Positions 1 to 64,000 of a stretch of 64,000 bases of DNA are shown here, piece by piece. The translations under genes were made by a program, and so were the position numbers. Position 1 is the first letter of the stretch, and each line of letters opens with the position of its first letter. Source of the DNA: Thermoplasmatales archaeon BRNA1 (GTDB lineage Archaea > Thermoplasmatota > Thermoplasmata > Methanomassiliicoccales > Methanomethylophilaceae); NCBI GenBank assembly GCA_000350305.1, contig CP002916.1, positions 868,001 to 932,000 on the forward strand. Reading direction: 5' to 3'. The notes under the pieces are model-generated. The model saw only the letters and a list, made by a program, of their open reading frames with translations. It did not search any database and was not told the origin of the DNA.

Positions 1-497
1 ACATCTATGGCCTGCTCCTTGGTCATGTTGGGCTTGTATAGGGACTCGAGGGCCCCGTATGCGGTGACGGATCCGGATCCCGAGGAGGTGTAGTCGTCCT
101 CGATGACGCCTCCCGCTCCGTCGACGCTGAAGACATGGCCCCCGGTGCGGTCGTATCCCGCGAGGATGGGGCCGAGGTAGAACCCCTGGCGGATGACGGA
201 TCCCAGCAGGGTCGCCGCGGTGGCGACGGACATCTGGGCCCCCTTCTGCATCTCGTAGATGGAGACCTGGGACTGCATGTACCTGACCATGAGCTGGGCG
301 TCCCCGACGAGACCGGAGATGGTCATCCCGAGGTTATCGGCGATGGGGTAGACCTTCTGAACGTGGCTGTTGGCGATGAGGTTGCCCATGGTGGCCCTCT
401 GGTCGGTCGCGAGCACGACTCCGTCCTTGATCTTCATTCCGATGGTGGTGGTACCGGTTTTCACCGCGTTGTCAGATACAGAATTGTTACCGCTCAT
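1..497 (-). CDS. psmB: Proteasome beta subunit (3' end outside window)
   Basis: Catalytic beta subunit of the archaeal 20S proteasome, which degrades unfolded or tagged cytoplasmic proteins. The first 14 or so residues look like a propeptide ending in Gly before TTTIGM, so Thr would become the N-terminal nucleophile after self-cleavage. The mature part continues with DGVVLATDQRATMG and later GYDRTGGHVFSVDGAGG, both typical of the beta fold (Asp17- and Lys33-type positions follow the family). The ATG is at 497; the gene runs off the left edge after about 165 codons of the usual 200-210. A TATA-like stretch on the minus strand lies near 583-592. Identification is firm; only the C-terminus is unseen. 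Confidence 0.95.
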   Translation of the reverse strand, partial: MSGNNSVSDNAVKTGTTTIGMKIKDGVVLATDQRATMGNLIANSHVQKVYPIADNLGMTISGLVGDAQLMVRYMQSQVSIYEMQKGAQMSVATAATLLGSVIRQGFYLGPILAGYDRTGGHVFSVDGAGGVIEDDYTSSGSGSVTAYGALESLYKPNMTKEQAID

Positions 498-878
498 TCT
501 ACTTACCTTCGTTCAGCAATTGTGACCGAGAAGAAGCCGGACCGCATGCCCGACAAACTGAATAAGGAAAGTTAGTAGTTGCATATAAAATTTACATCGC
601 GGGACATTATTTTCTTGCGATACAAGTACGCTTCCGCCGGGAACCGCCATAGAATCCGGCTAGACAACGGAAACGCCGCGACCCGAACGACGGCGGACAC
701 CTTCCGGACCCTTCCGGCCGGCACGCGTGAGGCACAGGGGGCCCGATTTTTTGTCCTTGCTATGCGATTGTAAAACGCAGAACGGACGCTTTAAAAAGGA
801 CGTTGGATTGATGTTTTCCCCATTTGCAATAAGGGTTTTAACCACCAAGTCTATCGCTTCCCCCATCAAGGGTTGCAC
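498..878. other. Divergent intergenic region psmB / nrdJ
   Basis: About 380 bases between divergent genes. It holds an AT-rich block near 583-592 that could serve as TATA box for psmB and a TTTAAAAA block near 790-797 that could serve nrdJ. The octamer CCTTCCGG occurs twice between about 696 and 717. A 64-codon open frame at 579-773 has no recognisable features and is not called as a gene. No cobalamin-riboswitch-like structure was recognised in front of the B12-dependent reductase. Confidence 0.4.
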
Positions 879-3146
879 ATGGAAATCGAAGATTGGTTGG
901 GCGCGGGTAATCAGCTTGGAATAGACATTTGGAACAAGAAGTACTGTCACAACGGGGAGACCTTCGAGCAGTGGCTCGACAGGATCTCCGAGGGAGACAA
1001 GGACATCAGGAGGATGATCGTCGAGAAGAAATTCCTCTTCGGAGGAAGGATACTCGCGAACAGGGGACTCCAGAAGACCGGCCTGAAGGTCACCTTCTCG
1101 AACTGCTACGTCATCGAGCCCCCCGAGGACTCCATAGAATCGATCTTCCAGTGCGCGAGCAAGGCCGCCAGGACCTTCTCCTACGGGGGAGGGGTCGGAA
1201 TAGACCTCTCCAAGCTCGCACCCCGCGGTGCGAAAATCAACAACACCGCATCGGCGACCTCGGGAGCCGTCTCGTTCACCGACCTCTTCTCCATGGTCAC
1301 CGGCCTCATCGGACAGCACGGAAGGAGGGGAGCGCTCATGCTCACCATGTCCTGCGAGCACCCCGACCTCGAGGAGTTCATGGCCGTGAAGACCGACCTC
1401 GACAGGGTCACCAAGGCCAACATGTCGATCCGCGTCACCGACAAGTTCATGGAGTGCGTCCGCGACAAGGAGACCTTCGTGCAGACCTTCGTCCGCCCGG
1501 AGACCAACGACACCACCGTCAAGAACCTCGATGCCTACGGATTCTTCAAGAAACTGTGCTACGCCAACTGGGATTACGGAGAGCCCGGATGTCTCTACTG
1601 GGACAGGATCAGCAAGTGGAACCTGCTGTCCGAGTTCCCCGACTACGAGTATGCCGGCACCAACCCCTGCGCCGAGGAGCCCCTCCCCGCCGGAGGAAGC
1701 TGCCTGCTCGGTTCCATGAACCTCTCCGAGTTCGTCAAGGACGGGAAGTTCGACGAGGAGGAGTTCAGGGAGGGTGTCGCCATCTGCGTCCGCGCCCTCA
1801 ACGACGTCCTCGAGGAGGGACTTCCCCTGCACCCGCTGCAGGAGCAGAAGGACTCCGTCGCGGGATGGAGGCAGATCGGACTCGGCATCATGGGTCTCGC
1901 CGACATGCTCATCAAGCTCGAGATGACCTACGGAACCAAAGAGGCCATGGACTTCTGCCACAAGCTCGGAAGGATCATGGCCGACGCCGCCCTCATCGCC
2001 TCCGCCAATCTCGCGAAGGAGAGGGGCAGGTTCCCCAGGTGCAACATCGACCAGATCCTTGCGTCCCCCTACTTCCAGGAGAACGCCTCCGAGGAGGCGG
2101 TCGAGCTGGTCAAGCAGTACGGGCTCAGGAACTCCCAGATCCTCACCATCGCCCCCACCGGAACCCTGTCCACCATGCTGGGCATCTCCGGAGGGATCGA
2201 GCCCATCTTCGCAACCCACTTCGAGAGGAGGACCACCTCCCTCTCCGACCACGACGAGTTCTACAAGGTCTACCCGCCGGTCGTCAAGGACTACATGGAC
2301 GCCCACGGCCTGAAGGACGATTCGGAGCTCCCGCCGTTCTTCGTCACCGCCCAGAACCTTGACTACAAGCAGAGGCTGAACCTCCAGGGAACCTGGCAGA
2401 TGCACATCGACGCATCCATCAGCTCCACCGTCAACCTCCCCGAGGACTTCCCCGAGGAGAACGTCTACGACCTGTACATATACGCATGGCAGATCGGATG
2501 CAAGGGGGTCACCGTCTTCCGCGAGGGATGCAAGCGTCTCTCCATCCTCACCTCCGAGGACAAGAAGAAGAAGGACAAGGAGCAGGCCGAGAAGCAGAAG
2601 GAGGAGGCGATCGCCGCAGCCACCACCACCGTCCGCGGAAAGGTCAGGACCGTCTCCGACAACGTCATCGGGAAGAAGAGGAAGCTCATGACCGGATGCG
2701 GAAGCCTGCACTGCACCGCGTTCTTCGACCCGGTCACCGGGGATCTCCTGGAGGTCTACCTCAACAAGGGATCCACCGGAGGATGCAACAACTTCATGAT
2801 CAGCCTGTCCAGGATGATCTCCCTCGCCGCCAGGAGCGGATGCGAGATCGATGACATCATCGACCAGCTGAAGTCCTGCGGATCCTGCCCCTCCTACGCT
2901 GTCAGGACCTTCACCAAGAAGGACACCAGCAAGGGATCGTGCTGCCCGATGGCCGTCGGATGGGCCGTCAAGGACATGTACGAGGAGATGCAGAGGCAGA
3001 TCAAGGAGTCCTCCCTCATCGCCCCCGCTGCCGCCCCCGAGGAGAAGAAGACCGTCCTCAACCCCTGCCCGAAGTGCGGTGAGGAGCTGACCTTCCAGGG
3101 CGGATGCAACCTCTGCCGCGCATGCGGATGGACCAAGTGCGACTGA
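879..3146 (+). CDS. nrdJ: Ribonucleoside reductase, adenosylcobalamin-dependent (class II)
   Basis: Makes deoxyribonucleotides using a B12-derived radical. The three key cysteines of the family are visible: Cys76 in FSNCYV and Cys275 in GSCLLGSMNL as the substrate-reducing pair, and Cys264 in NPCAEEPLP as the thiyl-radical residue. A C-terminal TSCPD-type domain follows (about residues 600-690, with GCGSLHC and STGGCNNF). The protein ends in a four-cysteine zinc ribbon (CPKCGEE...CRACGW). At 755 residues it is normal for the group. The ATG at 879 is preferred over an in-frame TTG at 873 because it gives the usual MEIEDW start. It is monocistronic; the reading frame is intact with no intein. 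Confidence 0.93.
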   Translation: MEIEDWLGAGNQLGIDIWNKKYCHNGETFEQWLDRISEGDKDIRRMIVEKKFLFGGRILANRGLQKTGLKVTFSNCYVIEPPEDSIESIFQCASKAARTFSYGGGVGIDLSKLAPRGAKINNTASATSGAVSFTDLFSMVTGLIGQHGRRGALMLTMSCEHPDLEEFMAVKTDLDRVTKANMSIRVTDKFMECVRDKETFVQTFVRPETNDTTVKNLDAYGFFKKLCYANWDYGEPGCLYWDRISKWNLLSEFPDYEYAGTNPCAEEPLPAGGSCLLGSMNLSEFVKDGKFDEEEFREGVAICVRALNDVLEEGLPLHPLQEQKDSVAGWRQIGLGIMGLADMLIKLEMTYGTKEAMDFCHKLGRIMADAALIASANLAKERGRFPRCNIDQILASPYFQENASEEAVELVKQYGLRNSQILTIAPTGTLSTMLGISGGIEPIFATHFERRTTSLSDHDEFYKVYPPVVKDYMDAHGLKDDSELPPFFVTAQNLDYKQRLNLQGTWQMHIDASISSTVNLPEDFPEENVYDLYIYAWQIGCKGVTVFREGCKRLSILTSEDKKKKDKEQAEKQKEEAIAAATTTVRGKVRTVSDNVIGKKRKLMTGCGSLHCTAFFDPVTGDLLEVYLNKGSTGGCNNFMISLSRMISLAARSGCEIDDIIDQLKSCGSCPSYAVRTFTKKDTSKGSCCPMAVGWAVKDMYEEMQRQIKESSLIAPAAAPEEKKTVLNPCPKCGEELTFQGGCNLCRACGWTKCD

Positions 3147-3251
3147 AAACATTAACCCGTGGGCGGGGAGACCCGCCCACACTTTTCCCAAGACAAACGT
3201 CCAGATCGGGACCGTCTGCGAGCGGGATTCGATGGACTCCGTGACAGAGTT

Positions 3252-4664
3252 TCATAACTGCACCCCCGTAGTGACCAGAAACACCGCCATGGATATCGGG
3301 AGCATGAATGCGAACCTGCCGGCCACATCGCGGACGGATTCCTTCCCCTCCAGTACGGACACCAGGACCGCGATCAATGCGCACAATTCCACCAGGTAGA
3401 CTGAAAGGATCAGAGATGTGCCAGATGTGTCGAATCCCTCCGTGACGCGTGACAGGGGGCCGAGCATGGATACGCTCATGCCGAGAACGAGCGGGGCGAA
3501 CACCGCGGCAGTCCCGAACATGGTGTCCGTCATGCTCCTGAGGTCGGAGCGTATAACCTTCCTCACGGACTCCTGGTCCTTCAGTTGGCGTCCCAGGGAA
3601 AGTGCCAGCTTACCCGCGTTCCTGATGTCCTTCAGGGATACGCGGTAGATCCTGCAGAATATCTCCGCCGTGGAGGACGACACCGGGGATACCGCGTTGG
3701 ATATCGCGGTCTCCATGTCCCCGCGGCAAACCGAGCATTCGTTCCTGAACGCATCGGCGATCCCTCTGCAGATATTCCTGGAGGATACGGATACCAGGAA
3801 CGCATCGGCGAAATCCATACCGGACATCAGGCGGTTGCCCATGTCGAACACCGCGTCCTGGAGCATCGCATCCTGCCTCCTTCTCCTGTCCTCCCTCACG
3901 TGCTCCGGGACCACGGACACGAGCATGCAGGCCCCCGTAACAATGGCAGACACGCAAACCGCGGTCACAGCGGAACCGCAGAACCTCGAGGCGACCATGA
4001 AGACGGGTATGGACGAGACCAGAGGTACGAGGGGAAGCATATCCATGTGCAGCCCGTTCCTGCGCAGGAACGGGTTCCTACCGCGTATCCCGGATATCAC
4101 GCACATCACGAACATCGGGATGATCACCACGGTGACCGCCGTCAGGGTGTCCGGATCGATGTTCCCGGAACCGAACAGCCCGCTCATCCCCAGCATCGGG
4201 AGCACAGACATCAGGACCATCGGGATCATGATGCCCACCCCGAACACGGTCATGCAGGGCACGTTGAGGGACGAACTGTAGGACTTCCCCGCCTCCCTGA
4301 GCCCCTGGAGGGCGATGTCTGAAGCATCCTTCAGCATCCTCTCCCTCTCGCCCGTGTCCCTGGTGTCCGAGGCGGAGATCACCATGTGCATGGCCATCCC
4401 GTACGACGAGGAGCCCTCGGGCAGGGCGGAGAGCCTCTCCCTCAGAGATGTCCTCATATCGGATTCCACGCGGGTGTCCGCGTCGTCGGTGACCGAACGG
4501 AACATCCTCCTGCTGAGGGGAGGCCCGTCCGATGCCACCTCCCTGATGGCGGCATCCAGGGAACCGCCGTTCCCCAGGACGGCGGTCATCATCCCCACGG
4601 TCTCCGGCCCCTCGTTAAGATACGCCGAGGGATTGGGGGCTGCGGATTTCCGTACGGAGAACAT
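3252..4664 (-). CDS. TadC-like type II/IV secretion membrane platform protein
   Basis: Polytopic membrane protein of the T2SSF / TadC / ArlJ family, the platform on which a secretion ATPase drives pilus assembly. Of 470 residues, hydrophobic stretches near residues 150-200, 210-260 and 390-470 form the membrane part, alternating with charged cytoplasmic helices. The gene follows the ATPase gene with one base between its ATG and the upstream TGA, so the two are almost certainly co-translated. The C-terminus ends inside the last hydrophobic segment. Substrate is not known; context (pilin-like genes under the same promoter type) points to a type IV-like pilus rather than an archaellum. Confidence 0.85.
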   Translation of the reverse strand: MFSVRKSAAPNPSAYLNEGPETVGMMTAVLGNGGSLDAAIREVASDGPPLSRRMFRSVTDDADTRVESDMRTSLRERLSALPEGSSSYGMAMHMVISASDTRDTGERERMLKDASDIALQGLREAGKSYSSSLNVPCMTVFGVGIMIPMVLMSVLPMLGMSGLFGSGNIDPDTLTAVTVVIIPMFVMCVISGIRGRNPFLRRNGLHMDMLPLVPLVSSIPVFMVASRFCGSAVTAVCVSAIVTGACMLVSVVPEHVREDRRRRQDAMLQDAVFDMGNRLMSGMDFADAFLVSVSSRNICRGIADAFRNECSVCRGDMETAISNAVSPVSSSTAEIFCRIYRVSLKDIRNAGKLALSLGRQLKDQESVRKVIRSDLRSMTDTMFGTAAVFAPLVLGMSVSMLGPLSRVTEGFDTSGTSLILSVYLVELCALIAVLVSVLEGKESVRDVAGRFAFMLPISMAVFLVTTGVQL

Positions 4665-4665
4665 G

Positions 4666-6438
4666 TCACGCCTCCGGATCCAGACCGGTCTCGTCCCTGA
4701 ACCTGTTCTTGAACGAGTTCAGGATGTCATCGGCGGACCTTCCGCGGTTGCGTGCGTAATGCTCGTTCGCCGCAGCGACCCATTCGGGTCCGAGGAACCT
4801 TCCGTCATGAACGCTCCCGACATGTGCCAGGAACTCCCTCAGGATGCTCCTCGCACGTATCTCCTCCCTCACCTCGTCCTCGTTCATGGACGAGGACAGC
4901 ATCGCCCTCCTCATCACCGGGACGGTGAAATCCAGCCGGTTGTGGGAGATGTCCACGAACTGCCCCGCGCGGTCGGTGGTGGCGACCACCTCGCTGACCC
5001 TCCTGGTCTGGGCACCCGTCTTCCTGTCGCTGAACGTGCCCACGGTGACCAGGACATCGGTGGCCATGAACGCCTCGGGGGAGATCCCCATGTCGTGGAC
5101 CACCCTCTCGAAGACGGTCTTGGCGGAATCCCCGTGGATGGTCCCCATGATGGAGCTCCCCGCGCGTCCCGTCCTCATGCTCTGGTAGAGGGTTCTGGCC
5201 TCCTCTCCCCTGACCTCCCCCAGGATGATGGCGCTCTCCCCGAGCCTGAGGGAGACCCTCAGCGCCTCGTTGGAACGGGACAGGGAATCCCCGTCCATCC
5301 TGTCGTCGACGAGAAGCGACTGGACCTTGTACCCCATGCACCTGAGCCTCTCGCCCGGCAACTCCAGCGTATCCTCTATCGTCAGGATCCTCTGCGAGAC
5401 CGGGAACTCGAACATCATCGCGGAGAGGAGCGAGGACTTCCCCGCACCGCGAGCCCCGCACACCAGGAAGGTGGCGCGGTTCTGCACCAGATACGAGATC
5501 AGTCCGGCATCCAGATGGGAGATCGTGCCGTTGGCGATGAGCCTGGTCATCGTCCACGGGTTGGCGGAATGCTTCCTGATTGCGACGGCGTCCCCGAGAG
5601 GGGACATAGGGAACCCCACGACGGTGGCCCTCGCATCGTACTGCCTCATGTCCGTTTCGAGAACGGGGCTGGATTCGCAGTAGGGGAGTCCGCTGTCCCT
5701 CTTCAGGACGTTGATCAGGTTCATGACCTCCCTTCTGTCCACCACGAGATTGGTGCGGCACCTCAGATGCGAATTGGTGCCGTCCACACCGGACATCGTG
5801 ACGTGGATCCTGTTCTTGTCGCAGGGGGCGTCCACGTAGATGTCTTCCAGCTTGGGGTCTGCGAGTAGGATGTCGAACACCCCCAGACCGACGGTGTAAC
5901 GGTACACTATATCGGCCATCTGGCACATCTGTTGTTCCATGGCCGGGGCGTTGCCGTTGCAGGCGATGAGGATGTTGTCCGCATGGGCTCCGATGACCTC
6001 CTTCGACACCGAATCCACCGCATACCTGTCCGCTCTCCCCCCGTTCTTGCGGAACTCTTTCCTCACGGCGTCTATCGCCTCGATTATGATTCCGTTGACG
6101 GCATCCGATGCCACATACTCGGCAGGCGTGAGGTTGTACTCCACCTCCCCGTCCTCCGCGGTGCCTATCACCACGTGTCCGCTGGGCGTGTCGTATTCGG
6201 CGATCTTCTCCAGCTCGCCGATGCTCCCCACGAGCCAGCAGTCCGCATACGAGGGCTTTGTCCTCACGTTACCCGACACGATCCTCCTGAAGTCCTCCAT
6301 GAACGTGCTCTTGGAGATCATGGCCGGGGAATCCGGGACGTTGTTGGTCCCGGCCACGAACTGCCCCTCCTCCAGCCCCTCTATCCTGTTGGGGGCCCAG
6401 CTGAGGGCCTGCTCCTTCAGCCTCCGGAACGATATCAT
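4666..6438 (-). CDS. TadA/ArlI-type secretion ATPase
   Basis: Hexameric motor ATPase of the VirB11/GspE/TadA superfamily that powers assembly of pilus-like fibres. Visible motifs, in order: Walker A GARGAGKSS near residue 330; ILTIEDTLELPG (Asp box); ILGEVRGEEARTLYQ (Walker B region); and GTIHGDSAKTVFERV (His box). About 320 N-terminal residues precede the ATPase core. The start ATG at 6438 has a strong GGAGGTG ribosome site about 5 bases upstream and overlaps the upstream stop as ATGA; longer open frame beyond it is a shadow of the upstream gene. It forms an operon with the TadC-like gene downstream and the Cys-rich gene upstream. Confidence 0.92.
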   Translation of the reverse strand: MISFRRLKEQALSWAPNRIEGLEEGQFVAGTNNVPDSPAMISKSTFMEDFRRIVSGNVRTKPSYADCWLVGSIGELEKIAEYDTPSGHVVIGTAEDGEVEYNLTPAEYVASDAVNGIIIEAIDAVRKEFRKNGGRADRYAVDSVSKEVIGAHADNILIACNGNAPAMEQQMCQMADIVYRYTVGLGVFDILLADPKLEDIYVDAPCDKNRIHVTMSGVDGTNSHLRCRTNLVVDRREVMNLINVLKRDSGLPYCESSPVLETDMRQYDARATVVGFPMSPLGDAVAIRKHSANPWTMTRLIANGTISHLDAGLISYLVQNRATFLVCGARGAGKSSLLSAMMFEFPVSQRILTIEDTLELPGERLRCMGYKVQSLLVDDRMDGDSLSRSNEALRVSLRLGESAIILGEVRGEEARTLYQSMRTGRAGSSIMGTIHGDSAKTVFERVVHDMGISPEAFMATDVLVTVGTFSDRKTGAQTRRVSEVVATTDRAGQFVDISHNRLDFTVPVMRRAMLSSSMNEDEVREEIRARSILREFLAHVGSVHDGRFLGPEWVAAANEHYARNRGRSADDILNSFKNRFRDETGLDPEA

Positions 6439-6947
6439 CGGACACCTCCTGCCGTCATGGAGGATGCCTTCTTCTTCACCCTGGCGAAGGATTCCTCGGA
6501 GACCGATATCGCAGACCCCGTCCTCTGCATGCAGGATGCGCATTCCGCCATATCCCCGCTCTCGGAGTGCAGCCTCCCCTTGGCGTATGCGAAGTTGGGT
6601 TCGGGGAAGTCCGCCCATGCGGCGTCCATGACCGCCCATGGGGACCTCTGGCACTGACGGCATCTCCTGTCCCCCGAGACCGGGACGGGGGAGCGGTCCA
6701 TGGTCGCCAGATCGCAGAGGATGTCCGCCGCATCCCCGGATATCTCCGTGTCCTTCCCGGCCGTGAGGCGGATCCTGTCGGAGTTGCCCTCGGAAGCAAT
6801 CGCGGACGTGATGCACCTGATGCACACCGGGGACCCCGCGTCCGGGACCTGCTGACATCCCCTGCAGTCTACATTCAGTATGCCCGACGGATCCATGGAG
6901 GCAGAGCCCGGCCTGTTTTCCCCGCGGGACTTGAATCTGAGCTTCAT
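6435..6947 (-). CDS. Cys-rich protein heading the secretion operon
   Basis: Protein of about 170 residues, not recognised. It carries several CxxC pairs (CRGC near residue 30, CIRC, CRQC, CASC), suggesting two treble-clef or ribbon-type zinc sites. No membrane segment is apparent. The ATG at 6947 lies 28 bases downstream of the TATA-box centre, so the message would be leaderless; an in-frame GTG at 6962 lies upstream of the predicted transcript start. It overlaps the ATPase start by ATGA, implying translational coupling and a function tied to the pilus motor, for example a regulator or adaptor. That role is inference only. Confidence 0.75.
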   Translation of the reverse strand: MKLRFKSRGENRPGSASMDPSGILNVDCRGCQQVPDAGSPVCIRCITSAIASEGNSDRIRLTAGKDTEISGDAADILCDLATMDRSPVPVSGDRRCRQCQRSPWAVMDAAWADFPEPNFAYAKGRLHSESGDMAECASCMQRTGSAISVSEESFARVKKKASSMTAGGVR

Positions 6948-6970
6948 GAGTATTCGACGCACGGGAGGGG

Positions 6971-7002
6971 TCTTAAAATGGTGACACTACAGTTAGTTTT
7001 CC
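6971..7002 (-). promoter_or_regulatory. Promoter with CTAACTG element (secretion operon)
   Basis: On the minus strand AAAACTAACTGTAG is followed by a TATA box ATTTTAAG. The centre of CTAACTG is 18.5 bp upstream of the TATA centre, the same as at three other sites in the window (10446, 25425, 40437). The element overlaps the end of the cstA gene: the TAA within CTAACTG is the cstA stop codon. Confidence 0.75.
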
Positions 7003-8420
7003 GAGGATGGGACCGTGGGACGGGACGTCCCGAGAACGGTTCTCGCATACGCCACAACGGAGACGGCCGTGACGACCGCCCCGATTATGATTGCGGTGTT
7101 GTAGTCAAGGCCGAACCCCTGACCGGAATGCATGATGAATGACGAGACCACCATGGTCATGAACATCGCGGGGAGGGCGGTCACAAGGGAATATGCCCTG
7201 TTGGACACCGTCCTGAGCAGGAACACCGTCGCCGTCCAGAGCACAATGGCGGCCAGAGTCTGGTTCAGCCACGAGGTGTAGTTCCACAGGACGGTGAAGT
7301 CGATGAAGCACAGCAGGACGATGATTGCCGCGATGGCGAGGGTGATCATCAGGGTGAACTTCGTGTCGGAGGGATCCACCTCTCTGTCGTCCTGTACCAT
7401 AAGCCTCGCCGACCTGAGAGCGGTATCCCCCGATGTGATGGGACAGACGATGACCCCCAGCACCGCGAGGACCCCTCCGATGCTCCCTGCCACGCCGGTG
7501 GAGATGTCGTAAACCACGCCGGACGCACCAATCCGGGACAGTTCCGTTGCCAATCCCGCGGTGCCGGAATAGAATGCGAGGCCGGCGGTAGCCCAAACCA
7601 GGGCGATGACGGACTCGATGACCATCGCGCCGTAGAATACCCTGCGCCCGTCCCTTTCGTCCTTGAGGCACCTTGCGATCATCGGGGACTGCGTAGCGTG
7701 GAATCCTGATATCGCTCCGCAGGCGACGGTGATGAGCATGTCGGGGAAGTAGGTGTCCCCGTTGGGATGGAGGTTCTCGAGGGTCATGGAGGGGAAACCG
7801 TAGCCCCCTATGACCAGGCCCGCTATGACGACGACGGCCATGACTATGAGGAGGACACCGAACACCGGATAGATCCTTCCGATGAGCTTGTTGATGGGGA
7901 TTAGCGCCGATGCGATGAAGTATGCGAGGATGAGGGCCATCCAGAACATGAGCGGCAGGCCGGTAATGTCCACCAGGAGGTCCGCCGCACACCTTGCGAA
8001 CGTGGCGGACCACATGATGAGCAGGAACACCAGGAGGACCAGCAGGGGATACCTCGCCCACTTCCCCAGATACTTGTGGGCGATGGCGGTGAAGGAACTG
8101 CCGTCGTTGCGGACGGACATCATCCCCGACATGTAATCGTGGACCGCGCCTCCCAGGATCGTACCGAAGACGATCCACAGGAACACTATGGACCCCCACT
8201 TGGCCCCCATGAGGGCGCCGAAGATCGGCCCCGTCCCCGCGATGTTCAGCAGCTGAATCAGGTGGTTCTTCCACCTAGGCATGGGCGTGTAGTCCCTGCC
8301 GTCGTCCCTGCTGACCGCGGGAGTGGGCTCGCGGAAAGGCCTGATGGTCCTCTCGATGAGCTTGCTGTAGAAGAGATATCCCAGCAGCAGGGCTATCGCT
8401 CCGAGTATCAGGATCATCAT
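6993..8420 (-). CDS. cstA: Carbon starvation protein A family transporter
   Basis: Integral membrane transporter of the CstA family, known in bacteria for uptake of peptides or pyruvate. The 475-residue protein is hydrophobic throughout, with about 12 or more membrane segments, and shows the family hallmarks NHLIQLLNIAGTGPIFGALM near residue 55 and ATQSPMIARCLKDE near residue 245. It is a short form of the family. The start ATG ATG at 8420 has a GGAG ribosome site five bases upstream. The gene is transcribed toward the secretion operon and its last codon lies inside that operon's promoter element. Substrate in this organism is unknown. Confidence 0.88.
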   Translation of the reverse strand: MMILILGAIALLLGYLFYSKLIERTIRPFREPTPAVSRDDGRDYTPMPRWKNHLIQLLNIAGTGPIFGALMGAKWGSIVFLWIVFGTILGGAVHDYMSGMMSVRNDGSSFTAIAHKYLGKWARYPLLVLLVFLLIMWSATFARCAADLLVDITGLPLMFWMALILAYFIASALIPINKLIGRIYPVFGVLLIVMAVVVIAGLVIGGYGFPSMTLENLHPNGDTYFPDMLITVACGAISGFHATQSPMIARCLKDERDGRRVFYGAMVIESVIALVWATAGLAFYSGTAGLATELSRIGASGVVYDISTGVAGSIGGVLAVLGVIVCPITSGDTALRSARLMVQDDREVDPSDTKFTLMITLAIAAIIVLLCFIDFTVLWNYTSWLNQTLAAIVLWTATVFLLRTVSNRAYSLVTALPAMFMTMVVSSFIMHSGQGFGLDYNTAIIIGAVVTAVSVVAYARTVLGTSRPTVPSSEN

Positions 8421-8509
8421 CGTTCTCCGCTATGCCGTGATGTATTCATTACTGCATCCTGCAGATGCTGTCGATCATCCTTCCCGTCTTTCCCTCCCCT
8501 GGGACACCC

Positions 8510-8517
8510 TTTTATAA
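8510..8517 (+). promoter_or_regulatory. TATA box of the U32 gene
   Basis: TTTTATAA whose centre is 25.5 bases before the ATG at 8539, which argues that this ATG, not the GTG at 8527, is the start of a leaderless message. Confidence 0.6.
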
Positions 8518-8538
8518 GGGTTCGCTGTGGACAACATC

Positions 8539-10446
8539 ATGGAAATACTCTCGCCCGCCGGTTCGCCGGACAGCCTCGTGGCCTCCGTGAAAGGGGGATG
8601 CGATGCCGTCTACCTCGCAGGTAAGTCGTTCGGAGCGAGAGCTTTCGCCGGGAACTTCTCCGACCAGCAGCTCGAAGGGGCCGTAGGATACTGCCACGAC
8701 AACGGCGTGAAGGTCTACGTGACCGTGAACACCCTCATCAAGGACTCCGAGATGGAGGACGCGGTGTCCTTCGTCAGGTTCCTGAAGGACATCGGCGCGG
8801 ATGCCGTCCTCGTACAGGACATAGGGCTCCTGAAGTCCCTCCACTCCGTCGACATCGCCAAACACGCCTCCACCCAGATGGGGATACACTCCGCCAGGGG
8901 CCTGGAATGGTGCTCCGAGAACGGGATCTCCAGGGCCGTCCTCAACAGGGAGCTCACCATGGAGGAGATCGAATCCCTAGCCAGGGACTCCCCCGTGGAG
9001 ACCGAGGTCTTCGTGCAGGGCGCACTGTGCTACTGCCTCTCCGGGGGCTGCCTGTTCTCTTCCCTCGTGGGAGGGAGGTCCGGCAACAGGGGGGCGTGCG
9101 CCCAGCCCTGCAGGAAGAAGTACACCTTCGACGACGAGACCTCCTACAGGCTGTCCAACGCCGACCTCTACGGCATAGACTATCTCAAAAGGCTGGAGAA
9201 GGCAGGCGTCACCTCCGCCAAGATCGAAGGGAGGATGAGGTCCCAGGCGTACGCATACCTCGCCACCAGGGTCTACGCCTCCGCCAACAGGGGGCTGCCC
9301 CCCGAGGAGTATGCCGAGGAGACCGAGCTCTTGAGGACCGTCTTCAACCGCGGATTCTCAGACGGATACCTGGGAGGTGTGAAGTCCCCCGTCCAGATGA
9401 AGTACGCCGACAACCGCGGGTTCTACCTCGGGAGGGCGAAGTTCCGCGACAGGAAGTTCGACACCGGGGACCTCGACGAACCCGTCAACATCAAGGACGG
9501 CATCACGCTCTATAGCGGGGACGAGAAGATCGGAGGGTTCAAGATCTCCTCCGTCGGCAAATGTGCCAGTCCCTTTGCGGTTCCCGACGGCACCTACGAC
9601 ATCTACAGGACCTACGACCCCCGCATCGACGAGATCAAGAACCTCGTGGGCGAACCCCCGAGGTTCAGCGGGACCACCGCGAGGAAGAAGGTCCGCATAC
9701 CCCTCAGGACCTCCGACAGGAAGAGCATAAAGCTCCCGGAGATGTCGTTCTACGTCAACTCCGTGAGGAACCTCGAGGCGGTCTCCCCCTTCGCCGACAG
9801 GGTGTACTACGAGATGAACGACTCCCTCGCCGAGGCAAGGGAGCTCTGCGATTCCAAGGGGATCGAGTGCGTCACAATCGCCCCCAGGTTCGACCCCGCC
9901 GACAGCATCGCGGACGAGGGATACCCCGTCATGATCCACACCCCGGGGCAGTTCATCCCCGACGGGAAGACCAGGGTCTACGCCTCCTACCTGATGAACA
10001 TGTTCAACTCCAGGGTGGACTACCCGTTCTACCAGGCCACCCTGTCCGTCGAGCTCTCCGCCGAGGAGATCCAGGAGATCGCGAGGCACTACCCCGGGAG
10101 ACTGGAGGTCATGGTGTTCGGCAGGACCGAGCTCATGTGCACCCGCGACCCCGGCATGCACAACGGCATGCTGATCGACGAGAAGAGGTTCAGGTTCCCG
10201 GTCTACCGGGACCAGAGGGGACTCTCCCACATCCTGAACTCCTCCGACCTCATGCTCCTGCCGTACCTGCAGCAGCTCGGGAAGTTCGGCATCGAGAGCG
10301 CGGGGATCGACCTGAGGAAGAGGCCGGAGAAGATCGCGAGGATCGTGGCGAGGGCCTTCGCGCAGGACAACGTCGGCGCCAAGACCGAGCTCGGGGAGAT
10401 GTGCGGCGGCATCAACTACGGGGCCTACCTCCGCGGGACCGAGTGA
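8539..10446 (+). CDS. U32 family protein (peptidase / RNA hydroxylation type)
   Basis: Member of the U32 family, annotated as collagenase-like peptidases; well-studied bacterial members act in prephenate-dependent hydroxylation of tRNA or of 23S rRNA. The TIM-barrel N-terminal part begins MEILSPAGSPDSLVASVKGG. The family signature region, with clustered cysteines, is at CYCLSGGCLFSS...RSGNRGACAQPCRKKY (about residues 160-195). The 635-residue length with a long C-terminal extension matches the larger U32 proteins. It is followed immediately by the promoter of the pilin-like pair at 10499, which is a separate unit. Family assignment is firm; substrate (protein or RNA) is open. Confidence 0.85.
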   Translation: MEILSPAGSPDSLVASVKGGCDAVYLAGKSFGARAFAGNFSDQQLEGAVGYCHDNGVKVYVTVNTLIKDSEMEDAVSFVRFLKDIGADAVLVQDIGLLKSLHSVDIAKHASTQMGIHSARGLEWCSENGISRAVLNRELTMEEIESLARDSPVETEVFVQGALCYCLSGGCLFSSLVGGRSGNRGACAQPCRKKYTFDDETSYRLSNADLYGIDYLKRLEKAGVTSAKIEGRMRSQAYAYLATRVYASANRGLPPEEYAEETELLRTVFNRGFSDGYLGGVKSPVQMKYADNRGFYLGRAKFRDRKFDTGDLDEPVNIKDGITLYSGDEKIGGFKISSVGKCASPFAVPDGTYDIYRTYDPRIDEIKNLVGEPPRFSGTTARKKVRIPLRTSDRKSIKLPEMSFYVNSVRNLEAVSPFADRVYYEMNDSLAEARELCDSKGIECVTIAPRFDPADSIADEGYPVMIHTPGQFIPDGKTRVYASYLMNMFNSRVDYPFYQATLSVELSAEEIQEIARHYPGRLEVMVFGRTELMCTRDPGMHNGMLIDEKRFRFPVYRDQRGLSHILNSSDLMLLPYLQQLGKFGIESAGIDLRKRPEKIARIVARAFAQDNVGAKTELGEMCGGINYGAYLRGTE

Positions 10447-10475
10447 AGACTAACTGTACTCTCACCATTTTATAA
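10446..10475 (+). promoter_or_regulatory. Promoter with CTAACTG element (pilin-like pair)
   Basis: AAGACTAACTGTAC followed by TATA box TTTTATAA at 10468-10475. Element to TATA distance is 18.5 bp between centres. The start codon ATG at 10499 lies 27 bases past the TATA centre, so the transcript is probably leaderless. The element starts at the last base of the upstream stop codon. Confidence 0.75.
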
Positions 10476-10498
10476 ATCCCGAAACCGAAACACTACCG

Positions 10499-10903
10499 AT
10501 GATCGGGAACAGGAGAGGCGACATAGGTTTCCTGGAGGCCATGGTGTCCGCGATGGCGGTGTGCCTGGTGCTCTCGGTATTCCTGGCGGCCCTTGCGGCG
10601 GATGTCCTCGCGGAAGAGAATGGGGATCCCCCGGGATTCGACTGGAGCATTACGGACCGCTCCGAGATACACGGCGGCCGTGTTGTCTCGGACATAGGGG
10701 AACGTCTCCCGGCGATCGCCAGCAGGGAGAAGCTCTGCGGGATCACCGTGAGATGCACCCCCCTGGCGGATGGTGCGGAGCCTTCCGAATGGTCGTACGG
10801 AGAGACCGGGGCCGAGAGGATAGTACTCTCCCATATGTCGCAGATCCCCGCAGAGGATGGGCGGATAATCCCGACGCTGTTCGAGGCGGTGATGAGCAGA
10901 TGA
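10499..10903 (+). CDS. Pilin-like secreted protein, first of pair
   Basis: 134 residues. The N-terminus MIGNRRGDIGFLEAM followed by a long hydrophobic stretch (about residues 14-33) resembles an archaeal class III (prepilin) signal, with processing expected after Arg-Arg-Gly. The rest is a soluble acidic domain with one Cys, without recognised family. The stop overlaps the next start as ATGA. It shares its promoter type with the secretion ATPase operon. A minor pilin or pilus-tip role is inferred from signal and regulation; no sequence family supports it yet. Confidence 0.7.
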   Translation: MIGNRRGDIGFLEAMVSAMAVCLVLSVFLAALAADVLAEENGDPPGFDWSITDRSEIHGGRVVSDIGERLPAIASREKLCGITVRCTPLADGAEPSEWSYGETGAERIVLSHMSQIPAEDGRIIPTLFEAVMSR

Positions 10904-11349
10904 ACCGCAGGGGGATCACGGGAGTCGTTGATGCCGTGGCGTTCATCGTCCTGATAGGTCTCGCCGCCGCCCTCCTCGGAAACGCCCTGGCCGACGAATC
11001 CGGCAGCGCCGATGACGTAGTGCCCCCTTCCGAGGTGTGCTCTTCCGTGTTCCAGTCCAGGGTCCGCGCATGCGATATCGGCATGAATCTCGACGACCCG
11101 GTCATGCATCCGTTCCCCATGCTCGCGGCGGCCTCCATCCGCACCGGTGACGGGGCGGCTTCTGCCTACCTGAAGGGGATACTGGACACGGTCTACCCCT
11201 GGAAGGGGGCGTACTTCCTGAAGATGTCGTTCCGGGAGGTGGAAGAGACGACCGGGACCGATAAGGGTCCGGGCGATCTGAGCTTCCGTTCGCAGTATTC
11301 GGCCGGATTCGGCGGCGTGGTGAACGTCGTGCTCGAGGTGTACCTCTGA
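10900..11349 (+). CDS. Pilin-like secreted protein, second of pair
   Basis: 149 residues starting MNRRGITGVVDAVAFIVLIG, again a short basic segment ending in Gly followed by a hydrophobic helix, the layout of an archaeal type IV prepilin. Two cysteines follow (CSSVF and ACDIG) that could form a disulfide outside the cell. Start chosen at the ATG overlapping the upstream TGA (ATGA). The gene ends one base from the convergent gene at 11350. Function inferred from the signal and from co-transcription with the first pilin-like gene. Confidence 0.7.
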   Translation: MNRRGITGVVDAVAFIVLIGLAAALLGNALADESGSADDVVPPSEVCSSVFQSRVRACDIGMNLDDPVMHPFPMLAAASIRTGDGAASAYLKGILDTVYPWKGAYFLKMSFREVEETTGTDKGPGDLSFRSQYSAGFGGVVNVVLEVYL

Positions 11350-11874
11350 TCAGGACGGACGCTTCCTCCTTCCCTCTTCGACCTTGGCTGCGATGGTCCT
11401 TTTGATGTCCTTGGTGCAGGGCCACGAGTCGTCCATGTAGTCGATGAGCCTGAGGATGTCCGCCTTCTCGTTGGTAAGTGCCAGATACACCCTGGACATG
11501 AACATGGACACCAGGTACGGGAAGTCGTCGCAGATCTGCGGCCTGTCCTTCCATATGGTGCACCTGTTGTCCTTTCCGAGGAACCTGCACGGTTCCCCCG
11601 CCCTCTTGTTGAAAAGGATCCTCCCGTCGCCGGTCTGGTAGACGTACTGCGTCATGAAGGTGTAGAGGTCCGTCCCCGCTGCGGCACAGACCCTCTCCAC
11701 CTCGTCGGGACGGATGATGATGTTCGGCTGGTGACAGCACTTCCCGCACATCTCGCACGGGAACTCCCCGCGGTAGGACATGCATATCTCGTAGGCGAGG
11801 TCGAGGTCCTTCTCCATCTCGGGGGAGATCTCGGCCAGACCCTGCAGGTCGTACTTACCGCGGTAGAGCGCCAT
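11350..11874 (-). CDS. YkgJ-family cysteine cluster protein
   Basis: 174 residues with the cysteine pattern of the YkgJ / UPF0153 family: FPCEMCGKCCHQPN at about residues 39-52 and later CRFLGKDNRCTIW and RPQICDDFP. Such proteins are thought to bind zinc or an iron-sulfur cluster; no activity is established. The ATG at 11874 overlaps the upstream stop (TGATG), so it is co-transcribed with the small membrane protein at 11874-12176. Convergent with the pilin-like pair. Confidence 0.82.
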   Translation of the reverse strand: MALYRGKYDLQGLAEISPEMEKDLDLAYEICMSYRGEFPCEMCGKCCHQPNIIIRPDEVERVCAAAGTDLYTFMTQYVYQTGDGRILFNKRAGEPCRFLGKDNRCTIWKDRPQICDDFPYLVSMFMSRVYLALTNEKADILRLIDYMDDSWPCTKDIKRTIAAKVEEGRRKRPS

Positions 11875-12176
11875 CAGATAACACCGACGAATCCGAACAT
11901 GAAGGCGATGACGGACAGGAGGAGTCCGACACCGGAGATGACGGCGGGCTTGTAGTCGTCGCTCTCGTGCATGACCTTGACGCCGTGTCCGAAGGAGTTG
12001 CCTCCGAAGAACAGGCCGCAGGCTCCGAACACCAGGGCGCCGGCGTAGACTCCGATAAGGAAGCAGACCATTCCGATGATCCCGGTGGCTAATGCGAGGA
12101 ACGACGAGATAAGGGGGTTGATTAGAGGCTTCTTGGGCTTCTGCTCGTCGTAGATGTCGAAGGTGGAGATTGCCAT
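11874..12176 (-). CDS. Small membrane protein, about three helices
   Basis: 100 residues, unrecognised. After a polar N-terminus with EQKPKKPLINP come three hydrophobic segments (about residues 22-47, 48-60 and 80-100) joined by a short polar loop HESDDYKP. A TATA-like ATATA block at about 12198-12207 on the minus strand lies 27 bases before the ATG, giving a leaderless message. Stop and the next start share one base (TGATG). Nothing in the sequence suggests a specific role. Confidence 0.65.
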   Translation of the reverse strand: MAISTFDIYDEQKPKKPLINPLISSFLALATGIIGMVCFLIGVYAGALVFGACGLFFGGNSFGHGVKVMHESDDYKPAVISGVGLLLSVIAFMFGFVGVI

Positions 12177-12209
12177 GAGCGGAGGATTGTGGTATCGTAT
12201 ATAAGGGAT

Positions 12210-12806
12210 TCACGCGGGCTTCTCCATTACGCACTGGAGCCTGCGGCGTACCTCCCCGAAGCGAGTGGTCTCCTCCTTCCTGTGAACGGACACGATCCTC
12301 GCCGAGGAGAACATCCCCATGACGTCCGCCTCCGAGAAGTAGCGGTAGAGGATTCCGTTGCGGACGTCCTCCTTCCTCCCCTTGGAACGGAAATCCCCCA
12401 CCGCGAACGCCTGGAGGTATATCCTCCCTCCGGGGACCAGGACCCTCAGGAGTTCGGACACCGCTTTGGGAATATCCTCTGCTGGCACATGTTCCAGGAT
12501 GTGTACCGCGACGACGCAGTCGAAGGAGGAATCGCCGAAGGGGAGATCCCTCACGTCCGCGGTCACGAACTCCCCCCTGTCGCCGAAGAGCTCCCTGCAG
12601 GCCGCGACGGCACGGGGGGAGAAATCGAACCCGGTGACCCTGCACCCGTCCTGTATCAGCGAGGCGGAGGTCTTCCCGTTGCCGCAGCCCGCATCGAGCA
12701 CCCTGGAACCGGGCGGTATACCCATCCACGACACGGAGGAGGTCCCCCTCCAGGAACGCGGCTGCCCCGCGTACAGAGAGTCCCAGGCTTCGAGGTAAGG
12801 GTCCAT
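12210..12806 (-). CDS. Class I SAM-dependent methyltransferase
   Basis: 198 residues with the Rossmann-type AdoMet fold. Motif I is VLDAGCGNGKTS near residue 40; the acidic loop is GFDFSPRA; then TADVRDLPFGDSSFD and AVHILEHVP, as in the Methyltransf_11/25 group. The substrate cannot be told from sequence. It is divergent from paaK at 12868, and the two probably share the AT-rich block at 12821-12831 as opposing TATA boxes. Confidence 0.85.
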   Translation of the reverse strand: MDPYLEAWDSLYAGQPRSWRGTSSVSWMGIPPGSRVLDAGCGNGKTSASLIQDGCRVTGFDFSPRAVAACRELFGDRGEFVTADVRDLPFGDSSFDCVVAVHILEHVPAEDIPKAVSELLRVLVPGGRIYLQAFAVGDFRSKGRKEDVRNGILYRYFSEADVMGMFSSARIVSVHRKEETTRFGEVRRRLQCVMEKPA

Positions 12807-12837
12807 CGTGCGCGCGATGTCTTAATAATAAGAAAAC

Positions 12838-12852
12838 GTTTGCGACGCAAAC
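12838..12852. promoter_or_regulatory. Palindrome at the paaK transcript start
   Basis: GTTTGCG-A-CGCAAAC, a perfect 7-bp inverted repeat around one base. It lies 12-26 bases past the TATA-like block (12821-12831), so it would cover the predicted transcription start of the ligase gene, the position expected for a repressor operator. Confidence 0.5.
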
Positions 12853-12867
12853 AAGAGTGTGTACCCC

Positions 12868-14166
12868 ATGATGTGGAACCCTCGCATCGAAACCATGCCT
12901 CAGGACGAGATGAGGAAGCTCCAGTACAAGGAGCTCAAGACCCTCGTCAACAACCTCTACAGCTTCAACAGGTTCTACCACGACCGCATGAGGGCCGCCG
13001 GCGTGACCCCTATGGACATCGAGAGCCTAGCGGACATAACCAAGCTCCCGTTCATGGTCAAGCAGGACCTCCGCGACAACTACCCCGACAAGATGTTCAC
13101 CGTCGAGAAGAGCGAGATCGTCAGATACCACATGTCCTCCGGTACCTCCGGGAAGCCCACCTGCGTGGCCTACACCCGCAACGACCTCGGCTACTGGACC
13201 GAGGCCCTCGCCCGCTCCCTCACCGCCGCAGGACTCACCGCGGACGACACCATCCAGATTGCTTACGGGTACGGACTGTTCACCGGAGGCCTGGGTCTCC
13301 ACTACGGCGCGGAGAGGATCGGGGCCACCGTCCTCCCCGCCAGCACCGGGAACACCCAGAGGCAGCTGGAGATGATGCAGGACCTCCAGTGCACCGCCAT
13401 CGCCTGCACCCCCTCCTACCTGACCCACCTGATCACCACAGCGAGGCAGATGGGTATCGACTGGAAGAGGGACATGAGCCTCAGGAGGTGCATCCTCGGC
13501 GCGGAGCCCTGGTCGGAGACCATGAGGGGCAAGTTCGAGGAGGCGACCGGTGCCAAATGCATCGACATCTACGGGACCTCCGAGCAGGCCGGACCCATGT
13601 TCTGCGAGTGCGAGCATCAGCACGGACCCCATATCTCCCCGGACATCATGTACTGCGAGATCCTGGACCCCGAAACCGGGGAGTCCCTGGAGCCCGGCAA
13701 CAAGGGAGAGCTGGTCTGCACCATGCTGAAGAAGGAGGCCATGCCCATGATCCGTTACAAGATGAGGGACATCACCTCCCTCAACGAGGAGACCTGCGAA
13801 TGCGGCAGGACCACCCCCCGTCTCTCCAGGATCACCGGCAGGTCGGACGACATGCTCATCATCCGCGGGATCAACGTGTTCCCCTCGCAGATTGAGTACA
13901 CGCTCATGAGGATTCCCCAGGTCGGGGACCAGTACATGATCAACGTCTCCAGGGAAGGGGACCTCGACAGGATGGTCATCCAGGTCGAGATCCGCCCCGA
14001 GGCCTTCAGCGACAAGCTGGAGGACATGCAGAACCTCAGATCCTACATCGAGGCCCAGCTCAAGAAATACCTTAACATCGCAGTGACGGTGGAACTCAAG
14101 GCGCCCGGAGAACTCCCCAGGTTCGACGGAAAGGCCAAGAGAGTCAATGACACGAGGGTGTTCTGA
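12868..14166 (+). CDS. paaK: Phenylacetate-CoA ligase-like enzyme 1
   Basis: Adenylate-forming enzyme that activates an aromatic acid with ATP and CoA. Family motifs: SSGTSGKPT near residue 90 (phosphate-binding loop), YGYGLFTGGLGLHYG, ASTGNTQRQ, DIYGTSEQAG, RITGRSDDMLIIRGINVFP near residue 330. Length about 432 matches PaaK. It is followed one base later by an ACT-domain gene, a pairing often seen for PaaK in archaea, where the enzyme is thought to feed aryl-acids to indolepyruvate oxidoreductase for aromatic amino acid salvage. Start is either ATG at 12868 or 12871. A second, about equally long copy lies at 16006. Confidence 0.9.
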   Translation: MMWNPRIETMPQDEMRKLQYKELKTLVNNLYSFNRFYHDRMRAAGVTPMDIESLADITKLPFMVKQDLRDNYPDKMFTVEKSEIVRYHMSSGTSGKPTCVAYTRNDLGYWTEALARSLTAAGLTADDTIQIAYGYGLFTGGLGLHYGAERIGATVLPASTGNTQRQLEMMQDLQCTAIACTPSYLTHLITTARQMGIDWKRDMSLRRCILGAEPWSETMRGKFEEATGAKCIDIYGTSEQAGPMFCECEHQHGPHISPDIMYCEILDPETGESLEPGNKGELVCTMLKKEAMPMIRYKMRDITSLNEETCECGRTTPRLSRITGRSDDMLIIRGINVFPSQIEYTLMRIPQVGDQYMINVSREGDLDRMVIQVEIRPEAFSDKLEDMQNLRSYIEAQLKKYLNIAVTVELKAPGELPRFDGKAKRVNDTRVF

Positions 14167-14167
14167 A

Positions 14168-14593
14168 ATGAATGCAAACATAATCACTCAGCTTTCGATA
14201 TTCGTGAACAACTCCCCCGGGTCCCTGGCGAACGTAGCCAAGACCCTCCAGGAGTGCAGCATCAACATGAAGGCCTGCAACCTCGCAGAGTCCACGGAGT
14301 TCGGCATCCTCAGGGCCATCGTGGACGACCCCGAGACCGCCGTTACCAAGCTCCAGGCCAAGAATATCATCGTCAAGAAGACCGAGATCATCGGCGTGAA
14401 GATCAAGAATGTGCCAGGCTCCCTCTACGAGGCATCCAACGTCCTCGGTACCGCCGGCATCAACATCGAGTACGGATACGCTTTCACCAGCAAGACCCTG
14501 GAAGGCCTCTTCATGAGGGTGGACAGCCCCGAGAAGGCCATCGCCGCACTGGAGAAGGCGGGACTCGAACTCGTCAAGGCATCGGAGATCTGA
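14168..14593 (+). CDS. Tandem ACT-domain protein
   Basis: 141 residues made of two ACT-type ligand-binding units (about 1-70 and 71-141), each beginning with a beta strand and an NSPGSL or NVPGSLYEAS turn, the typical amino-acid-binding loop. Probably an amino-acid-responsive regulator of the adjacent ligase. The ATG lies one base after the ligase stop; longer open frame upstream overlaps the ligase and is not used. The SelB-like gene follows after four bases, so the three form one transcription unit. Confidence 0.85.
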   Translation: MNANIITQLSIFVNNSPGSLANVAKTLQECSINMKACNLAESTEFGILRAIVDDPETAVTKLQAKNIIVKKTEIIGVKIKNVPGSLYEASNVLGTAGINIEYGYAFTSKTLEGLFMRVDSPEKAIAALEKAGLELVKASEI

Positions 14594-14597
14594 GAAC

Positions 14598-15548
14598 GTG
14601 GGAAACCTGAACATCGCGTTCGTCGGGGCCCCCGGCCTCGCCTCCGAGATCGGAAAGAAGGGGACGGTCTCCGATATGACCTTCTACGAGGTCAAGGAGG
14701 GGACCGACTCCGTCACCCTCATCGAGCCCAGCAAATACCCCGACAAGCTCTCGTCCCTGTTCTACAGCGTCCAGATGGCTGAGTTCGCGGTGCTCGTGGT
14801 GGACAAGATAGACTCCTTCCTCGGCGAGACCATCGTCATGCTGGACTCCCAGAGGAAGGACAGGGGATGGATCGTCCTCCGCAACTACATCCAGCCTGAG
14901 CAGGTTCAGCCCCTCATCAAGGACACCTGCCTGGCGGGTTACGAGTTCAGGGAGGAGGACCCCATCGCCATGCGCATCGCCCTCATAGAGATGGCGAAGG
15001 CCGAGAAGCGGGTCGCCGGGGACGGCACCTGCGGATCCTGCCCGGTGGACTCCCACTTCAACGTCAAAGGGGTGGGGACCGTCGTCCTGGGATCCGTCGC
15101 CGACGGATGGTTCCGCATCCACGACAAGATGACCGTGTGGCCGGTGAAGAAGGAGGTCGTCCTCCGCTCCATCCAGAAGCACGACATCGACGCTCAGGAC
15201 GGGGTCAAGGGAGACCACGTCGGACTCGCCCTCAAGGGCATCGACAGCGACGAGCTCGACCGCGGATTCGTCTGCTCCACCGACCCGTCCATCAAGATGT
15301 CCCCCGGATTCACCGGCAAGGTCGCGTACAACGGGTTCTGGAGGAACCCCCTCAAGGAGGGCATGATGATCCACGTCGGCCACTGGATGCAGATGGTCCC
15401 GGCCCACATATCCGCCGCAGGGGACAGGGACTCCGACGTCACCATGGAGTTCGACGGACAGATTATCCACAAGCCCGGGGACGCGGCCGTCGCCATGTAC
15501 CTCGAGGGCGGGAAGCTCCGCGTCATCGGTACGATCATTCTTCCCTGA
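14598..15548 (+). CDS. SelB-like elongation factor with degenerate GTPase domain (aSelBL)
   Basis: 316 residues. The middle part (about 155-230) is a clear translation-factor domain II: NVKGVGTVVLGSVADGWF, then VGLALKGIDSDELDRGFV. The N-terminal half has the size of a GTPase domain, but the P-loop is altered (GAPGLASEIGKKG), no DxxG is seen, and NKxD is replaced. There is no C-terminal SECIS-binding extension. This matches the archaeal SelB-like family, known for a disrupted GTPase domain; it has been discussed as a possible pyrrolysyl-tRNA factor, although its distribution is wider than pyrrolysine use. GTG start at 14598, preceded by GGAGAT. Confidence 0.8.
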   Translation: MGNLNIAFVGAPGLASEIGKKGTVSDMTFYEVKEGTDSVTLIEPSKYPDKLSSLFYSVQMAEFAVLVVDKIDSFLGETIVMLDSQRKDRGWIVLRNYIQPEQVQPLIKDTCLAGYEFREEDPIAMRIALIEMAKAEKRVAGDGTCGSCPVDSHFNVKGVGTVVLGSVADGWFRIHDKMTVWPVKKEVVLRSIQKHDIDAQDGVKGDHVGLALKGIDSDELDRGFVCSTDPSIKMSPGFTGKVAYNGFWRNPLKEGMMIHVGHWMQMVPAHISAAGDRDSDVTMEFDGQIIHKPGDAAVAMYLEGGKLRVIGTIILP

Positions 15549-15556
15549 AACCCATT

Positions 15557-15578
15557 CCGCCGGGCATCGTCCCGGCGG
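15557..15578 (+). terminator. GC-rich hairpin after the paaK-ACT-aSelBL unit
   Basis: CCGCCGGG-CATCGT-CCCGGCGG, an 8-bp perfect stem just past the stop codon, without a T-run. Probably a transcript 3' end or processing signal. Confidence 0.5.
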
Positions 15579-15689
15579 CCGGAACACCAAATGTACTGCA
15601 AACCATTAATGCTCGTCTATTCCGAATGACAATCTGCTTAGCAGTGAGACGGAAGGCTGTCTGAATAAGGATCCACGCACCGGGATTGC

Positions 15690-15910
15690 ACAAGCTTACC
15701 TTTTGGGACAACTCGCGAGTTCACGTAATGCGTCCGCGGTTTAGGCGGTGCGCTCGTAGATTATGCACTTTCAAGGATTGCGATTTCCGAAAACAATGTC
15801 GGTTGCCGCACTGTCCGTTTAGACTGTACCGAAGAACCCATACCATGCTGCGAAAAGCGTGGCTTTACACCCATTCGGAAAAATGAAAGCGGCAACCTAA
15901 ACCAGATGAT
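15690..15910. other. Structured non-coding stretch, possible RNA gene
   Basis: Most of the 457-base gap (15549-16005) lacks a convincing gene. Inverted repeats: 12-bp palindrome AACTCGCGAGTT at 15710-15721; TTTCCGAA (15784-15791) with TTCGGAAA (15874-15881); GGTTGCCGC (15801-15809) with GCGGCAACC (15889-15897); and hairpin CCATGCT-GCGAAA-AGCGTGG (15843-15862). The two long pairings interleave, giving a pseudoknot topology. A TATA-like block at about 15936-15944 points either toward the ligase at 16006 or, on the minus strand, into this structure. A 66-codon Cys/Arg-rich open frame (15686-15886) is not persuasive. No known RNA family was recognised. Confidence 0.4.
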
Positions 15911-16005
15911 TGCATTGGTCTGACTTCTCTACTACTTATATACGTGAACCATCATGCCATTGGCAACCGTGCTACTTGTTGGCACTTATCATTGCGGTGA
16001 CGAAG

Positions 16006-17307
16006 ATGGAGTTCTGGAACAAAGAACTGGAGACCATGCCCAGAGAAGACCTCGAGAAGATGCAGATGTCCCTGCTGAGAAGGGAGCTCCGCATCATGTA
16101 CGACTCCTCCCGGTTCATCCACGACCGCATGAAGGCCGTGAACCTCCTCCCCGAGGACGTCGACACCCTGGAGAAGTTCAAGGCTGTCCCGTTCATGAAA
16201 AAGTCCGACCTCCGCGACAACTACCCGGACAAGCTGTTCGTCAGGCCCTACGAGGACCTGGTGAGGGTGCACGTCTCCTCCGGTACCACCGGACGCCCCA
16301 CCGTCGTCGGCTACACCCAGAAGGACCTGGACAACTGGACCGACTCCCTCTGCAGGGGAATGATGTCCTTCGGGGTCACCAGGAAGGACGTCTTCCAGAA
16401 CATGCACGGGTACGGGCTGTTCACCGGCGGACTCGGCGCCCACTACGCCGCCGAGAGGATCGGATGCACCGTAGTCCCCACCTCCACCGGCAACACCGAC
16501 CGCCAGATCCAGCTCATGCAGGACCTCCCGGTCTCCTGCCTCGCGGGAACCCCCAGCTACTACTTCCACATCGCCGATGTCTGCGACCAGCGCGGCATCG
16601 ACATGAGGAAGTGCATGAAGGTCAAGAGGGCCCTTGCCGGAGGGGAACCCTGGTCCGACGCCATGAGGAAGAAGCTCTACGAGCGCACCGGCATCAGGGC
16701 GTACAACTGCTACGGAGCGTCGGAGTTCTACGGACCCATGTTCACCGAGTGCGAGAAGGCCGACGGCGCCCACGTATGGGCGGACCTGTGCCTCATGGAG
16801 GTGGTCGACAAGAACGGCGACCACTGCGCCGACGAGGAGAAGGGGGAGCTCGTGGTCACCATGCTCCAGAAGGAGGCTTTCCCGCTGATCAGGTACAAGA
16901 TCGGGGACATCTCCTCGGTCACCTGGGAGAAATGCGAGTGCGGAAGGACCCACCCCAGGCTCGCAAGGATCAGCGGAAGGGCTGACGACATGATCGTCGT
17001 CAGAGGAATCAACGTGTTCCCCTCGCAGATCGAGTCGGTCATCGGGGAGATGGACTTCCTCGCCCCGTTCTACCACATCACCCTCACCAACGAGAACTAC
17101 ATGGACAAGATGGTCGTAGACGTGGAGATCGACCCCGCCCACCTCACCGAGGACACCACGGAGATCGGTGCGATGTCCACCCAGGTACAGCTCCGCCTGA
17201 AGGAGATCCTGAACCTGAAGGCCATCGTGAGGATGAACCTGCCCGGCACCCTCGAGAGGTTCGAGGGCAAGGCGAAGCACGTCACCGACAACCGCTCGTG
17301 GGACTGA
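16006..17307 (+). CDS. paaK: Phenylacetate-CoA ligase-like enzyme 2
   Basis: Second PaaK-type CoA ligase, 433 residues, colinear with the copy at 12868. Motifs: SSGTTGRPT (phosphate loop), GYGLFTGGLGAHY, TSTGNTDRQ, CYGASEFYGP and RISGRADDMIVVRGINVFP. It differs in the loop around the aryl pocket (NCYGASEFYG against DIYGTSEQAG), so the substrate may differ. Start ATG at 16006 has a GGTGA ribosome site; in-frame codons further upstream would extend through the promoter. A short palindrome TGCCATTGGCA (15955-15965) lies in its leader. It has no ACT partner here. Confidence 0.9.
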   Translation: MEFWNKELETMPREDLEKMQMSLLRRELRIMYDSSRFIHDRMKAVNLLPEDVDTLEKFKAVPFMKKSDLRDNYPDKLFVRPYEDLVRVHVSSGTTGRPTVVGYTQKDLDNWTDSLCRGMMSFGVTRKDVFQNMHGYGLFTGGLGAHYAAERIGCTVVPTSTGNTDRQIQLMQDLPVSCLAGTPSYYFHIADVCDQRGIDMRKCMKVKRALAGGEPWSDAMRKKLYERTGIRAYNCYGASEFYGPMFTECEKADGAHVWADLCLMEVVDKNGDHCADEEKGELVVTMLQKEAFPLIRYKIGDISSVTWEKCECGRTHPRLARISGRADDMIVVRGINVFPSQIESVIGEMDFLAPFYHITLTNENYMDKMVVDVEIDPAHLTEDTTEIGAMSTQVQLRLKEILNLKAIVRMNLPGTLERFEGKAKHVTDNRSWD

Positions 17308-17368
17308 TCCCGACAAGTGCCAGATACGATAGATTGGACGTTTTCGGATCCGATTCAAAAAGGGAATA

Positions 17369-17388
17369 CCGGCCCCTTTCGGGGCCGG
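17369..17388. terminator. Hairpin between convergent genes
   Basis: CCGGCCCC-TTTC-GGGGCCGG, an 8-bp perfect stem. Read on the minus strand the loop is GAAA. It sits between the ends of the ligase (17307) and the AdoMet-decarboxylase-like gene (17406) and could end both transcripts. Confidence 0.6.
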
Positions 17389-17405
17389 CTAAGGTATATT
17401 GAGGT

Positions 17406-17831
17406 TCAGATGTCCCTGAAGGAGACGGAGTACTCCATCTTCTTCGCACCAAAGTACTCAGCGACGTACTTGGCGGTCTTCTCCGGGGGGAACTCCTTGC
17501 AGGAGAACACGTCGACGAACGCCCTGTCGGTGTCCTCGGCGAAGTGACCGGAGATCATGGAGGTCTCGATGAGCTGGCAGAGGGAGTATCCCTGGACCTT
17601 GGGCTCGTCTCCGAAGAAGACGACGTAGGGCTCTCCGTACCTCTTCATCTTGATCTCTTTGCAGACGTCGATCGCGAACTGGGCGATGTACTTGCCGTCG
17701 GAGATCTTCTGGTGGTCGCACTCTCCCAGGTCGATGCTGACGAGGAGACCCCAGTGTTTCTCGTTGTTGTATTTGTTGATGGACTCCTCATCGGAGAGGA
17801 GAGGTCCTGCTTTAGGGCTCATTGAGTACAT
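17406..17831 (-). CDS. S-adenosylmethionine decarboxylase-like protein, altered cleavage motif
   Basis: 141 residues with the size and layout of SpeH-type AdoMet decarboxylase, the self-cleaving pyruvoyl enzyme of spermidine synthesis. The C-terminal half keeps AFVDVFSCKEFPPEKTAKYV, matching the family VDxFtC region with its catalytic Cys. The self-cleavage and substrate part reads ETSMISGHFAED, where active SpeH proteins normally have a Glu-Ser-His-hydrophobic-Ser-x-His arrangement. Activity is therefore uncertain; it may be a divergent enzyme or a non-processed relative. The ATG at 17831 has a GAGGT ribosome site six bases upstream. Confidence 0.65.
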   Translation of the reverse strand: MYSMSPKAGPLLSDEESINKYNNEKHWGLLVSIDLGECDHQKISDGKYIAQFAIDVCKEIKMKRYGEPYVVFFGDEPKVQGYSLCQLIETSMISGHFAEDTDRAFVDVFSCKEFPPEKTAKYVAEYFGAKKMEYSVSFRDI

Positions 17832-18076
17832 TTCTATTACCTCTTAACACACCTTGAGAGTGCTTACTATTCCATCGGATTCTGGTATTTTAATCAATCC
17901 CCGACACCGCCAACCCGTAAAGATTCGTCAGAAACATGTGCAATACCCTGTTGTCGGAAAGGGCATAAGCTTGTATCCCCAGGGGACAGATGGTACACAT
18001 TTCCGTCAAAACCGACACTGGACATAATTGTCCGAAAGCCTTATCGTGTCGCGGGCCTAGCGTGGTGCCGTAGAAC

Positions 18077-18361
18077 ATGATCGCAGGGCTTTTCGAGATC
18101 CTCATGCTGCTTTGCTTCGCGGTGTCGTGGCCGTTCAACATCCTGAAATCGTACAGGGTGAGGACCGCCGTGGGCAAGAGCATAATGTTCGAGACCCTGG
18201 TGGAGATCGGATACGTCTGCGGGATGGTCAACAAGATTGTCAGCGACGACGTGAACTACGTCTTCGCATTCTATCTCCTGGATTTCGGCCTGGTGGCCGC
18301 CGACATGCTCCTGTGGGCACGCAACAAGAGACTGGATGCCGCAAGGGTTTCGAAGGCCTGA
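18077..18361 (+). CDS. Small three-helix membrane protein, SemiSWEET/PQ-loop-like
   Basis: 94 residues with three hydrophobic helices (about 3-20, 38-53, 60-82). The segment SWPFNILKSYRVRTAVGKS after helix 1 resembles the Pro-containing loop of SemiSWEET and PQ-loop transporters, which work as dimers of three-helix units. That would make it a small-metabolite carrier, but the resemblance is weak. The 245-base gap upstream holds a 5-bp inverted repeat (GGACA-TAAT-TGTCC at 18020-18033) and a CTTATC block near 18040. Confidence 0.6.
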   Translation: MIAGLFEILMLLCFAVSWPFNILKSYRVRTAVGKSIMFETLVEIGYVCGMVNKIVSDDVNYVFAFYLLDFGLVAADMLLWARNKRLDAARVSKA

Positions 18362-18413
18362 AAGTCGCCGTTTCTCGGCAACCCTTATCTATTCACGCTT
18401 CGGTTCATCGGTC

Positions 18414-18914
18414 ATGGATGTGTCTAGCCCCGCCTTCGCCGACGGCAAGCTCGCCGACAAATACGGATGCAAGGGAACCGAGTTCAACGCGGCCAACATG
18501 CCCTCTCTGTCGTTCCCCCTGAAGATCGAGGGTGCCCCCGCGGGTACCGCCTCCTTCGCCATCATCTTCGACGACCCGGACTCCGTCCCGGTCTGCGGAT
18601 TCAAGTGGGTCCACTGGCTTGTCGCGGGACTCCAGAAGAACGGCCTCGAGGAGGATGCCTCCAGAAAGGCATCCGGGATCGTGCAGGGGGTCACCTCCTG
18701 GTACGGTCACGGATCCGACGACAGGGACCTAGTCTCCTGCTACGGCGGACCCTATCCCCCGGACAGGCCCCACGAGTACGTTCTCACCGTCCTTGCCCTG
18801 GACTTCGTCCCCGTCCTCAGGAACGGGTTCGACTACGACACCCTGATGAAGGTCGCCAAAACCCACATATTGGCCAAGGCCACCCTCAAGGGCGTGTACA
18901 GCCCGAGGGAATGA
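18414..18914 (+). CDS. PEBP/RKIP (YbhB-YbcL) family protein
   Basis: 166 residues of the phosphatidylethanolamine-binding-like family. Typical motifs: SPAFADGKLADKYGC at the N-terminus, FAIIFDDPDSVP then WVHWLVAGL (ligand-pocket Asp and His) and YGGPYPPDRPHEY. Bacterial and archaeal members have no settled function. Start ATG 18414 is about 27 bases past a TTAT-rich box (18384-18391), so leaderless; extra in-frame codons upstream run into the previous gene and are not used. Confidence 0.88.
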   Translation: MDVSSPAFADGKLADKYGCKGTEFNAANMPSLSFPLKIEGAPAGTASFAIIFDDPDSVPVCGFKWVHWLVAGLQKNGLEEDASRKASGIVQGVTSWYGHGSDDRDLVSCYGGPYPPDRPHEYVLTVLALDFVPVLRNGFDYDTLMKVAKTHILAKATLKGVYSPRE

Positions 18915-18969
18915 TTGGTCTTATCTGGGCGCCATCATCGTTATATTAGCCGTAACCGTGACACACCCG

Positions 18970-20754
18970 ATGGCCGGATACAGCTCAACCAATGCGGAGA
19001 CGACCTTCCGCGACGCCCAGGAACTTGCCAAGAACGAGAGGGTGGAGGAGGCATTCTCCCTCTACCTCAAGGCCGCCGAGATGGGACACGGCGCATCCGC
19101 GTTCATCGTCAGCCAGTACTATTATGCAGGCGTGGCCGGAATCCCGGAGGACAGGGGGCTGTCCATGGTCTGGGCGGTCATCTCGGTCATTGACCACTTC
19201 CCGCAGGCCAGATCCTGGATGGATACCCTGGTGGGGAGGGGTAGGTTCCCCGAGCCAGAGGAGCTGTTCGAGAATGCTCTGAAGGCGGCGGAATCCGGAA
19301 GCCCCGCAGGGAAGTTCCTGGCGGGGATGTGTTACGAACTCGGGATCGGCACCTTCCCCGACGGGTACGCCGCATACGCGATGTTCGAGTCCTCCTCCGA
19401 AGCGGGCAACCTCGACGGAACCGCACAGCTGGCACTCTGCATGATCAGGGGCACGGGATGCGTCCGCGACAGGGAGAGGGGGATCGATCTCCTCAGACAG
19501 GTGGCAGAGGGCGGAAGCGTCCGTGCCTGCCTGAAATACGCATGGTGCCTCGAGCACGGGTGGGGGGTCAAGAAGAACCGCAAGGAGGCCTACGAATTCT
19601 ACAAGAGCCTCAGCGACAGGAAGATCCCCATCGGACGGTACGAGGTCGGCAGGTGCTGCATCGACGGCATCGGGGCCGCCGAGAGCATCGACGATGCGGC
19701 CGCGTGGTTCCTCATCGCCAGGAAGGAGGGGTGTCCTGAGGCCGAGTTCGGCATCGCGAGATGTACCCTCGCCGGCAAGATGCCGGAGAGGCCGCCGGAA
19801 GGCCTCAAGCTGCTGATAAAATGCGCCGAGGAGGGCATCCCCGACGCCATGATGATGCTTGCCCAGCTGTACGCCAAGGACGGAAAGCTCGTAAGGAAGG
19901 ACCCTGAGGCCTCCGCCGAATGGTACAGGAGGGCCGCCCTCTCGGGAAGGGCTACCGCCATGGTGATCACCGGCGACGCATATGCCACGGGCACCGTCCT
20001 CCAGAAGAACACCGCCGATGCGTTCAGGTTCTATATGATGGCGGCCAACATGGGCAACACCGAAGGGATGCACATGGCTGGCAGCGCCCTGATCTCCGGT
20101 ACCGGCACCAAGAGGGACGAGACCGAGGGATTCCGCCTCTGCAGCATGGCCGCGGAGGACGGGTTCATGAAATCGGAGTACGCCGTCGCCTGCTGCTATG
20201 CGGACGGAAGAGGCACGGAGAAGGATACCGGGAAGGCCATCTCCATGCATCTGGCACTTGCCGAGAAAGGGTACATCAAATCCATGCTCTTCCTCGGAGA
20301 GACCTACTACAAGGGCGAGGGCGTCGAAGAGAACCTCCCCGAGGCCGTCAGATGGTTCGAGATGGGCGCGGCCAAGGACAACATCAACTGCATGTACTTC
20401 CTCGGGGACGCCTACGACCACGGAAAGGGCGTGGAAGCGGACGAGGAGAAGGCCAAGGAATGGTACGGCAAGGCCGCCAAGAAGGGCCACAACCTATCGA
20501 AGAAGATCCTCGACGCCAAGGAGGGAAGGACCGTCTTCGTAGAGAGGCCCGGACAGGACGAGAGCCCGTTCCAGATGTTCCTCAGGAGCGCGGAGGCGGG
20601 CGATGCACAGTCGATGTACATCGTCGGAAGGTATTACGAGTCGGGCATCGGCATGAACGCCGACCTGGAGAGCGCCAGGGCGTGGTACGAGAAGGCCGCT
20701 GGGAAAGGCAATGCCGCCGCTAAGAGGTCACTCGAGGGACTCGGTAAGAATTGA
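18970..20754 (+). CDS. Long Sel1-repeat protein
   Basis: 594 residues built almost wholly of Sel1-like (SLR, TPR-type) repeats of about 36 residues, for example AAEMGHGASAFIVSQYYYAG, AESGSPAGKFLAGMCYELGIG and AEKGYIKSMLFLGETYYKGEG; about 14 units are visible. Such solenoids are protein-binding scaffolds. No signal peptide or membrane helix is seen. The ATG at 18970 lies 26 bases after the TATA-like block at 18940-18947; the in-frame GTG at 18958 would precede the predicted transcript start. A second, shorter Sel1 protein is at 36172. Confidence 0.88.
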   Translation: MAGYSSTNAETTFRDAQELAKNERVEEAFSLYLKAAEMGHGASAFIVSQYYYAGVAGIPEDRGLSMVWAVISVIDHFPQARSWMDTLVGRGRFPEPEELFENALKAAESGSPAGKFLAGMCYELGIGTFPDGYAAYAMFESSSEAGNLDGTAQLALCMIRGTGCVRDRERGIDLLRQVAEGGSVRACLKYAWCLEHGWGVKKNRKEAYEFYKSLSDRKIPIGRYEVGRCCIDGIGAAESIDDAAAWFLIARKEGCPEAEFGIARCTLAGKMPERPPEGLKLLIKCAEEGIPDAMMMLAQLYAKDGKLVRKDPEASAEWYRRAALSGRATAMVITGDAYATGTVLQKNTADAFRFYMMAANMGNTEGMHMAGSALISGTGTKRDETEGFRLCSMAAEDGFMKSEYAVACCYADGRGTEKDTGKAISMHLALAEKGYIKSMLFLGETYYKGEGVEENLPEAVRWFEMGAAKDNINCMYFLGDAYDHGKGVEADEEKAKEWYGKAAKKGHNLSKKILDAKEGRTVFVERPGQDESPFQMFLRSAEAGDAQSMYIVGRYYESGIGMNADLESARAWYEKAAGKGNAAAKRSLEGLGKN

Positions 20755-20757
20755 GAT

Positions 20758-20775
20758 CCCCGCCGTCCGACGGGG
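20758..20775. terminator. Short GC hairpin between convergent genes
   Basis: CCCCG-CCGTCCGA-CGGGG between the end of the Sel1 gene (20754) and the end of the minus-strand small gene (20785). Confidence 0.4.
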
Positions 20776-20784
20776 TAACCGGTT

Positions 20785-20895
20785 TCAGGCGAAGTACCAG
20801 TAGAGAAGCACCGCGAGGAATGCGATTCCGGTGACGACTGCGGGGAACGCTTTCACGAGCTTGGTCTGAAGGGTGGTGTCGGTCCACTGCTGCAT
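20785..20895 (-). CDS. 36-residue membrane microprotein
   Basis: MQQWTDTTLQTKLVKAF followed by a single hydrophobic helix ending in LLYWYFA. It is too short for most gene finders but has its own promoter: the TATA block TTATAAAT at 20916-20923 is centred 24.5 bases from its ATG. The same block is also 24.5 bases from the ATG of thpR on the other strand. A tail-anchored single-helix protein of unknown function; it resembles small accessory subunits of membrane complexes, but no family was recognised. Confidence 0.6.
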   Translation of the reverse strand: MQQWTDTTLQTKLVKAFPAVVTGIAFLAVLLYWYFA

Positions 20896-20914
20896 AGACT
20901 GGTATCTGCGAGCA

Positions 20915-20926
20915 GTTATAAATAAT
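20915..20926. promoter_or_regulatory. Shared bidirectional TATA box
   Basis: GTTATAAATAAT. The core TTATAAAT (20916-20923) is equidistant (24.5 bases) from the start codons of the microprotein (20895, minus) and of thpR (20944, plus), so one box appears to serve two leaderless divergent transcripts. Confidence 0.6.
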
Positions 20927-20943
20927 GGCCCTATCGGAGACGC

Positions 20944-21480
20944 ATGGTCAGGGTTTTCGTCTCCATCCCCGTCCCCAACATATCCGACCTCGCCCCGTTC
21001 CTGAAGGACATAGGGGCCGTAAGGGGGGTCAGACCCGTGTCCGCGGTGCAGCTCCACATCACGCTCGCATTCGTGGGGGAGGTGGACGAGGAGAGGATCG
21101 ACGACATCGCCGAATGCGTGGAGGCCGAGGTCCGCGAAAAGGGAAGTGCCAGGATAACCCTGAAGGGTGCGGGCGCGTTCCCGTCGGAGAAGAGGCCCAG
21201 GGTCATCTGGGCCGGAGTCGAGACCGGTCTCCCCCTCGAGGGCATCGCCGCCGGCATCAGGAGGAGGTTCGCCGCCAAGGGCATCCCGTTCGACGAGAAG
21301 CCCTTCAAGGCCCACATCACGGTCGGGAGGGTGGACAGGCCGACGGACGTATCCGGACTCATCGGGGTGTACAGGAGGACGGAGTTCTTCTCGTTCATAT
21401 GCAGATCCGTCATGGTCGTCAGGAGCGACCTCTCCCCGTCGGGACCCACCTACACCATACTCAGGGTCTGCGACCTCTGA
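20944..21480 (+). CDS. thpR: RNA 2',3'-cyclic phosphodiesterase
   Basis: 178 residues of the 2H phosphoesterase family (LigT/ThpR), hydrolysing 2',3'-cyclic phosphate ends of RNA, possibly in tRNA ligation or repair. Both catalytic His-x-Thr motifs are present: HITLAF with His38 and HITVGR near residue 123, at the normal spacing. Start MVRVFVSIPVP is typical. Leaderless from the shared TATA box. Function class is firm, cellular role is not. Confidence 0.92.
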   Translation: MVRVFVSIPVPNISDLAPFLKDIGAVRGVRPVSAVQLHITLAFVGEVDEERIDDIAECVEAEVREKGSARITLKGAGAFPSEKRPRVIWAGVETGLPLEGIAAGIRRRFAAKGIPFDEKPFKAHITVGRVDRPTDVSGLIGVYRRTEFFSFICRSVMVVRSDLSPSGPTYTILRVCDL

Positions 21481-21520
21481 TATACGATAAGCGCGGTTCG
21501 GAATCATCCGAGGCAGCCTC

Positions 21521-22267
21521 ATGAGATACTTCGACGCCGAATACTGGAAATGCAGGGACCATCCCACTCCCGATGCGGAGGAATACTACCACACCTACTA
21601 CGGCAACGCCTCCGCCATGGAATGGGAGTACTCCTCTAACATCCGGGAGTTCTGCAGGTCGGCCATCGAGGACGGGATCAGACCGGAAAGCATCGAGAAC
21701 CCCTCGGAGCAGGACGTCATCGATTGGATGACCTCCGTTAGGTGGGAGCAGTTCCATTCCATGTATCCCTCGGTCGAGCTCTCGGACGACGAGAAGAAGT
21801 ACCTGGTCATGGGCTACCTCCCCAAGAGGGTAAGGGAGCAGGTGGACGAGGAGAACAGGAGGTGCCTGGAGTTCGCCGCCGAGAGGGAGGCGGAGTACAC
21901 CGGGCTGCTGGAGAAGTTCAAGGCGGTGGACCCCGAGCTCTACTACCACTTCATCGGCGACGACTACCGCGACCTCCTCGCGACCCTGAAGGTCAAGGGA
22001 GGGGACGTCATCATCGACATGCCGAAGGCCACCTCCGGGCAGCTGAAGAGGATCGTCTTCAAGGATGCACAGATCGACGAGGGCGTCCCGCCGGAGGAAT
22101 TCTACATCGAGCTCGTCGAGTGGTACGTCGAGGGCGACGGAAGGAGCGCATACATCGACGTCGTCGTCCCCGGCAGGGACCGTTCCTGGTTCTCCGTCGT
22201 CTTCAGGAGCGCACGCTTCGTGGGAGCGGACGGGAAGGACGTCCCCATAGTCGTCAACCCCGAATGA
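21521..22267 (+). CDS. Hypothetical cytoplasmic protein
   Basis: 248 residues, not recognised. Acidic and rich in aromatic residues, with a Tyr/Trp-rich N-terminal 70 residues (RYFDAEYWKCRDHP), a central charged helix (LPKRVREQVDEENRRCLEFA) and a C-terminal mostly beta part ending in VPIVVNPE. No signal peptide or membrane helix. A TATA-like TATACGATA lies 37 bases before the ATG. It stands between thpR and the nucleosidase, all on the plus strand with 40-70 base gaps. Confidence 0.7.
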   Translation: MRYFDAEYWKCRDHPTPDAEEYYHTYYGNASAMEWEYSSNIREFCRSAIEDGIRPESIENPSEQDVIDWMTSVRWEQFHSMYPSVELSDDEKKYLVMGYLPKRVREQVDEENRRCLEFAAEREAEYTGLLEKFKAVDPELYYHFIGDDYRDLLATLKVKGGDVIIDMPKATSGQLKRIVFKDAQIDEGVPPEEFYIELVEWYVEGDGRSAYIDVVVPGRDRSWFSVVFRSARFVGADGKDVPIVVNPE

Positions 22268-22335
22268 CGGCATCCCGCATACCCTCTCCCGCCGCGAAGG
22301 ATACTATTACATCGGGCCGGTCTCTGGGGAAACCC

Positions 22336-23133
22336 ATGAAGAGCTCCCTCGTCCTGGCCGCGGTCGTCATAGCGGTCATCGCATCCTCCGTGTGCACTTA
22401 CGCCGCAGTCGGCTACGACCCGTCGGATGAGACCCACAGGCTGGGCATAATAGGCGCCATGGACGACGAGGTCGACTCCCTGAAGGCCTCGATGCACATC
22501 GACAGGAAGGAGACCGTCGCCGGCATGGAATTCTGCATCGGCACCCTGGAGGGCAAGGACGTGGTCGTCGTGAGATGCGGGATGGGGAAGGTTAACGCAG
22601 GCATCTGCGCCAACACGCTGATCAATCAGTTCGGGGTCGACAGGATCATCAACACGGGGGTCGCCGGTTCCCTGGACAACGGCCTTGACATAGGGGACCT
22701 GGTCATCTCATCCGAAGCGGTGCAGCATGATTTCGATGTCTCCCCGATCGGTTTCGCAAAGGGCGAGATCCCCTACACCGGGCTGGTGGCTTTTCCGGCC
22801 GACGCATCCCTCATCGATTCGGCCCTGCGTGCGGCATCCGAATGCGCGCCAGAGATCAAAGCGGTGAAGGGCAGGGTATGCTCGGGGGACCAGTTCATAA
22901 ACACGAACGAGCAGAAGGACAGGATCACCGCGGATTTCGGAGGTCTGTGCTGCGAGATGGAGGGAGGGGCGATCGCCCATGCCTGCTGCCTCAACGAAAT
23001 CCCCTACGTCATCATCAGGGCGATATCAGATAAGCCCGACGGGTCCTCGAGCATGGATTATAGCGAGTTCGAGAAGGAGGCGGCCCAGAGGTGCGCCTCC
23101 ATCGTGCACTACATGGTGAAGAACCTCGCCTGA
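22336..23133 (+). CDS. MTA/SAH nucleosidase-like protein with N-terminal membrane anchor
   Basis: 265 residues. From residue 36 it is a nucleoside phosphorylase-fold protein of the MTA/SAH nucleosidase type: RLGIIGAMDDEVDSLKASM, the GMGKVNAGICAN loop, NTGVAGSLD, FINTNEQK and CEMEGGAIAHAC (ribose-binding Met-Glu) and then AISDKPD with the catalytic Asp. Residues 1-24 form a hydrophobic signal or anchor (MKSSLVLAAVVIAVIASSV), unusual for an enzyme that is cytoplasmic elsewhere. The ATG is about 31 bases after a TATTAC block. It could act on extracellular nucleosides, or be tethered to the membrane. Confidence 0.82.
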   Translation: MKSSLVLAAVVIAVIASSVCTYAAVGYDPSDETHRLGIIGAMDDEVDSLKASMHIDRKETVAGMEFCIGTLEGKDVVVVRCGMGKVNAGICANTLINQFGVDRIINTGVAGSLDNGLDIGDLVISSEAVQHDFDVSPIGFAKGEIPYTGLVAFPADASLIDSALRAASECAPEIKAVKGRVCSGDQFINTNEQKDRITADFGGLCCEMEGGAIAHACCLNEIPYVIIRAISDKPDGSSSMDYSEFEKEAAQRCASIVHYMVKNLA

Positions 23134-23305
23134 AGGGCATTCGGTAACGGTACGGGATGTGAGCGGTCCCACACATGACCGGATTCCGATTCATCATACA
23201 TGTGCCAGATCTTATATTGTCATTATCGGCAATCCGACGGGGGACAGGTCTTATTATCATTCCCCCGCGGGAAATCGGTTTATATTCATACATCGAAACA
23301 CAGCC

Positions 23306-23590
23306 ATGGACTTCACCTATTACAACGGTCCCCTGACGATCTGCTCGGGAAGCCAGTACAGGGTAAGGCTCGAGAGCAAGCTGAGGAAACTCACCGGCGA
23401 GAAGATCATCGTAGGCCCACTGGATGCCTCCATCAAGAAGTGCATCGAATCGGGAAAGATAGATGCCGGGAAGGGAGAGGTCCTCCTCGATATCGCCAGG
23501 TTCTGCGACATGTCCTACATGAACCCCGAATCGGATCCCCCTTCCAGGTCCACCATCATAGCCTGGTCGGATGCCATAGAGAGCATCTGA
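23306..23590 (+). CDS. Small hypothetical protein
   Basis: 94 residues beginning MDFTYYNGPLTICSGSQYRV. Not recognised. Mixed alpha/beta, no membrane segment. A TATA box TTTATATT (about 23279-23286) is centred 24 bases before the ATG, giving a leaderless transcript, which supports it as a real gene. The 172 bases upstream contain one copy of the recurrent octamer GTGCCAGA (23202). Confidence 0.65.
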   Translation: MDFTYYNGPLTICSGSQYRVRLESKLRKLTGEKIIVGPLDASIKKCIESGKIDAGKGEVLLDIARFCDMSYMNPESDPPSRSTIIAWSDAIESI

Positions 23591-23600
23591 CGCCGGCGGA

Positions 23601-23915
23601 TCAGTCCCTGATCCTGATGGATCTCTCCACGGGCATCACGAATATCCTCCCGTCCCCCATGTGACCGGTGGATGCGGCGTTCCTGATGGCCTCTATCGTG
23701 GCATCCTCCTCGCAGTCCTCGACCACAATGTCTATCCTGGTCTTCTCGATCTCGTCCACCACCAGGGAGCCGACCCTGTTGGAGAACACTATCCCCGACT
23801 GCTGCCCCCTTCCCCTGACCTCGGTTATGGTCAGGGCATTGATGCCCGCCTCCTTCAGCGCGTCCTTGACGGGCTGGAGCTTCTCCGGGCGGAATATTGC
23901 AGTGATCATCTTCAT
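23601..23915 (-). CDS. glnK: PII-type nitrogen regulator GlnK
   Basis: 104 residues of the PII family, which binds AmtB and senses ATP/ADP and 2-oxoglutarate. TEVRGRGQQ opens the T-loop, and STGHMGDGRIFV is the B-loop nucleotide site; RSIRIR near the end is also conserved. The T-loop keeps normal length (26 residues between TEV and RIDIV), but the uridylylation Tyr is replaced by Asn (FSNR) and the C-loop tail is short. Starts five bases after the amtB stop with GGAGGTGAG as ribosome site, so it is co-transcribed with the ammonium channel. Confidence 0.9.
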   Translation of the reverse strand: MKMITAIFRPEKLQPVKDALKEAGINALTITEVRGRGQQSGIVFSNRVGSLVVDEIEKTRIDIVVEDCEEDATIEAIRNAASTGHMGDGRIFVMPVERSIRIRD

Positions 23916-23919
23916 CCTC

Positions 23920-25236
23920 TCACCTCCAGTTATACGAGGGCTCCGCCAGTTCGGATATATCCGCTCCGACTGCCTCCTCCTCTTCGGTCAGGCGCACCCT
24001 CACGAACCTCGATATGACCCAGATCAGCAGATACGAGGCTGCAAAGCAGAACGCCACGGTCACTATCACGGCGGCGATCTGCCCGAGGAAAAGGGAGATT
24101 CCTCCGTAGAACAGCCCCTCGTACCCGTCGGCGACCATGGACGGGTTGGCGAAGAGCCCGGTTGCGACCGCTCCCCATATCGCGCCCACCCCGTGAACGC
24201 CGAAGACGTCCAGGGCGTCATCGGCACCGGACCTGCTGCGCATGAACAGCACCCCGTAGTAGCAGACGACCCCTGCCACCAATCCTATGATGATGGCTGG
24301 TCCGGGCTTCACATAGCCTGCCGCAGGAGTGATGGCCACAAGGCCCGCGAGAGCGCCCGATATCAGTCCCAGGGCACCGGTGTGTCCCATCTGCCTGTAC
24401 TGGACGGCAGCCCAGGAGATCATACCCGCGGCGGGAGCGATCATGGTAACGACCACGGCGTTCACGGCGGTGCCGTCCGCGGCCAATCCGGATCCCCCGT
24501 TGAACCCCAGCCATCCGAACCACAGCATGGCGAATCCGATGAACACCATGGGCATGCTATGTCCCCTCCTCAGGACACGCTCGCTCCTCCTGCCGACGAA
24601 CACGGCAAGTGCCAGACCGGTGGTTGCCGCACACATGTGCACCACGGTTCCGCCTGCGAAATCCAGGACGGTCAGGTGCTGGTCGAAAAGACCGCCTCCC
24701 CACACCCAGTGGGCCATGGGGGCGTAGACGAGGACCGACCAAAACGCAATGAACACCGCAATGGCGTTGAACCTGACCCTCTCCATGCAGGCCCCCAGGA
24801 CTATTCCAGCGGTAATCATAGCGAACATCATCTGGAAGAGCATGAACTCCATCTCGGGGATGGTGCTCCCCTCGGGGATGGTCCCATAGTCGATGTTCTC
24901 CAGGAGGACGTCGTCGAGGTTGCCGATCAACCCCCCGATGTCCCCGCTGAAGGCGAGGGTGTACCCGACGATTGCCCAGGACAGCGCCATTATCCCCATG
25001 ATGATGGCGGTCTGGGCCATGATGGAGGTCATGCTCTGCTTCCTCAGCATCCCCCCGTAGAACAGGGCCACCCCCGGGGTCATTATGAAAACCAGGGCGC
25101 TGCAGACCAGGATCCATGATATGTTCCCGCTGTCCGAACCCGAAACGGCGGCATCCGCGGATGATACGGGGGCCGCGACGACCGCGGCGAACATCAGGAC
25201 GGAAAACACTGCCACTGTCAATAGAGCGAATCTCAT
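23920..25236 (-). CDS. amtB: Ammonium transporter
   Basis: 438-residue Amt/MEP/Rh channel. Conserved pieces: FIMTPGVALFYGGMLRKQ, MAHWVWGGG, DFAGGTVVHMCAATTGLA (first pore His region), WFGWLGFNGGSG and DVFGVHGVGAIWGAVATG (second pore His). The N-terminal 30 residues look like a cleaved signal peptide (SSADAAVS), as in many Amt proteins. The ATG at 25236 has an AAGGTGA ribosome site. A palindromic operator (25275-25292) lies at the predicted transcript start. Operon amtB-glnK. Confidence 0.95.
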   Translation of the reverse strand: MRFALLTVAVFSVLMFAAVVAAPVSSADAAVSGSDSGNISWILVCSALVFIMTPGVALFYGGMLRKQSMTSIMAQTAIIMGIMALSWAIVGYTLAFSGDIGGLIGNLDDVLLENIDYGTIPEGSTIPEMEFMLFQMMFAMITAGIVLGACMERVRFNAIAVFIAFWSVLVYAPMAHWVWGGGLFDQHLTVLDFAGGTVVHMCAATTGLALAVFVGRRSERVLRRGHSMPMVFIGFAMLWFGWLGFNGGSGLAADGTAVNAVVVTMIAPAAGMISWAAVQYRQMGHTGALGLISGALAGLVAITPAAGYVKPGPAIIIGLVAGVVCYYGVLFMRSRSGADDALDVFGVHGVGAIWGAVATGLFANPSMVADGYEGLFYGGISLFLGQIAAVIVTVAFCFAASYLLIWVISRFVRVRLTEEEEAVGADISELAEPSYNWR

Positions 25237-25274
25237 CGTGTCACCTTTTGCAATGAACATCCATTGCCGATTTG

Positions 25275-25292
25275 ATTAGACAAATGTCTAAT
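25275..25292. promoter_or_regulatory. Palindromic operator in front of amtB
   Basis: ATTAGACA-AA-TGTCTAAT, an 8-bp perfect inverted repeat. It lies just downstream of the AT-rich TATA region (about 25295-25303 on the minus strand), so it covers the transcription start of amtB-glnK. It does not match the GGAA-N6-TTCC operator of the methanogen repressor NrpR. A half site (TGTCTAAT) recurs near 25387. A second inverted repeat GCAATG-AACATC-CATTGC (25250-25267) falls in the 5' leader. Confidence 0.55.
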
Positions 25293-25424
25293 TGTATATT
25301 AATATTCGGTAATTTTATCGTTAAAATCAAACTATTATCCTAATTATTGTACAGATAATCAGCGGATATCGTAGGATTGGCTACATGTGTCTAATCGGTA
25401 AGGGCCGCAGCCGGATACCCCGGG

Positions 25425-25453
25425 AAACTAACTGTACACTGCTCCCTTTAAGT
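25425..25453 (+). promoter_or_regulatory. Promoter with CTAACTG element (pilin-like trio)
   Basis: AAACTAACTGTACAC followed by a weak TATA box CTTTAAGT at 25446-25453. CTAACTG to TATA centre distance is 18.5 bp, as at the other three sites. A GTG in frame with the first gene lies 29 bases past the TATA centre. Confidence 0.75.
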
Positions 25454-25477
25454 CCCCTACACGATTTTTACTCAAGC

Positions 25478-25978
25478 GTGGTCAAAATGACGCACGCAAG
25501 GATACGTTCCGGGAGACCGGACAGAAAGGGAGGGATCGAGGGTCTTCCCCTGGAGCTGCTGATAGTTATCGTGGTGGCTACAGTGGGGACCGCGATCCTC
25601 ATCGGATGGATGGATGACGTCGACGGATCCGAGCCCGTGACCTACGGGGAGGTTACGTCCGACATAGACATGGTGGAGTTCGACGGCACGTACTACAGGA
25701 TAGACGGGACCTCGAGCGATACCGGGTTCATGATGACGGTGCATGTGGCGGACAGCTCCGGCAATGCCGTGAAGGGGGCCGTCGTGACCCTCAGCGGACT
25801 GGGTGTGGACAACAACGGGAACAACCACATACAGACCGACGGGAACGGCGACGCGGAGTTCGACTACATCACACTGTCCTCCTCGGTGAAGGCCGGGGAC
25901 ATAGGGTTCATCAACGTCCATGTCTGGGAGAACACCCTCGGGGACTATGAGCTGAAGATCCCGGTGGTGAACGGCTGA
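25478..25978 (+). CDS. Type IV pilin-like protein, first of trio
   Basis: 166 residues. N-terminus with many Arg/Lys, then RKGGIEGLPLELLIVIVVA, a strong archaeal prepilin signal: cleavage is expected before IEGLPLE, with Glu near position 5 or so of the mature helix. The C-terminal 100 residues look like an immunoglobulin-like beta domain (SSGNAVKGAVVTLSGLG...NGDAEFDYITL). GTG at 25478 fits a leaderless start; ATG at 25487 is the alternative. Stop and next start share one base (TGATG). Probably the main pilin or a large minor pilin. Confidence 0.75.
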   Translation: MVKMTHARIRSGRPDRKGGIEGLPLELLIVIVVATVGTAILIGWMDDVDGSEPVTYGEVTSDIDMVEFDGTYYRIDGTSSDTGFMMTVHVADSSGNAVKGAVVTLSGLGVDNNGNNHIQTDGNGDAEFDYITLSSSVKAGDIGFINVHVWENTLGDYELKIPVVNG

Positions 25979-26406
25979 TGGACGGCAGGGGCGTCATAGG
26001 GTTCCCGGTCAGGATAGGTGTTGCGTTCCTCCTGGTTGCCCTGTGCGTCCCTGCGATATCCTATGCGGTAGACGCCTTCCAGGAGAGTTCCGAGCTCCAG
26101 AGGGTGGACGGCGAGGTGGATTCCATCATCGAGGCGTCCGGCAGGATCTACTTCGGCGGTGCGGGGTGCTCCTGCACGATCGATGTGCATGTGGAGCCCG
26201 GCTACGAGATATGGATCGGTGGGGAGGGGCCGGAGGCCTACTCCGTGTCGGTGGTCAAGGGGTCGTCTGTCAGGGAGAGGACCTACGCCGAGAACCCTTC
26301 GGTCAGATTCCTCGGGGAGAGGATGGTTCTGACCGGGGATTCCGAACTTCTCCTGGAATGCGCCAGGATAGACGGCGTGTACGGGATAAGGGTGACCGAG
26401 AGATGA
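25978..26406 (+). CDS. Pilin-like secreted protein, second of trio
   Basis: 142 residues: short MDGRG leader, then VIGFPVRIGVAFLLVALCVP as hydrophobic helix. The exported part has paired cysteines (AGCSCTIDVHV) and a beta-rich body. The layout (glycine before a helix of about 20 residues) fits a prepilin or ArlF/ArlG-like fibre protein. ATG overlaps the upstream stop, and its own stop overlaps the next start (ATGA). No family recognised. Confidence 0.68.
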   Translation: MDGRGVIGFPVRIGVAFLLVALCVPAISYAVDAFQESSELQRVDGEVDSIIEASGRIYFGGAGCSCTIDVHVEPGYEIWIGGEGPEAYSVSVVKGSSVRERTYAENPSVRFLGERMVLTGDSELLLECARIDGVYGIRVTER

Positions 26407-26795
26407 TGGAGTTCGTGAGCTCCCGCGCAGCACTGATCGTCTGCGGAGCCATCCTGATGGGTTCGGTGTTGGTCCCCGTAAGCGGCATCCTGGAGGATGA
26501 CGAATACGACCTCGTGCAGTCCCTGGCCGAAAAGGATGCGTCGGTGATCGATCACCTGTTCGATTCCAATCTACATGTGATAACGATAGACGGCAGCGAC
26601 ATGCTTCCGTCTCCGTCCTACAGGATGGTCCTCGAAGGTCACGACCTCGTGATAACGGACGGCGACAGTCGCCTGTATATCGCATATCTGGCACATGTGT
26701 CGGAGAGGATCGAGATAGGGTATTCCGACTCGGTGGAACTAGTAAGGTCCCCGGAAGGCAGCATCACGACGAGAACGTCTCCGCCACCTTCCTGA
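26403..26795 (+). CDS. Pilin-like / exported protein, third of trio
   Basis: 130 residues with an N-terminal hydrophobic helix (ALIVCGAILMGSVLVPVSG, about residues 9-27) and an exported acidic domain. The basic-Gly motif is missing, so it may be a membrane-anchored partner rather than a processed pilin. It starts within the ATGA overlap with the preceding gene. Its last 32 bases overlap the convergent cysteine desulfurase gene. Contains one copy of the recurrent octamer TCTGGCAC (26687). Confidence 0.65.
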   Translation: MMEFVSSRAALIVCGAILMGSVLVPVSGILEDDEYDLVQSLAEKDASVIDHLFDSNLHVITIDGSDMLPSPSYRMVLEGHDLVITDGDSRLYIAYLAHVSERIEIGYSDSVELVRSPEGSITTRTSPPPS

Positions 26796-27969
26796 GGGCC
26801 GCAGAGAACCTGTCGATGTCGCTCTTATCGTTGTAAAGGTAGACGGATGCCCTGGCGCTTCCGTCGATACCGCGCCCGTCGAAGAAGGAGTGGGCGCAGT
26901 GCATCCCGGAGCGGATCATGATGCCGTCGATGCTGTCGAGCATCATGGCGATGTCGTGGGAAAGCAGACCCGCAATGTTGAACGAGAAGATCGAGCGGCG
27001 CTTCGAGGGATCGGAGGGGCCGACCACTGACAGACCTCTGACGTCCTCGACGCTGTCCATCATGTACTTCACGAGTTCGGAGTCGTGCCTCTCGACCTCG
27101 TCCATGCCGATCTTGGAGATATAGTCTATCGCCGCCTTGGTTCCGAATACCCCCGCATAATCCTGGAGGCCCGCCTCGAAACGGTCGGGTACGGGGGCGA
27201 ATGTGGCGGAATCGTAGGTGACCATGCCCACCGTGCCTCCTCCGAAGCTCCTCATACCGAGCTCCTCCAGGATCCCGGGCCTCCCGTACAGGACTCCGAA
27301 ACCGGAAGGTCCCAGCAATTTGTGCATGGAGAATGCGTAGAAGTCCGCGCCGCTGTCCCTGATATCCACCTTTATGTGCGGTGCGGCCGCGCAGCCGTCG
27401 ACGAGGACCTTCGCACCGTACTCGTGGGCGATATCTGCGACGTCCTTAACCGGGACCTCGACGCCGGTGACGTTGCTCACATGGCAGACGGACACCAGCT
27501 TCACGTCCTTCCCCATCTGCTCCTTGAAGGACTCGATGTCGAAGATCCCCTCGGTTCCGGATACGGAACGGCGTATGACTATGCCGACCGAATCCCTGAG
27601 GTTCAGCCAGGGGACGTAATTGGAGTTGTGCTCGGAATCGGTGGTTACCACCACGTCACCCTTCTTCAGGCCGAATCCCCCCGCTACGGTGTTGATTCCG
27701 TCGGTGGTGTTTCTGGTGAAGACGAAGTGATCCGGATCCTCCCCGTTGAAGAATGAGCACAGGGTCTCGCGGGTCTCGTCCACACGGACGGAGACCTCGT
27801 TGGAAAGGTGGTGGACGCTCCTCCCCCCGCACGCGGGGCACCTCTCGTAGTATTCCCTGATCGCGTCGATGACGCTGTCGGGACGGAGGGACTGGCAGGC
27901 GCTGTCAAGATAGACGCCCTGGTCGTTCCTCATCGTCGGGAAGTCCCTGCGGATTTGGGAGAAGTCCAT
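26764..27969 (-). CDS. Cysteine desulfurase (SufS/CsdA type)
   Basis: 401-residue PLP enzyme, class V aminotransferase fold, releasing sulfur from cysteine for Fe-S clusters or thiolation. Seen: VYLDSACQSLRP near the N-terminus; TTDSEHNSNYVPW (His stacking on PLP); VDGCAAAPH (Asp contacting the cofactor); FSMHKLLGPSGFGVLYG (PLP Lys); IMIRSGMHCAHSFF (catalytic Cys). The start at 27969 lies 25 bases past a TTATTATAC box, so leaderless; further upstream in-frame codons are not used. No SufBC-type genes are next to it. Confidence 0.9.
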   Translation of the reverse strand: MDFSQIRRDFPTMRNDQGVYLDSACQSLRPDSVIDAIREYYERCPACGGRSVHHLSNEVSVRVDETRETLCSFFNGEDPDHFVFTRNTTDGINTVAGGFGLKKGDVVVTTDSEHNSNYVPWLNLRDSVGIVIRRSVSGTEGIFDIESFKEQMGKDVKLVSVCHVSNVTGVEVPVKDVADIAHEYGAKVLVDGCAAAPHIKVDIRDSGADFYAFSMHKLLGPSGFGVLYGRPGILEELGMRSFGGGTVGMVTYDSATFAPVPDRFEAGLQDYAGVFGTKAAIDYISKIGMDEVERHDSELVKYMMDSVEDVRGLSVVGPSDPSKRRSIFSFNIAGLLSHDIAMMLDSIDGIMIRSGMHCAHSFFDGRGIDGSARASVYLYNDKSDIDRFSAALRKVAETFSS

Positions 27970-28194
27970 GCCGACACGTATGGTCTGGGTATAATAACGG
28001 TTTTGCCCCGGAACGATACTGTGGAGGGATGTCTCCATCCGCCTCGGCAGTTTCTATTTATTTTGTATGTACTTTTTATTCACTTTCTATGTACTCCGGG
28101 AAATATATATTTTGAATTGCCGAGGGATCCGCAATCAGCGTCTTAATCTACTATGATAACGATTCGGTCCCATCACACCCAGAGAGGTATCCAA

Positions 28195-29175
28195 ATGGAC
28201 AGCAACGTTCGTCCCGAATCCATGGTCCGCATCACCACTCCCGAGCTGGCGGATGCGTTCATCAAAGAGCAGATCGAAGCGCTTCAGAAACAGATCGGAA
28301 ACGGAAAGGTACTCCTGGCACTTTCCGGAGGTGTCGACTCCTCCGTCGTCGCCGCCCTTCTCATCAAGGCAATCGGAAGCAACCTCACCTGCGTCCACGT
28401 CAACCACGGTCTCCTCCGCAAGGGGGAGGCCGAGCAGGTCATCGACGTCTTCCGCAACCAGATGAAGGCCAACCTCGTCTACGTCGACGCCACCGACCGC
28501 TTCCTCGACAAGCTTGCCGGAGTCTCCGACCCCGAGCAGAAGAGGAAGATCATCGGAAAGGAGTTCATCGACGTCTTCGAGGAGGAGGCCAAGAAGATCG
28601 AGGGAGTCAAATTCCTCGGACAGGGAACCATCTATCCCGATATCCTCGAGAGCCACGGGGTGAAGGCCCACCACAACGTAGGAGGCCTTCCCGAGAAGTT
28701 CGGATTCGAGCTCGTCGAGCCCGTGAAGCTCCTGTTCAAGGACGAGGTCCGCGTCGTCGGAAAGCAGCTCGGCCTGCCGGACTCCATGGTCTACAGGCAG
28801 CCCTTCCCCGGACCCGGACTGGGAGTCAGGTGCACCGGCGCCATCACCCGCGACAGGCTCGAGGCTGTGAGGGAATCGGATGCCATCCTCCGCGAGGAGT
28901 TCGCCAACGCCGGACTCCAGGGCAAGGTCTGGCAGTACTTCACCATCGTCCCCGACTACCGCTCCACCGGTGTCCGCGACGGACAGCGCCTGTGGGACTG
29001 GCCCGTGGTCATCCGCGCGGTCAACACCAAGGACGCCATGACCGCCACCGTCGAGGAGGTCCCCTGGCCCCTGCTCAACAAGATCACCTCCCGCATACTG
29101 GCGGAGGTCAAGGGAGTCAACAGGGTCCTTTACGACCTCTCCCCCAAGCCCTGCGCTACCATCGAGTGGGAGTGA
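28195..29175 (+). CDS. guaAB: GMP synthase, ATP-pyrophosphatase subunit B
   Basis: 326 residues. The separate synthetase subunit of archaeal GMP synthase, which aminates XMP; the glutaminase is a separate gene not in this window. PP-loop LALSGGVDSSVVAALL near residue 40, then VHVNHGLLRKGEAEQV, FLGQGTIYPDILES, RQPFPGPGLGVRC and the C-terminal dimerisation part ending PKPCATIEWE. ATG at 28195 has a GAGGT site eight bases upstream; ATG at 28153 is a weaker alternative. AT-rich promoter at about 28100-28112. Confidence 0.93.
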   Translation: MDSNVRPESMVRITTPELADAFIKEQIEALQKQIGNGKVLLALSGGVDSSVVAALLIKAIGSNLTCVHVNHGLLRKGEAEQVIDVFRNQMKANLVYVDATDRFLDKLAGVSDPEQKRKIIGKEFIDVFEEEAKKIEGVKFLGQGTIYPDILESHGVKAHHNVGGLPEKFGFELVEPVKLLFKDEVRVVGKQLGLPDSMVYRQPFPGPGLGVRCTGAITRDRLEAVRESDAILREEFANAGLQGKVWQYFTIVPDYRSTGVRDGQRLWDWPVVIRAVNTKDAMTATVEEVPWPLLNKITSRILAEVKGVNRVLYDLSPKPCATIEWE

Positions 29176-29283
29176 AATCACTTCGGGCCTTCGGGCCCCC
29201 CCCCCTTCTCTTAATGTCTGATGTGGATGTTCTCAGAGGATGCAGAACCTTCCTTCGGCCCAACGGCTACGGCCCGGTGAAGG

Positions 29284-30633
29284 TCACTTCAGAGAGATAA
29301 ACGGCATGAGATAGATCGGAACATAACTCACGCCCTCGCCCGTTCTGACATCCTTCGAGTGGATGACGAAGGATCTGTCGATGCGTTCGCCGTACTTCTC
29401 AACCAATCTATCCAGGGATGAATGGGGCACAGATCTACCGGATTTCACTTCCAACGGAACGATACCTGCCCTACCGGGAAGGATGAAATCCACTTCATAC
29501 TTCCTGTTGCTGCCTTTTTTCTCGAATTCCGTGAACCACAGGTCGTATCCTCTGCAGACCAACTCCTGCGCCACCATGTTCTCGAACAACATCCCCCTGT
29601 TGATTGACAGTTTGCCGTCCAGCAGGAGACCGTACGTGTCAGCCAGGCCTTCCCTGTCGTTCTGAAATGCGAGACTGATCAGCAATCCCGTGTCCAGAAG
29701 GTAGCATTTCACTCTCCCGACATCTTCGCTCAGGCCTATAGCAATGCCGGGATTGGAACTGCAGCGGCATCTGTTGAAGATCATCGCGTCGCAAAGCCAT
29801 TTCACCGCACTGTCATACTCTCTTTTCCTAGACCCTTTCCTCACTTTGACCGGGGACAGAACCTTGTGGGGGGATGACAGTATCGCAGGGATGCTGTTGA
29901 ACAGCGCCAGCGCCCTCTCCATCGCAGCTCCCGGTATCTTGTGTATGTCCTCCCTGTAGAGTTCGAGTATGTCCTTCTTGACGTATTCCGCCTCCATGAT
30001 GTCGCGATGTTCAAGATAGGCCGAGACCGCCTGCGGCATCCCGCCGACCACCACGTATTCCGTATATCTCCTGAGCATCGTCCTGTGGGCATCCTCGCCC
30101 AGGGTTTCGTTTCTTTCAGCTATGGATCTCAGCATATCCGCCGTGACATCGTCCCCGCTTGCCCAGAGCCACTCCTCGAAATCCATGGGGTGCATGTCAA
30201 TCTTGTGCTCTTCCGACGGGACCCTTATGCCGGACACCTTGGATTTCACCGTGATCAGGGAACCGGTCTCGATGTAGTCATACCTACCGTCTCTGACGAG
30301 CGCCTTGATCATCTCCCTTGCCAGAGGGAATGCCTGAACCTCATCGAATATGATTGCACTCTGCCTCTCGTACAGTTTGACCCTTGTTTTGAGCTGAAGA
30401 CGGTTGAACAGCATATCGAGGTCTGCCCTGTACTCGTTGAAAATCCTGCGCGTCTCGTCATCGGCTTCGACGAAATCGATTAGCATGTAGCTCTTGTACT
30501 GCTCCTTGGCGAATTTTTCGGCGATAGTGCTCTTGCCAACCCTTCTAGCACCCTGCAGCATGAGTGACGAACGTCCGTTGGATGCGTTCTTCCAGTCTAA
30601 CATTTCGCCGTAGATCTTTCTTCTGAATTCCAT
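29284..30633 (-). CDS. AAA ATPase with C-terminal DUF4143 nuclease-like domain
   Basis: 449 residues. The N-terminal AAA_14 domain has Walker A GARRVGKST near residue 29 and Walker B AIIFDEVQAFPLAREMI. The C-terminal DUF4143 part shows VDFILPGRAGIVPLEVKSG, a PD-(D/E)xK-like D...ExK motif, and starts around residue 190. This family is common and mobile in gut archaea and bacteria; the function is unknown, with roles as DNA-binding ATPase or toxin proposed. ATG at 30633 is 27 bases past the TATA box TTTATATAC. Codon choice is more AT-rich than in its neighbours and it is preceded by tandem repeats, suggesting transfer. Confidence 0.85.
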   Translation of the reverse strand: MEFRRKIYGEMLDWKNASNGRSSLMLQGARRVGKSTIAEKFAKEQYKSYMLIDFVEADDETRRIFNEYRADLDMLFNRLQLKTRVKLYERQSAIIFDEVQAFPLAREMIKALVRDGRYDYIETGSLITVKSKVSGIRVPSEEHKIDMHPMDFEEWLWASGDDVTADMLRSIAERNETLGEDAHRTMLRRYTEYVVVGGMPQAVSAYLEHRDIMEAEYVKKDILELYREDIHKIPGAAMERALALFNSIPAILSSPHKVLSPVKVRKGSRKREYDSAVKWLCDAMIFNRCRCSSNPGIAIGLSEDVGRVKCYLLDTGLLISLAFQNDREGLADTYGLLLDGKLSINRGMLFENMVAQELVCRGYDLWFTEFEKKGSNRKYEVDFILPGRAGIVPLEVKSGRSVPHSSLDRLVEKYGERIDRSFVIHSKDVRTGEGVSYVPIYLMPFISLK

Positions 30634-30666
30634 TCGTTGGATTAATCGTCCCCTCAGTATATAAAG

Positions 30667-30746
30667 ATGCCACTTTTGCAAACATAGAAATTGGGAAAAA
30701 TGCCACTTTGCAAACATAGAAATTGGGAAAAATGCCACTTTTGCAA
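30667..30746. repeat. Tandem 32-33 bp repeat, 2.5 copies
   Basis: Unit 1 (30667-30699), unit 2 (30700-30731) and a half unit (30732-30746), each beginning ATGCCACTTTTGCAA and continuing ACATAGAAATTGGGAAAA. Unit 2 lacks one T. The array is just upstream of the ATPase promoter on the minus strand. Confidence 0.85.
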
Positions 30747-30942
30747 GTTAACATCCATCCATCCGCAACATACAGACATCATTCAAAGGGATATCCGCCG
30801 GCCGTTCCGACCAACGAACGGCATCATCGGTGATGCGTTTGCTTCATGGCAGGGATACTTCGGACATCACCGCCGGACCTCCCGGGAAAACACGGGAAGG
30901 GGTCCCCGCCCCCGGAGGGACGGGTATTTGGTTTGCAGGGAA
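30747..30942. other. Intergenic stretch after the permease gene
   Basis: No gene seen. It holds the hairpin GCATCA-TCGG-TGATGC (30821-30836), with a TCGG loop, and a GC-rich run with GGGACGGG near 30918; either could end the permease transcript, which stops at 30943. Confidence 0.35.
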
Positions 30943-32730
30943 TCACTCATCCTCGTCCTTGGCCTCGTGGTCCTTGAACTTCATGTCCACGATGACGTCC
31001 ATCTTGATACCGGACCTCTTCTCCTCGGGGTTGGATGAGAATCCGAAGGTCAGCTCATAGCAGATGGGGCAGAGGGGGACCAGGGCGTTACCGACCTGGA
31101 TGTCCGGGAAGGACTCCATCTCGGTCATCTTGTCGTTGGTGACTGAGAAGTCCACGTTCCCCTTGTCGGTGATGTACGAGTTGTACTGCTGGACGGTCCT
31201 CTTGCAGAGGAAGCACCTCATGTCGTCCTGCCCGTTCTTGTGCTGGATGGCGACCCACACGGGGACGTAGATCAGCAGGATGACGGCTCCGATGATGACG
31301 GAGAAGGTACCGTTCTCGATACCTCCGTTGATGCACCAGTATGCCAGGCACGGGATGAGCACGAAGAACTGATAGCACATCAGGAAGCATGCGACGTAGA
31401 ACCATCCCGGAGGCGCCCTGTAGGGCCTGGGCAGGTCCCTGAAGCGGGGGTTCCTGCGGGCGGTGATGAACGCCAGCATCCCCATTCCGAGGGCGAAGGA
31501 GAATCCGAACGACGATGCCGCGAGGATCATTCCGACGGACCCGAAGTGGATGATGATGATGAATATGATTCCCATCGCGAACTGATACATCATCGCCACC
31601 AGGGGGGCGCCGTTCTTGTTCGTGTAGGTGAAGATCTTCGGCATGTTGCCCTCGTGTCCCATGAAGTACAGGGTCCTGGAGGATCCGAGGAAGGCGGTCT
31701 GGATCAGCATCACCATTCCCGCGATGAGAAGAATCAGGGCGATGATCAGACCGATGTTCCCGAAGTCGTACTGGGCGATGGGGTACAGTGTGGATACTCC
31801 CCAGGCCTCGATCGTCTCGGGATCCATCATTCCGTAGACCACGAAGGGCACGAGGAAGTAGAGTGCCAGACAGACGAGTCCGGCGGAGATGAGTGCCTTG
31901 GGGACGTCCTTTCCAGGGTTCTTGTACTCGGCACCGTAGGTTGCCGCGGACTCCCATGCGCATGCGCACCACTGGGCGTACGCGAACATTCCGAACACCA
32001 TCATGAAGTCGCCGGCATCCCAGTCCCATCCGTCGGGAGTGAGGTTCTCGCTGATGCGGTCGATTGTGAATCCGGTGAGGTCCCCCTCGCCGGCGGTTAT
32101 TCCGATGATCGGGAACAGGATGACGACGAGAAGCGGAACGATCGCGATAAGTGCCAGGATGAGTCCGGCGCGGGCTCCTCCAGACAGTCCCTTGGAACCG
32201 ACATAGACGATCATGCTGAACACGAGGATACCGAACCCGAGGGACAACAGCAGGGTGCCGGTGTCGTCCAGGGGCTCCATCTCCATGTAGTGTTCCATGA
32301 ACTTGGAGATGTAGTCGACGGAAGTGCAGGTGAAGATAGGGATGACAGGCGTCCACGTGAACCAATACGACCACGCCGTGAACGCTCCTATGAATCTCCC
32401 GAACCCGTATCTGCCTTCGTTCGGTTTGGTGAAAACCTTCTGCGCACAACCCCCTATACCGGGAGTCTCAAGCGCCGCCGCCATCTCTCCGATGGCCAGG
32501 TTCTGGGCGAATCCCTGAAGGACCGAGACCGTCCAGATCATAATACTCAGACCCCATGCGGTCCCCGCGATATCGTAGATCCCCGGAAGGATTAGGATGG
32601 GGACACCCATGGCGATGATCATACCTTGTTTCCAGTCGATGGATTTCACAAGGCCCGTATCCAAATTGATGAATCCGCTGTAGGAATGGCTGTTTCCCTC
32701 AGCCAGGATTCTGATTCCGTGCTTTGACAA
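30943..32730 (-). CDS. APC-family permease with C-terminal cysteine domain
   Basis: 595 residues. About 12 hydrophobic helices between residues 35 and 490 with APC-type features (GVPILILPG..., TPGIGGCAQKVFTKP, WESAATYGAEYKNPGKDVPKAL). The last 100 residues are a soluble cytoplasmic domain with MRCFLCKR and LCPICYEL, two CxxC pairs likely to bind zinc. Methylamine permeases of methylotrophic methanogens belong to this superfamily, so a methylamine or amino acid substrate is possible. The start is an unusual TTG at 32730 behind a very strong GGGGGAGGT ribosome site. Confidence 0.8.
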   Translation of the reverse strand: MSKHGIRILAEGNSHSYSGFINLDTGLVKSIDWKQGMIIAMGVPILILPGIYDIAGTAWGLSIMIWTVSVLQGFAQNLAIGEMAAALETPGIGGCAQKVFTKPNEGRYGFGRFIGAFTAWSYWFTWTPVIPIFTCTSVDYISKFMEHYMEMEPLDDTGTLLLSLGFGILVFSMIVYVGSKGLSGGARAGLILALIAIVPLLVVILFPIIGITAGEGDLTGFTIDRISENLTPDGWDWDAGDFMMVFGMFAYAQWCACAWESAATYGAEYKNPGKDVPKALISAGLVCLALYFLVPFVVYGMMDPETIEAWGVSTLYPIAQYDFGNIGLIIALILLIAGMVMLIQTAFLGSSRTLYFMGHEGNMPKIFTYTNKNGAPLVAMMYQFAMGIIFIIIIHFGSVGMILAASSFGFSFALGMGMLAFITARRNPRFRDLPRPYRAPPGWFYVACFLMCYQFFVLIPCLAYWCINGGIENGTFSVIIGAVILLIYVPVWVAIQHKNGQDDMRCFLCKRTVQQYNSYITDKGNVDFSVTNDKMTEMESFPDIQVGNALVPLCPICYELTFGFSSNPEEKRSGIKMDVIVDMKFKDHEAKDEDE

Positions 32731-33045
32731 GCCTACCTCCCCCTAAATCTATGGGATAAAATTCCTTTATTCTGTATTTAATATTAATCACTAACTGACT
32801 CCAATCACGGATTTAAGTATATAATCGAACCCGTTGATTAATAGATATTGTTATATATTCGAATAAAAGACTAATCCAATTGCAGGGCCTTCTTCCTAAG
32901 CTGATATTTATAACTTTGTACTAATATCACAATAATGCCAAATGTAAACCGCATTTCATACACATAATGGATTCATCAGGAATAAAATGTCCCGCATACC
33001 GCAGCCCCAGCGGGCGATTTATACCCGCACGGCCATATGAACGGC
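32731..33045. other. AT-rich divergent promoter region
   Basis: About 315 AT-rich bases between the permease and the AlbA_2-like gene. Several TATA-like blocks occur (for example at 32817-32824 and 32850-32857). CTAACTG occurs at about 32791, but its distance to the next TATA-like run is 2 bp longer than in the four regulon promoters and the flank differs. No gene is seen. Confidence 0.4.
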
Positions 33046-33456
33046 ATGGGTCTCGGGAAGGAGAACGGCACCACGTGTTTCGCTGCGGGGATGGGTGAGC
33101 TTGATGACTCCCTCAAGGCCATGACCGCGATGCTCAACCGCAGCAACCGTGCGGAGATACTGATCGGCATAGGGCCCGACGGGGAACCTTCCGGCGAAGA
33201 CCTGTCCGAAGACGACATCCCCGAGGTGGTCCGCAGAATGAGCGCGAAGATCGACCACCTGCCGGAGTATTCCGTAAACCTCGATTCTCTGGAGGGAAGG
33301 CCATTCATCAGGATCTCCGCCAGAGGATATGAGACGCCCTATACTTTCGACGGGTGGTTCTACATCCGCAAGTGCCGCCTGACAAGGGACGGGCAATCCC
33401 ATGAGGTAAGGGAGGAATGGATCCAGACCCTGACCTGCGCGATGGTGAGGCACTGA
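33046..33456 (+). CDS. AlbA_2-like (Schlafen-type) domain protein
   Basis: 136 residues. ENGTTCFAAG near the start, ILIGIGPDGEPSGEDL near residue 40 and RPFIRISARGYETPY resemble the AlbA_2 / Schlafen-type domain, where a Glu precedes a helix and an I-G-I-x-x-x-G turn follows. Stand-alone domains of this size have unclear functions, possibly nucleic-acid binding. The ATG at 33046 is exactly 25.5 bases from the centre of the TTTATA box (33018-33023), so it is preferred over the ATG at 33037. Confidence 0.65.
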   Translation: MGLGKENGTTCFAAGMGELDDSLKAMTAMLNRSNRAEILIGIGPDGEPSGEDLSEDDIPEVVRRMSAKIDHLPEYSVNLDSLEGRPFIRISARGYETPYTFDGWFYIRKCRLTRDGQSHEVREEWIQTLTCAMVRH

Positions 33457-33606
33457 ACCTGAAGGGTACGGGCACAGGCCTATTGGGGAAGGACTGTGTG
33501 ATAGGGAAGCGTCAGACGGGCCCTCTTTTGTCGAGGGCAATGTTTGACGTCCGACATTATCAAGGCGGAGCAATGTCGAACCGCAAATAACCCTTAGAAA
33601 TGAAAT

Positions 33607-33622
33607 GGGGGCGGCTGCCCCC
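33607..33622. terminator. Hairpin between convergent genes
   Basis: GGGGGC-GGCT-GCCCCC, a 6-bp GC stem just after the dapB stop (33633 on the minus strand); it may also end the plus-strand transcript. Confidence 0.5.
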
Positions 33623-33632
33623 ATAAATGATT

Positions 33633-34433
33633 TCAAGCCAGGACGTCGGCCATCTCGTAGACCGCGCCCTTCTTCTGCCTGACGACCCACTGGGCCGCCA
33701 TGACGGCTCCGCCGACGAAGACCTCCCTGGAGTGGGCCTGGTGGCGGATCTCGATACGCTCGGAGTTGCCGATGAACATGACGGTGTGGTCGCCGACGAT
33801 ATCCCCTCCCCTTATGGAGTGGATCCCGATCTCGGTACCGCGGGGGCAGACTCCCTGGCGTCCGTAGACGTACTCCTTGCCGCCGAGCTCCTTGCTGATG
33901 ATGTCGGCCGCAGTGAGGGCGGTTCCGCTGGGCGCGTCCTTCTTCTGGTTGTGGTGGGCCTCGATGATCTCCACCTCGTAAGCGTTGCCGAGATCCTTGG
34001 CCGCAGCCTTGCAGAGCTTGAAGAACACTCCGACTCCGATGGAGTAGTTGGAGGAGATCACCGCAGCGACGTTATTCTGGACGATGGCGTCGGTGATGTT
34101 CTTCTTCTGGTCCGCGGACAGACCGGTGGTTCCGATGATGAGATTGACGCCTGCCTTTGCGGCGACGGGTGCGTTGACCGCGGTTGCGGGTGCGACGGTG
34201 AAGTCGAGGAGGACGTCTGTCTTGCTCTCCTTCAGGACCTTCTCGAGGTCCTTGGGGTCGGAGACGGGGACGTCGATCTTCCCGAGACCGGCGATCTCTC
34301 CGATGTCCTTTCCGACGTTCACGAGGTCGAAGGCCGCGGAGACGGTGATGCCCTCGGTGGCCATGATGCGGCGGACGATCATCTGTCCCATCCTTCCGCA
34401 TGCGCCGACCAGAGCTGCCCTGACCTCGGCCAT
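33633..34433 (-). CDS. dapB: 4-hydroxy-tetrahydrodipicolinate reductase
   Basis: 266 residues. NAD(P)H-dependent step of lysine / diaminopimelate synthesis. N-terminal Rossmann motif VGACGRMGQMIVRRI; GTTGLS in the cofactor site; EIIEAHHNQKKDAPSGTA, the family signature with catalytic His and Lys; C-terminal HQAHSREVFVGGAV. Length is normal. No other lysine-pathway genes lie beside it. ATG at 34433 follows an AT-rich region. Confidence 0.95.
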   Translation of the reverse strand: MAEVRAALVGACGRMGQMIVRRIMATEGITVSAAFDLVNVGKDIGEIAGLGKIDVPVSDPKDLEKVLKESKTDVLLDFTVAPATAVNAPVAAKAGVNLIIGTTGLSADQKKNITDAIVQNNVAAVISSNYSIGVGVFFKLCKAAAKDLGNAYEVEIIEAHHNQKKDAPSGTALTAADIISKELGGKEYVYGRQGVCPRGTEIGIHSIRGGDIVGDHTVMFIGNSERIEIRHQAHSREVFVGGAVMAAQWVVRQKKGAVYEMADVLA

Positions 34434-34500
34434 CAGAAGGCCTCCATGGAAACGGTAGAAGCGTTCATTGTGATCGCCTCTGCAATCTTTAAAATGATAT

Positions 34501-42966: not shown

Positions 42967-43305
42967 ATGGGATTCGGCGATAAACTCAAAGCAGGAATCA
43001 GCAACGCAGGCAACTATACCGAGCAGAAAGCGGATGAGGCCCGCTACAACAGCAAGATCTCCGACAAGAAGAACGAGAAGGCGAAGGCCATCAAGGAGGC
43101 CGGAGAGAAGATGTTCGCCCTCTACCTCGACGGAAAGTCCGAGATCAACGACGAGATCAAGGCCCTATACGAGAAGGCCATCGAGTGCGACAAGGAGATC
43201 GAGAAGCTCGAGAAAGAGAAGGCCGAGATGGTCGACGCTGCCAAGAAGGAGCGCCAGGACCGCAGGGACGAGGTCAACGCCAAGAAAGAGGAACAGTCCG
43301 ATTGA
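42967..43305 (+). CDS. Small charged coiled-coil protein
   Basis: 112 residues, MGFGDKLKAGISNAGNYTEQ then continuous Lys/Glu-rich helix with heptad-like spacing (about 30-112). No membrane segment, no family. The ribosome site GAGGTGA precedes the ATG by six bases. Might be a small structural or stress protein; neighbours (pyrD, trkA) give no hint. Confidence 0.75.
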   Translation: MGFGDKLKAGISNAGNYTEQKADEARYNSKISDKKNEKAKAIKEAGEKMFALYLDGKSEINDEIKALYEKAIECDKEIEKLEKEKAEMVDAAKKERQDRRDEVNAKKEEQSD

Positions 43306-43460
43306 TTCACTGTCGACAAACGACTTATGGCACATACAAATGTGCCAGACCTTTATTTTTCCTTTCCCGCGACCTTACGCCGACATCCGTCCGCCCCTTT
43401 TGCGCGCGGAAACGAGGAAAAAACTATTATTAACACAGGATATCGCTTGGCTTGGTTGAT

Positions 43461-44807
43461 ATGAAAGTCATCGTCGCCGGAGCAGGCAACGTGGGTATGG
43501 CGTCCGCCAAAGCGGCATCCGCATACAACGAGGTCCTGGTCCTGGAGAAGGACGCCGAGAAGGCGGATATCGCCAAGAACGTCCTTCCCGTATCCGTCAT
43601 GAAGGGTGATGCCAGCAATCCGAAGACCCTCAAGGGGGCCATAGACAAGTTCCACCCGGACGTCATCCTCTCCGCCGTCAAGGACGACAGCATGAACCTT
43701 TTCATCTGCATGATGGCCAAGCGTCTCATGCCGGACATCCGCACCATCGCCACCATCAGGGACAACGAGTTCGTCATCGAGGGGGGCTACCCCGGCGTGG
43801 ACAGCATCATCGCCCCCGAGAACATCAACATCGACAAGATCATCTCCATGGCGATGATCGAGAATGCCATCAACTTCAGCCGCTTCCGCACCGTGAAGCT
43901 CTGCCTGTGCCTCTTCCGCGTGGTCAGGGGTGCGGACATCATCGGGAAGCCGTTCATGGACCTGAGGATCCCCGAGTTCTCCAACGTCATCGCCGTCTAC
44001 AGGGGCAAGGAGACCATCACCGACCTCCTCTCCGCGGAGGTCCACGAGAACGACAGGCTTCTCGTCCTCGGATCCTACGAGTCCCTTCTGGAATTCAACC
44101 AGCTGGTGGGCGTCAAGAAGCCCGCCAGGAGCTTCGTCATCCTGGGAGCCACCGAGATGGGTATCGCCGTGGCCTCCGCCATCGCGGACAGTCCCGGGAA
44201 GAAGTTCGTCAAGATCATCGACGAGGACATCGTGAAGTGCAAGGACGCCGCCAGAAGGCTCGGCGGGGTCATCGTCGTGAACGGGTCCGTCGCCGACCCC
44301 GTCTTCCTGAGGTCCGAGAGCGTGGACAGGTCCGACGTCCTCATCTCCGTCACCGATTACGAGGAGAAGAACCTCCTCGCCTGCATGACCTCCATCAGGT
44401 TCGGGATAAACAAGATTATCTCCCGTTACACCACCGACGACTACGAGGGCATCTTCAAGTACGCCGGGATCGAGAGTATCATCGGATACCACAGGGTCAT
44501 CACCAACGAGGTGTCCCAGATGCTCGGCAGCAAGGATATCGCGGATGCCACCCTCATCCTCGACCGCCCCAACGAGTTCATCATCAAGCTCAAGGCGGAG
44601 GACAAGCTCCCGTTCCGCAACAAGCCCCTGGGAGACGTCTATCTCCCCAGAGGGGTCAAGATCGCGGCCATCATCCGCGGGGACGACATCATCTACCCCA
44701 GCCTCACCGACCGCATCTCCAAAGGCGACGAGTTCATGCTGTACCTGCACGACGTTGACCGTATCCAGCTTGCGAAGGCACTCGGCCACGAAGCCCCCGG
44801 ACTGTGA
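43461..44807 (+). CDS. trkA: Potassium uptake regulator TrkA
   Basis: 448 residues. Two RCK (TrkA-N + TrkA-C) units: MKVIVAGAGNVGMASAKAAS with the first nucleotide-binding Gly motif, and SFVILGATEMGIAVASAIA for the second, each with a C-terminal ligand lobe. Binds NAD(H) or ATP and gates TrkH. ATG at 43461; the in-frame TTG at 43452 is not needed. Stop overlaps the start region of trkH. An octamer GTGCCAGA lies in the upstream gap (43342). Confidence 0.93.
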   Translation: MKVIVAGAGNVGMASAKAASAYNEVLVLEKDAEKADIAKNVLPVSVMKGDASNPKTLKGAIDKFHPDVILSAVKDDSMNLFICMMAKRLMPDIRTIATIRDNEFVIEGGYPGVDSIIAPENINIDKIISMAMIENAINFSRFRTVKLCLCLFRVVRGADIIGKPFMDLRIPEFSNVIAVYRGKETITDLLSAEVHENDRLLVLGSYESLLEFNQLVGVKKPARSFVILGATEMGIAVASAIADSPGKKFVKIIDEDIVKCKDAARRLGGVIVVNGSVADPVFLRSESVDRSDVLISVTDYEEKNLLACMTSIRFGINKIISRYTTDDYEGIFKYAGIESIIGYHRVITNEVSQMLGSKDIADATLILDRPNEFIIKLKAEDKLPFRNKPLGDVYLPRGVKIAAIIRGDDIIYPSLTDRISKGDEFMLYLHDVDRIQLAKALGHEAPGL

Positions 44808-44812
44808 TCACG

Positions 44813-46372
44813 ATGTTCGCGGTTATGAAGGAACGCATCAGACGCCTCCAGAGGTTCCAGAGCGGTACCGTCAAGACCCTGGGTGTCGTCGAGACCCTGC
44901 TGGGGGTCATGCTCCTTCTGACCGCGGCCTACGCCCTGTTCTGCGGCGAGAACTACGAACCGTTCCTGTTCCCCGCACCCGTCTTCCTCATCATGGGGAT
45001 GATCCAATACATGTTCTTCTACCGCGGCAGCATGTCCCCCTCCCTGGGGATCCTGCTTATGCTGGAGACCTGGATCGTCTCGTTCGCCGCCGCGATCGTG
45101 CCCTTCGTCATCTACGGGTTCGCCCCCGTCGACGCCGTCTACGAGGGCGTGTCGGGGTACACCACCACCGGTTCGACCATCATGACCGACATCGAGGGTG
45201 CCGAATCCTGCATCCTGCTGTGGAGGGCCCTCATCCAGTGGGCAGGAGGTATCACTGTCGTGATCATCTTCACCCTCCTGCTCCCCATGATCGGAATGGG
45301 CGGGAAGAACCTGGGATCCAACGAGTTCGGCGGTTCGGACAACGGCGAGTACTCCACCTCCCTGTCCTCCGTCGCCCTCAACTTCTTTAGGATCTACGTC
45401 CTCCTAACCGCCGCGGAGTTCGTCATCCTCATCGCCCTCGGCATGACGCCGTTCGAATCCATCTGCACGTCAATGTCCTGTGTGCCCACCGGAGGGCTTC
45501 TGCCGTTCAACAACTCCATGGCGGACTTCGGGTTCGCCATCCAGGCCACCACACTGGTGTTCATGATCCTCGGGGCGTCCAACTTCCTGTTCCTGTTCCG
45601 CCTGCTGTTCCACCGCGACCGCACCCTGCTCAAGAGCCGCGAGTGGAGGGTAATGCTCCTCTGGTTCCTCGGGGTTGCCCTTTTCATGACCGCCGTTGTC
45701 TGGTTCGACGGGAACTACAGGACCGATTACATCGGCGAGACGTTCTGGGATTCCCTGTACGCCGTCACCTGCGCCGGGACCTCCTCCGGGTTCGCCGTCT
45801 CCGATTACACCATATGGCCCATCCTCGCTGTGCTCATGCTGATGGTCGTCGAGTTCGTCGGCGGTACCTCCGGTTCCACCGCGGGAGGCATCAAGATCTA
45901 CCGTCTGATGACCATGAAGGCGTACATCGCGGCCGGTATGGAGAAGATCATGCACCCCAACGCCGTCACCACCATGAGCGTCGACGGCTCCCATGTGGAC
46001 ACCGACAATGCGGCCTCGGTGCTGTCCACCGTCTTCCTGTTCGTGGTCGGATGCCTGGTCGGTATCGGCCTCATCCTGTTCTTCCAGAACGAGTCGGGAC
46101 ACCCGATCGAGTTCCTGGACTCCATCGGACTCGTCATCTCTTCCATATGCAACGCCGGGGCATCCATCGGCAACTTCGGACCCATGAGCTCCATGGCCCC
46201 GCTCCAGCCGGCCACCAAGATAGTCATGACCTCCCTGATGTTCCTCGGCCGTATGGAGATGGTCTTCGTCCTGATGGTGTTCACCAGAAGGTTCTGGAAC
46301 GATGTCAGACAGAGCTCCACCCGCATCCGCGAGAAGGCCGTCTACACCATCAGAAGGTCCGGGAAGTACTGA
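44813..46372 (+). CDS. trkH: Potassium uptake channel TrkH
   Basis: 519 residues, membrane subunit of Trk K+ uptake. Four selectivity-loop repeats with central Gly: VSGYTTTGSTIM, SMSCVPTGGLLPFN, VTCAGTSSGFAVSD and SSICNAGASIGNFGP. Begins with a cytoplasmic amphipathic helix. ATG at 44813 is chosen; an overlapping GTG at 44804 (sharing bases with the trkA stop) is possible. Ends 13 bases before a convergent gene. Confidence 0.93.
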   Translation: MFAVMKERIRRLQRFQSGTVKTLGVVETLLGVMLLLTAAYALFCGENYEPFLFPAPVFLIMGMIQYMFFYRGSMSPSLGILLMLETWIVSFAAAIVPFVIYGFAPVDAVYEGVSGYTTTGSTIMTDIEGAESCILLWRALIQWAGGITVVIIFTLLLPMIGMGGKNLGSNEFGGSDNGEYSTSLSSVALNFFRIYVLLTAAEFVILIALGMTPFESICTSMSCVPTGGLLPFNNSMADFGFAIQATTLVFMILGASNFLFLFRLLFHRDRTLLKSREWRVMLLWFLGVALFMTAVVWFDGNYRTDYIGETFWDSLYAVTCAGTSSGFAVSDYTIWPILAVLMLMVVEFVGGTSGSTAGGIKIYRLMTMKAYIAAGMEKIMHPNAVTTMSVDGSHVDTDNAASVLSTVFLFVVGCLVGIGLILFFQNESGHPIEFLDSIGLVISSICNAGASIGNFGPMSSMAPLQPATKIVMTSLMFLGRMEMVFVLMVFTRRFWNDVRQSSTRIREKAVYTIRRSGKY

Positions 46373-46384
46373 GTCTAGCACTGT

Positions 46385-46894
46385 TCAGTCGGTGTCGATG
46401 TTGCTGTCTTCCACGAGATAGATGAAGTCGTTCCCGGAACATGCCCCGTCGACCTCGTCCATGGTTATGCCGCCGCAAGCCAGGACCCTGTATGGGATCT
46501 CCAGTCTCCCGTATCCGCCTATGTCCTCGAGACCGTTGCGGCGGTAGAATGAGATTCTCCTGCTGCGGAGTCCGTCATCCGTACCGGAAGGCTCCTCGGC
46601 GAAGAGGAAGAACCTCCCGTACCTCTCCCTGAGAAGTGCCAGCGCCTCGGAACCGTACCCGTTTCCGCGGAGGTCCGCCCTGATGGAGAAATAGAGGAGA
46701 CAGGGGCAGTCCCCCAGGATCGTCAGCGTCGAACCGACGAATTCGCAGCCGTCGGCGAGTGCCAGGAGTTCCGCTCTCCCCTTGCCGCAGAGGCGGAGGA
46801 TCGCATCGAACCCGATCCTCTCGTTCCTCGGGAACGATGAGCGGCAGAGAGTTCTGCACTTTTCGGAGAACGCATCTCCTTCCGAGACCTTCAC
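46385..46894 (-). CDS. GNAT-family acetyltransferase
   Basis: 169 residues. GNAT fold: KVSEGDAFSEKCRTLC at the start, SIRADLRGNGYGSEALALL as the acetyl-CoA loop (R/Q-x-x-G-x-G/A), and ISFYRRNGLEDIGGYG as the last motif. Substrate unknown. GTG at 46894 is the best start, placed just after the pentapeptide gene's stop (46908); a longer frame would overlap that gene by about 65 bases. Confidence 0.78.
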   Translation of the reverse strand: MKVSEGDAFSEKCRTLCRSSFPRNERIGFDAILRLCGKGRAELLALADGCEFVGSTLTILGDCPCLLYFSIRADLRGNGYGSEALALLRERYGRFFLFAEEPSGTDDGLRSRRISFYRRNGLEDIGGYGRLEIPYRVLACGGITMDEVDGACSGNDFIYLVEDSNIDTD

Positions 46895-46907
46895 GGCTCT
46901 GACCGTC

Positions 46908-48998
46908 TCATCTCCTTGCCCTGAACCTGGCTTCCTTATGGCTCTCCTTGAATCCCTTGGGAAGGCCCTTCGCACCGATGAACACGCAGTCCGGGAACGA
47001 AGTTCCCGTGAGATCGCAGTCGGTGAAGTCGCAGTTCACGAGCCTCGTGTTGCTGAACCTCGACCCCGCAAGGGTTGCATACGTGAACTCCGCATCCTCG
47101 ATTTTGGAGTCCGTGTAGGTGTTGTTGGTCATGGTAGCGTGCCTGAAGCTGGGGTGCTTGCCGCCGTTGCCCACACGGTATCCGCAGATCACGGTCTTGT
47201 TGAAGTCGCAGTCGGACAGCCTAGCCTCCGAGAAGTCGGTCCCCATCAAGACGGACCCGGTGAAGTTGATCGACGAGCAGTACGAGTCGTAGAAGCTGCA
47301 GTTGACGAAGATGCACTCCATGATCTCGGCGTTGTCGAACCTGGAAGCGTTGAGGATTGTGTCTTCTATGTACATGTTGTTGACCGCAGAGCTGCCGAAG
47401 TTGGTGCCGGTGAAGTCGCATCCGCGGTAGGTCCCGTCGGCCAGACGGGAGTGGTCGAAGATGCTGTTCGCGAAACGAACGTTGGTGGCCGTCACATCGG
47501 AGCAGTTCGATACGCGGAAGTCGGCTCCGCTGAAGTCCGAGTCCTCGATGACGCTGGAGAGCACCTCGGCGTTCTTCATGACGCATCCCTCCAGACGGGT
47601 CTCAGACATGGTCGCGTGGCGGAAGGTGGCGTTCGCGAAGGAGGAACCTTCCATGGAGGCGTGGGAGAGGTTGACCCTGACCATCTTGGAACCGTCGAAC
47701 ACCGCGCTCTTGGAACTGGAGTAACGGAAATCCGCCATGCTTAGGTCGCAGCGGGACGCGTCGGCGCAGTCCATGACCGACTTGGAGAACGAGACGTCGA
47801 TGTATGCGCCGTCCGCCAGAATCGTGTTCCTCATCACGGCCCCGGAGAAATCGTATCCCCTGAGGTTCACTCCCGAGAGGTCCTTGCCAGACAGTTTCCT
47901 GACGAGTTCGAAACGGAGGATACTGAGGTAGGGCAGCATCAGCTGGAGGTCGGAATGCTCGATGAATTCCTTGTCGTCGTAGGGGTCGTCCCCGACGATT
48001 AGGCTGTCATGATACTTCTTAAGGGCATGGTATCCGTCGACGATGTCGTCCGCCATCCCGTTCGCGGAGGTTCCGGGGGTCCTCGCTCCCAGGGCCGCCT
48101 CCAGTTTCTTGTAGTCATCGTTGGTGAACGAATTGGTGGAGAGGCCGGCGATGCGCTTTAGGATGCGTTCGGTATCGTCGTAGAATTTCATGACGTCGCG
48201 GATATCGTAACGGTCGTTTATCACGCACGTCCTCCCGTTGACGGGACCGTCATCCGAATCCTTGCTGGCACTGTTCTTTGTCACCATACGCCGTATGGTC
48301 CTGATGGACCCGTTTTCGGCGAGGTCCACCATGTACTTCCTGTCCCCGTCCACGACACACTTCACGGTCAGACCTCCCCTGCGCTTTCCGTCCTTTTCCA
48401 GGAACAGCTCGTCGGGGATGGATGAGATCTCACCGTCGCGCAGGCGGATATATCTGGTCCCGACCTTCTCGAAACGGACCTTGATGCGCCTCCTGTTGCT
48501 CTGTGCGAACTTGATGATGTACGACTTGTACCCCATGACGCGGTAGTCGAGGATGATGTTCTCGATCAGCAGGATGATGTAAACGGAGATCAAAGCAGCC
48601 GCGGTGACGCTGCGGGCATGGTTCCCGCCCACGTCGTCGAAAACCGTCACCATGCACAGTCCGCAGACTATCGCGTATATGATGCAGATGGCAAACGAAA
48701 CGATGACCGCATAGAGTAGCCTCCTGCGCATGTCGTCCACGGTGTCCGCGTATACGGGATTGGTGTCAACCAGCCTGCGGATCGATTCGATAAAGAAGAT
48801 GAATCCTGTGATGGTCACTCCGCCGACGGCGATGATGGTAGACCCGAGGAACACCATGATGTTGCCCATGATGTCATCGAGCGTCGAGTTCTCCCAATCG
48901 GTGATCCTGCCGTCGGTGAGTTCGTTGATGCCCGTGACGGCCAGCAGGATGATGATCGCCAGGATGAACCAGTAGGCGATGAAGACGTCGCGCCTCAT
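46908..48998 (-). CDS. Pentapeptide-repeat protein with N-terminal membrane domain
   Basis: 696 residues. Four hydrophobic helices in the first 170 residues (FIAYWFILAIIILLAVTG, then MVFLGSTIIAVGGVTITGF and so on), a linker of about 200, and from residue 375 a right-handed quadrilateral beta-helix of A(D/N)LxX repeats, for example DLSGVNLRGYDFSGAVMRN and CDFTGTNFGSSAV. The helix is expected on the cytoplasmic side and probably binds a partner. Start overlaps the radical SAM gene's stop as ATGA. Confidence 0.85.
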   Translation of the reverse strand: MRRDVFIAYWFILAIIILLAVTGINELTDGRITDWENSTLDDIMGNIMVFLGSTIIAVGGVTITGFIFFIESIRRLVDTNPVYADTVDDMRRRLLYAVIVSFAICIIYAIVCGLCMVTVFDDVGGNHARSVTAAALISVYIILLIENIILDYRVMGYKSYIIKFAQSNRRRIKVRFEKVGTRYIRLRDGEISSIPDELFLEKDGKRRGGLTVKCVVDGDRKYMVDLAENGSIRTIRRMVTKNSASKDSDDGPVNGRTCVINDRYDIRDVMKFYDDTERILKRIAGLSTNSFTNDDYKKLEAALGARTPGTSANGMADDIVDGYHALKKYHDSLIVGDDPYDDKEFIEHSDLQLMLPYLSILRFELVRKLSGKDLSGVNLRGYDFSGAVMRNTILADGAYIDVSFSKSVMDCADASRCDLSMADFRYSSSKSAVFDGSKMVRVNLSHASMEGSSFANATFRHATMSETRLEGCVMKNAEVLSSVIEDSDFSGADFRVSNCSDVTATNVRFANSIFDHSRLADGTYRGCDFTGTNFGSSAVNNMYIEDTILNASRFDNAEIMECIFVNCSFYDSYCSSINFTGSVLMGTDFSEARLSDCDFNKTVICGYRVGNGGKHPSFRHATMTNNTYTDSKIEDAEFTYATLAGSRFSNTRLVNCDFTDCDLTGTSFPDCVFIGAKGLPKGFKESHKEARFRARR

Positions 48999-50875
48999 GG
49001 ATCCGCCTCCGGGATGGCCGCCTTATCGCATGCATCGGCCCTGTGGCCCGGTCCCAGGACGATGCCCATGGCTCTGCAGTCCGCCCGGACGTCGTTGTGG
49101 AGCGAGTAGACCGTCTTGGCTGCGAGGGGCATGACGTTCTGCAGAGGTGTCCCCGGGATCGGCCTGAACGGGGCGATGACGGGGCTGGCTCCCATCGAAG
49201 ATATCTGCGCGCAGCCCTCTCTGGTGGTCTCGGGACTCTCCAGACCCGCGATGAGGTTGGAGAACACCGCTTTTCCGCCCCACAGATCTACGGCATGCTT
49301 CATGGTGTAGTAGAACGCCGACAGGGGGACCCTGTCCTTCCCGGGGAGGTACTCGCGGGACTTGGGAGGATCGAACACCTCGACACTGATGGTGATGCCG
49401 CTGATTCCTGCCGCCTTGTAGGTGTCCATATCGGTCTGCACCGTGGGCGGGGGACAGGCGAGATGCAGGGGCTTGCCCTTGACCTTCTCCAATACTATCT
49501 TCGCCACATCGGTGATCCTTGAGACGACCCGGTCGTGTGGTTCCACCATACATCCGCCACCGATGACAACACGGTCGAACGGCTCTCCGGATGCCAGATA
49601 CACATCGATGGCCTCGGAAATGTCATCCAGGGAGAAGCTGCACAGTTTGAACTCCTTACAGGTGTATTTGCAGAACTTACATCCCGCACCCTTGCGGACG
49701 TACTCGCAGGTATGGTAGTGACGGATGCGGAGGGACCCCTCCTCGATCTCGGCGATGTCCGAAAACGGGACGCCTCTGCGGGTGTACCCCTCCACTCTCA
49801 CGGCGGACGATTCCGATACGCCGTCGGTGATTTTGTATTCCAGATAGAATAGCGAACCGCCCTCGAGCCTGAACGGGGAGAGCTCGGCTATGCGGGGGTT
49901 GGGACACGGCTTGACCCGGATCCTCTTCCCGTCATGGCCCAGTTCCAGGATTGAACTGCATATCCCGCCGTCCGGGAGCCTTACGCCGCGGTTGATGAGC
50001 TCCAATTTCAGGGCGAGGAGGTCCAGGTTGCCGTTTCTCCCGGTAAATGACGCCTCCCAGTCCGCATCGGGAACATCCAGGTTGGGGTGGAGCGCAATCC
50101 CGCCGCAGAGGGCGCTGACGAGATTGCGTTTGGAGGTTATGCACCCATCGCTGAAGAAGTGCTCCTTCGGTCCGTTGTTGATGCCGGAGAAATACTCTTT
50201 ATGTCCGAGGTTCTTGAAGACGAATACGTTTTTGTCGAAGTCTTTCCCTTCTGGTACTGTTGAAATCGATGTGAATCTGAGATCCGTGCCGATGATAAGG
50301 GCATTGATCCTGACGGATCCGCTGAACCCGTGGGTGTGCAGAGATTTGCAGATGCGTTTGGAATAGTTGCGGAACTCGAAATCTGCAATCCTGTTGGCAT
50401 CGTTCGCGTCGCTGTACTCGGAATAGGCCGTGTAGTCACGGCCGCAGTCGGCTAGCCTGAAGTTCCTCCCGCTGCTGTCCCGAACCTGGATGACGACAAA
50501 GGGGTCCCGTAGGGAGATGGCGGTGTCGCTGACGTCGGCGATGACCGATACGGGGATGCTTGGATCCATGTAGGAAGACATTGAGTAACTGGCACCTTTG
50601 CCGATTTCCGCTAGGAAACCCGTATCGGAGAAGTCCCCGACGACGAACGTGCCCTCGTCTCCCTGGAGGATGACCGGCACATCGCATCCGCTCTCCCTGA
50701 CGATCGAGGCCATCTCGCTGGGACTCAGTCCCTCCCCGATGGCTGCGAGATGGTTGTCTGTATGGGGGATCCCCATGGAGCCGCAGAGCTTCCCGAACCC
50801 CTTCCTGTCATCGAAATAGATCCGGGAATCGCCTGTTTCTGTTTGCGGAACGTCGTCTCCGTTGGACGGACTCAT
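48995..50875 (-). CDS. Radical SAM protein with long N-terminal domain and CX7CX2C site
   Basis: 626 residues. The first 330 residues are beta-rich and unrecognised. From about residue 360, a radical SAM barrel: the cluster motif reads CEYVRKGAGCKFC, i.e. Cys-x7-Cys-x2-Cys rather than Cys-x3-Cys-x2-Cys, followed by more cysteines (YTCKEFKLC). VVIGGGCMVEPH (GGE-like), HLACPPPTVQTDMDTY and ISVEVFDPPKSREYLPG match downstream strands of such barrels. The reaction is unknown. The downstream pentapeptide gene overlaps its end, so both are co-translated. ATG at 50875. Confidence 0.75.
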   Translation of the reverse strand: MSPSNGDDVPQTETGDSRIYFDDRKGFGKLCGSMGIPHTDNHLAAIGEGLSPSEMASIVRESGCDVPVILQGDEGTFVVGDFSDTGFLAEIGKGASYSMSSYMDPSIPVSVIADVSDTAISLRDPFVVIQVRDSSGRNFRLADCGRDYTAYSEYSDANDANRIADFEFRNYSKRICKSLHTHGFSGSVRINALIIGTDLRFTSISTVPEGKDFDKNVFVFKNLGHKEYFSGINNGPKEHFFSDGCITSKRNLVSALCGGIALHPNLDVPDADWEASFTGRNGNLDLLALKLELINRGVRLPDGGICSSILELGHDGKRIRVKPCPNPRIAELSPFRLEGGSLFYLEYKITDGVSESSAVRVEGYTRRGVPFSDIAEIEEGSLRIRHYHTCEYVRKGAGCKFCKYTCKEFKLCSFSLDDISEAIDVYLASGEPFDRVVIGGGCMVEPHDRVVSRITDVAKIVLEKVKGKPLHLACPPPTVQTDMDTYKAAGISGITISVEVFDPPKSREYLPGKDRVPLSAFYYTMKHAVDLWGGKAVFSNLIAGLESPETTREGCAQISSMGASPVIAPFRPIPGTPLQNVMPLAAKTVYSLHNDVRADCRAMGIVLGPGHRADACDKAAIPEADP

Positions 50876-50924
50876 GAGAATGCCTAATGAATTGCTGATT
50901 AATTCATTTTCTCGATTCGGATGA

Positions 50925-51272
50925 TCAGGAAGAGGAGAGGCCCTGGTCCTTGGAACCCTCGTACTGCACGCCGATGACCCCTACGATGATTACCAGGGCC
51001 GCCAGGATCTGGTAGGCCGTGAAGCGGTCGCCCAGCACTATGATGTCGAACACGAGCGTCCCGACATCCGCGATACCCACCCACACCGCATACGCGGGTC
51101 CCGGCGGCACCTTCATGGCGATCCCCTTGTTCATGACGGCGATGCTGATGAACGCGAAGCACCACATGGGGATCAGCCAAAGGGGCTTGTTCAGGCTGTC
51201 GGACAGAGCGGTGGTGTACGCCCCGAGGATGTCTATCAGTCCTGCAACGGTGATGTAGAACCACGGGTTCAT
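50925..51272 (-). CDS. SMR-family exporter subunit, second of pair
   Basis: 115 residues, four helices, small multidrug resistance family. MNPWFYITVAGLIDILGAY places Asp14 where the usual coupling Glu sits. KVPPGPAYAVWVGIADVG is the family's helix-3 motif. It overlaps the first subunit by ATGA, so the pair forms a heterodimer like EbrAB/YkkCD-type or guanidinium-type exporters. The acidic residue swap suggests an asymmetric dimer. Substrate unknown. Confidence 0.85.
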   Translation of the reverse strand: MNPWFYITVAGLIDILGAYTTALSDSLNKPLWLIPMWCFAFISIAVMNKGIAMKVPPGPAYAVWVGIADVGTLVFDIIVLGDRFTAYQILAALVIIVGVIGVQYEGSKDQGLSSS

Positions 51273-51604
51273 GCCGGATCACCCGCCAATGAGATGGCTA
51301 TCGCGCCGACTATGATCAGCGAGATGTAGAACGCCATCCTGGGGGTTATCCTGTCCTTGAACAGTATGGCGGATGCACATACCGTGAAGATGGAACCCAT
51401 ACCCGTCCACATGGCGTACGCCACCCCAACGGGAATGTCCCTGAGGGACATGGACATGACGACAGGGCTCAGCATTATGCCGACGGCCGCTACGGTGGCC
51501 CAGGATTTGACCCTGAAAGAATCCGATTTTGTCAGGGCGATGACCCAAATCGGTTCGATGATACCGGCGGCTATCAGCCAACAGATCGCGACCGGATCAT
51601 ACAT
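51269..51604 (-). CDS. SMR-family exporter subunit, first of pair
   Basis: 111 residues, four helices. LIAAGIIEPIWVIALTKS carries Glu17 at the proton/substrate-coupling position; DIPVGVAYAMWTGMGSIF is the helix-3 motif. Co-translated with the second subunit through ATGA. Twenty bases follow the upstream TPR gene's stop at 51624, so all three could be on one transcript. Confidence 0.87.
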   Translation of the reverse strand: MYDPVAICWLIAAGIIEPIWVIALTKSDSFRVKSWATVAAVGIMLSPVVMSMSLRDIPVGVAYAMWTGMGSIFTVCASAILFKDRITPRMAFYISLIIVGAIAISLAGDPA

Positions 51605-51623
51605 CGCGGTGCCTCACGGGGGA

Positions 51624-52460
51624 TCATTCCCTGCCGCGGCACATGGCGAGGACACGGAAGGCGGCGGGGTTTCCCGGCTCCTTCTCGTTGATGGCCCCGG
51701 CGGCGATCCTCGCCTCCCAGAACGAGCCCTTGTCGGCGAAGGAGTATCCGATGGTCTCCAGCGCACCGATGTGGTTGTTGTCCTGTGCGAGTGCTTTTGA
51801 GGAGAATGCCCCGGCGGCGGTGGAGTTGCCGTTCAGCCACTGGAAGTAGGCCATGAGCGCGTATCCGTCGGCATCCTTGGCCTTCATCTTCTCCTTGGCG
51901 AACTTGGCGGCGTCCTTGCTGCGTCCCGCCAATACCAGGGCGGAGACGTAGGCTCTGTTGGAGCGGTATGTGCCGAAGAGCTTCTGGATCTCGTCCGCTT
52001 CGGCGATTGCCTTGTCATGCTTGCCCATGGAACCGAGGACCTGCACCTTCAGGACGCGGTCGATCTCCAGCATCTTCTCCATGGCGCCGAGTTCGGAAAG
52101 GGCGTCGTTGTCGCGTCCGGTGCCGTAGAACACCGCGGCCCTTGCGCGCCGGACCTTGTCGGAGGGCTCCAGGTCCGCGAGGGCCTGTCCGGCCTCCTTG
52201 AGACACCCGAGGGAGATCAGCCCCTGGCCGACCTCGTACCTCATGGCGGGGTCGGAGGGGAGGTGCGACATGATGACGTCGAGGATGCCGGGGAAGTCGG
52301 CGTCGTTGCCGATGGTCCTCAGCATGGAGGCGCAGGTGAGCAGGGTCATGGGGTCGCCCTGGTTCTCGGATGCGAGAGCCATAATCTGCGGTCCCGCAAC
52401 GTCGAACTTCTCTTCCTTGATGTTCTCCCTAATAGCGTTCAGCGCCTCTTTGTTGTCCAT
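51624..52460 (-). CDS. TPR-type repeat protein
   Basis: 278 residues, all-alpha, with TPR-like helix pairs (MDNKEALNAIRENIKEEKFD, LAGRSKDAAKFAKEKMKAKD, GNSTAAGAFSSKALAQDNNH). No signal. The start ATG at 52460 lies about 27 bases after a CTTATACTT box on the minus strand; upstream in-frame codons belong to the divergent gene's region. Function unknown; a similarly built protein with a zinc ribbon is divergent at 52526. Confidence 0.78.
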   Translation of the reverse strand: MDNKEALNAIRENIKEEKFDVAGPQIMALASENQGDPMTLLTCASMLRTIGNDADFPGILDVIMSHLPSDPAMRYEVGQGLISLGCLKEAGQALADLEPSDKVRRARAAVFYGTGRDNDALSELGAMEKMLEIDRVLKVQVLGSMGKHDKAIAEADEIQKLFGTYRSNRAYVSALVLAGRSKDAAKFAKEKMKAKDADGYALMAYFQWLNGNSTAAGAFSSKALAQDNNHIGALETIGYSFADKGSFWEARIAAGAINEKEPGNPAAFRVLAMCRGRE

Positions 52461-52525
52461 TGTATGGCGGATTCGAACCCAAGTATAAGATAGTTCATTT
52501 ATCCGAGCCCGCGATACGTACCGCC

Positions 52526-53875
52526 ATGGAAGGAGACGACCCGCTCGGAGGAAGGAACCCGTTCGCATTGGCGAGAATAGTCCGCAGCGGCAACGCTCCC
52601 TGTCCCGTCTGTGGGAGGAAATGCTCCGTTGAGGCCTCCGTGAGGAACGAGGAGCTCATCGTATCGGCACTCTGCGGGGAGTGCGGGAAGACCCATCCCC
52701 TCAGGCCCTCCGTTGGGGAGGACGGCGACCTGCACCTGTTCTCCGGGGATTCCGAGTACCTGCCCACATGGGCGGAGCACAGGGAACCCGCCGGGGACGA
52801 GAAGGGCAACTGCGGCATCGAGGAGACCATAATACCCGAATTGGTTAGGACCGGGAGGCGTTACGCGGCCGTACAGAGGGGGAAGGCCCTCGCCAAGAGG
52901 TACGCCTCGCACATAGGCGGGGACGGATGGCCGGATGCGGTCAGGCTCTGCCTCGAGCAGGTGGCCGAGACCGCCTTCACCATGATCGAGGCGGGCTCCG
53001 TCTCCGATGGGATAGCCCTCTTCGAGAAATACCTCCCCGTGGCGGATTCCGATTCCACATCCGTACGCATAAACTTCCATAATTCACTTGCTCTGGCACA
53101 TCTATCGGACGGCAACATCGCCGACTCCGTGAAAGACATACGTTCCCTGACCGAGGAACTCGCCGCCGCGAAGAAGGACGGCACCGTCCCCGGCGGGGAT
53201 CCCCTCGTCGCCGCCAGGACCGACGAGACCCTGGGCACCCTGCTGACCGCCAAGCGCGACTGGAAGGGAGCCATGCGTGCATACAGGGCCGCCGTCGACG
53301 AATGCCTCTCCATGGAACCCGCGGATGACGTCCTCCGTTTCATGTGCCGCGTATCCGAGGAGTTCGCCTCCGCCGCATCCCAGGGACAGGCGGAGAAGAA
53401 GGGCACCGAAGCGGTCAAGAACGCCGTCAAGGTCTGCCAATCCCGCAAGGATGATTTCCCCGGCGCCTACGCGGAATCCCTCCTCCAGAGGGCGAGATAT
53501 CTCAACTCCATTGATGCGAAGGACCCCCGCATGAGGGACTCCATGGACGAGGCCATCTCCATTCTCTCCGATCCCGATGAGCACGGGAGGTACGCGCCCC
53601 AGCTGATCCTCGCGTACTACTACCGTTCCGCTTCCAGTACCTCGAGGGACAGTCTCGACGTGGAGGACCTGGGCAGGGCCTACTCCATCCTCAGGGACAA
53701 CCTCATATCCGGCTCCCTCCCCGAGGGGGTCATGGGTGCGGTCTCCGCGGTGTACGTGCAGTACCTGGACCTCTTCGACCCCGAACGCTCGGCGGCGGTC
53801 AGGAGGGAGCTCGCGGGATTGGGATTCGTCTTCCCCACACCGCCCGAGGTCAAGTCCGAAAAACGTTCGGAATGA
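52526..53875 (+). CDS. Zinc-ribbon plus TPR-like protein
   Basis: 449 residues. N-terminal ribbon with CPVCGRKC (about residue 26) and LCGECGKTH (about residue 50), followed by helical repeats resembling TPRs (RDWKGAMRAYRAAVDECLS). No membrane segment. The ATG is about 28 bases past TATTTA-like bases at 52494-52502; divergent with the TPR gene at 52460. It precedes the ATPase/DUF4435 pair by 69 bases on the same strand and could belong to it, but such a partner is not known for PARIS. Confidence 0.72.
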   Translation: MEGDDPLGGRNPFALARIVRSGNAPCPVCGRKCSVEASVRNEELIVSALCGECGKTHPLRPSVGEDGDLHLFSGDSEYLPTWAEHREPAGDEKGNCGIEETIIPELVRTGRRYAAVQRGKALAKRYASHIGGDGWPDAVRLCLEQVAETAFTMIEAGSVSDGIALFEKYLPVADSDSTSVRINFHNSLALAHLSDGNIADSVKDIRSLTEELAAAKKDGTVPGGDPLVAARTDETLGTLLTAKRDWKGAMRAYRAAVDECLSMEPADDVLRFMCRVSEEFASAASQGQAEKKGTEAVKNAVKVCQSRKDDFPGAYAESLLQRARYLNSIDAKDPRMRDSMDEAISILSDPDEHGRYAPQLILAYYYRSASSTSRDSLDVEDLGRAYSILRDNLISGSLPEGVMGAVSAVYVQYLDLFDPERSAAVRRELAGLGFVFPTPPEVKSEKRSE

Positions 53876-53943
53876 GACCCCGTGTCGCATATGCGACGGA
53901 TTTCCTTTATACTTTGGAGGCGATTCCTCCCCAGAGGGTTCAA

Positions 53944-54987
53944 ATGAGGCTTTCCAAGATCGAGGTTTTCGGGCTTTTCAACGAATACGACTACGAGATC
54001 CAGCTGTGCGACTCCTACGTCACATACATCCATTCGCAGAACGGAATGGGCAAGTCCACCGTCCTGAAGCTCGTATGCAGCGTCCTCAAGGGGAACCTGG
54101 AATTCGTCCGTACCACCAACTTCGAGAGGATGGACCTCACCTTCGACGACGGCTCCTTCCTGTTCGTGGAGAACCGCAACCAGGAGCTCAACGTCCAGAT
54201 CTCACGCAACAACGTCGAGGAGGAGATCGGCATCAACGAGCTCCAGTCGCTCCTGAGGTGCGTGTACATCGGCCCCGAGAGGGCGTACATCTACGACAGC
54301 GAGAACCACCTCGTCCCCTCCCTCATGATCTACATGAACGAACTCTCCCAGAACATCAGGAAGGCCAAGGCCGACACCGTCCTCCATGACGTGGAGGACG
54401 ACGGAAAGGAGAGGACCGATGCGGAGCTCGACCAGTGGTTCCGCGACCTGGAGGCCAAGCTGTCCTACATCGACCAGGCCGGATTCTATCCCGAGATCCC
54501 CTCCGGATACCGCTTCCCTCCCAGCAGGTACGAGATCTCCCAGTACCGCGAGGACTACCGCAGGCTCGCCCTCCAGCTCCAGAAGTACTGCGATGAATAC
54601 TACCGCTTCGCCGAGAACATCGTGGTGTTCAAGGACATCATCAACACCGTCTACATCAACAAGACCGTCACCCTCAACGACGCCGGCTTCTTCGAGGCCA
54701 AGATGGACAGGAGCGGCACCGTCGTCCCCCTGTCCGTGTTCTCCTCCGGCGAGAAGCAGATGCTGATCATCTTCTACATCCTCCTCTTCAGGACCGAGCC
54801 TGGGTCCCTGGTCGTCATCGACGAGCCCGAGGTCTCCCTCCACGTCTCCTGGCAGCAACAGATGGGCAAGTTCCTGTCCGACGTCTCGAGGCTCAGGGAC
54901 CTGAGGATGCTCGTGACCACCCACTCCCCCTCCGTCATCCACGACGACTGGGACCACGCGGTCGAGCTCATCAACGGAAGGGAATGA
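53944..54987 (+). CDS. OLD/RecF-type AAA ATPase of a PARIS-like system (AriA-like)
   Basis: 347 residues, ABC-type ATPase: Walker A QNGMGKST (residues 32-39), signature SSGEKQMLIIFY, Walker B LVVIDEPEVSLHVSW and H-loop VTTHSPSVI. The shortened coiled-coil middle matches single-unit phage-defence ATPases rather than SMC or Rad50. The next gene, ten bases downstream, is a DUF4435 (TOPRIM-like) protein; this gene order is that of PARIS, where AriA senses phage anti-restriction proteins and activates AriB. The system's trigger here is unknown. Confidence 0.82.
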   Translation: MRLSKIEVFGLFNEYDYEIQLCDSYVTYIHSQNGMGKSTVLKLVCSVLKGNLEFVRTTNFERMDLTFDDGSFLFVENRNQELNVQISRNNVEEEIGINELQSLLRCVYIGPERAYIYDSENHLVPSLMIYMNELSQNIRKAKADTVLHDVEDDGKERTDAELDQWFRDLEAKLSYIDQAGFYPEIPSGYRFPPSRYEISQYREDYRRLALQLQKYCDEYYRFAENIVVFKDIINTVYINKTVTLNDAGFFEAKMDRSGTVVPLSVFSSGEKQMLIIFYILLFRTEPGSLVVIDEPEVSLHVSWQQQMGKFLSDVSRLRDLRMLVTTHSPSVIHDDWDHAVELINGRE

Positions 54988-54997
54988 AGGTTTTCAG

Positions 54998-55858
54998 ATG
55001 CTGAGAGACCTATCGGCTTCGGACGTCGCGAACGAGATCTCCATGTTGAGGGGGTCCTTCAAAGGGACCTTCCTTATCGTCGAGGGGGTTACCGACTGCC
55101 GCCTCTACCAGAAGTTCGTGGAGGACGGCGTCAACATAATCATCGCGCATTCCAAGGACAACGTGAGGCGCTCCGTTGCGGAGTGCCAGAAGCGCGGCGA
55201 CCGCAGGATCGTCGGCATTGTGGACAAGGACATCGACGGCATGCTCGGGAAGAAGAGGCAGCCCCCGGTCTTCGAGACCGACCTCCACGACATGGAGTCC
55301 ATGATCATGTGCTCCCGCGCCCTGGACGACGTCCTGGCGGAATACGGGAACAGAGAGGATGTGGAGGCCTTCGAGAAGGCCCACGGCAGCATCAGGGATG
55401 CCGTCGCCAGGGCCGCTTCGGCCGTCGGCGCGCTCATGTACATCTCATACCGCAGGGGGATGAACCTCAGCTTCAAGGACCTGGACCACGAGTATTTCGT
55501 GAACAGGAGGACCCTCGAGGCGGACATCCCAAAGATGGTCACCCTCGTCTACTCCCAATCCATGGGCCAGATGTATCCCAAGGCGGCCATAGTGGATCAG
55601 ATACGTTCCATGCTGAAGGACCTGGACAGCCCCTGGGACGCGGTGAGGGGCCACGATGCAGTCGATATCCTGGCCATCGGCCTGAGGAACTCCTTCGGTT
55701 CGTACAACGCGAACCGCATCAGGGAGGGCGAGCTGGGAGGCGCACTGAGGCTGGCCTACAGTCTCCAGTACTTCAAGAAGAGCGAGCTGTACGCATCCTC
55801 GGACGCGTACGCCCGCGAGAAGTCCATCGGGCTCTGGATCAGCCGTCGAGTTCCCTGA
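54998..55858 (+). CDS. DUF4435 TOPRIM-like effector of a PARIS-like system (AriB-like)
   Basis: 286 residues. TOPRIM-type acidic residues: Glu29 in FLIVEGVTDCRLYQKF and Asp76/Asp78 in VGIVDKDIDGM. A helical C-terminal half follows. In PARIS the DUF4435 protein is the toxic nuclease released by the ATPase and cuts tRNA. Both catalytic motifs look intact, so the system is likely functional. The last 20 bases overlap the convergent xseB gene. ATG at 54998 follows a short GGAATGAAGG region. Confidence 0.82.
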   Translation: MLRDLSASDVANEISMLRGSFKGTFLIVEGVTDCRLYQKFVEDGVNIIIAHSKDNVRRSVAECQKRGDRRIVGIVDKDIDGMLGKKRQPPVFETDLHDMESMIMCSRALDDVLAEYGNREDVEAFEKAHGSIRDAVARAASAVGALMYISYRRGMNLSFKDLDHEYFVNRRTLEADIPKMVTLVYSQSMGQMYPKAAIVDQIRSMLKDLDSPWDAVRGHDAVDILAIGLRNSFGSYNANRIREGELGGALRLAYSLQYFKKSELYASSDAYAREKSIGLWISRRVP

Positions 55859-56090
55859 AGTCCTCGCGCCTGTCGCCGTTCGCGGTGCTGATGATCTTCT
55901 GCACCTTGCGGTCGGCCTCGTCGAGTATGGCGCGGCAGTGCTCCCTGATGGCCACCGCCCTCTCGTAGACCTCGAGGCTCTTGTCGAGGTCCAGGGTTCC
56001 GCTCTCGAGCTGCTCTACAAGCTCGGAAAGGACCTTCATGGACTCCTCGAAAGACATGTTCTGTACGTCGCTGTTCTTCTCTTCGCTCAT
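55839..56090 (-). CDS. xseB: Exodeoxyribonuclease VII small subunit
   Basis: 83 residues: NMSFEESMKVLSELVEQLESGTLDLDKSLEVYERAVAI is split here over the typical helical hairpin that binds XseA. Overlaps the xseA stop by ATGA-type sharing (56087-56090). Exonuclease VII removes single-stranded DNA ends. Convergent overlap of 20 bases with the DUF4435 gene. Confidence 0.92.
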   Translation of the reverse strand: MSEEKNSDVQNMSFEESMKVLSELVEQLESGTLDLDKSLEVYERAVAIREHCRAILDEADRKVQKIISTANGDRREDFRELDG

Positions 56091-57418
56091 TCGAATTCCT
56101 CTTTGTCTGTAACGGCCGCCTCGGCCTTTCCGTCGCGCATGCGGATGGTTACCTTGGAGCCGACCTCGATGGACTTCACCGATGTGAGCGCCCTCCCGTC
56201 CGGTCCGGCGACGAAACTGTATCCCCTGTCGAGGACTGAATACGGGGAGAGGGCGTCCACCTTCGCGGACACCGTCTCCTCCTGTGACTGTTTTCTCCTG
56301 ATGATCCCTGTGACGGCGGGATCCATCCTCTGGAACAGGTATCCCGCGTCGGACCTCTTCGATGCGACTATCTGCCTGAGCGCGGGCTCGGGAGAGTTCT
56401 GTATGAGGACGAACCTCCTGTGCATCTCGGATACCGAACCCTCCACCGCCGCCTTGGAACGCATCTCGCAGTTGTCGAGCTCCATCCCGAGTCTCTCCAC
56501 CATCTCCCTTGCCCTGCGGGGATCCAGTTTGCCGTCGAGGAAGACGAACCTTCCCCTCATCCTCTCTGTGACGGTGGTGAGGGCCTTGTTCATGCGCACG
56601 GTGTACTGTGTAAGTTCGTCCTTGATCTCCTTGCTGTCACGGACGGCCTGCTCGGCCGCCGCGGTAGGTGTGGCAGCCCTCAGGTCCGCCGCGAAATCAG
56701 ACAGGGTGAAATCAGTCTCGTGGCCCACAGAACTGATGACTGGCACTTTTGAGTTCCTTATGGCGCGGACGACGATCTCCTCGTTGAACGGCCAAAGGTC
56801 CTCCAGGCTCCCGCCCCCTCTCCCGACGATGATGACGTCCACGTTCTGCCTGTTTAGCAGCTCGATCCCAGCGACTATCTCCTTCGCGGCGGCCTCTCCC
56901 TGGACGGCGGACGGTGCCAGCAGGATGTCCACGGGATACAGCCTCTTGGTCGTGGTGAGGATGTCGTGGATGACCGCTCCCGTGGGGGAGGTCACCACGC
57001 CGATGGTCTTGGGGTACTTCGGGATCTTGCGCTTCTTACTGCTGTCGAATAACCCCTCCGCCTCGAGTTTCTTCTTGAGCTCCTCGTACTTGAGGTACAG
57101 GTCTCCGATGCCAGAGACCTTCATCGACTCCACGATGAACTGGTACGAGCCTGTCTTCTCGTACAGGTCCACATGCCCGTAGGCCTCGATCTTCATGGCA
57201 TCGGCGGGCTGGAAATCCAGCCTCGAGCGCGCATAGCGGAACATCACGGAACTGATCGCTCCTCCGCTGTCCTTGATGGTGAAATAGCTGTGGCCTGAGG
57301 TGTAGGTCTTGAAATTGGATATCTCCCCGACCACCCATATGTCCTTGAGGAACGGCGCACCGGTGAGCAGGTCCTTCGCCCGCGCATTGAGTTCGGTTAC
57401 CGTGATCCTCTCGGCCAT
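56087..57418 (-). CDS. xseA: Exodeoxyribonuclease VII large subunit
   Basis: 443 residues. OB-fold N-terminus (IWVGEISNFKTYTSGHSYF-like segment, about residues 25-45), then the catalytic domain with GVVTSPTGAVIHDI, IIVGRGGGSLEDLWPFN and PVISSVGHETDFTL. A coiled coil of about 100 residues connects to a C-terminal strand DRGYSFVAGPDGR. Common in bacteria, found in some archaea, probably by transfer. ATG at 57418. Confidence 0.95.
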   Translation of the reverse strand: MAERITVTELNARAKDLLTGAPFLKDIWVVGEISNFKTYTSGHSYFTIKDSGGAISSVMFRYARSRLDFQPADAMKIEAYGHVDLYEKTGSYQFIVESMKVSGIGDLYLKYEELKKKLEAEGLFDSSKKRKIPKYPKTIGVVTSPTGAVIHDILTTTKRLYPVDILLAPSAVQGEAAAKEIVAGIELLNRQNVDVIIVGRGGGSLEDLWPFNEEIVVRAIRNSKVPVISSVGHETDFTLSDFAADLRAATPTAAAEQAVRDSKEIKDELTQYTVRMNKALTTVTERMRGRFVFLDGKLDPRRAREMVERLGMELDNCEMRSKAAVEGSVSEMHRRFVLIQNSPEPALRQIVASKRSDAGYLFQRMDPAVTGIIRRKQSQEETVSAKVDALSPYSVLDRGYSFVAGPDGRALTSVKSIEVGSKVTIRMRDGKAEAAVTDKEEFE

Positions 57419-57528
57419 GGGGAGTGATAGCCCGCGCGCGATTAAGAACTATCGTTGTTATGCGGACGGCCGGTTTTCGGGCAATATCACTGAAAACGGC
57501 TTTATCCAATCAGAATCTACGTCGGTGC

Positions 57529-57966
57529 ATGGATGCCGAAGAAGCAGCGAAATACGTAAGCGAGGACGCCAGACCCTACATGGACAACATCGTCGGGATG
57601 CTGAACGCCCCGTTCTTCGCCCTCAACGGCATGAAACCGGTGAGCATCTCCCTCGACAGGGTGGAGATATCCATGGACGTCAAGCCCCGTGACCGCAACT
57701 CCAACGGTTTCTGGCACGGCGGGACCACCTACGGGGTTCTTGACCATGCCTTCGCAATCCTCACTAACATCCGCGGCCATGCCGTAGGCCAGAACTCCAA
57801 CCTCAATTTCTACCGTCCCGGCAGGGGAGACACCGTCAGGGCGGTCGCCACCGTCGTTAATGAGAGCGGCTCCCTCGCATACTGCTGCCTGTAGGCCTAT
57901 GACGGGGAGAAGCTCATCGCATCCGGGGTCTCCACCGCGTTCAAGCTGAAGGAGGTGGCGAGATGA
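57529..57966 (+). CDS. PaaI-type hotdog thioesterase with in-frame TAG (Pyl candidate)
   Basis: A 145-residue hotdog-fold thioesterase read through TAG at 57892-57894 (codon 122). Before it: MDAEEAAKYVSEDA, NGFWHGGTTYGVLDHAFAI (the catalytic HGG loop) and RAVATVVNESGSLAYCCL. After it: AYDGEKLIASGVSTAFKL, the conserved last beta strand, then KEVAR and TGA. The TGA overlaps the next start (ATGA at 57963), as expected if the read-through product is the real one. ATG at 57529 is 26 bases past a TTTATC block. Either a pyrrolysine-containing protein or a recent nonsense mutation. Confidence 0.75.
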
Positions 57967-58427
57967 GCAGGTACTGCCCCAACTGCGGAGCGGTGGTGCC
58001 GGAGAACTCCCTCAACTGCCCCCAATGCTACACGGACATCCCCCGCGGAGGCTACGTCAACGAACGCGACCACATGCGCGAACACAGGACCAAGGAGGAC
58101 TTCGTCAGTCAGATCGAGAAGAGGCACAAGAAGAGAAGTCTGGCACTTCTGCTGGCGATCATCCCGGCGTTCTTCGGGATCCTCGGCCTCGGTCAGATCT
58201 ACCTCGACAGAAGGTACGCGAGAGGCTACATGTACCTGGCCACGGGACTGCTGTTCTTCCTGTCTGCCGTAGGCCTGTTCGTGCTCGGAAGCGGTCACGA
58301 ATGGGCGACCGTAATCCTGTTCATCCCGATCTTCATCTCGATGTTCCTGTACTTCCTCACGGCCGTGGCATCCGTAGCGGAGACCTGGCTGGGTTCCTTC
58401 AGGGTCTTCGGGCTGAGGTACAGCTGA
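57963..58427 (+). CDS. Zinc-ribbon membrane protein (TM2-like)
   Basis: 154 residues. N-terminal double-CxxC ribbon (YCPNCGAVV, NCPQCYTD), a basic linker, then hydrophobic helices from about residue 60 (LALLLAIIPAFFGILGLGQI) with the TM2-type GLGQIYLDRRYARGY turn, and two more helices. Function unknown. Overlaps the thioesterase stop by ATGA. Confidence 0.8.
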   Translation: MSRYCPNCGAVVPENSLNCPQCYTDIPRGGYVNERDHMREHRTKEDFVSQIEKRHKKRSLALLLAIIPAFFGILGLGQIYLDRRYARGYMYLATGLLFFLSAVGLFVLGSGHEWATVILFIPIFISMFLYFLTAVASVAETWLGSFRVFGLRYS

Positions 58428-58985
58428 TCAGTACCTGCCGCGCTCGTGCAGGCCTATCATCAGCATCGATGCCATCTGTGCCAGTTCCAGCGCTCCTCTC
58501 CCCTTCCCCACGTTGGCGGGGTCCTGGCGGCGGAAGGTCTTGCGGTAGGCCTTGACGATTGTGTCCGGCTCGTCCTCGGGGTACTTGCACTTGTAGCTGA
58601 TGGGCTGGCGGGTCATGATGGACGGGAGGATGTGGGCCTCCAGGGTGACGTCCCACGGGGCGTTGATCAGGTACTTGTTGAACTGCTGGCGGATGTCGTA
58701 GCTGGTGACATATCCGCCTCTGATGATGTCCTTGAACTCCCTGACCATCCGGTCAATCGGGATGCCGTCGTACAGCTCGGAGACGTTGAATCCCTTGGAC
58801 TCGGCATAATCCAGCTTCGCCTTCCCGATGTACTTCGGCTCCAGACCGACGGTCGCGTGGTATACGGACTCGAAGTCTCCCGCGTCGAGGTCCACCTTGC
58901 AGACGCCGATGGAGAGGATCTCGTCGTAGGGGTGCCCGTCCGCACCGTCGCTTATGCTCTCGACGACGAAGATGGGGTCGGACAT
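58428..58985 (-). CDS. Hypothetical protein, possible degenerate DEDD exonuclease fold
   Basis: 185 residues. The start MSDPIFVVESISDGADGHPYDE followed by ILSIGVCKVDLD resembles the first two strands of DnaQ/RNase T-type exonucleases, but the Asp-x-Glu pair is not in place, so nuclease activity is doubtful. The C-terminal half is helical (AYRKTFRRQDPANVGKG). Convergent with the TM2-like gene, one base apart, and directly followed on the minus strand by the start of nothing obvious; the Hdr-like gene ends two bases away. Confidence 0.55.
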   Translation of the reverse strand: MSDPIFVVESISDGADGHPYDEILSIGVCKVDLDAGDFESVYHATVGLEPKYIGKAKLDYAESKGFNVSELYDGIPIDRMVREFKDIIRGGYVTSYDIRQQFNKYLINAPWDVTLEAHILPSIMTRQPISYKCKYPEDEPDTIVKAYRKTFRRQDPANVGKGRGALELAQMASMLMIGLHERGRY

Positions 58986-58986
58986 G

Positions 58987-59985
58987 TCACTTCCTCCTCC
59001 CCGGGATCGCTTTCAGCCCGATCTTATGGAACCTCTGGGTGCTGCTGTCGCCCGCGGCTAGGCACACCAGTTCGGAGATGTGGAGCACCGGGATGCCGTC
59101 GGGATACCCGTCGTAGAACAGCATGCAGTTGGGGCAGCAGAGGATGATCGCGTCCGCTCCCCTGCACTCCTCCTCCCTCTCCCTCATCAGGGCTTCGTTC
59201 ACTCCCGGGATCTTCTTGCCGCAGCATCCGCGGGTGTTCTCCATGACTGTAGCCCCGGTGGCCTCCACCACCTCCCTGATGCTCCTGTAGCTCTTTTCGG
59301 CGGAGCATCCGGGCTCGATGGCCACCCTCATGTCCACCCCTGGGAGCTGCCTGATCCTGTCGGTGAAATGTGCCAGATAATCGGAGATATGGGGGAAGAA
59401 CACTCCCGAGCGGGCGAGTTCGTCGGAGCATCCGGAGCACAGGGTGACGGTGTCCCTTCCCTTCGCCTTCCCCCTCATCCTGAACTTGAAAGCATCCCTG
59501 TCGGCATCGGTGTACGAGCGCAGGGGGATTGGATAGGTACAGCAGGTGCTTCCCGGCAGCTCCCTGGATCCGATTCCGATGGATTCCAGCGCCCTGAACG
59601 CGGCGTACTCGACGTACGGCACCTTCCCCTTGACGATGCAGCCGGGCATGACGTAGCAGCCGTCTCCCTCGGGAACCTCCGGAAGACCCTCCGGTTCGGG
59701 GGCGTATGGCAGGACGTGGCCGCACTTCACGAAGGCATCCGGGACGGGCAGTCCGAGGGCCTCCGCCTTCATCTGCATCATGACGTCCTTGGGGTTGGTG
59801 ACCGGACAGACCTCGGTGCACTTCCCGCATCCTATGCACATCTCCACCTTCCCTTCCAGCCCCTGCATGACGCTGAACGGGTCGCATCCCCCGTTGGCGA
59901 ACGAGGGGCAGGCTTTCCTGCATGCCTTGCAGCCGATGCAGAGCTCTCTGAGACTGCTTACCTTTGCCTCGTTCCCGGGGTTCAT
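58987..59985 (-). CDS. Heterodisulfide-reductase-like Fe-S protein (HdrCB/HdrD type)
   Basis: 332 residues. Two [4Fe-4S] ferredoxin motifs at the N-terminus (CIGCKACRKACP and CIGCGKCTEVCP), followed by two CCG domains: SGSTCC-like PGSTCCTYP with CSGC, and EPGCSAEKSY, RGCCGKKIPG and CCPNCMLFYDG. This is the build of HdrD or fused HdrC-HdrB, which reduces disulfides with a special cluster held by CCG cysteines. It is shorter than true HdrD, so the substrate may not be CoM-S-S-CoB. ATG 59985 is 24 bases past a TTATTATAC box. Confidence 0.85.
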   Translation of the reverse strand: MNPGNEAKVSSLRELCIGCKACRKACPSFANGGCDPFSVMQGLEGKVEMCIGCGKCTEVCPVTNPKDVMMQMKAEALGLPVPDAFVKCGHVLPYAPEPEGLPEVPEGDGCYVMPGCIVKGKVPYVEYAAFRALESIGIGSRELPGSTCCTYPIPLRSYTDADRDAFKFRMRGKAKGRDTVTLCSGCSDELARSGVFFPHISDYLAHFTDRIRQLPGVDMRVAIEPGCSAEKSYRSIREVVEATGATVMENTRGCCGKKIPGVNEALMREREEECRGADAIILCCPNCMLFYDGYPDGIPVLHISELVCLAAGDSSTQRFHKIGLKAIPGRRK

Positions 59986-60063
59986 GCGTCGCCCAATCCC
60001 TTCGCGTATAATAACCCGTTCGGTCGCGAATAAGTAATATACCGACCCGTGCATGATGAGGAC

Positions 60064-61167
60064 ATGAGCGGTCAGGGAAACGCCACCATCGAAAGGCTGG
60101 AGCGCGAGGTCGAGGAGAAGAAGCAGCGCGTCAAGTCCGTAGAGAAGGCCATCGCGGAGAAGAGGGGCACCAACCAGGCCACCATGCTCGCGGTTTCCCT
60201 GAGGAACCTCAAGGCAGACCTTGCCAACGCAGAGGCAGCGCTCGAGGAGGCCAGGAAGAACCCCCCGGAGGACGTTCCCGAAACCCCCTCCGCCCCCCGC
60301 CAGGAGGAGAAGCTCACCATCTCCGACCTGGAGAAGCAGATCGAGAAGCAGGAGGCCACCGTCCGCAAGATCGAGGCCACCATCTCCGCCAAGAAGGGCA
60401 GCAACCAGGCCAACATGCTCGCGGTATCCCTCAAGAACGCCCGCGGCGACCTCGCCAACATGAGGGCGATGCTGGAGGATATGCTGGCGGCCGAGGCCGA
60501 GGAGGATCCCGACACCTCGTCCGTCAGGAAGGACATCGCCGACCGCAAAGTGAGGCTGAAGGAGCTCGACAGGGACTACGAGGACGAGACCGACCCCGTC
60601 AAGAGGAACAACATCGAGGTCTCCAGGCGCTTCCTGCAGATGGAAATCAACTCCCTGCTCATCAGGCTCTCCGAGGCCGAGAGGGGGATCGAGGCAGGTT
60701 CCCCCGAATCCGAGATCGAGGACCTGAAGAGGGACATCGACGGCCGCATCCGCATGATCGAACACCTCCGCGAGGAGCTCGACGCCGTCAGGAAGGAGCT
60801 CGCCATCGCCAACGCCCGCCTCGGCAAGCCCGAGGACAAGGTCATGTGCGACACCACCCGCGTCACCGTGGAGGCGGGAAGGCTCAAGGAGATGGACAAC
60901 TCCATCCGCACCCTCGGTGCCGAGAATTACGAGCTCAGGAGGCAGCTCGACGAGCTGAAGAAGGAGAGGGACGTCATGAAGCGCAACATCCGCGAGCTGA
61001 CCGTCCACTGCGACAATTCCGACAGGCAGATCATCGAGCTCCAGTCCAGGATCAGGACCCTGAACGCCGCCGCCGAGAAGGCCGCCAGGGACCGCGACGC
61101 CGCCCTTATCAAGATCGAGTCCCTGAACCTCTACATCAAGGACATGCGCCGCGCCGGGATGCGCTGA
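60064..61167 (+). CDS. Long coiled-coil protein with internal duplication
   Basis: 367 residues, almost wholly alpha-helical and charged. Two copies of an 80-residue unit: KRGTNQATMLAVSLRNLKAD (about 35-55) and KKGSNQANMLAVSLKNARGD (about 110-130), each preceded by a long heptad stretch. The rest is coiled coil. Soluble, no signal. ATG at 60064 is exactly 25.5 bases from the centre of TAATATAC (60035-60042). Unknown function, possibly a structural or SMC-like accessory protein. Confidence 0.8.
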   Translation: MSGQGNATIERLEREVEEKKQRVKSVEKAIAEKRGTNQATMLAVSLRNLKADLANAEAALEEARKNPPEDVPETPSAPRQEEKLTISDLEKQIEKQEATVRKIEATISAKKGSNQANMLAVSLKNARGDLANMRAMLEDMLAAEAEEDPDTSSVRKDIADRKVRLKELDRDYEDETDPVKRNNIEVSRRFLQMEINSLLIRLSEAERGIEAGSPESEIEDLKRDIDGRIRMIEHLREELDAVRKELAIANARLGKPEDKVMCDTTRVTVEAGRLKEMDNSIRTLGAENYELRRQLDELKKERDVMKRNIRELTVHCDNSDRQIIELQSRIRTLNAAAEKAARDRDAALIKIESLNLYIKDMRRAGMR

Positions 61168-61254
61168 TCGGGGCGTCTTTTTATCCCTTTCGGAGCGCCG
61201 CCCGAAATAACATGCGACCGTTTATATTCTCGAAGAGCGCATAGGTAACGTTGG

Positions 61255-61275
61255 TCCGGAAACCCGTTTTCCGGA
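61255..61275 (+). other. 8-bp inverted repeat in the leader of the next gene
   Basis: TCCGGAAA-CCCGT-TTTCCGGA. It lies about 30-50 bases past a TTTATATT box (61221-61228) and 65 bases before the ATG at 61340, so it would form a hairpin near the 5' end of the mRNA or serve as an operator. Confidence 0.45.
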
Positions 61276-61339
61276 TGCATGTCCCTTCCGTCGCCCGCGG
61301 GAGGATTGACACCGACAGGGCTCATACGGGAGGCACATC

Positions 61340-61831
61340 ATGGACGAGAAGAAATTCAACAAGAAAGTGAGGGAAGCGGATGAGAAGAAACTGCAGAAGA
61401 TGTACTTCAAGAACCTCGATGCCCGCCCGGACTACCTCCAGAGGGCCCGGCTCAACACCCTCGCGTCCATGATCGACGGGGATGCCGTTGACAGCATGAA
61501 CTTCGACTACTACGACACCGCCACCCAGGCGCTCGAGAAGGTCCGTTACCAGCTTCTCACCGGATACGGACAGTGCCAGGGGAACCTCGTCTGCAGGGGC
61601 AACGACATCGTCATCTGCTGCTGCAGGGATATGGCCTCCCTCGTGGCGTACAGGCACGCCAACTACTACAATGGCAGGATCTACGTCCCCGGCTGCACCC
61701 CCGAGGTCTGCAGGGACGGGGAGGACACCTACGTAATCACCGGCAAGGGAGGGAGATCCCTCCGCTGCTGCCCGTTCTGCGGCGCCCTCATCTCCGAGAG
61801 GATCCGCACCAAAGAAGAGGGGAAGGAATGA
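61340..61831 (+). CDS. Cysteine-rich hypothetical protein
   Basis: 163 residues, not recognised. N-terminal 45 residues basic and helical; the second half is rich in cysteines (CQGNLVCRGNDIVICCC, CRDG, CCPFCGALI), the last a likely zinc ribbon. A GGGAGG ribosome site lies 7 bases before the ATG. Its stop overlaps the nuclease start as ATGA, so it may be a partner of that nuclease. Confidence 0.7.
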   Translation: MDEKKFNKKVREADEKKLQKMYFKNLDARPDYLQRARLNTLASMIDGDAVDSMNFDYYDTATQALEKVRYQLLTGYGQCQGNLVCRGNDIVICCCRDMASLVAYRHANYYNGRIYVPGCTPEVCRDGEDTYVITGKGGRSLRCCPFCGALISERIRTKEEGKE

Positions 61832-64000
61832 GCCTGCCCACAATGCGCAGGGCCAAGTCCATCGACGATATCATGGAGGAGGTTCTCGCCGCAGGATGCA
61901 CGATGGTCGTTACGAATGATGCACCTCTCGCCACCGCTCTGAACTCCAGGATAGGGCACCCTCAGATCGGCCCTCTAGCCTACACCGCCAGGGAAATCGC
62001 CGGGATGCTTCAGTACGAGGTCCTCGGCGGAGCCATTCTCACAGACGTGGAGATCGTCCGCAGGATCCAGAAGGAACTTGATGACAGGGGTTTCAAGTGG
62101 GGTTTCGCAGAGATTTACAACGAGATACTGAACATCCGCGAGATCAGGAGATACAAATCCGAAGTGGACAAGTACCTTCACGGACGCGAAAAGAGAGTCT
62201 ATGAGGTTTACCAGACCCTCCGTACCAGGGAAGCCCTCCAAAACAACTGCAACGACGAAATCATGGGCAGGTTCTATGCGGGCAAGAAGGTCGCCGTCGT
62301 CAATGACGAGGACTTCGACCAGCTGGACCGCCATATTCTGCCGCCCATCGGCACGTACGTCAACATCGAACCGATGAAGATGGGTGAAAAGGTCTCGATT
62401 GAGAAGATCTATCCCATTGGGAATGACAGACAGATAGCCGAGAACGTTGTCGATCTGATAGATGCCGACCACGCCACGGATGTCGCCATCGTCATGAACT
62501 CCGACGGGGCCATAGCCGATGCGATCCGTGCCATGCTGTACAGGAAGAGGATTCCTTTCAAGAACAAGCTCAGCGTGAGGGATGTCGCTCAGATCAGAGA
62601 TTATCTTCAATTCATCACTCTGGCACTTTCCTTTGACACTCTACGTGTCAGCGATGTCAGAACGATGCTCCAGTCATACGGAGCATCCGGCGTCTACGGT
62701 CTGAACAACAAGATCGACAACCTTTCCCTCAGCAAGGTCTACTCCTCGATCGATTCGATTCTTGCGAATCCGGATGACCGTACCCTCGAACTCCTCGGAA
62801 TCATGTCTGACATCCGCGGTTTCACATTTGACGAGGTCAGGAAGAAACTGGATTTCCGCGGCACGACCTCTTCGGTCAGCATCCAGCTCGAGAGCATGGG
62901 GTTGTTAGGCCGCAGAATCAATGACAAAGATGTCACGGAACTTGCCTATGCAATATCCAACGTTCAGGACTTGCGTCACAACGAACAGATCCCCGAGTTC
63001 GAGAAGAAAGGAGTGCTTCTGGCAGACTGCAGGAACTCAGTCTATATCGACCGTCCCGTAGTCGTTTTCGTCGGCATGGGAACGGATTGGGACATGACTC
63101 CTGCTGGCAAACCGTATATCGACCGTTTGGAACTCGAGGAGTTCAATGCGAGACGCATGACCGTACTCCTGCAGCAGGGACAGTCCCGCATCTATGCGGT
63201 TAAACCGTTCACCGATGGCAAGACAACGATACCCTGCGAGACCCTCGATTCCGTCTTCGGAACCAGGGTCTCTGATTTCTCCGTCATCTGCGGAGAAGAG
63301 CAGTATGATGTGGGAACATGGGCGGAGAGCAGGAACGAAGGTTCCCTCTTCGAGGAATCGACCGGAGATGACCTCAGCACCGCCGACCATCCGGATCCGG
63401 AACTCGTTTTCTCCAAGAGCACCTACAACCTCTGGGCAACCTGCCCGGTTTCGTTCCTCTTCAGAGAGGCACTCCCCTTCGGGAGCACCGAGGACAATCA
63501 GCGCAGCCTCTACGGCAGCGTCTTCCACTGGTTCACGGAATTCGCATATTGTTATCCGGAGGAAGTGCTGAAACACAAAGACGATCCCGACTACTATGTT
63601 GCCAAACTTATGGCCCTTTATGAACCTATGATCGAATCCGGGAACGTAGAGGTCGAGAGGACCAGACTCCGTTCGAATATCCTTCAGATGATGCAGTTCC
63701 TGGAAGAAGAGATACTCCCGATCGACACCAAGGGTGCTGTGAAACCCGTCGAAAAAAACGAACGCAATCCCCTCTTTGCGTGGGAGGGGCATGACGAGAA
63801 GTTCGACAACGTGGAAAAGACGGAGTATTGCTGCGATAAGCATGCTAGTGCACAATACGACCTGTCCTTCGGCAACAGGGTCATTGACTACAAGACGGGT
63901 AAGAAGAAGGGATCGCAATCCGTATACAACCACCTGTCGCTCATCAAAGACTTCGAATCCCAACCCCTGTTCTACTTGTACGTGAGATCAAGACTTCATG
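61828..64000 (+). CDS. RecB/AddB-family PD-(D/E)xK protein (3' end outside window)
   Basis: 724 codons before the window ends. A helicase-like N-terminal part lacks an obvious Walker A; residues 430-500 resemble the UvrD/AddB C-terminal helicase region (VVVFVGMGTDWDMT, then LLQQGQSRIYAVKPF). The PD-(D/E)xK nuclease begins near residue 530 (VFSKSTYNLWATCPVSFLFREALPFG) and has VIDYKTGKKKG with the catalytic Asp-x-Lys. Together this is like AddB or a Cas4/RecB-type recombination nuclease. Translation is coupled to the Cys-rich gene by ATGA. Codon use is more mixed than that of nearby genes. Confidence 0.78.
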   Translation, partial: MSLPTMRRAKSIDDIMEEVLAAGCTMVVTNDAPLATALNSRIGHPQIGPLAYTAREIAGMLQYEVLGGAILTDVEIVRRIQKELDDRGFKWGFAEIYNEILNIREIRRYKSEVDKYLHGREKRVYEVYQTLRTREALQNNCNDEIMGRFYAGKKVAVVNDEDFDQLDRHILPPIGTYVNIEPMKMGEKVSIEKIYPIGNDRQIAENVVDLIDADHATDVAIVMNSDGAIADAIRAMLYRKRIPFKNKLSVRDVAQIRDYLQFITLALSFDTLRVSDVRTMLQSYGASGVYGLNNKIDNLSLSKVYSSIDSILANPDDRTLELLGIMSDIRGFTFDEVRKKLDFRGTTSSVSIQLESMGLLGRRINDKDVTELAYAISNVQDLRHNEQIPEFEKKGVLLADCRNSVYIDRPVVVFVGMGTDWDMTPAGKPYIDRLELEEFNARRMTVLLQQGQSRIYAVKPFTDGKTTIPCETLDSVFGTRVSDFSVICGEEQYDVGTWAESRNEGSLFEESTGDDLSTADHPDPELVFSKSTYNLWATCPVSFLFREALPFGSTEDNQRSLYGSVFHWFTEFAYCYPEEVLKHKDDPDYYVAKLMALYEPMIESGNVEVERTRLRSNILQMMQFLEEEILPIDTKGAVKPVEKNERNPLFAWEGHDEKFDNVEKTEYCCDKHASAQYDLSFGNRVIDYKTGKKKGSQSVYNHLSLIKDFESQPLFYLYVRSRLH

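Follow-up and report, generated by a model that had tools for sequence, protein, structure and literature searches.

The in-frame TAG at codon 122 of a PaaI-type hotdog thioesterase gene in Thermoplasmatales archaeon BRNA1 is predicted to be decoded as pyrrolysine (Pyl), giving one 145-residue protein from a gene that acquired its TAG by a recent, near-neutral substitution, a reading to which a probability of about 0.86 was assigned. In the proposed mechanism, tRNA-Pyl(CUA) would read the UAG as Pyl and the single product would end at the following in-frame TGA. Codon 122 would have undergone a recent lineage-specific change of a single base, most likely from GAG (Glu) or else from AAG (Lys), at a sheet-strand position that is variable, usually charged and probably turned to the surface, and the change would have been tolerated because tRNA-Pyl already suppresses UAG, drifting close to neutrality with no need for a catalytic role of Pyl. 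Efficient decoding, the identity of the inserted residue and near-neutrality are three points that we infer; the same near-neutral mechanism was argued for Candidatus Methanomethylophilus alvus by Borrel et al. (PMC4153887). Pyl at residue 122, which was proposed in the initial annotation, is the best reading, as a prediction, because the genome contains pylTSBCD and because the C-terminal strand is universal among the aligned orthologues.

The gene is located in the window, the whole stretch of 64,000 nucleotides that was analysed (G000:C1:868001-932000). The source genome is a single contig of 1,461,105 bases, is 99.7% complete, and has methanogens of the rumen and gut as its nearest named relatives, Candidatus Methanomethylophilus sp. 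1R26 among them. The TAG is in frame with the ATG at 57529 and is followed by AYDGEKLIASGVSTAFKLKEVAR up to the TGA, which confirmed both that the TAG lies within a hotdog thioesterase frame and that this frame continues to a TGA overlapping the next start, as had been stated from the first reading of the DNA. The product matched PF03061 (4HBT) with 34.5 bits (cut-off 20.6; E 2.6e-8) and TIGR00369 with 40.6 bits (cut-off 36.6). The same downstream neighbour, for which zinc-ribbon Pfam matches were weak and below cut-off, was present at at least 19 of the 30 orthologue loci compared, and the gene pair recurs in relatives, often with the identical ATGA overlap.

Table 1. Positions of the thioesterase features, of other TAG-bearing genes and of pylT
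Feature	Position	Strand	Remarks
PaaI-type hotdog (4HBT) thioesterase gene	57529..57966	+	145 codons with TAG counted as Pyl; from frame, Pfam, TIGR00369 and AlphaFold
In-frame TAG, codon 122, probable pyrrolysine	57892..57894	+	sense codon in 29/29 family orthologues
Coding part 3' of TAG	57895..57963	+	covers the last beta strand (128-139) in full and the end of strand 116-125; from orthologue conservation, dN comparable to the 5' part and DSSP of the model
TGA, genuine gene end	57964..57966	+	overlaps next start, ATGA 57963-57966
Downstream gene, zinc-ribbon membrane protein, probable operon	57963..58427	+	ORF; neighbour kept in relatives
Second in-frame TAG of the window	37458..37460	+	large lineage-specific surface-like protein, frame 37107-38864
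Nucleotide-kinase-like gene (AAA_18)	L008:12421-12954, genome C1:42421-42954	+	terminal TAG
DNA primase large subunit PriL	L008:13601-14641, genome C1:43601-44641	-	TAG codon 245
Phosphoglycerate-mutase-type gene	L019:6198-6947	+	TAG codon 109, Pfam match across
HAD hydrolase	L016:15429-16055	+	candidate, TAG codon 27, Pfam match across
GNAT acetyltransferase	L007:5679-6110	+	candidate, TAG codon 96, Pfam match across
PHP protein	L015:16277-17239	-	candidate, matches on either side of TAG
AMP-ligase	L016:8630-9865	-	candidate, TAG codon 19, 5' of domain, less certain
pylT, anticodon CTA	G000:C1:991571-991643	-	directly upstream of pylS, read by eye

A thioesterase match was found in 61 of the 81 genomes searched, and an internal stop was present in the source genome only (1/61). 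Among 29 aligned orthologues from the family, the column of the TAG was occupied by Lys (10), Arg (9), Glu (8), Gln (1) and Tyr (1), and GAG, which is one base from TAG, was found there in five of ten same-genus sequences. The 23 residues 3' of the TAG aligned to the C-termini of all 29 orthologues, in each of which the same C-terminal strand continues, and the idea that this strand might be dispensable, raised in the initial annotation as a way in which the Pyl reading could fail, did not hold. The two nearest sequences were 65-70% identical over these residues, the same level as in the part before the TAG; for the nearest one (G008), identity was 67% before and 70% after the TAG, and dN was 0.29 versus 0.22. 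In most pairs dN after the TAG was of the same order as, or lower than, dN before it, as a rough estimate from only 23 codons and with dS near saturation in many pairs. Codon bias was 0.66 bits per codon after the TAG versus 0.40 before it (GC3, 0.87 versus 0.80), a score that is reached by 6% of open stretches from all frames and is not decisive by itself; it is the homology that decides. Judged from these alignments, the continuation of the reading frame past the TAG is not a product of chance. In-frame homology past the TAG, as expected of a Pyl-containing protein, was thus found, and conservation of the TAG among orthologues, as expected of a protein with functional Pyl, was not (1 of the 61 genomes with a match).

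In the AlphaFold model of the thioesterase (pLDDT 89, TAG modelled as Lys), DSSP placed residue 122 in strand 116-125, with a further strand, 128-139, following it, so that a stop at the TAG would delete the last beta strand. Foldseek matched the model to PaaI of T. thermophilus (1J1Y, TMt 0.89), with which it shares the fold and an N..HGG..D-type active-site region, although the score of the thioesterase against the PaaI equivalog TIGR02286 was 47 bits, under the cut-off of 118.9. Residues 117, 119 and 121 of the strand are hydrophobic and relatives carry charged residues at 122, an alternation which suggests that residue 122 faces outward at the surface. Pyl is a long lysine derivative, and at an outward-facing position it would be a plausible stand-in for Glu, Lys or Arg.

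The restriction of the TAG to the source genome would also agree with a young pseudogene or nonsense allele in which the TAG is the first lesion, as would the failure to detect a thioesterase copy in several same-genus or same-family genomes, some of them incomplete, among the 81 searched, from which it appears that the enzyme may not be strictly essential. Directly 5' of the TAG the sequence has diverged somewhat (SGSLAYCCL versus SRSLYHVYV), and early relaxation could be one reading of this. However, the gene contains no lesion other than the TAG, its motifs NSNGFWHGG and VLDHAF are unbroken, coding bias and constraint extend beyond the TAG, and a TAG need not inactivate a gene in a Pyl-decoding cell, all of which make a decaying gene improbable.

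A search of the genome recovered the full set of pylTSBCD, and the alternative mentioned in the initial annotation, that the genome might have no pyl genes, was thereby removed. With NCBIfam models, PylS scored 263 bits (cut-off 178), PylB 427 bits (348), PylC 340 bits (248) and PylD 192 bits (150). The tRNA-Pyl, which is of compact form, was not reported by ARAGORN or Rfam in the source genome. The genes pylT, pylS, pylC and pylD are clustered together and pylB lies approximately 0.55 Mb off, the same split layout as in Ca. M. alvus, where pylB is approximately 0.7 Mb distant (PMC3941956). Two mtmB genes adjoin the pyl cluster, each with an in-frame TAG at codon 202, and in both products the Pfam match to PF05369 spans the TAG (E below 1e-240). 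The source genome thus has pylS, pylB, pylC and pylD, a pylT with a CTA anticodon and TAG-bearing mtmB genes, as a Pyl-decoding organism should.

TAG usage was surveyed in 20 stretches and the window, 464 kb in total or about 32% of the genome, with a gene caller that is a simple codon-bias script, and gene counts are therefore approximate. With TAG called as sense, the 427 genes ended in 396 TGA and 31 TAA codons. The earlier observation that every other stop checked by eye in the window is TGA or TAA was nearly right and is extended by these counts; gene calling also gave one other TAG in frame there. In a first call with three stops, a strongly coding extension followed six of nine TAG-ended genes versus 21 of 351 genes ending in TGA or TAA, and in many of these 21 the extension looks like a following gene that happens to share the frame. 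TAG was present inside at least eight protein-coding genes of the sample, and a Pfam match extended across it in MtmB (two genes), PriL, the phosphoglycerate mutase type, the HAD hydrolase and the GNAT acetyltransferase. A base-calling or assembly error, with GAG or AAG as the true codon, has hardly any likelihood, since several comparable in-frame TAGs occur in this sample and the genome is a nearly complete single contig, even though a single base separates the TAG from the GAG of relatives.

The PriL gene is single-copy, its TAG is present in the source genome only, and relatives free of the TAG are approximately 70% identical across this site; if PriL is essential, UAG decoding would be needed for replication. 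The PriL gene of a same-genus draft genome (G001:C2:29524-30552) shows a TGA in frame, which may be an assembly error. For the phosphoglycerate mutase type, one TAG was also observed inside the copies of three more distant relatives (G063, G057 and G014). The surface-like protein of the window has only weak relatives and a low coding signal after its TAG, which makes Pyl uncertain at that site. Early TAGs in L010:2803-3756, L010:19216-19443 and L012:15978-16211 were set aside as upstream extensions or weak ORFs.

The TAG that ends the nucleotide-kinase-like gene lies within ATGGTTCTAGAC, where the gene overlaps with the start of a CDP-alcohol phosphatidyltransferase-like gene (named from its sequence). 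Each of the 21 genomes searched from the order has a TAG in the kinase gene, and its place is identical in the five copies that were inspected closely, those of the source genome and four relatives. The kinase gene was rejected as a Pyl gene or a frameshift, as what follows its TAG belongs to the neighbouring gene, read in a different frame, and the TAG itself is a stop within the overlap. Since this gene ends at a conserved TAG, TAG is mostly a sense codon in the source genome, yet not exclusively. The overlap appears to have locked this terminal TAG in place, in a lineage where TAG stops are otherwise avoided. The release factor aRF1 retains the NIKS and YxCxxxF motifs, and termination at UAG is therefore probably still possible and may compete with decoding. 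No common PYLIS-like stem was apparent when the 100 bases after the TAG were folded at ten sites, without a shuffle test, and a stem of this type is not required (PMC9499178).

The canonical aRF1 motifs and the capacity of TAG to terminate one gene in the order are what would be expected if the thioesterase TAG were a true stop and the protein a shortened one of 121 residues, but such a protein would lack the last beta strand common to all orthologues, in-frame conservation persists past the TAG, and the genome encodes a UAG-decoding tRNA, so that termination as the normal outcome is also quite unlikely. Competition between Pyl insertion and the release factor has been proposed (PMC9499178), and together with the recurrence of the ATGA arrangement in relatives this would allow a conditional switch, in which the supply of Pyl during growth on methylamines sets the dose of the thioesterase and of the ATGA-coupled downstream membrane protein. 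Such a switch was judged even less likely, because the TAG is unique to the source genome and lacks the conservation expected of regulation, because PriL also has a TAG and would be harmed by a conditional supply, and because low usage of TAG stops has been taken to suggest constitutive decoding (PMC4153887).

Decoding of the thioesterase TAG as Pyl would have close parallels in Ca. M. alvus (PMC4153887) and ISO4-H5 (PMC5011839), which belong to the same order and have the same kind of pyl system, in-frame TAGs in ordinary enzymes with sense codons in the homologues, and very few TAG stops. For Ca. M. alvus, predictions gave 16 Pyl proteins other than the methyltransferases (PMC4153887); for ISO4-H5, 46 TAG genes have been reported (PMC5011839). 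No thioesterase is among the 20 proteins in Table 7 of Borrel et al. (PMC4153887). The TAG described here is also distinctive in being just 23 codons from the gene end, so that a conventional annotation would do no more than truncate the gene. The tRNA-His guanylyltransferase of Methanosarcina, another protein from another lineage, is likewise a non-methyltransferase enzyme with Pyl, which is ascribed to neutral evolution in the secondary accounts (Heinemann 2009, via PMC4153887 and PMC3639795). In the methylamine methyltransferases MtmB, MtbB and MttB, an in-frame TAG is likewise decoded as Pyl, as in the two mtmB genes of the source genome, but there Pyl is catalytic and conserved, whereas the thioesterase TAG is at a variable position and in one genome only. 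Kivenson et al. (Science, 2025) are reported to have backed the reading of TAG as sense in archaea with proteomic data, a 'Pyl code' in which TAG is reportedly mostly sense, as it is here, although in the source genome at least one TAG looks terminal.

The novelty implied in the initial annotation did not stand, since reports of Pyl in house-keeping-type proteins of the order go back to 2014 (PMC4153887, PMC5011839), and the thioesterase would be a further case among the Pyl-containing non-methyltransferase proteins already reported for the order. Standard gene calling would trim the thioesterase by 24 residues and yet label it complete, and late TAGs of this kind are therefore easily missed. 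The primase TAG and the conserved terminal TAG of the kinase gene are more useful leads than the thioesterase itself. The thioesterase adds one clear lineage-specific step from a sense codon to TAG at a variable residue, and supports the view that, given tRNA-Pyl, TAG can drift into genes of ordinary function. Taken with the TAG in PriL, it points to a possible requirement of Pyl for growth as such. More speculatively, Pyl might be a metabolic gate that is essential for growth regardless of substrate, because the thioesterase, the DNA primase large subunit and the phosphoglycerate mutase would all need UAG decoding, and TAG might be near full reassignment save for the locked terminal site.
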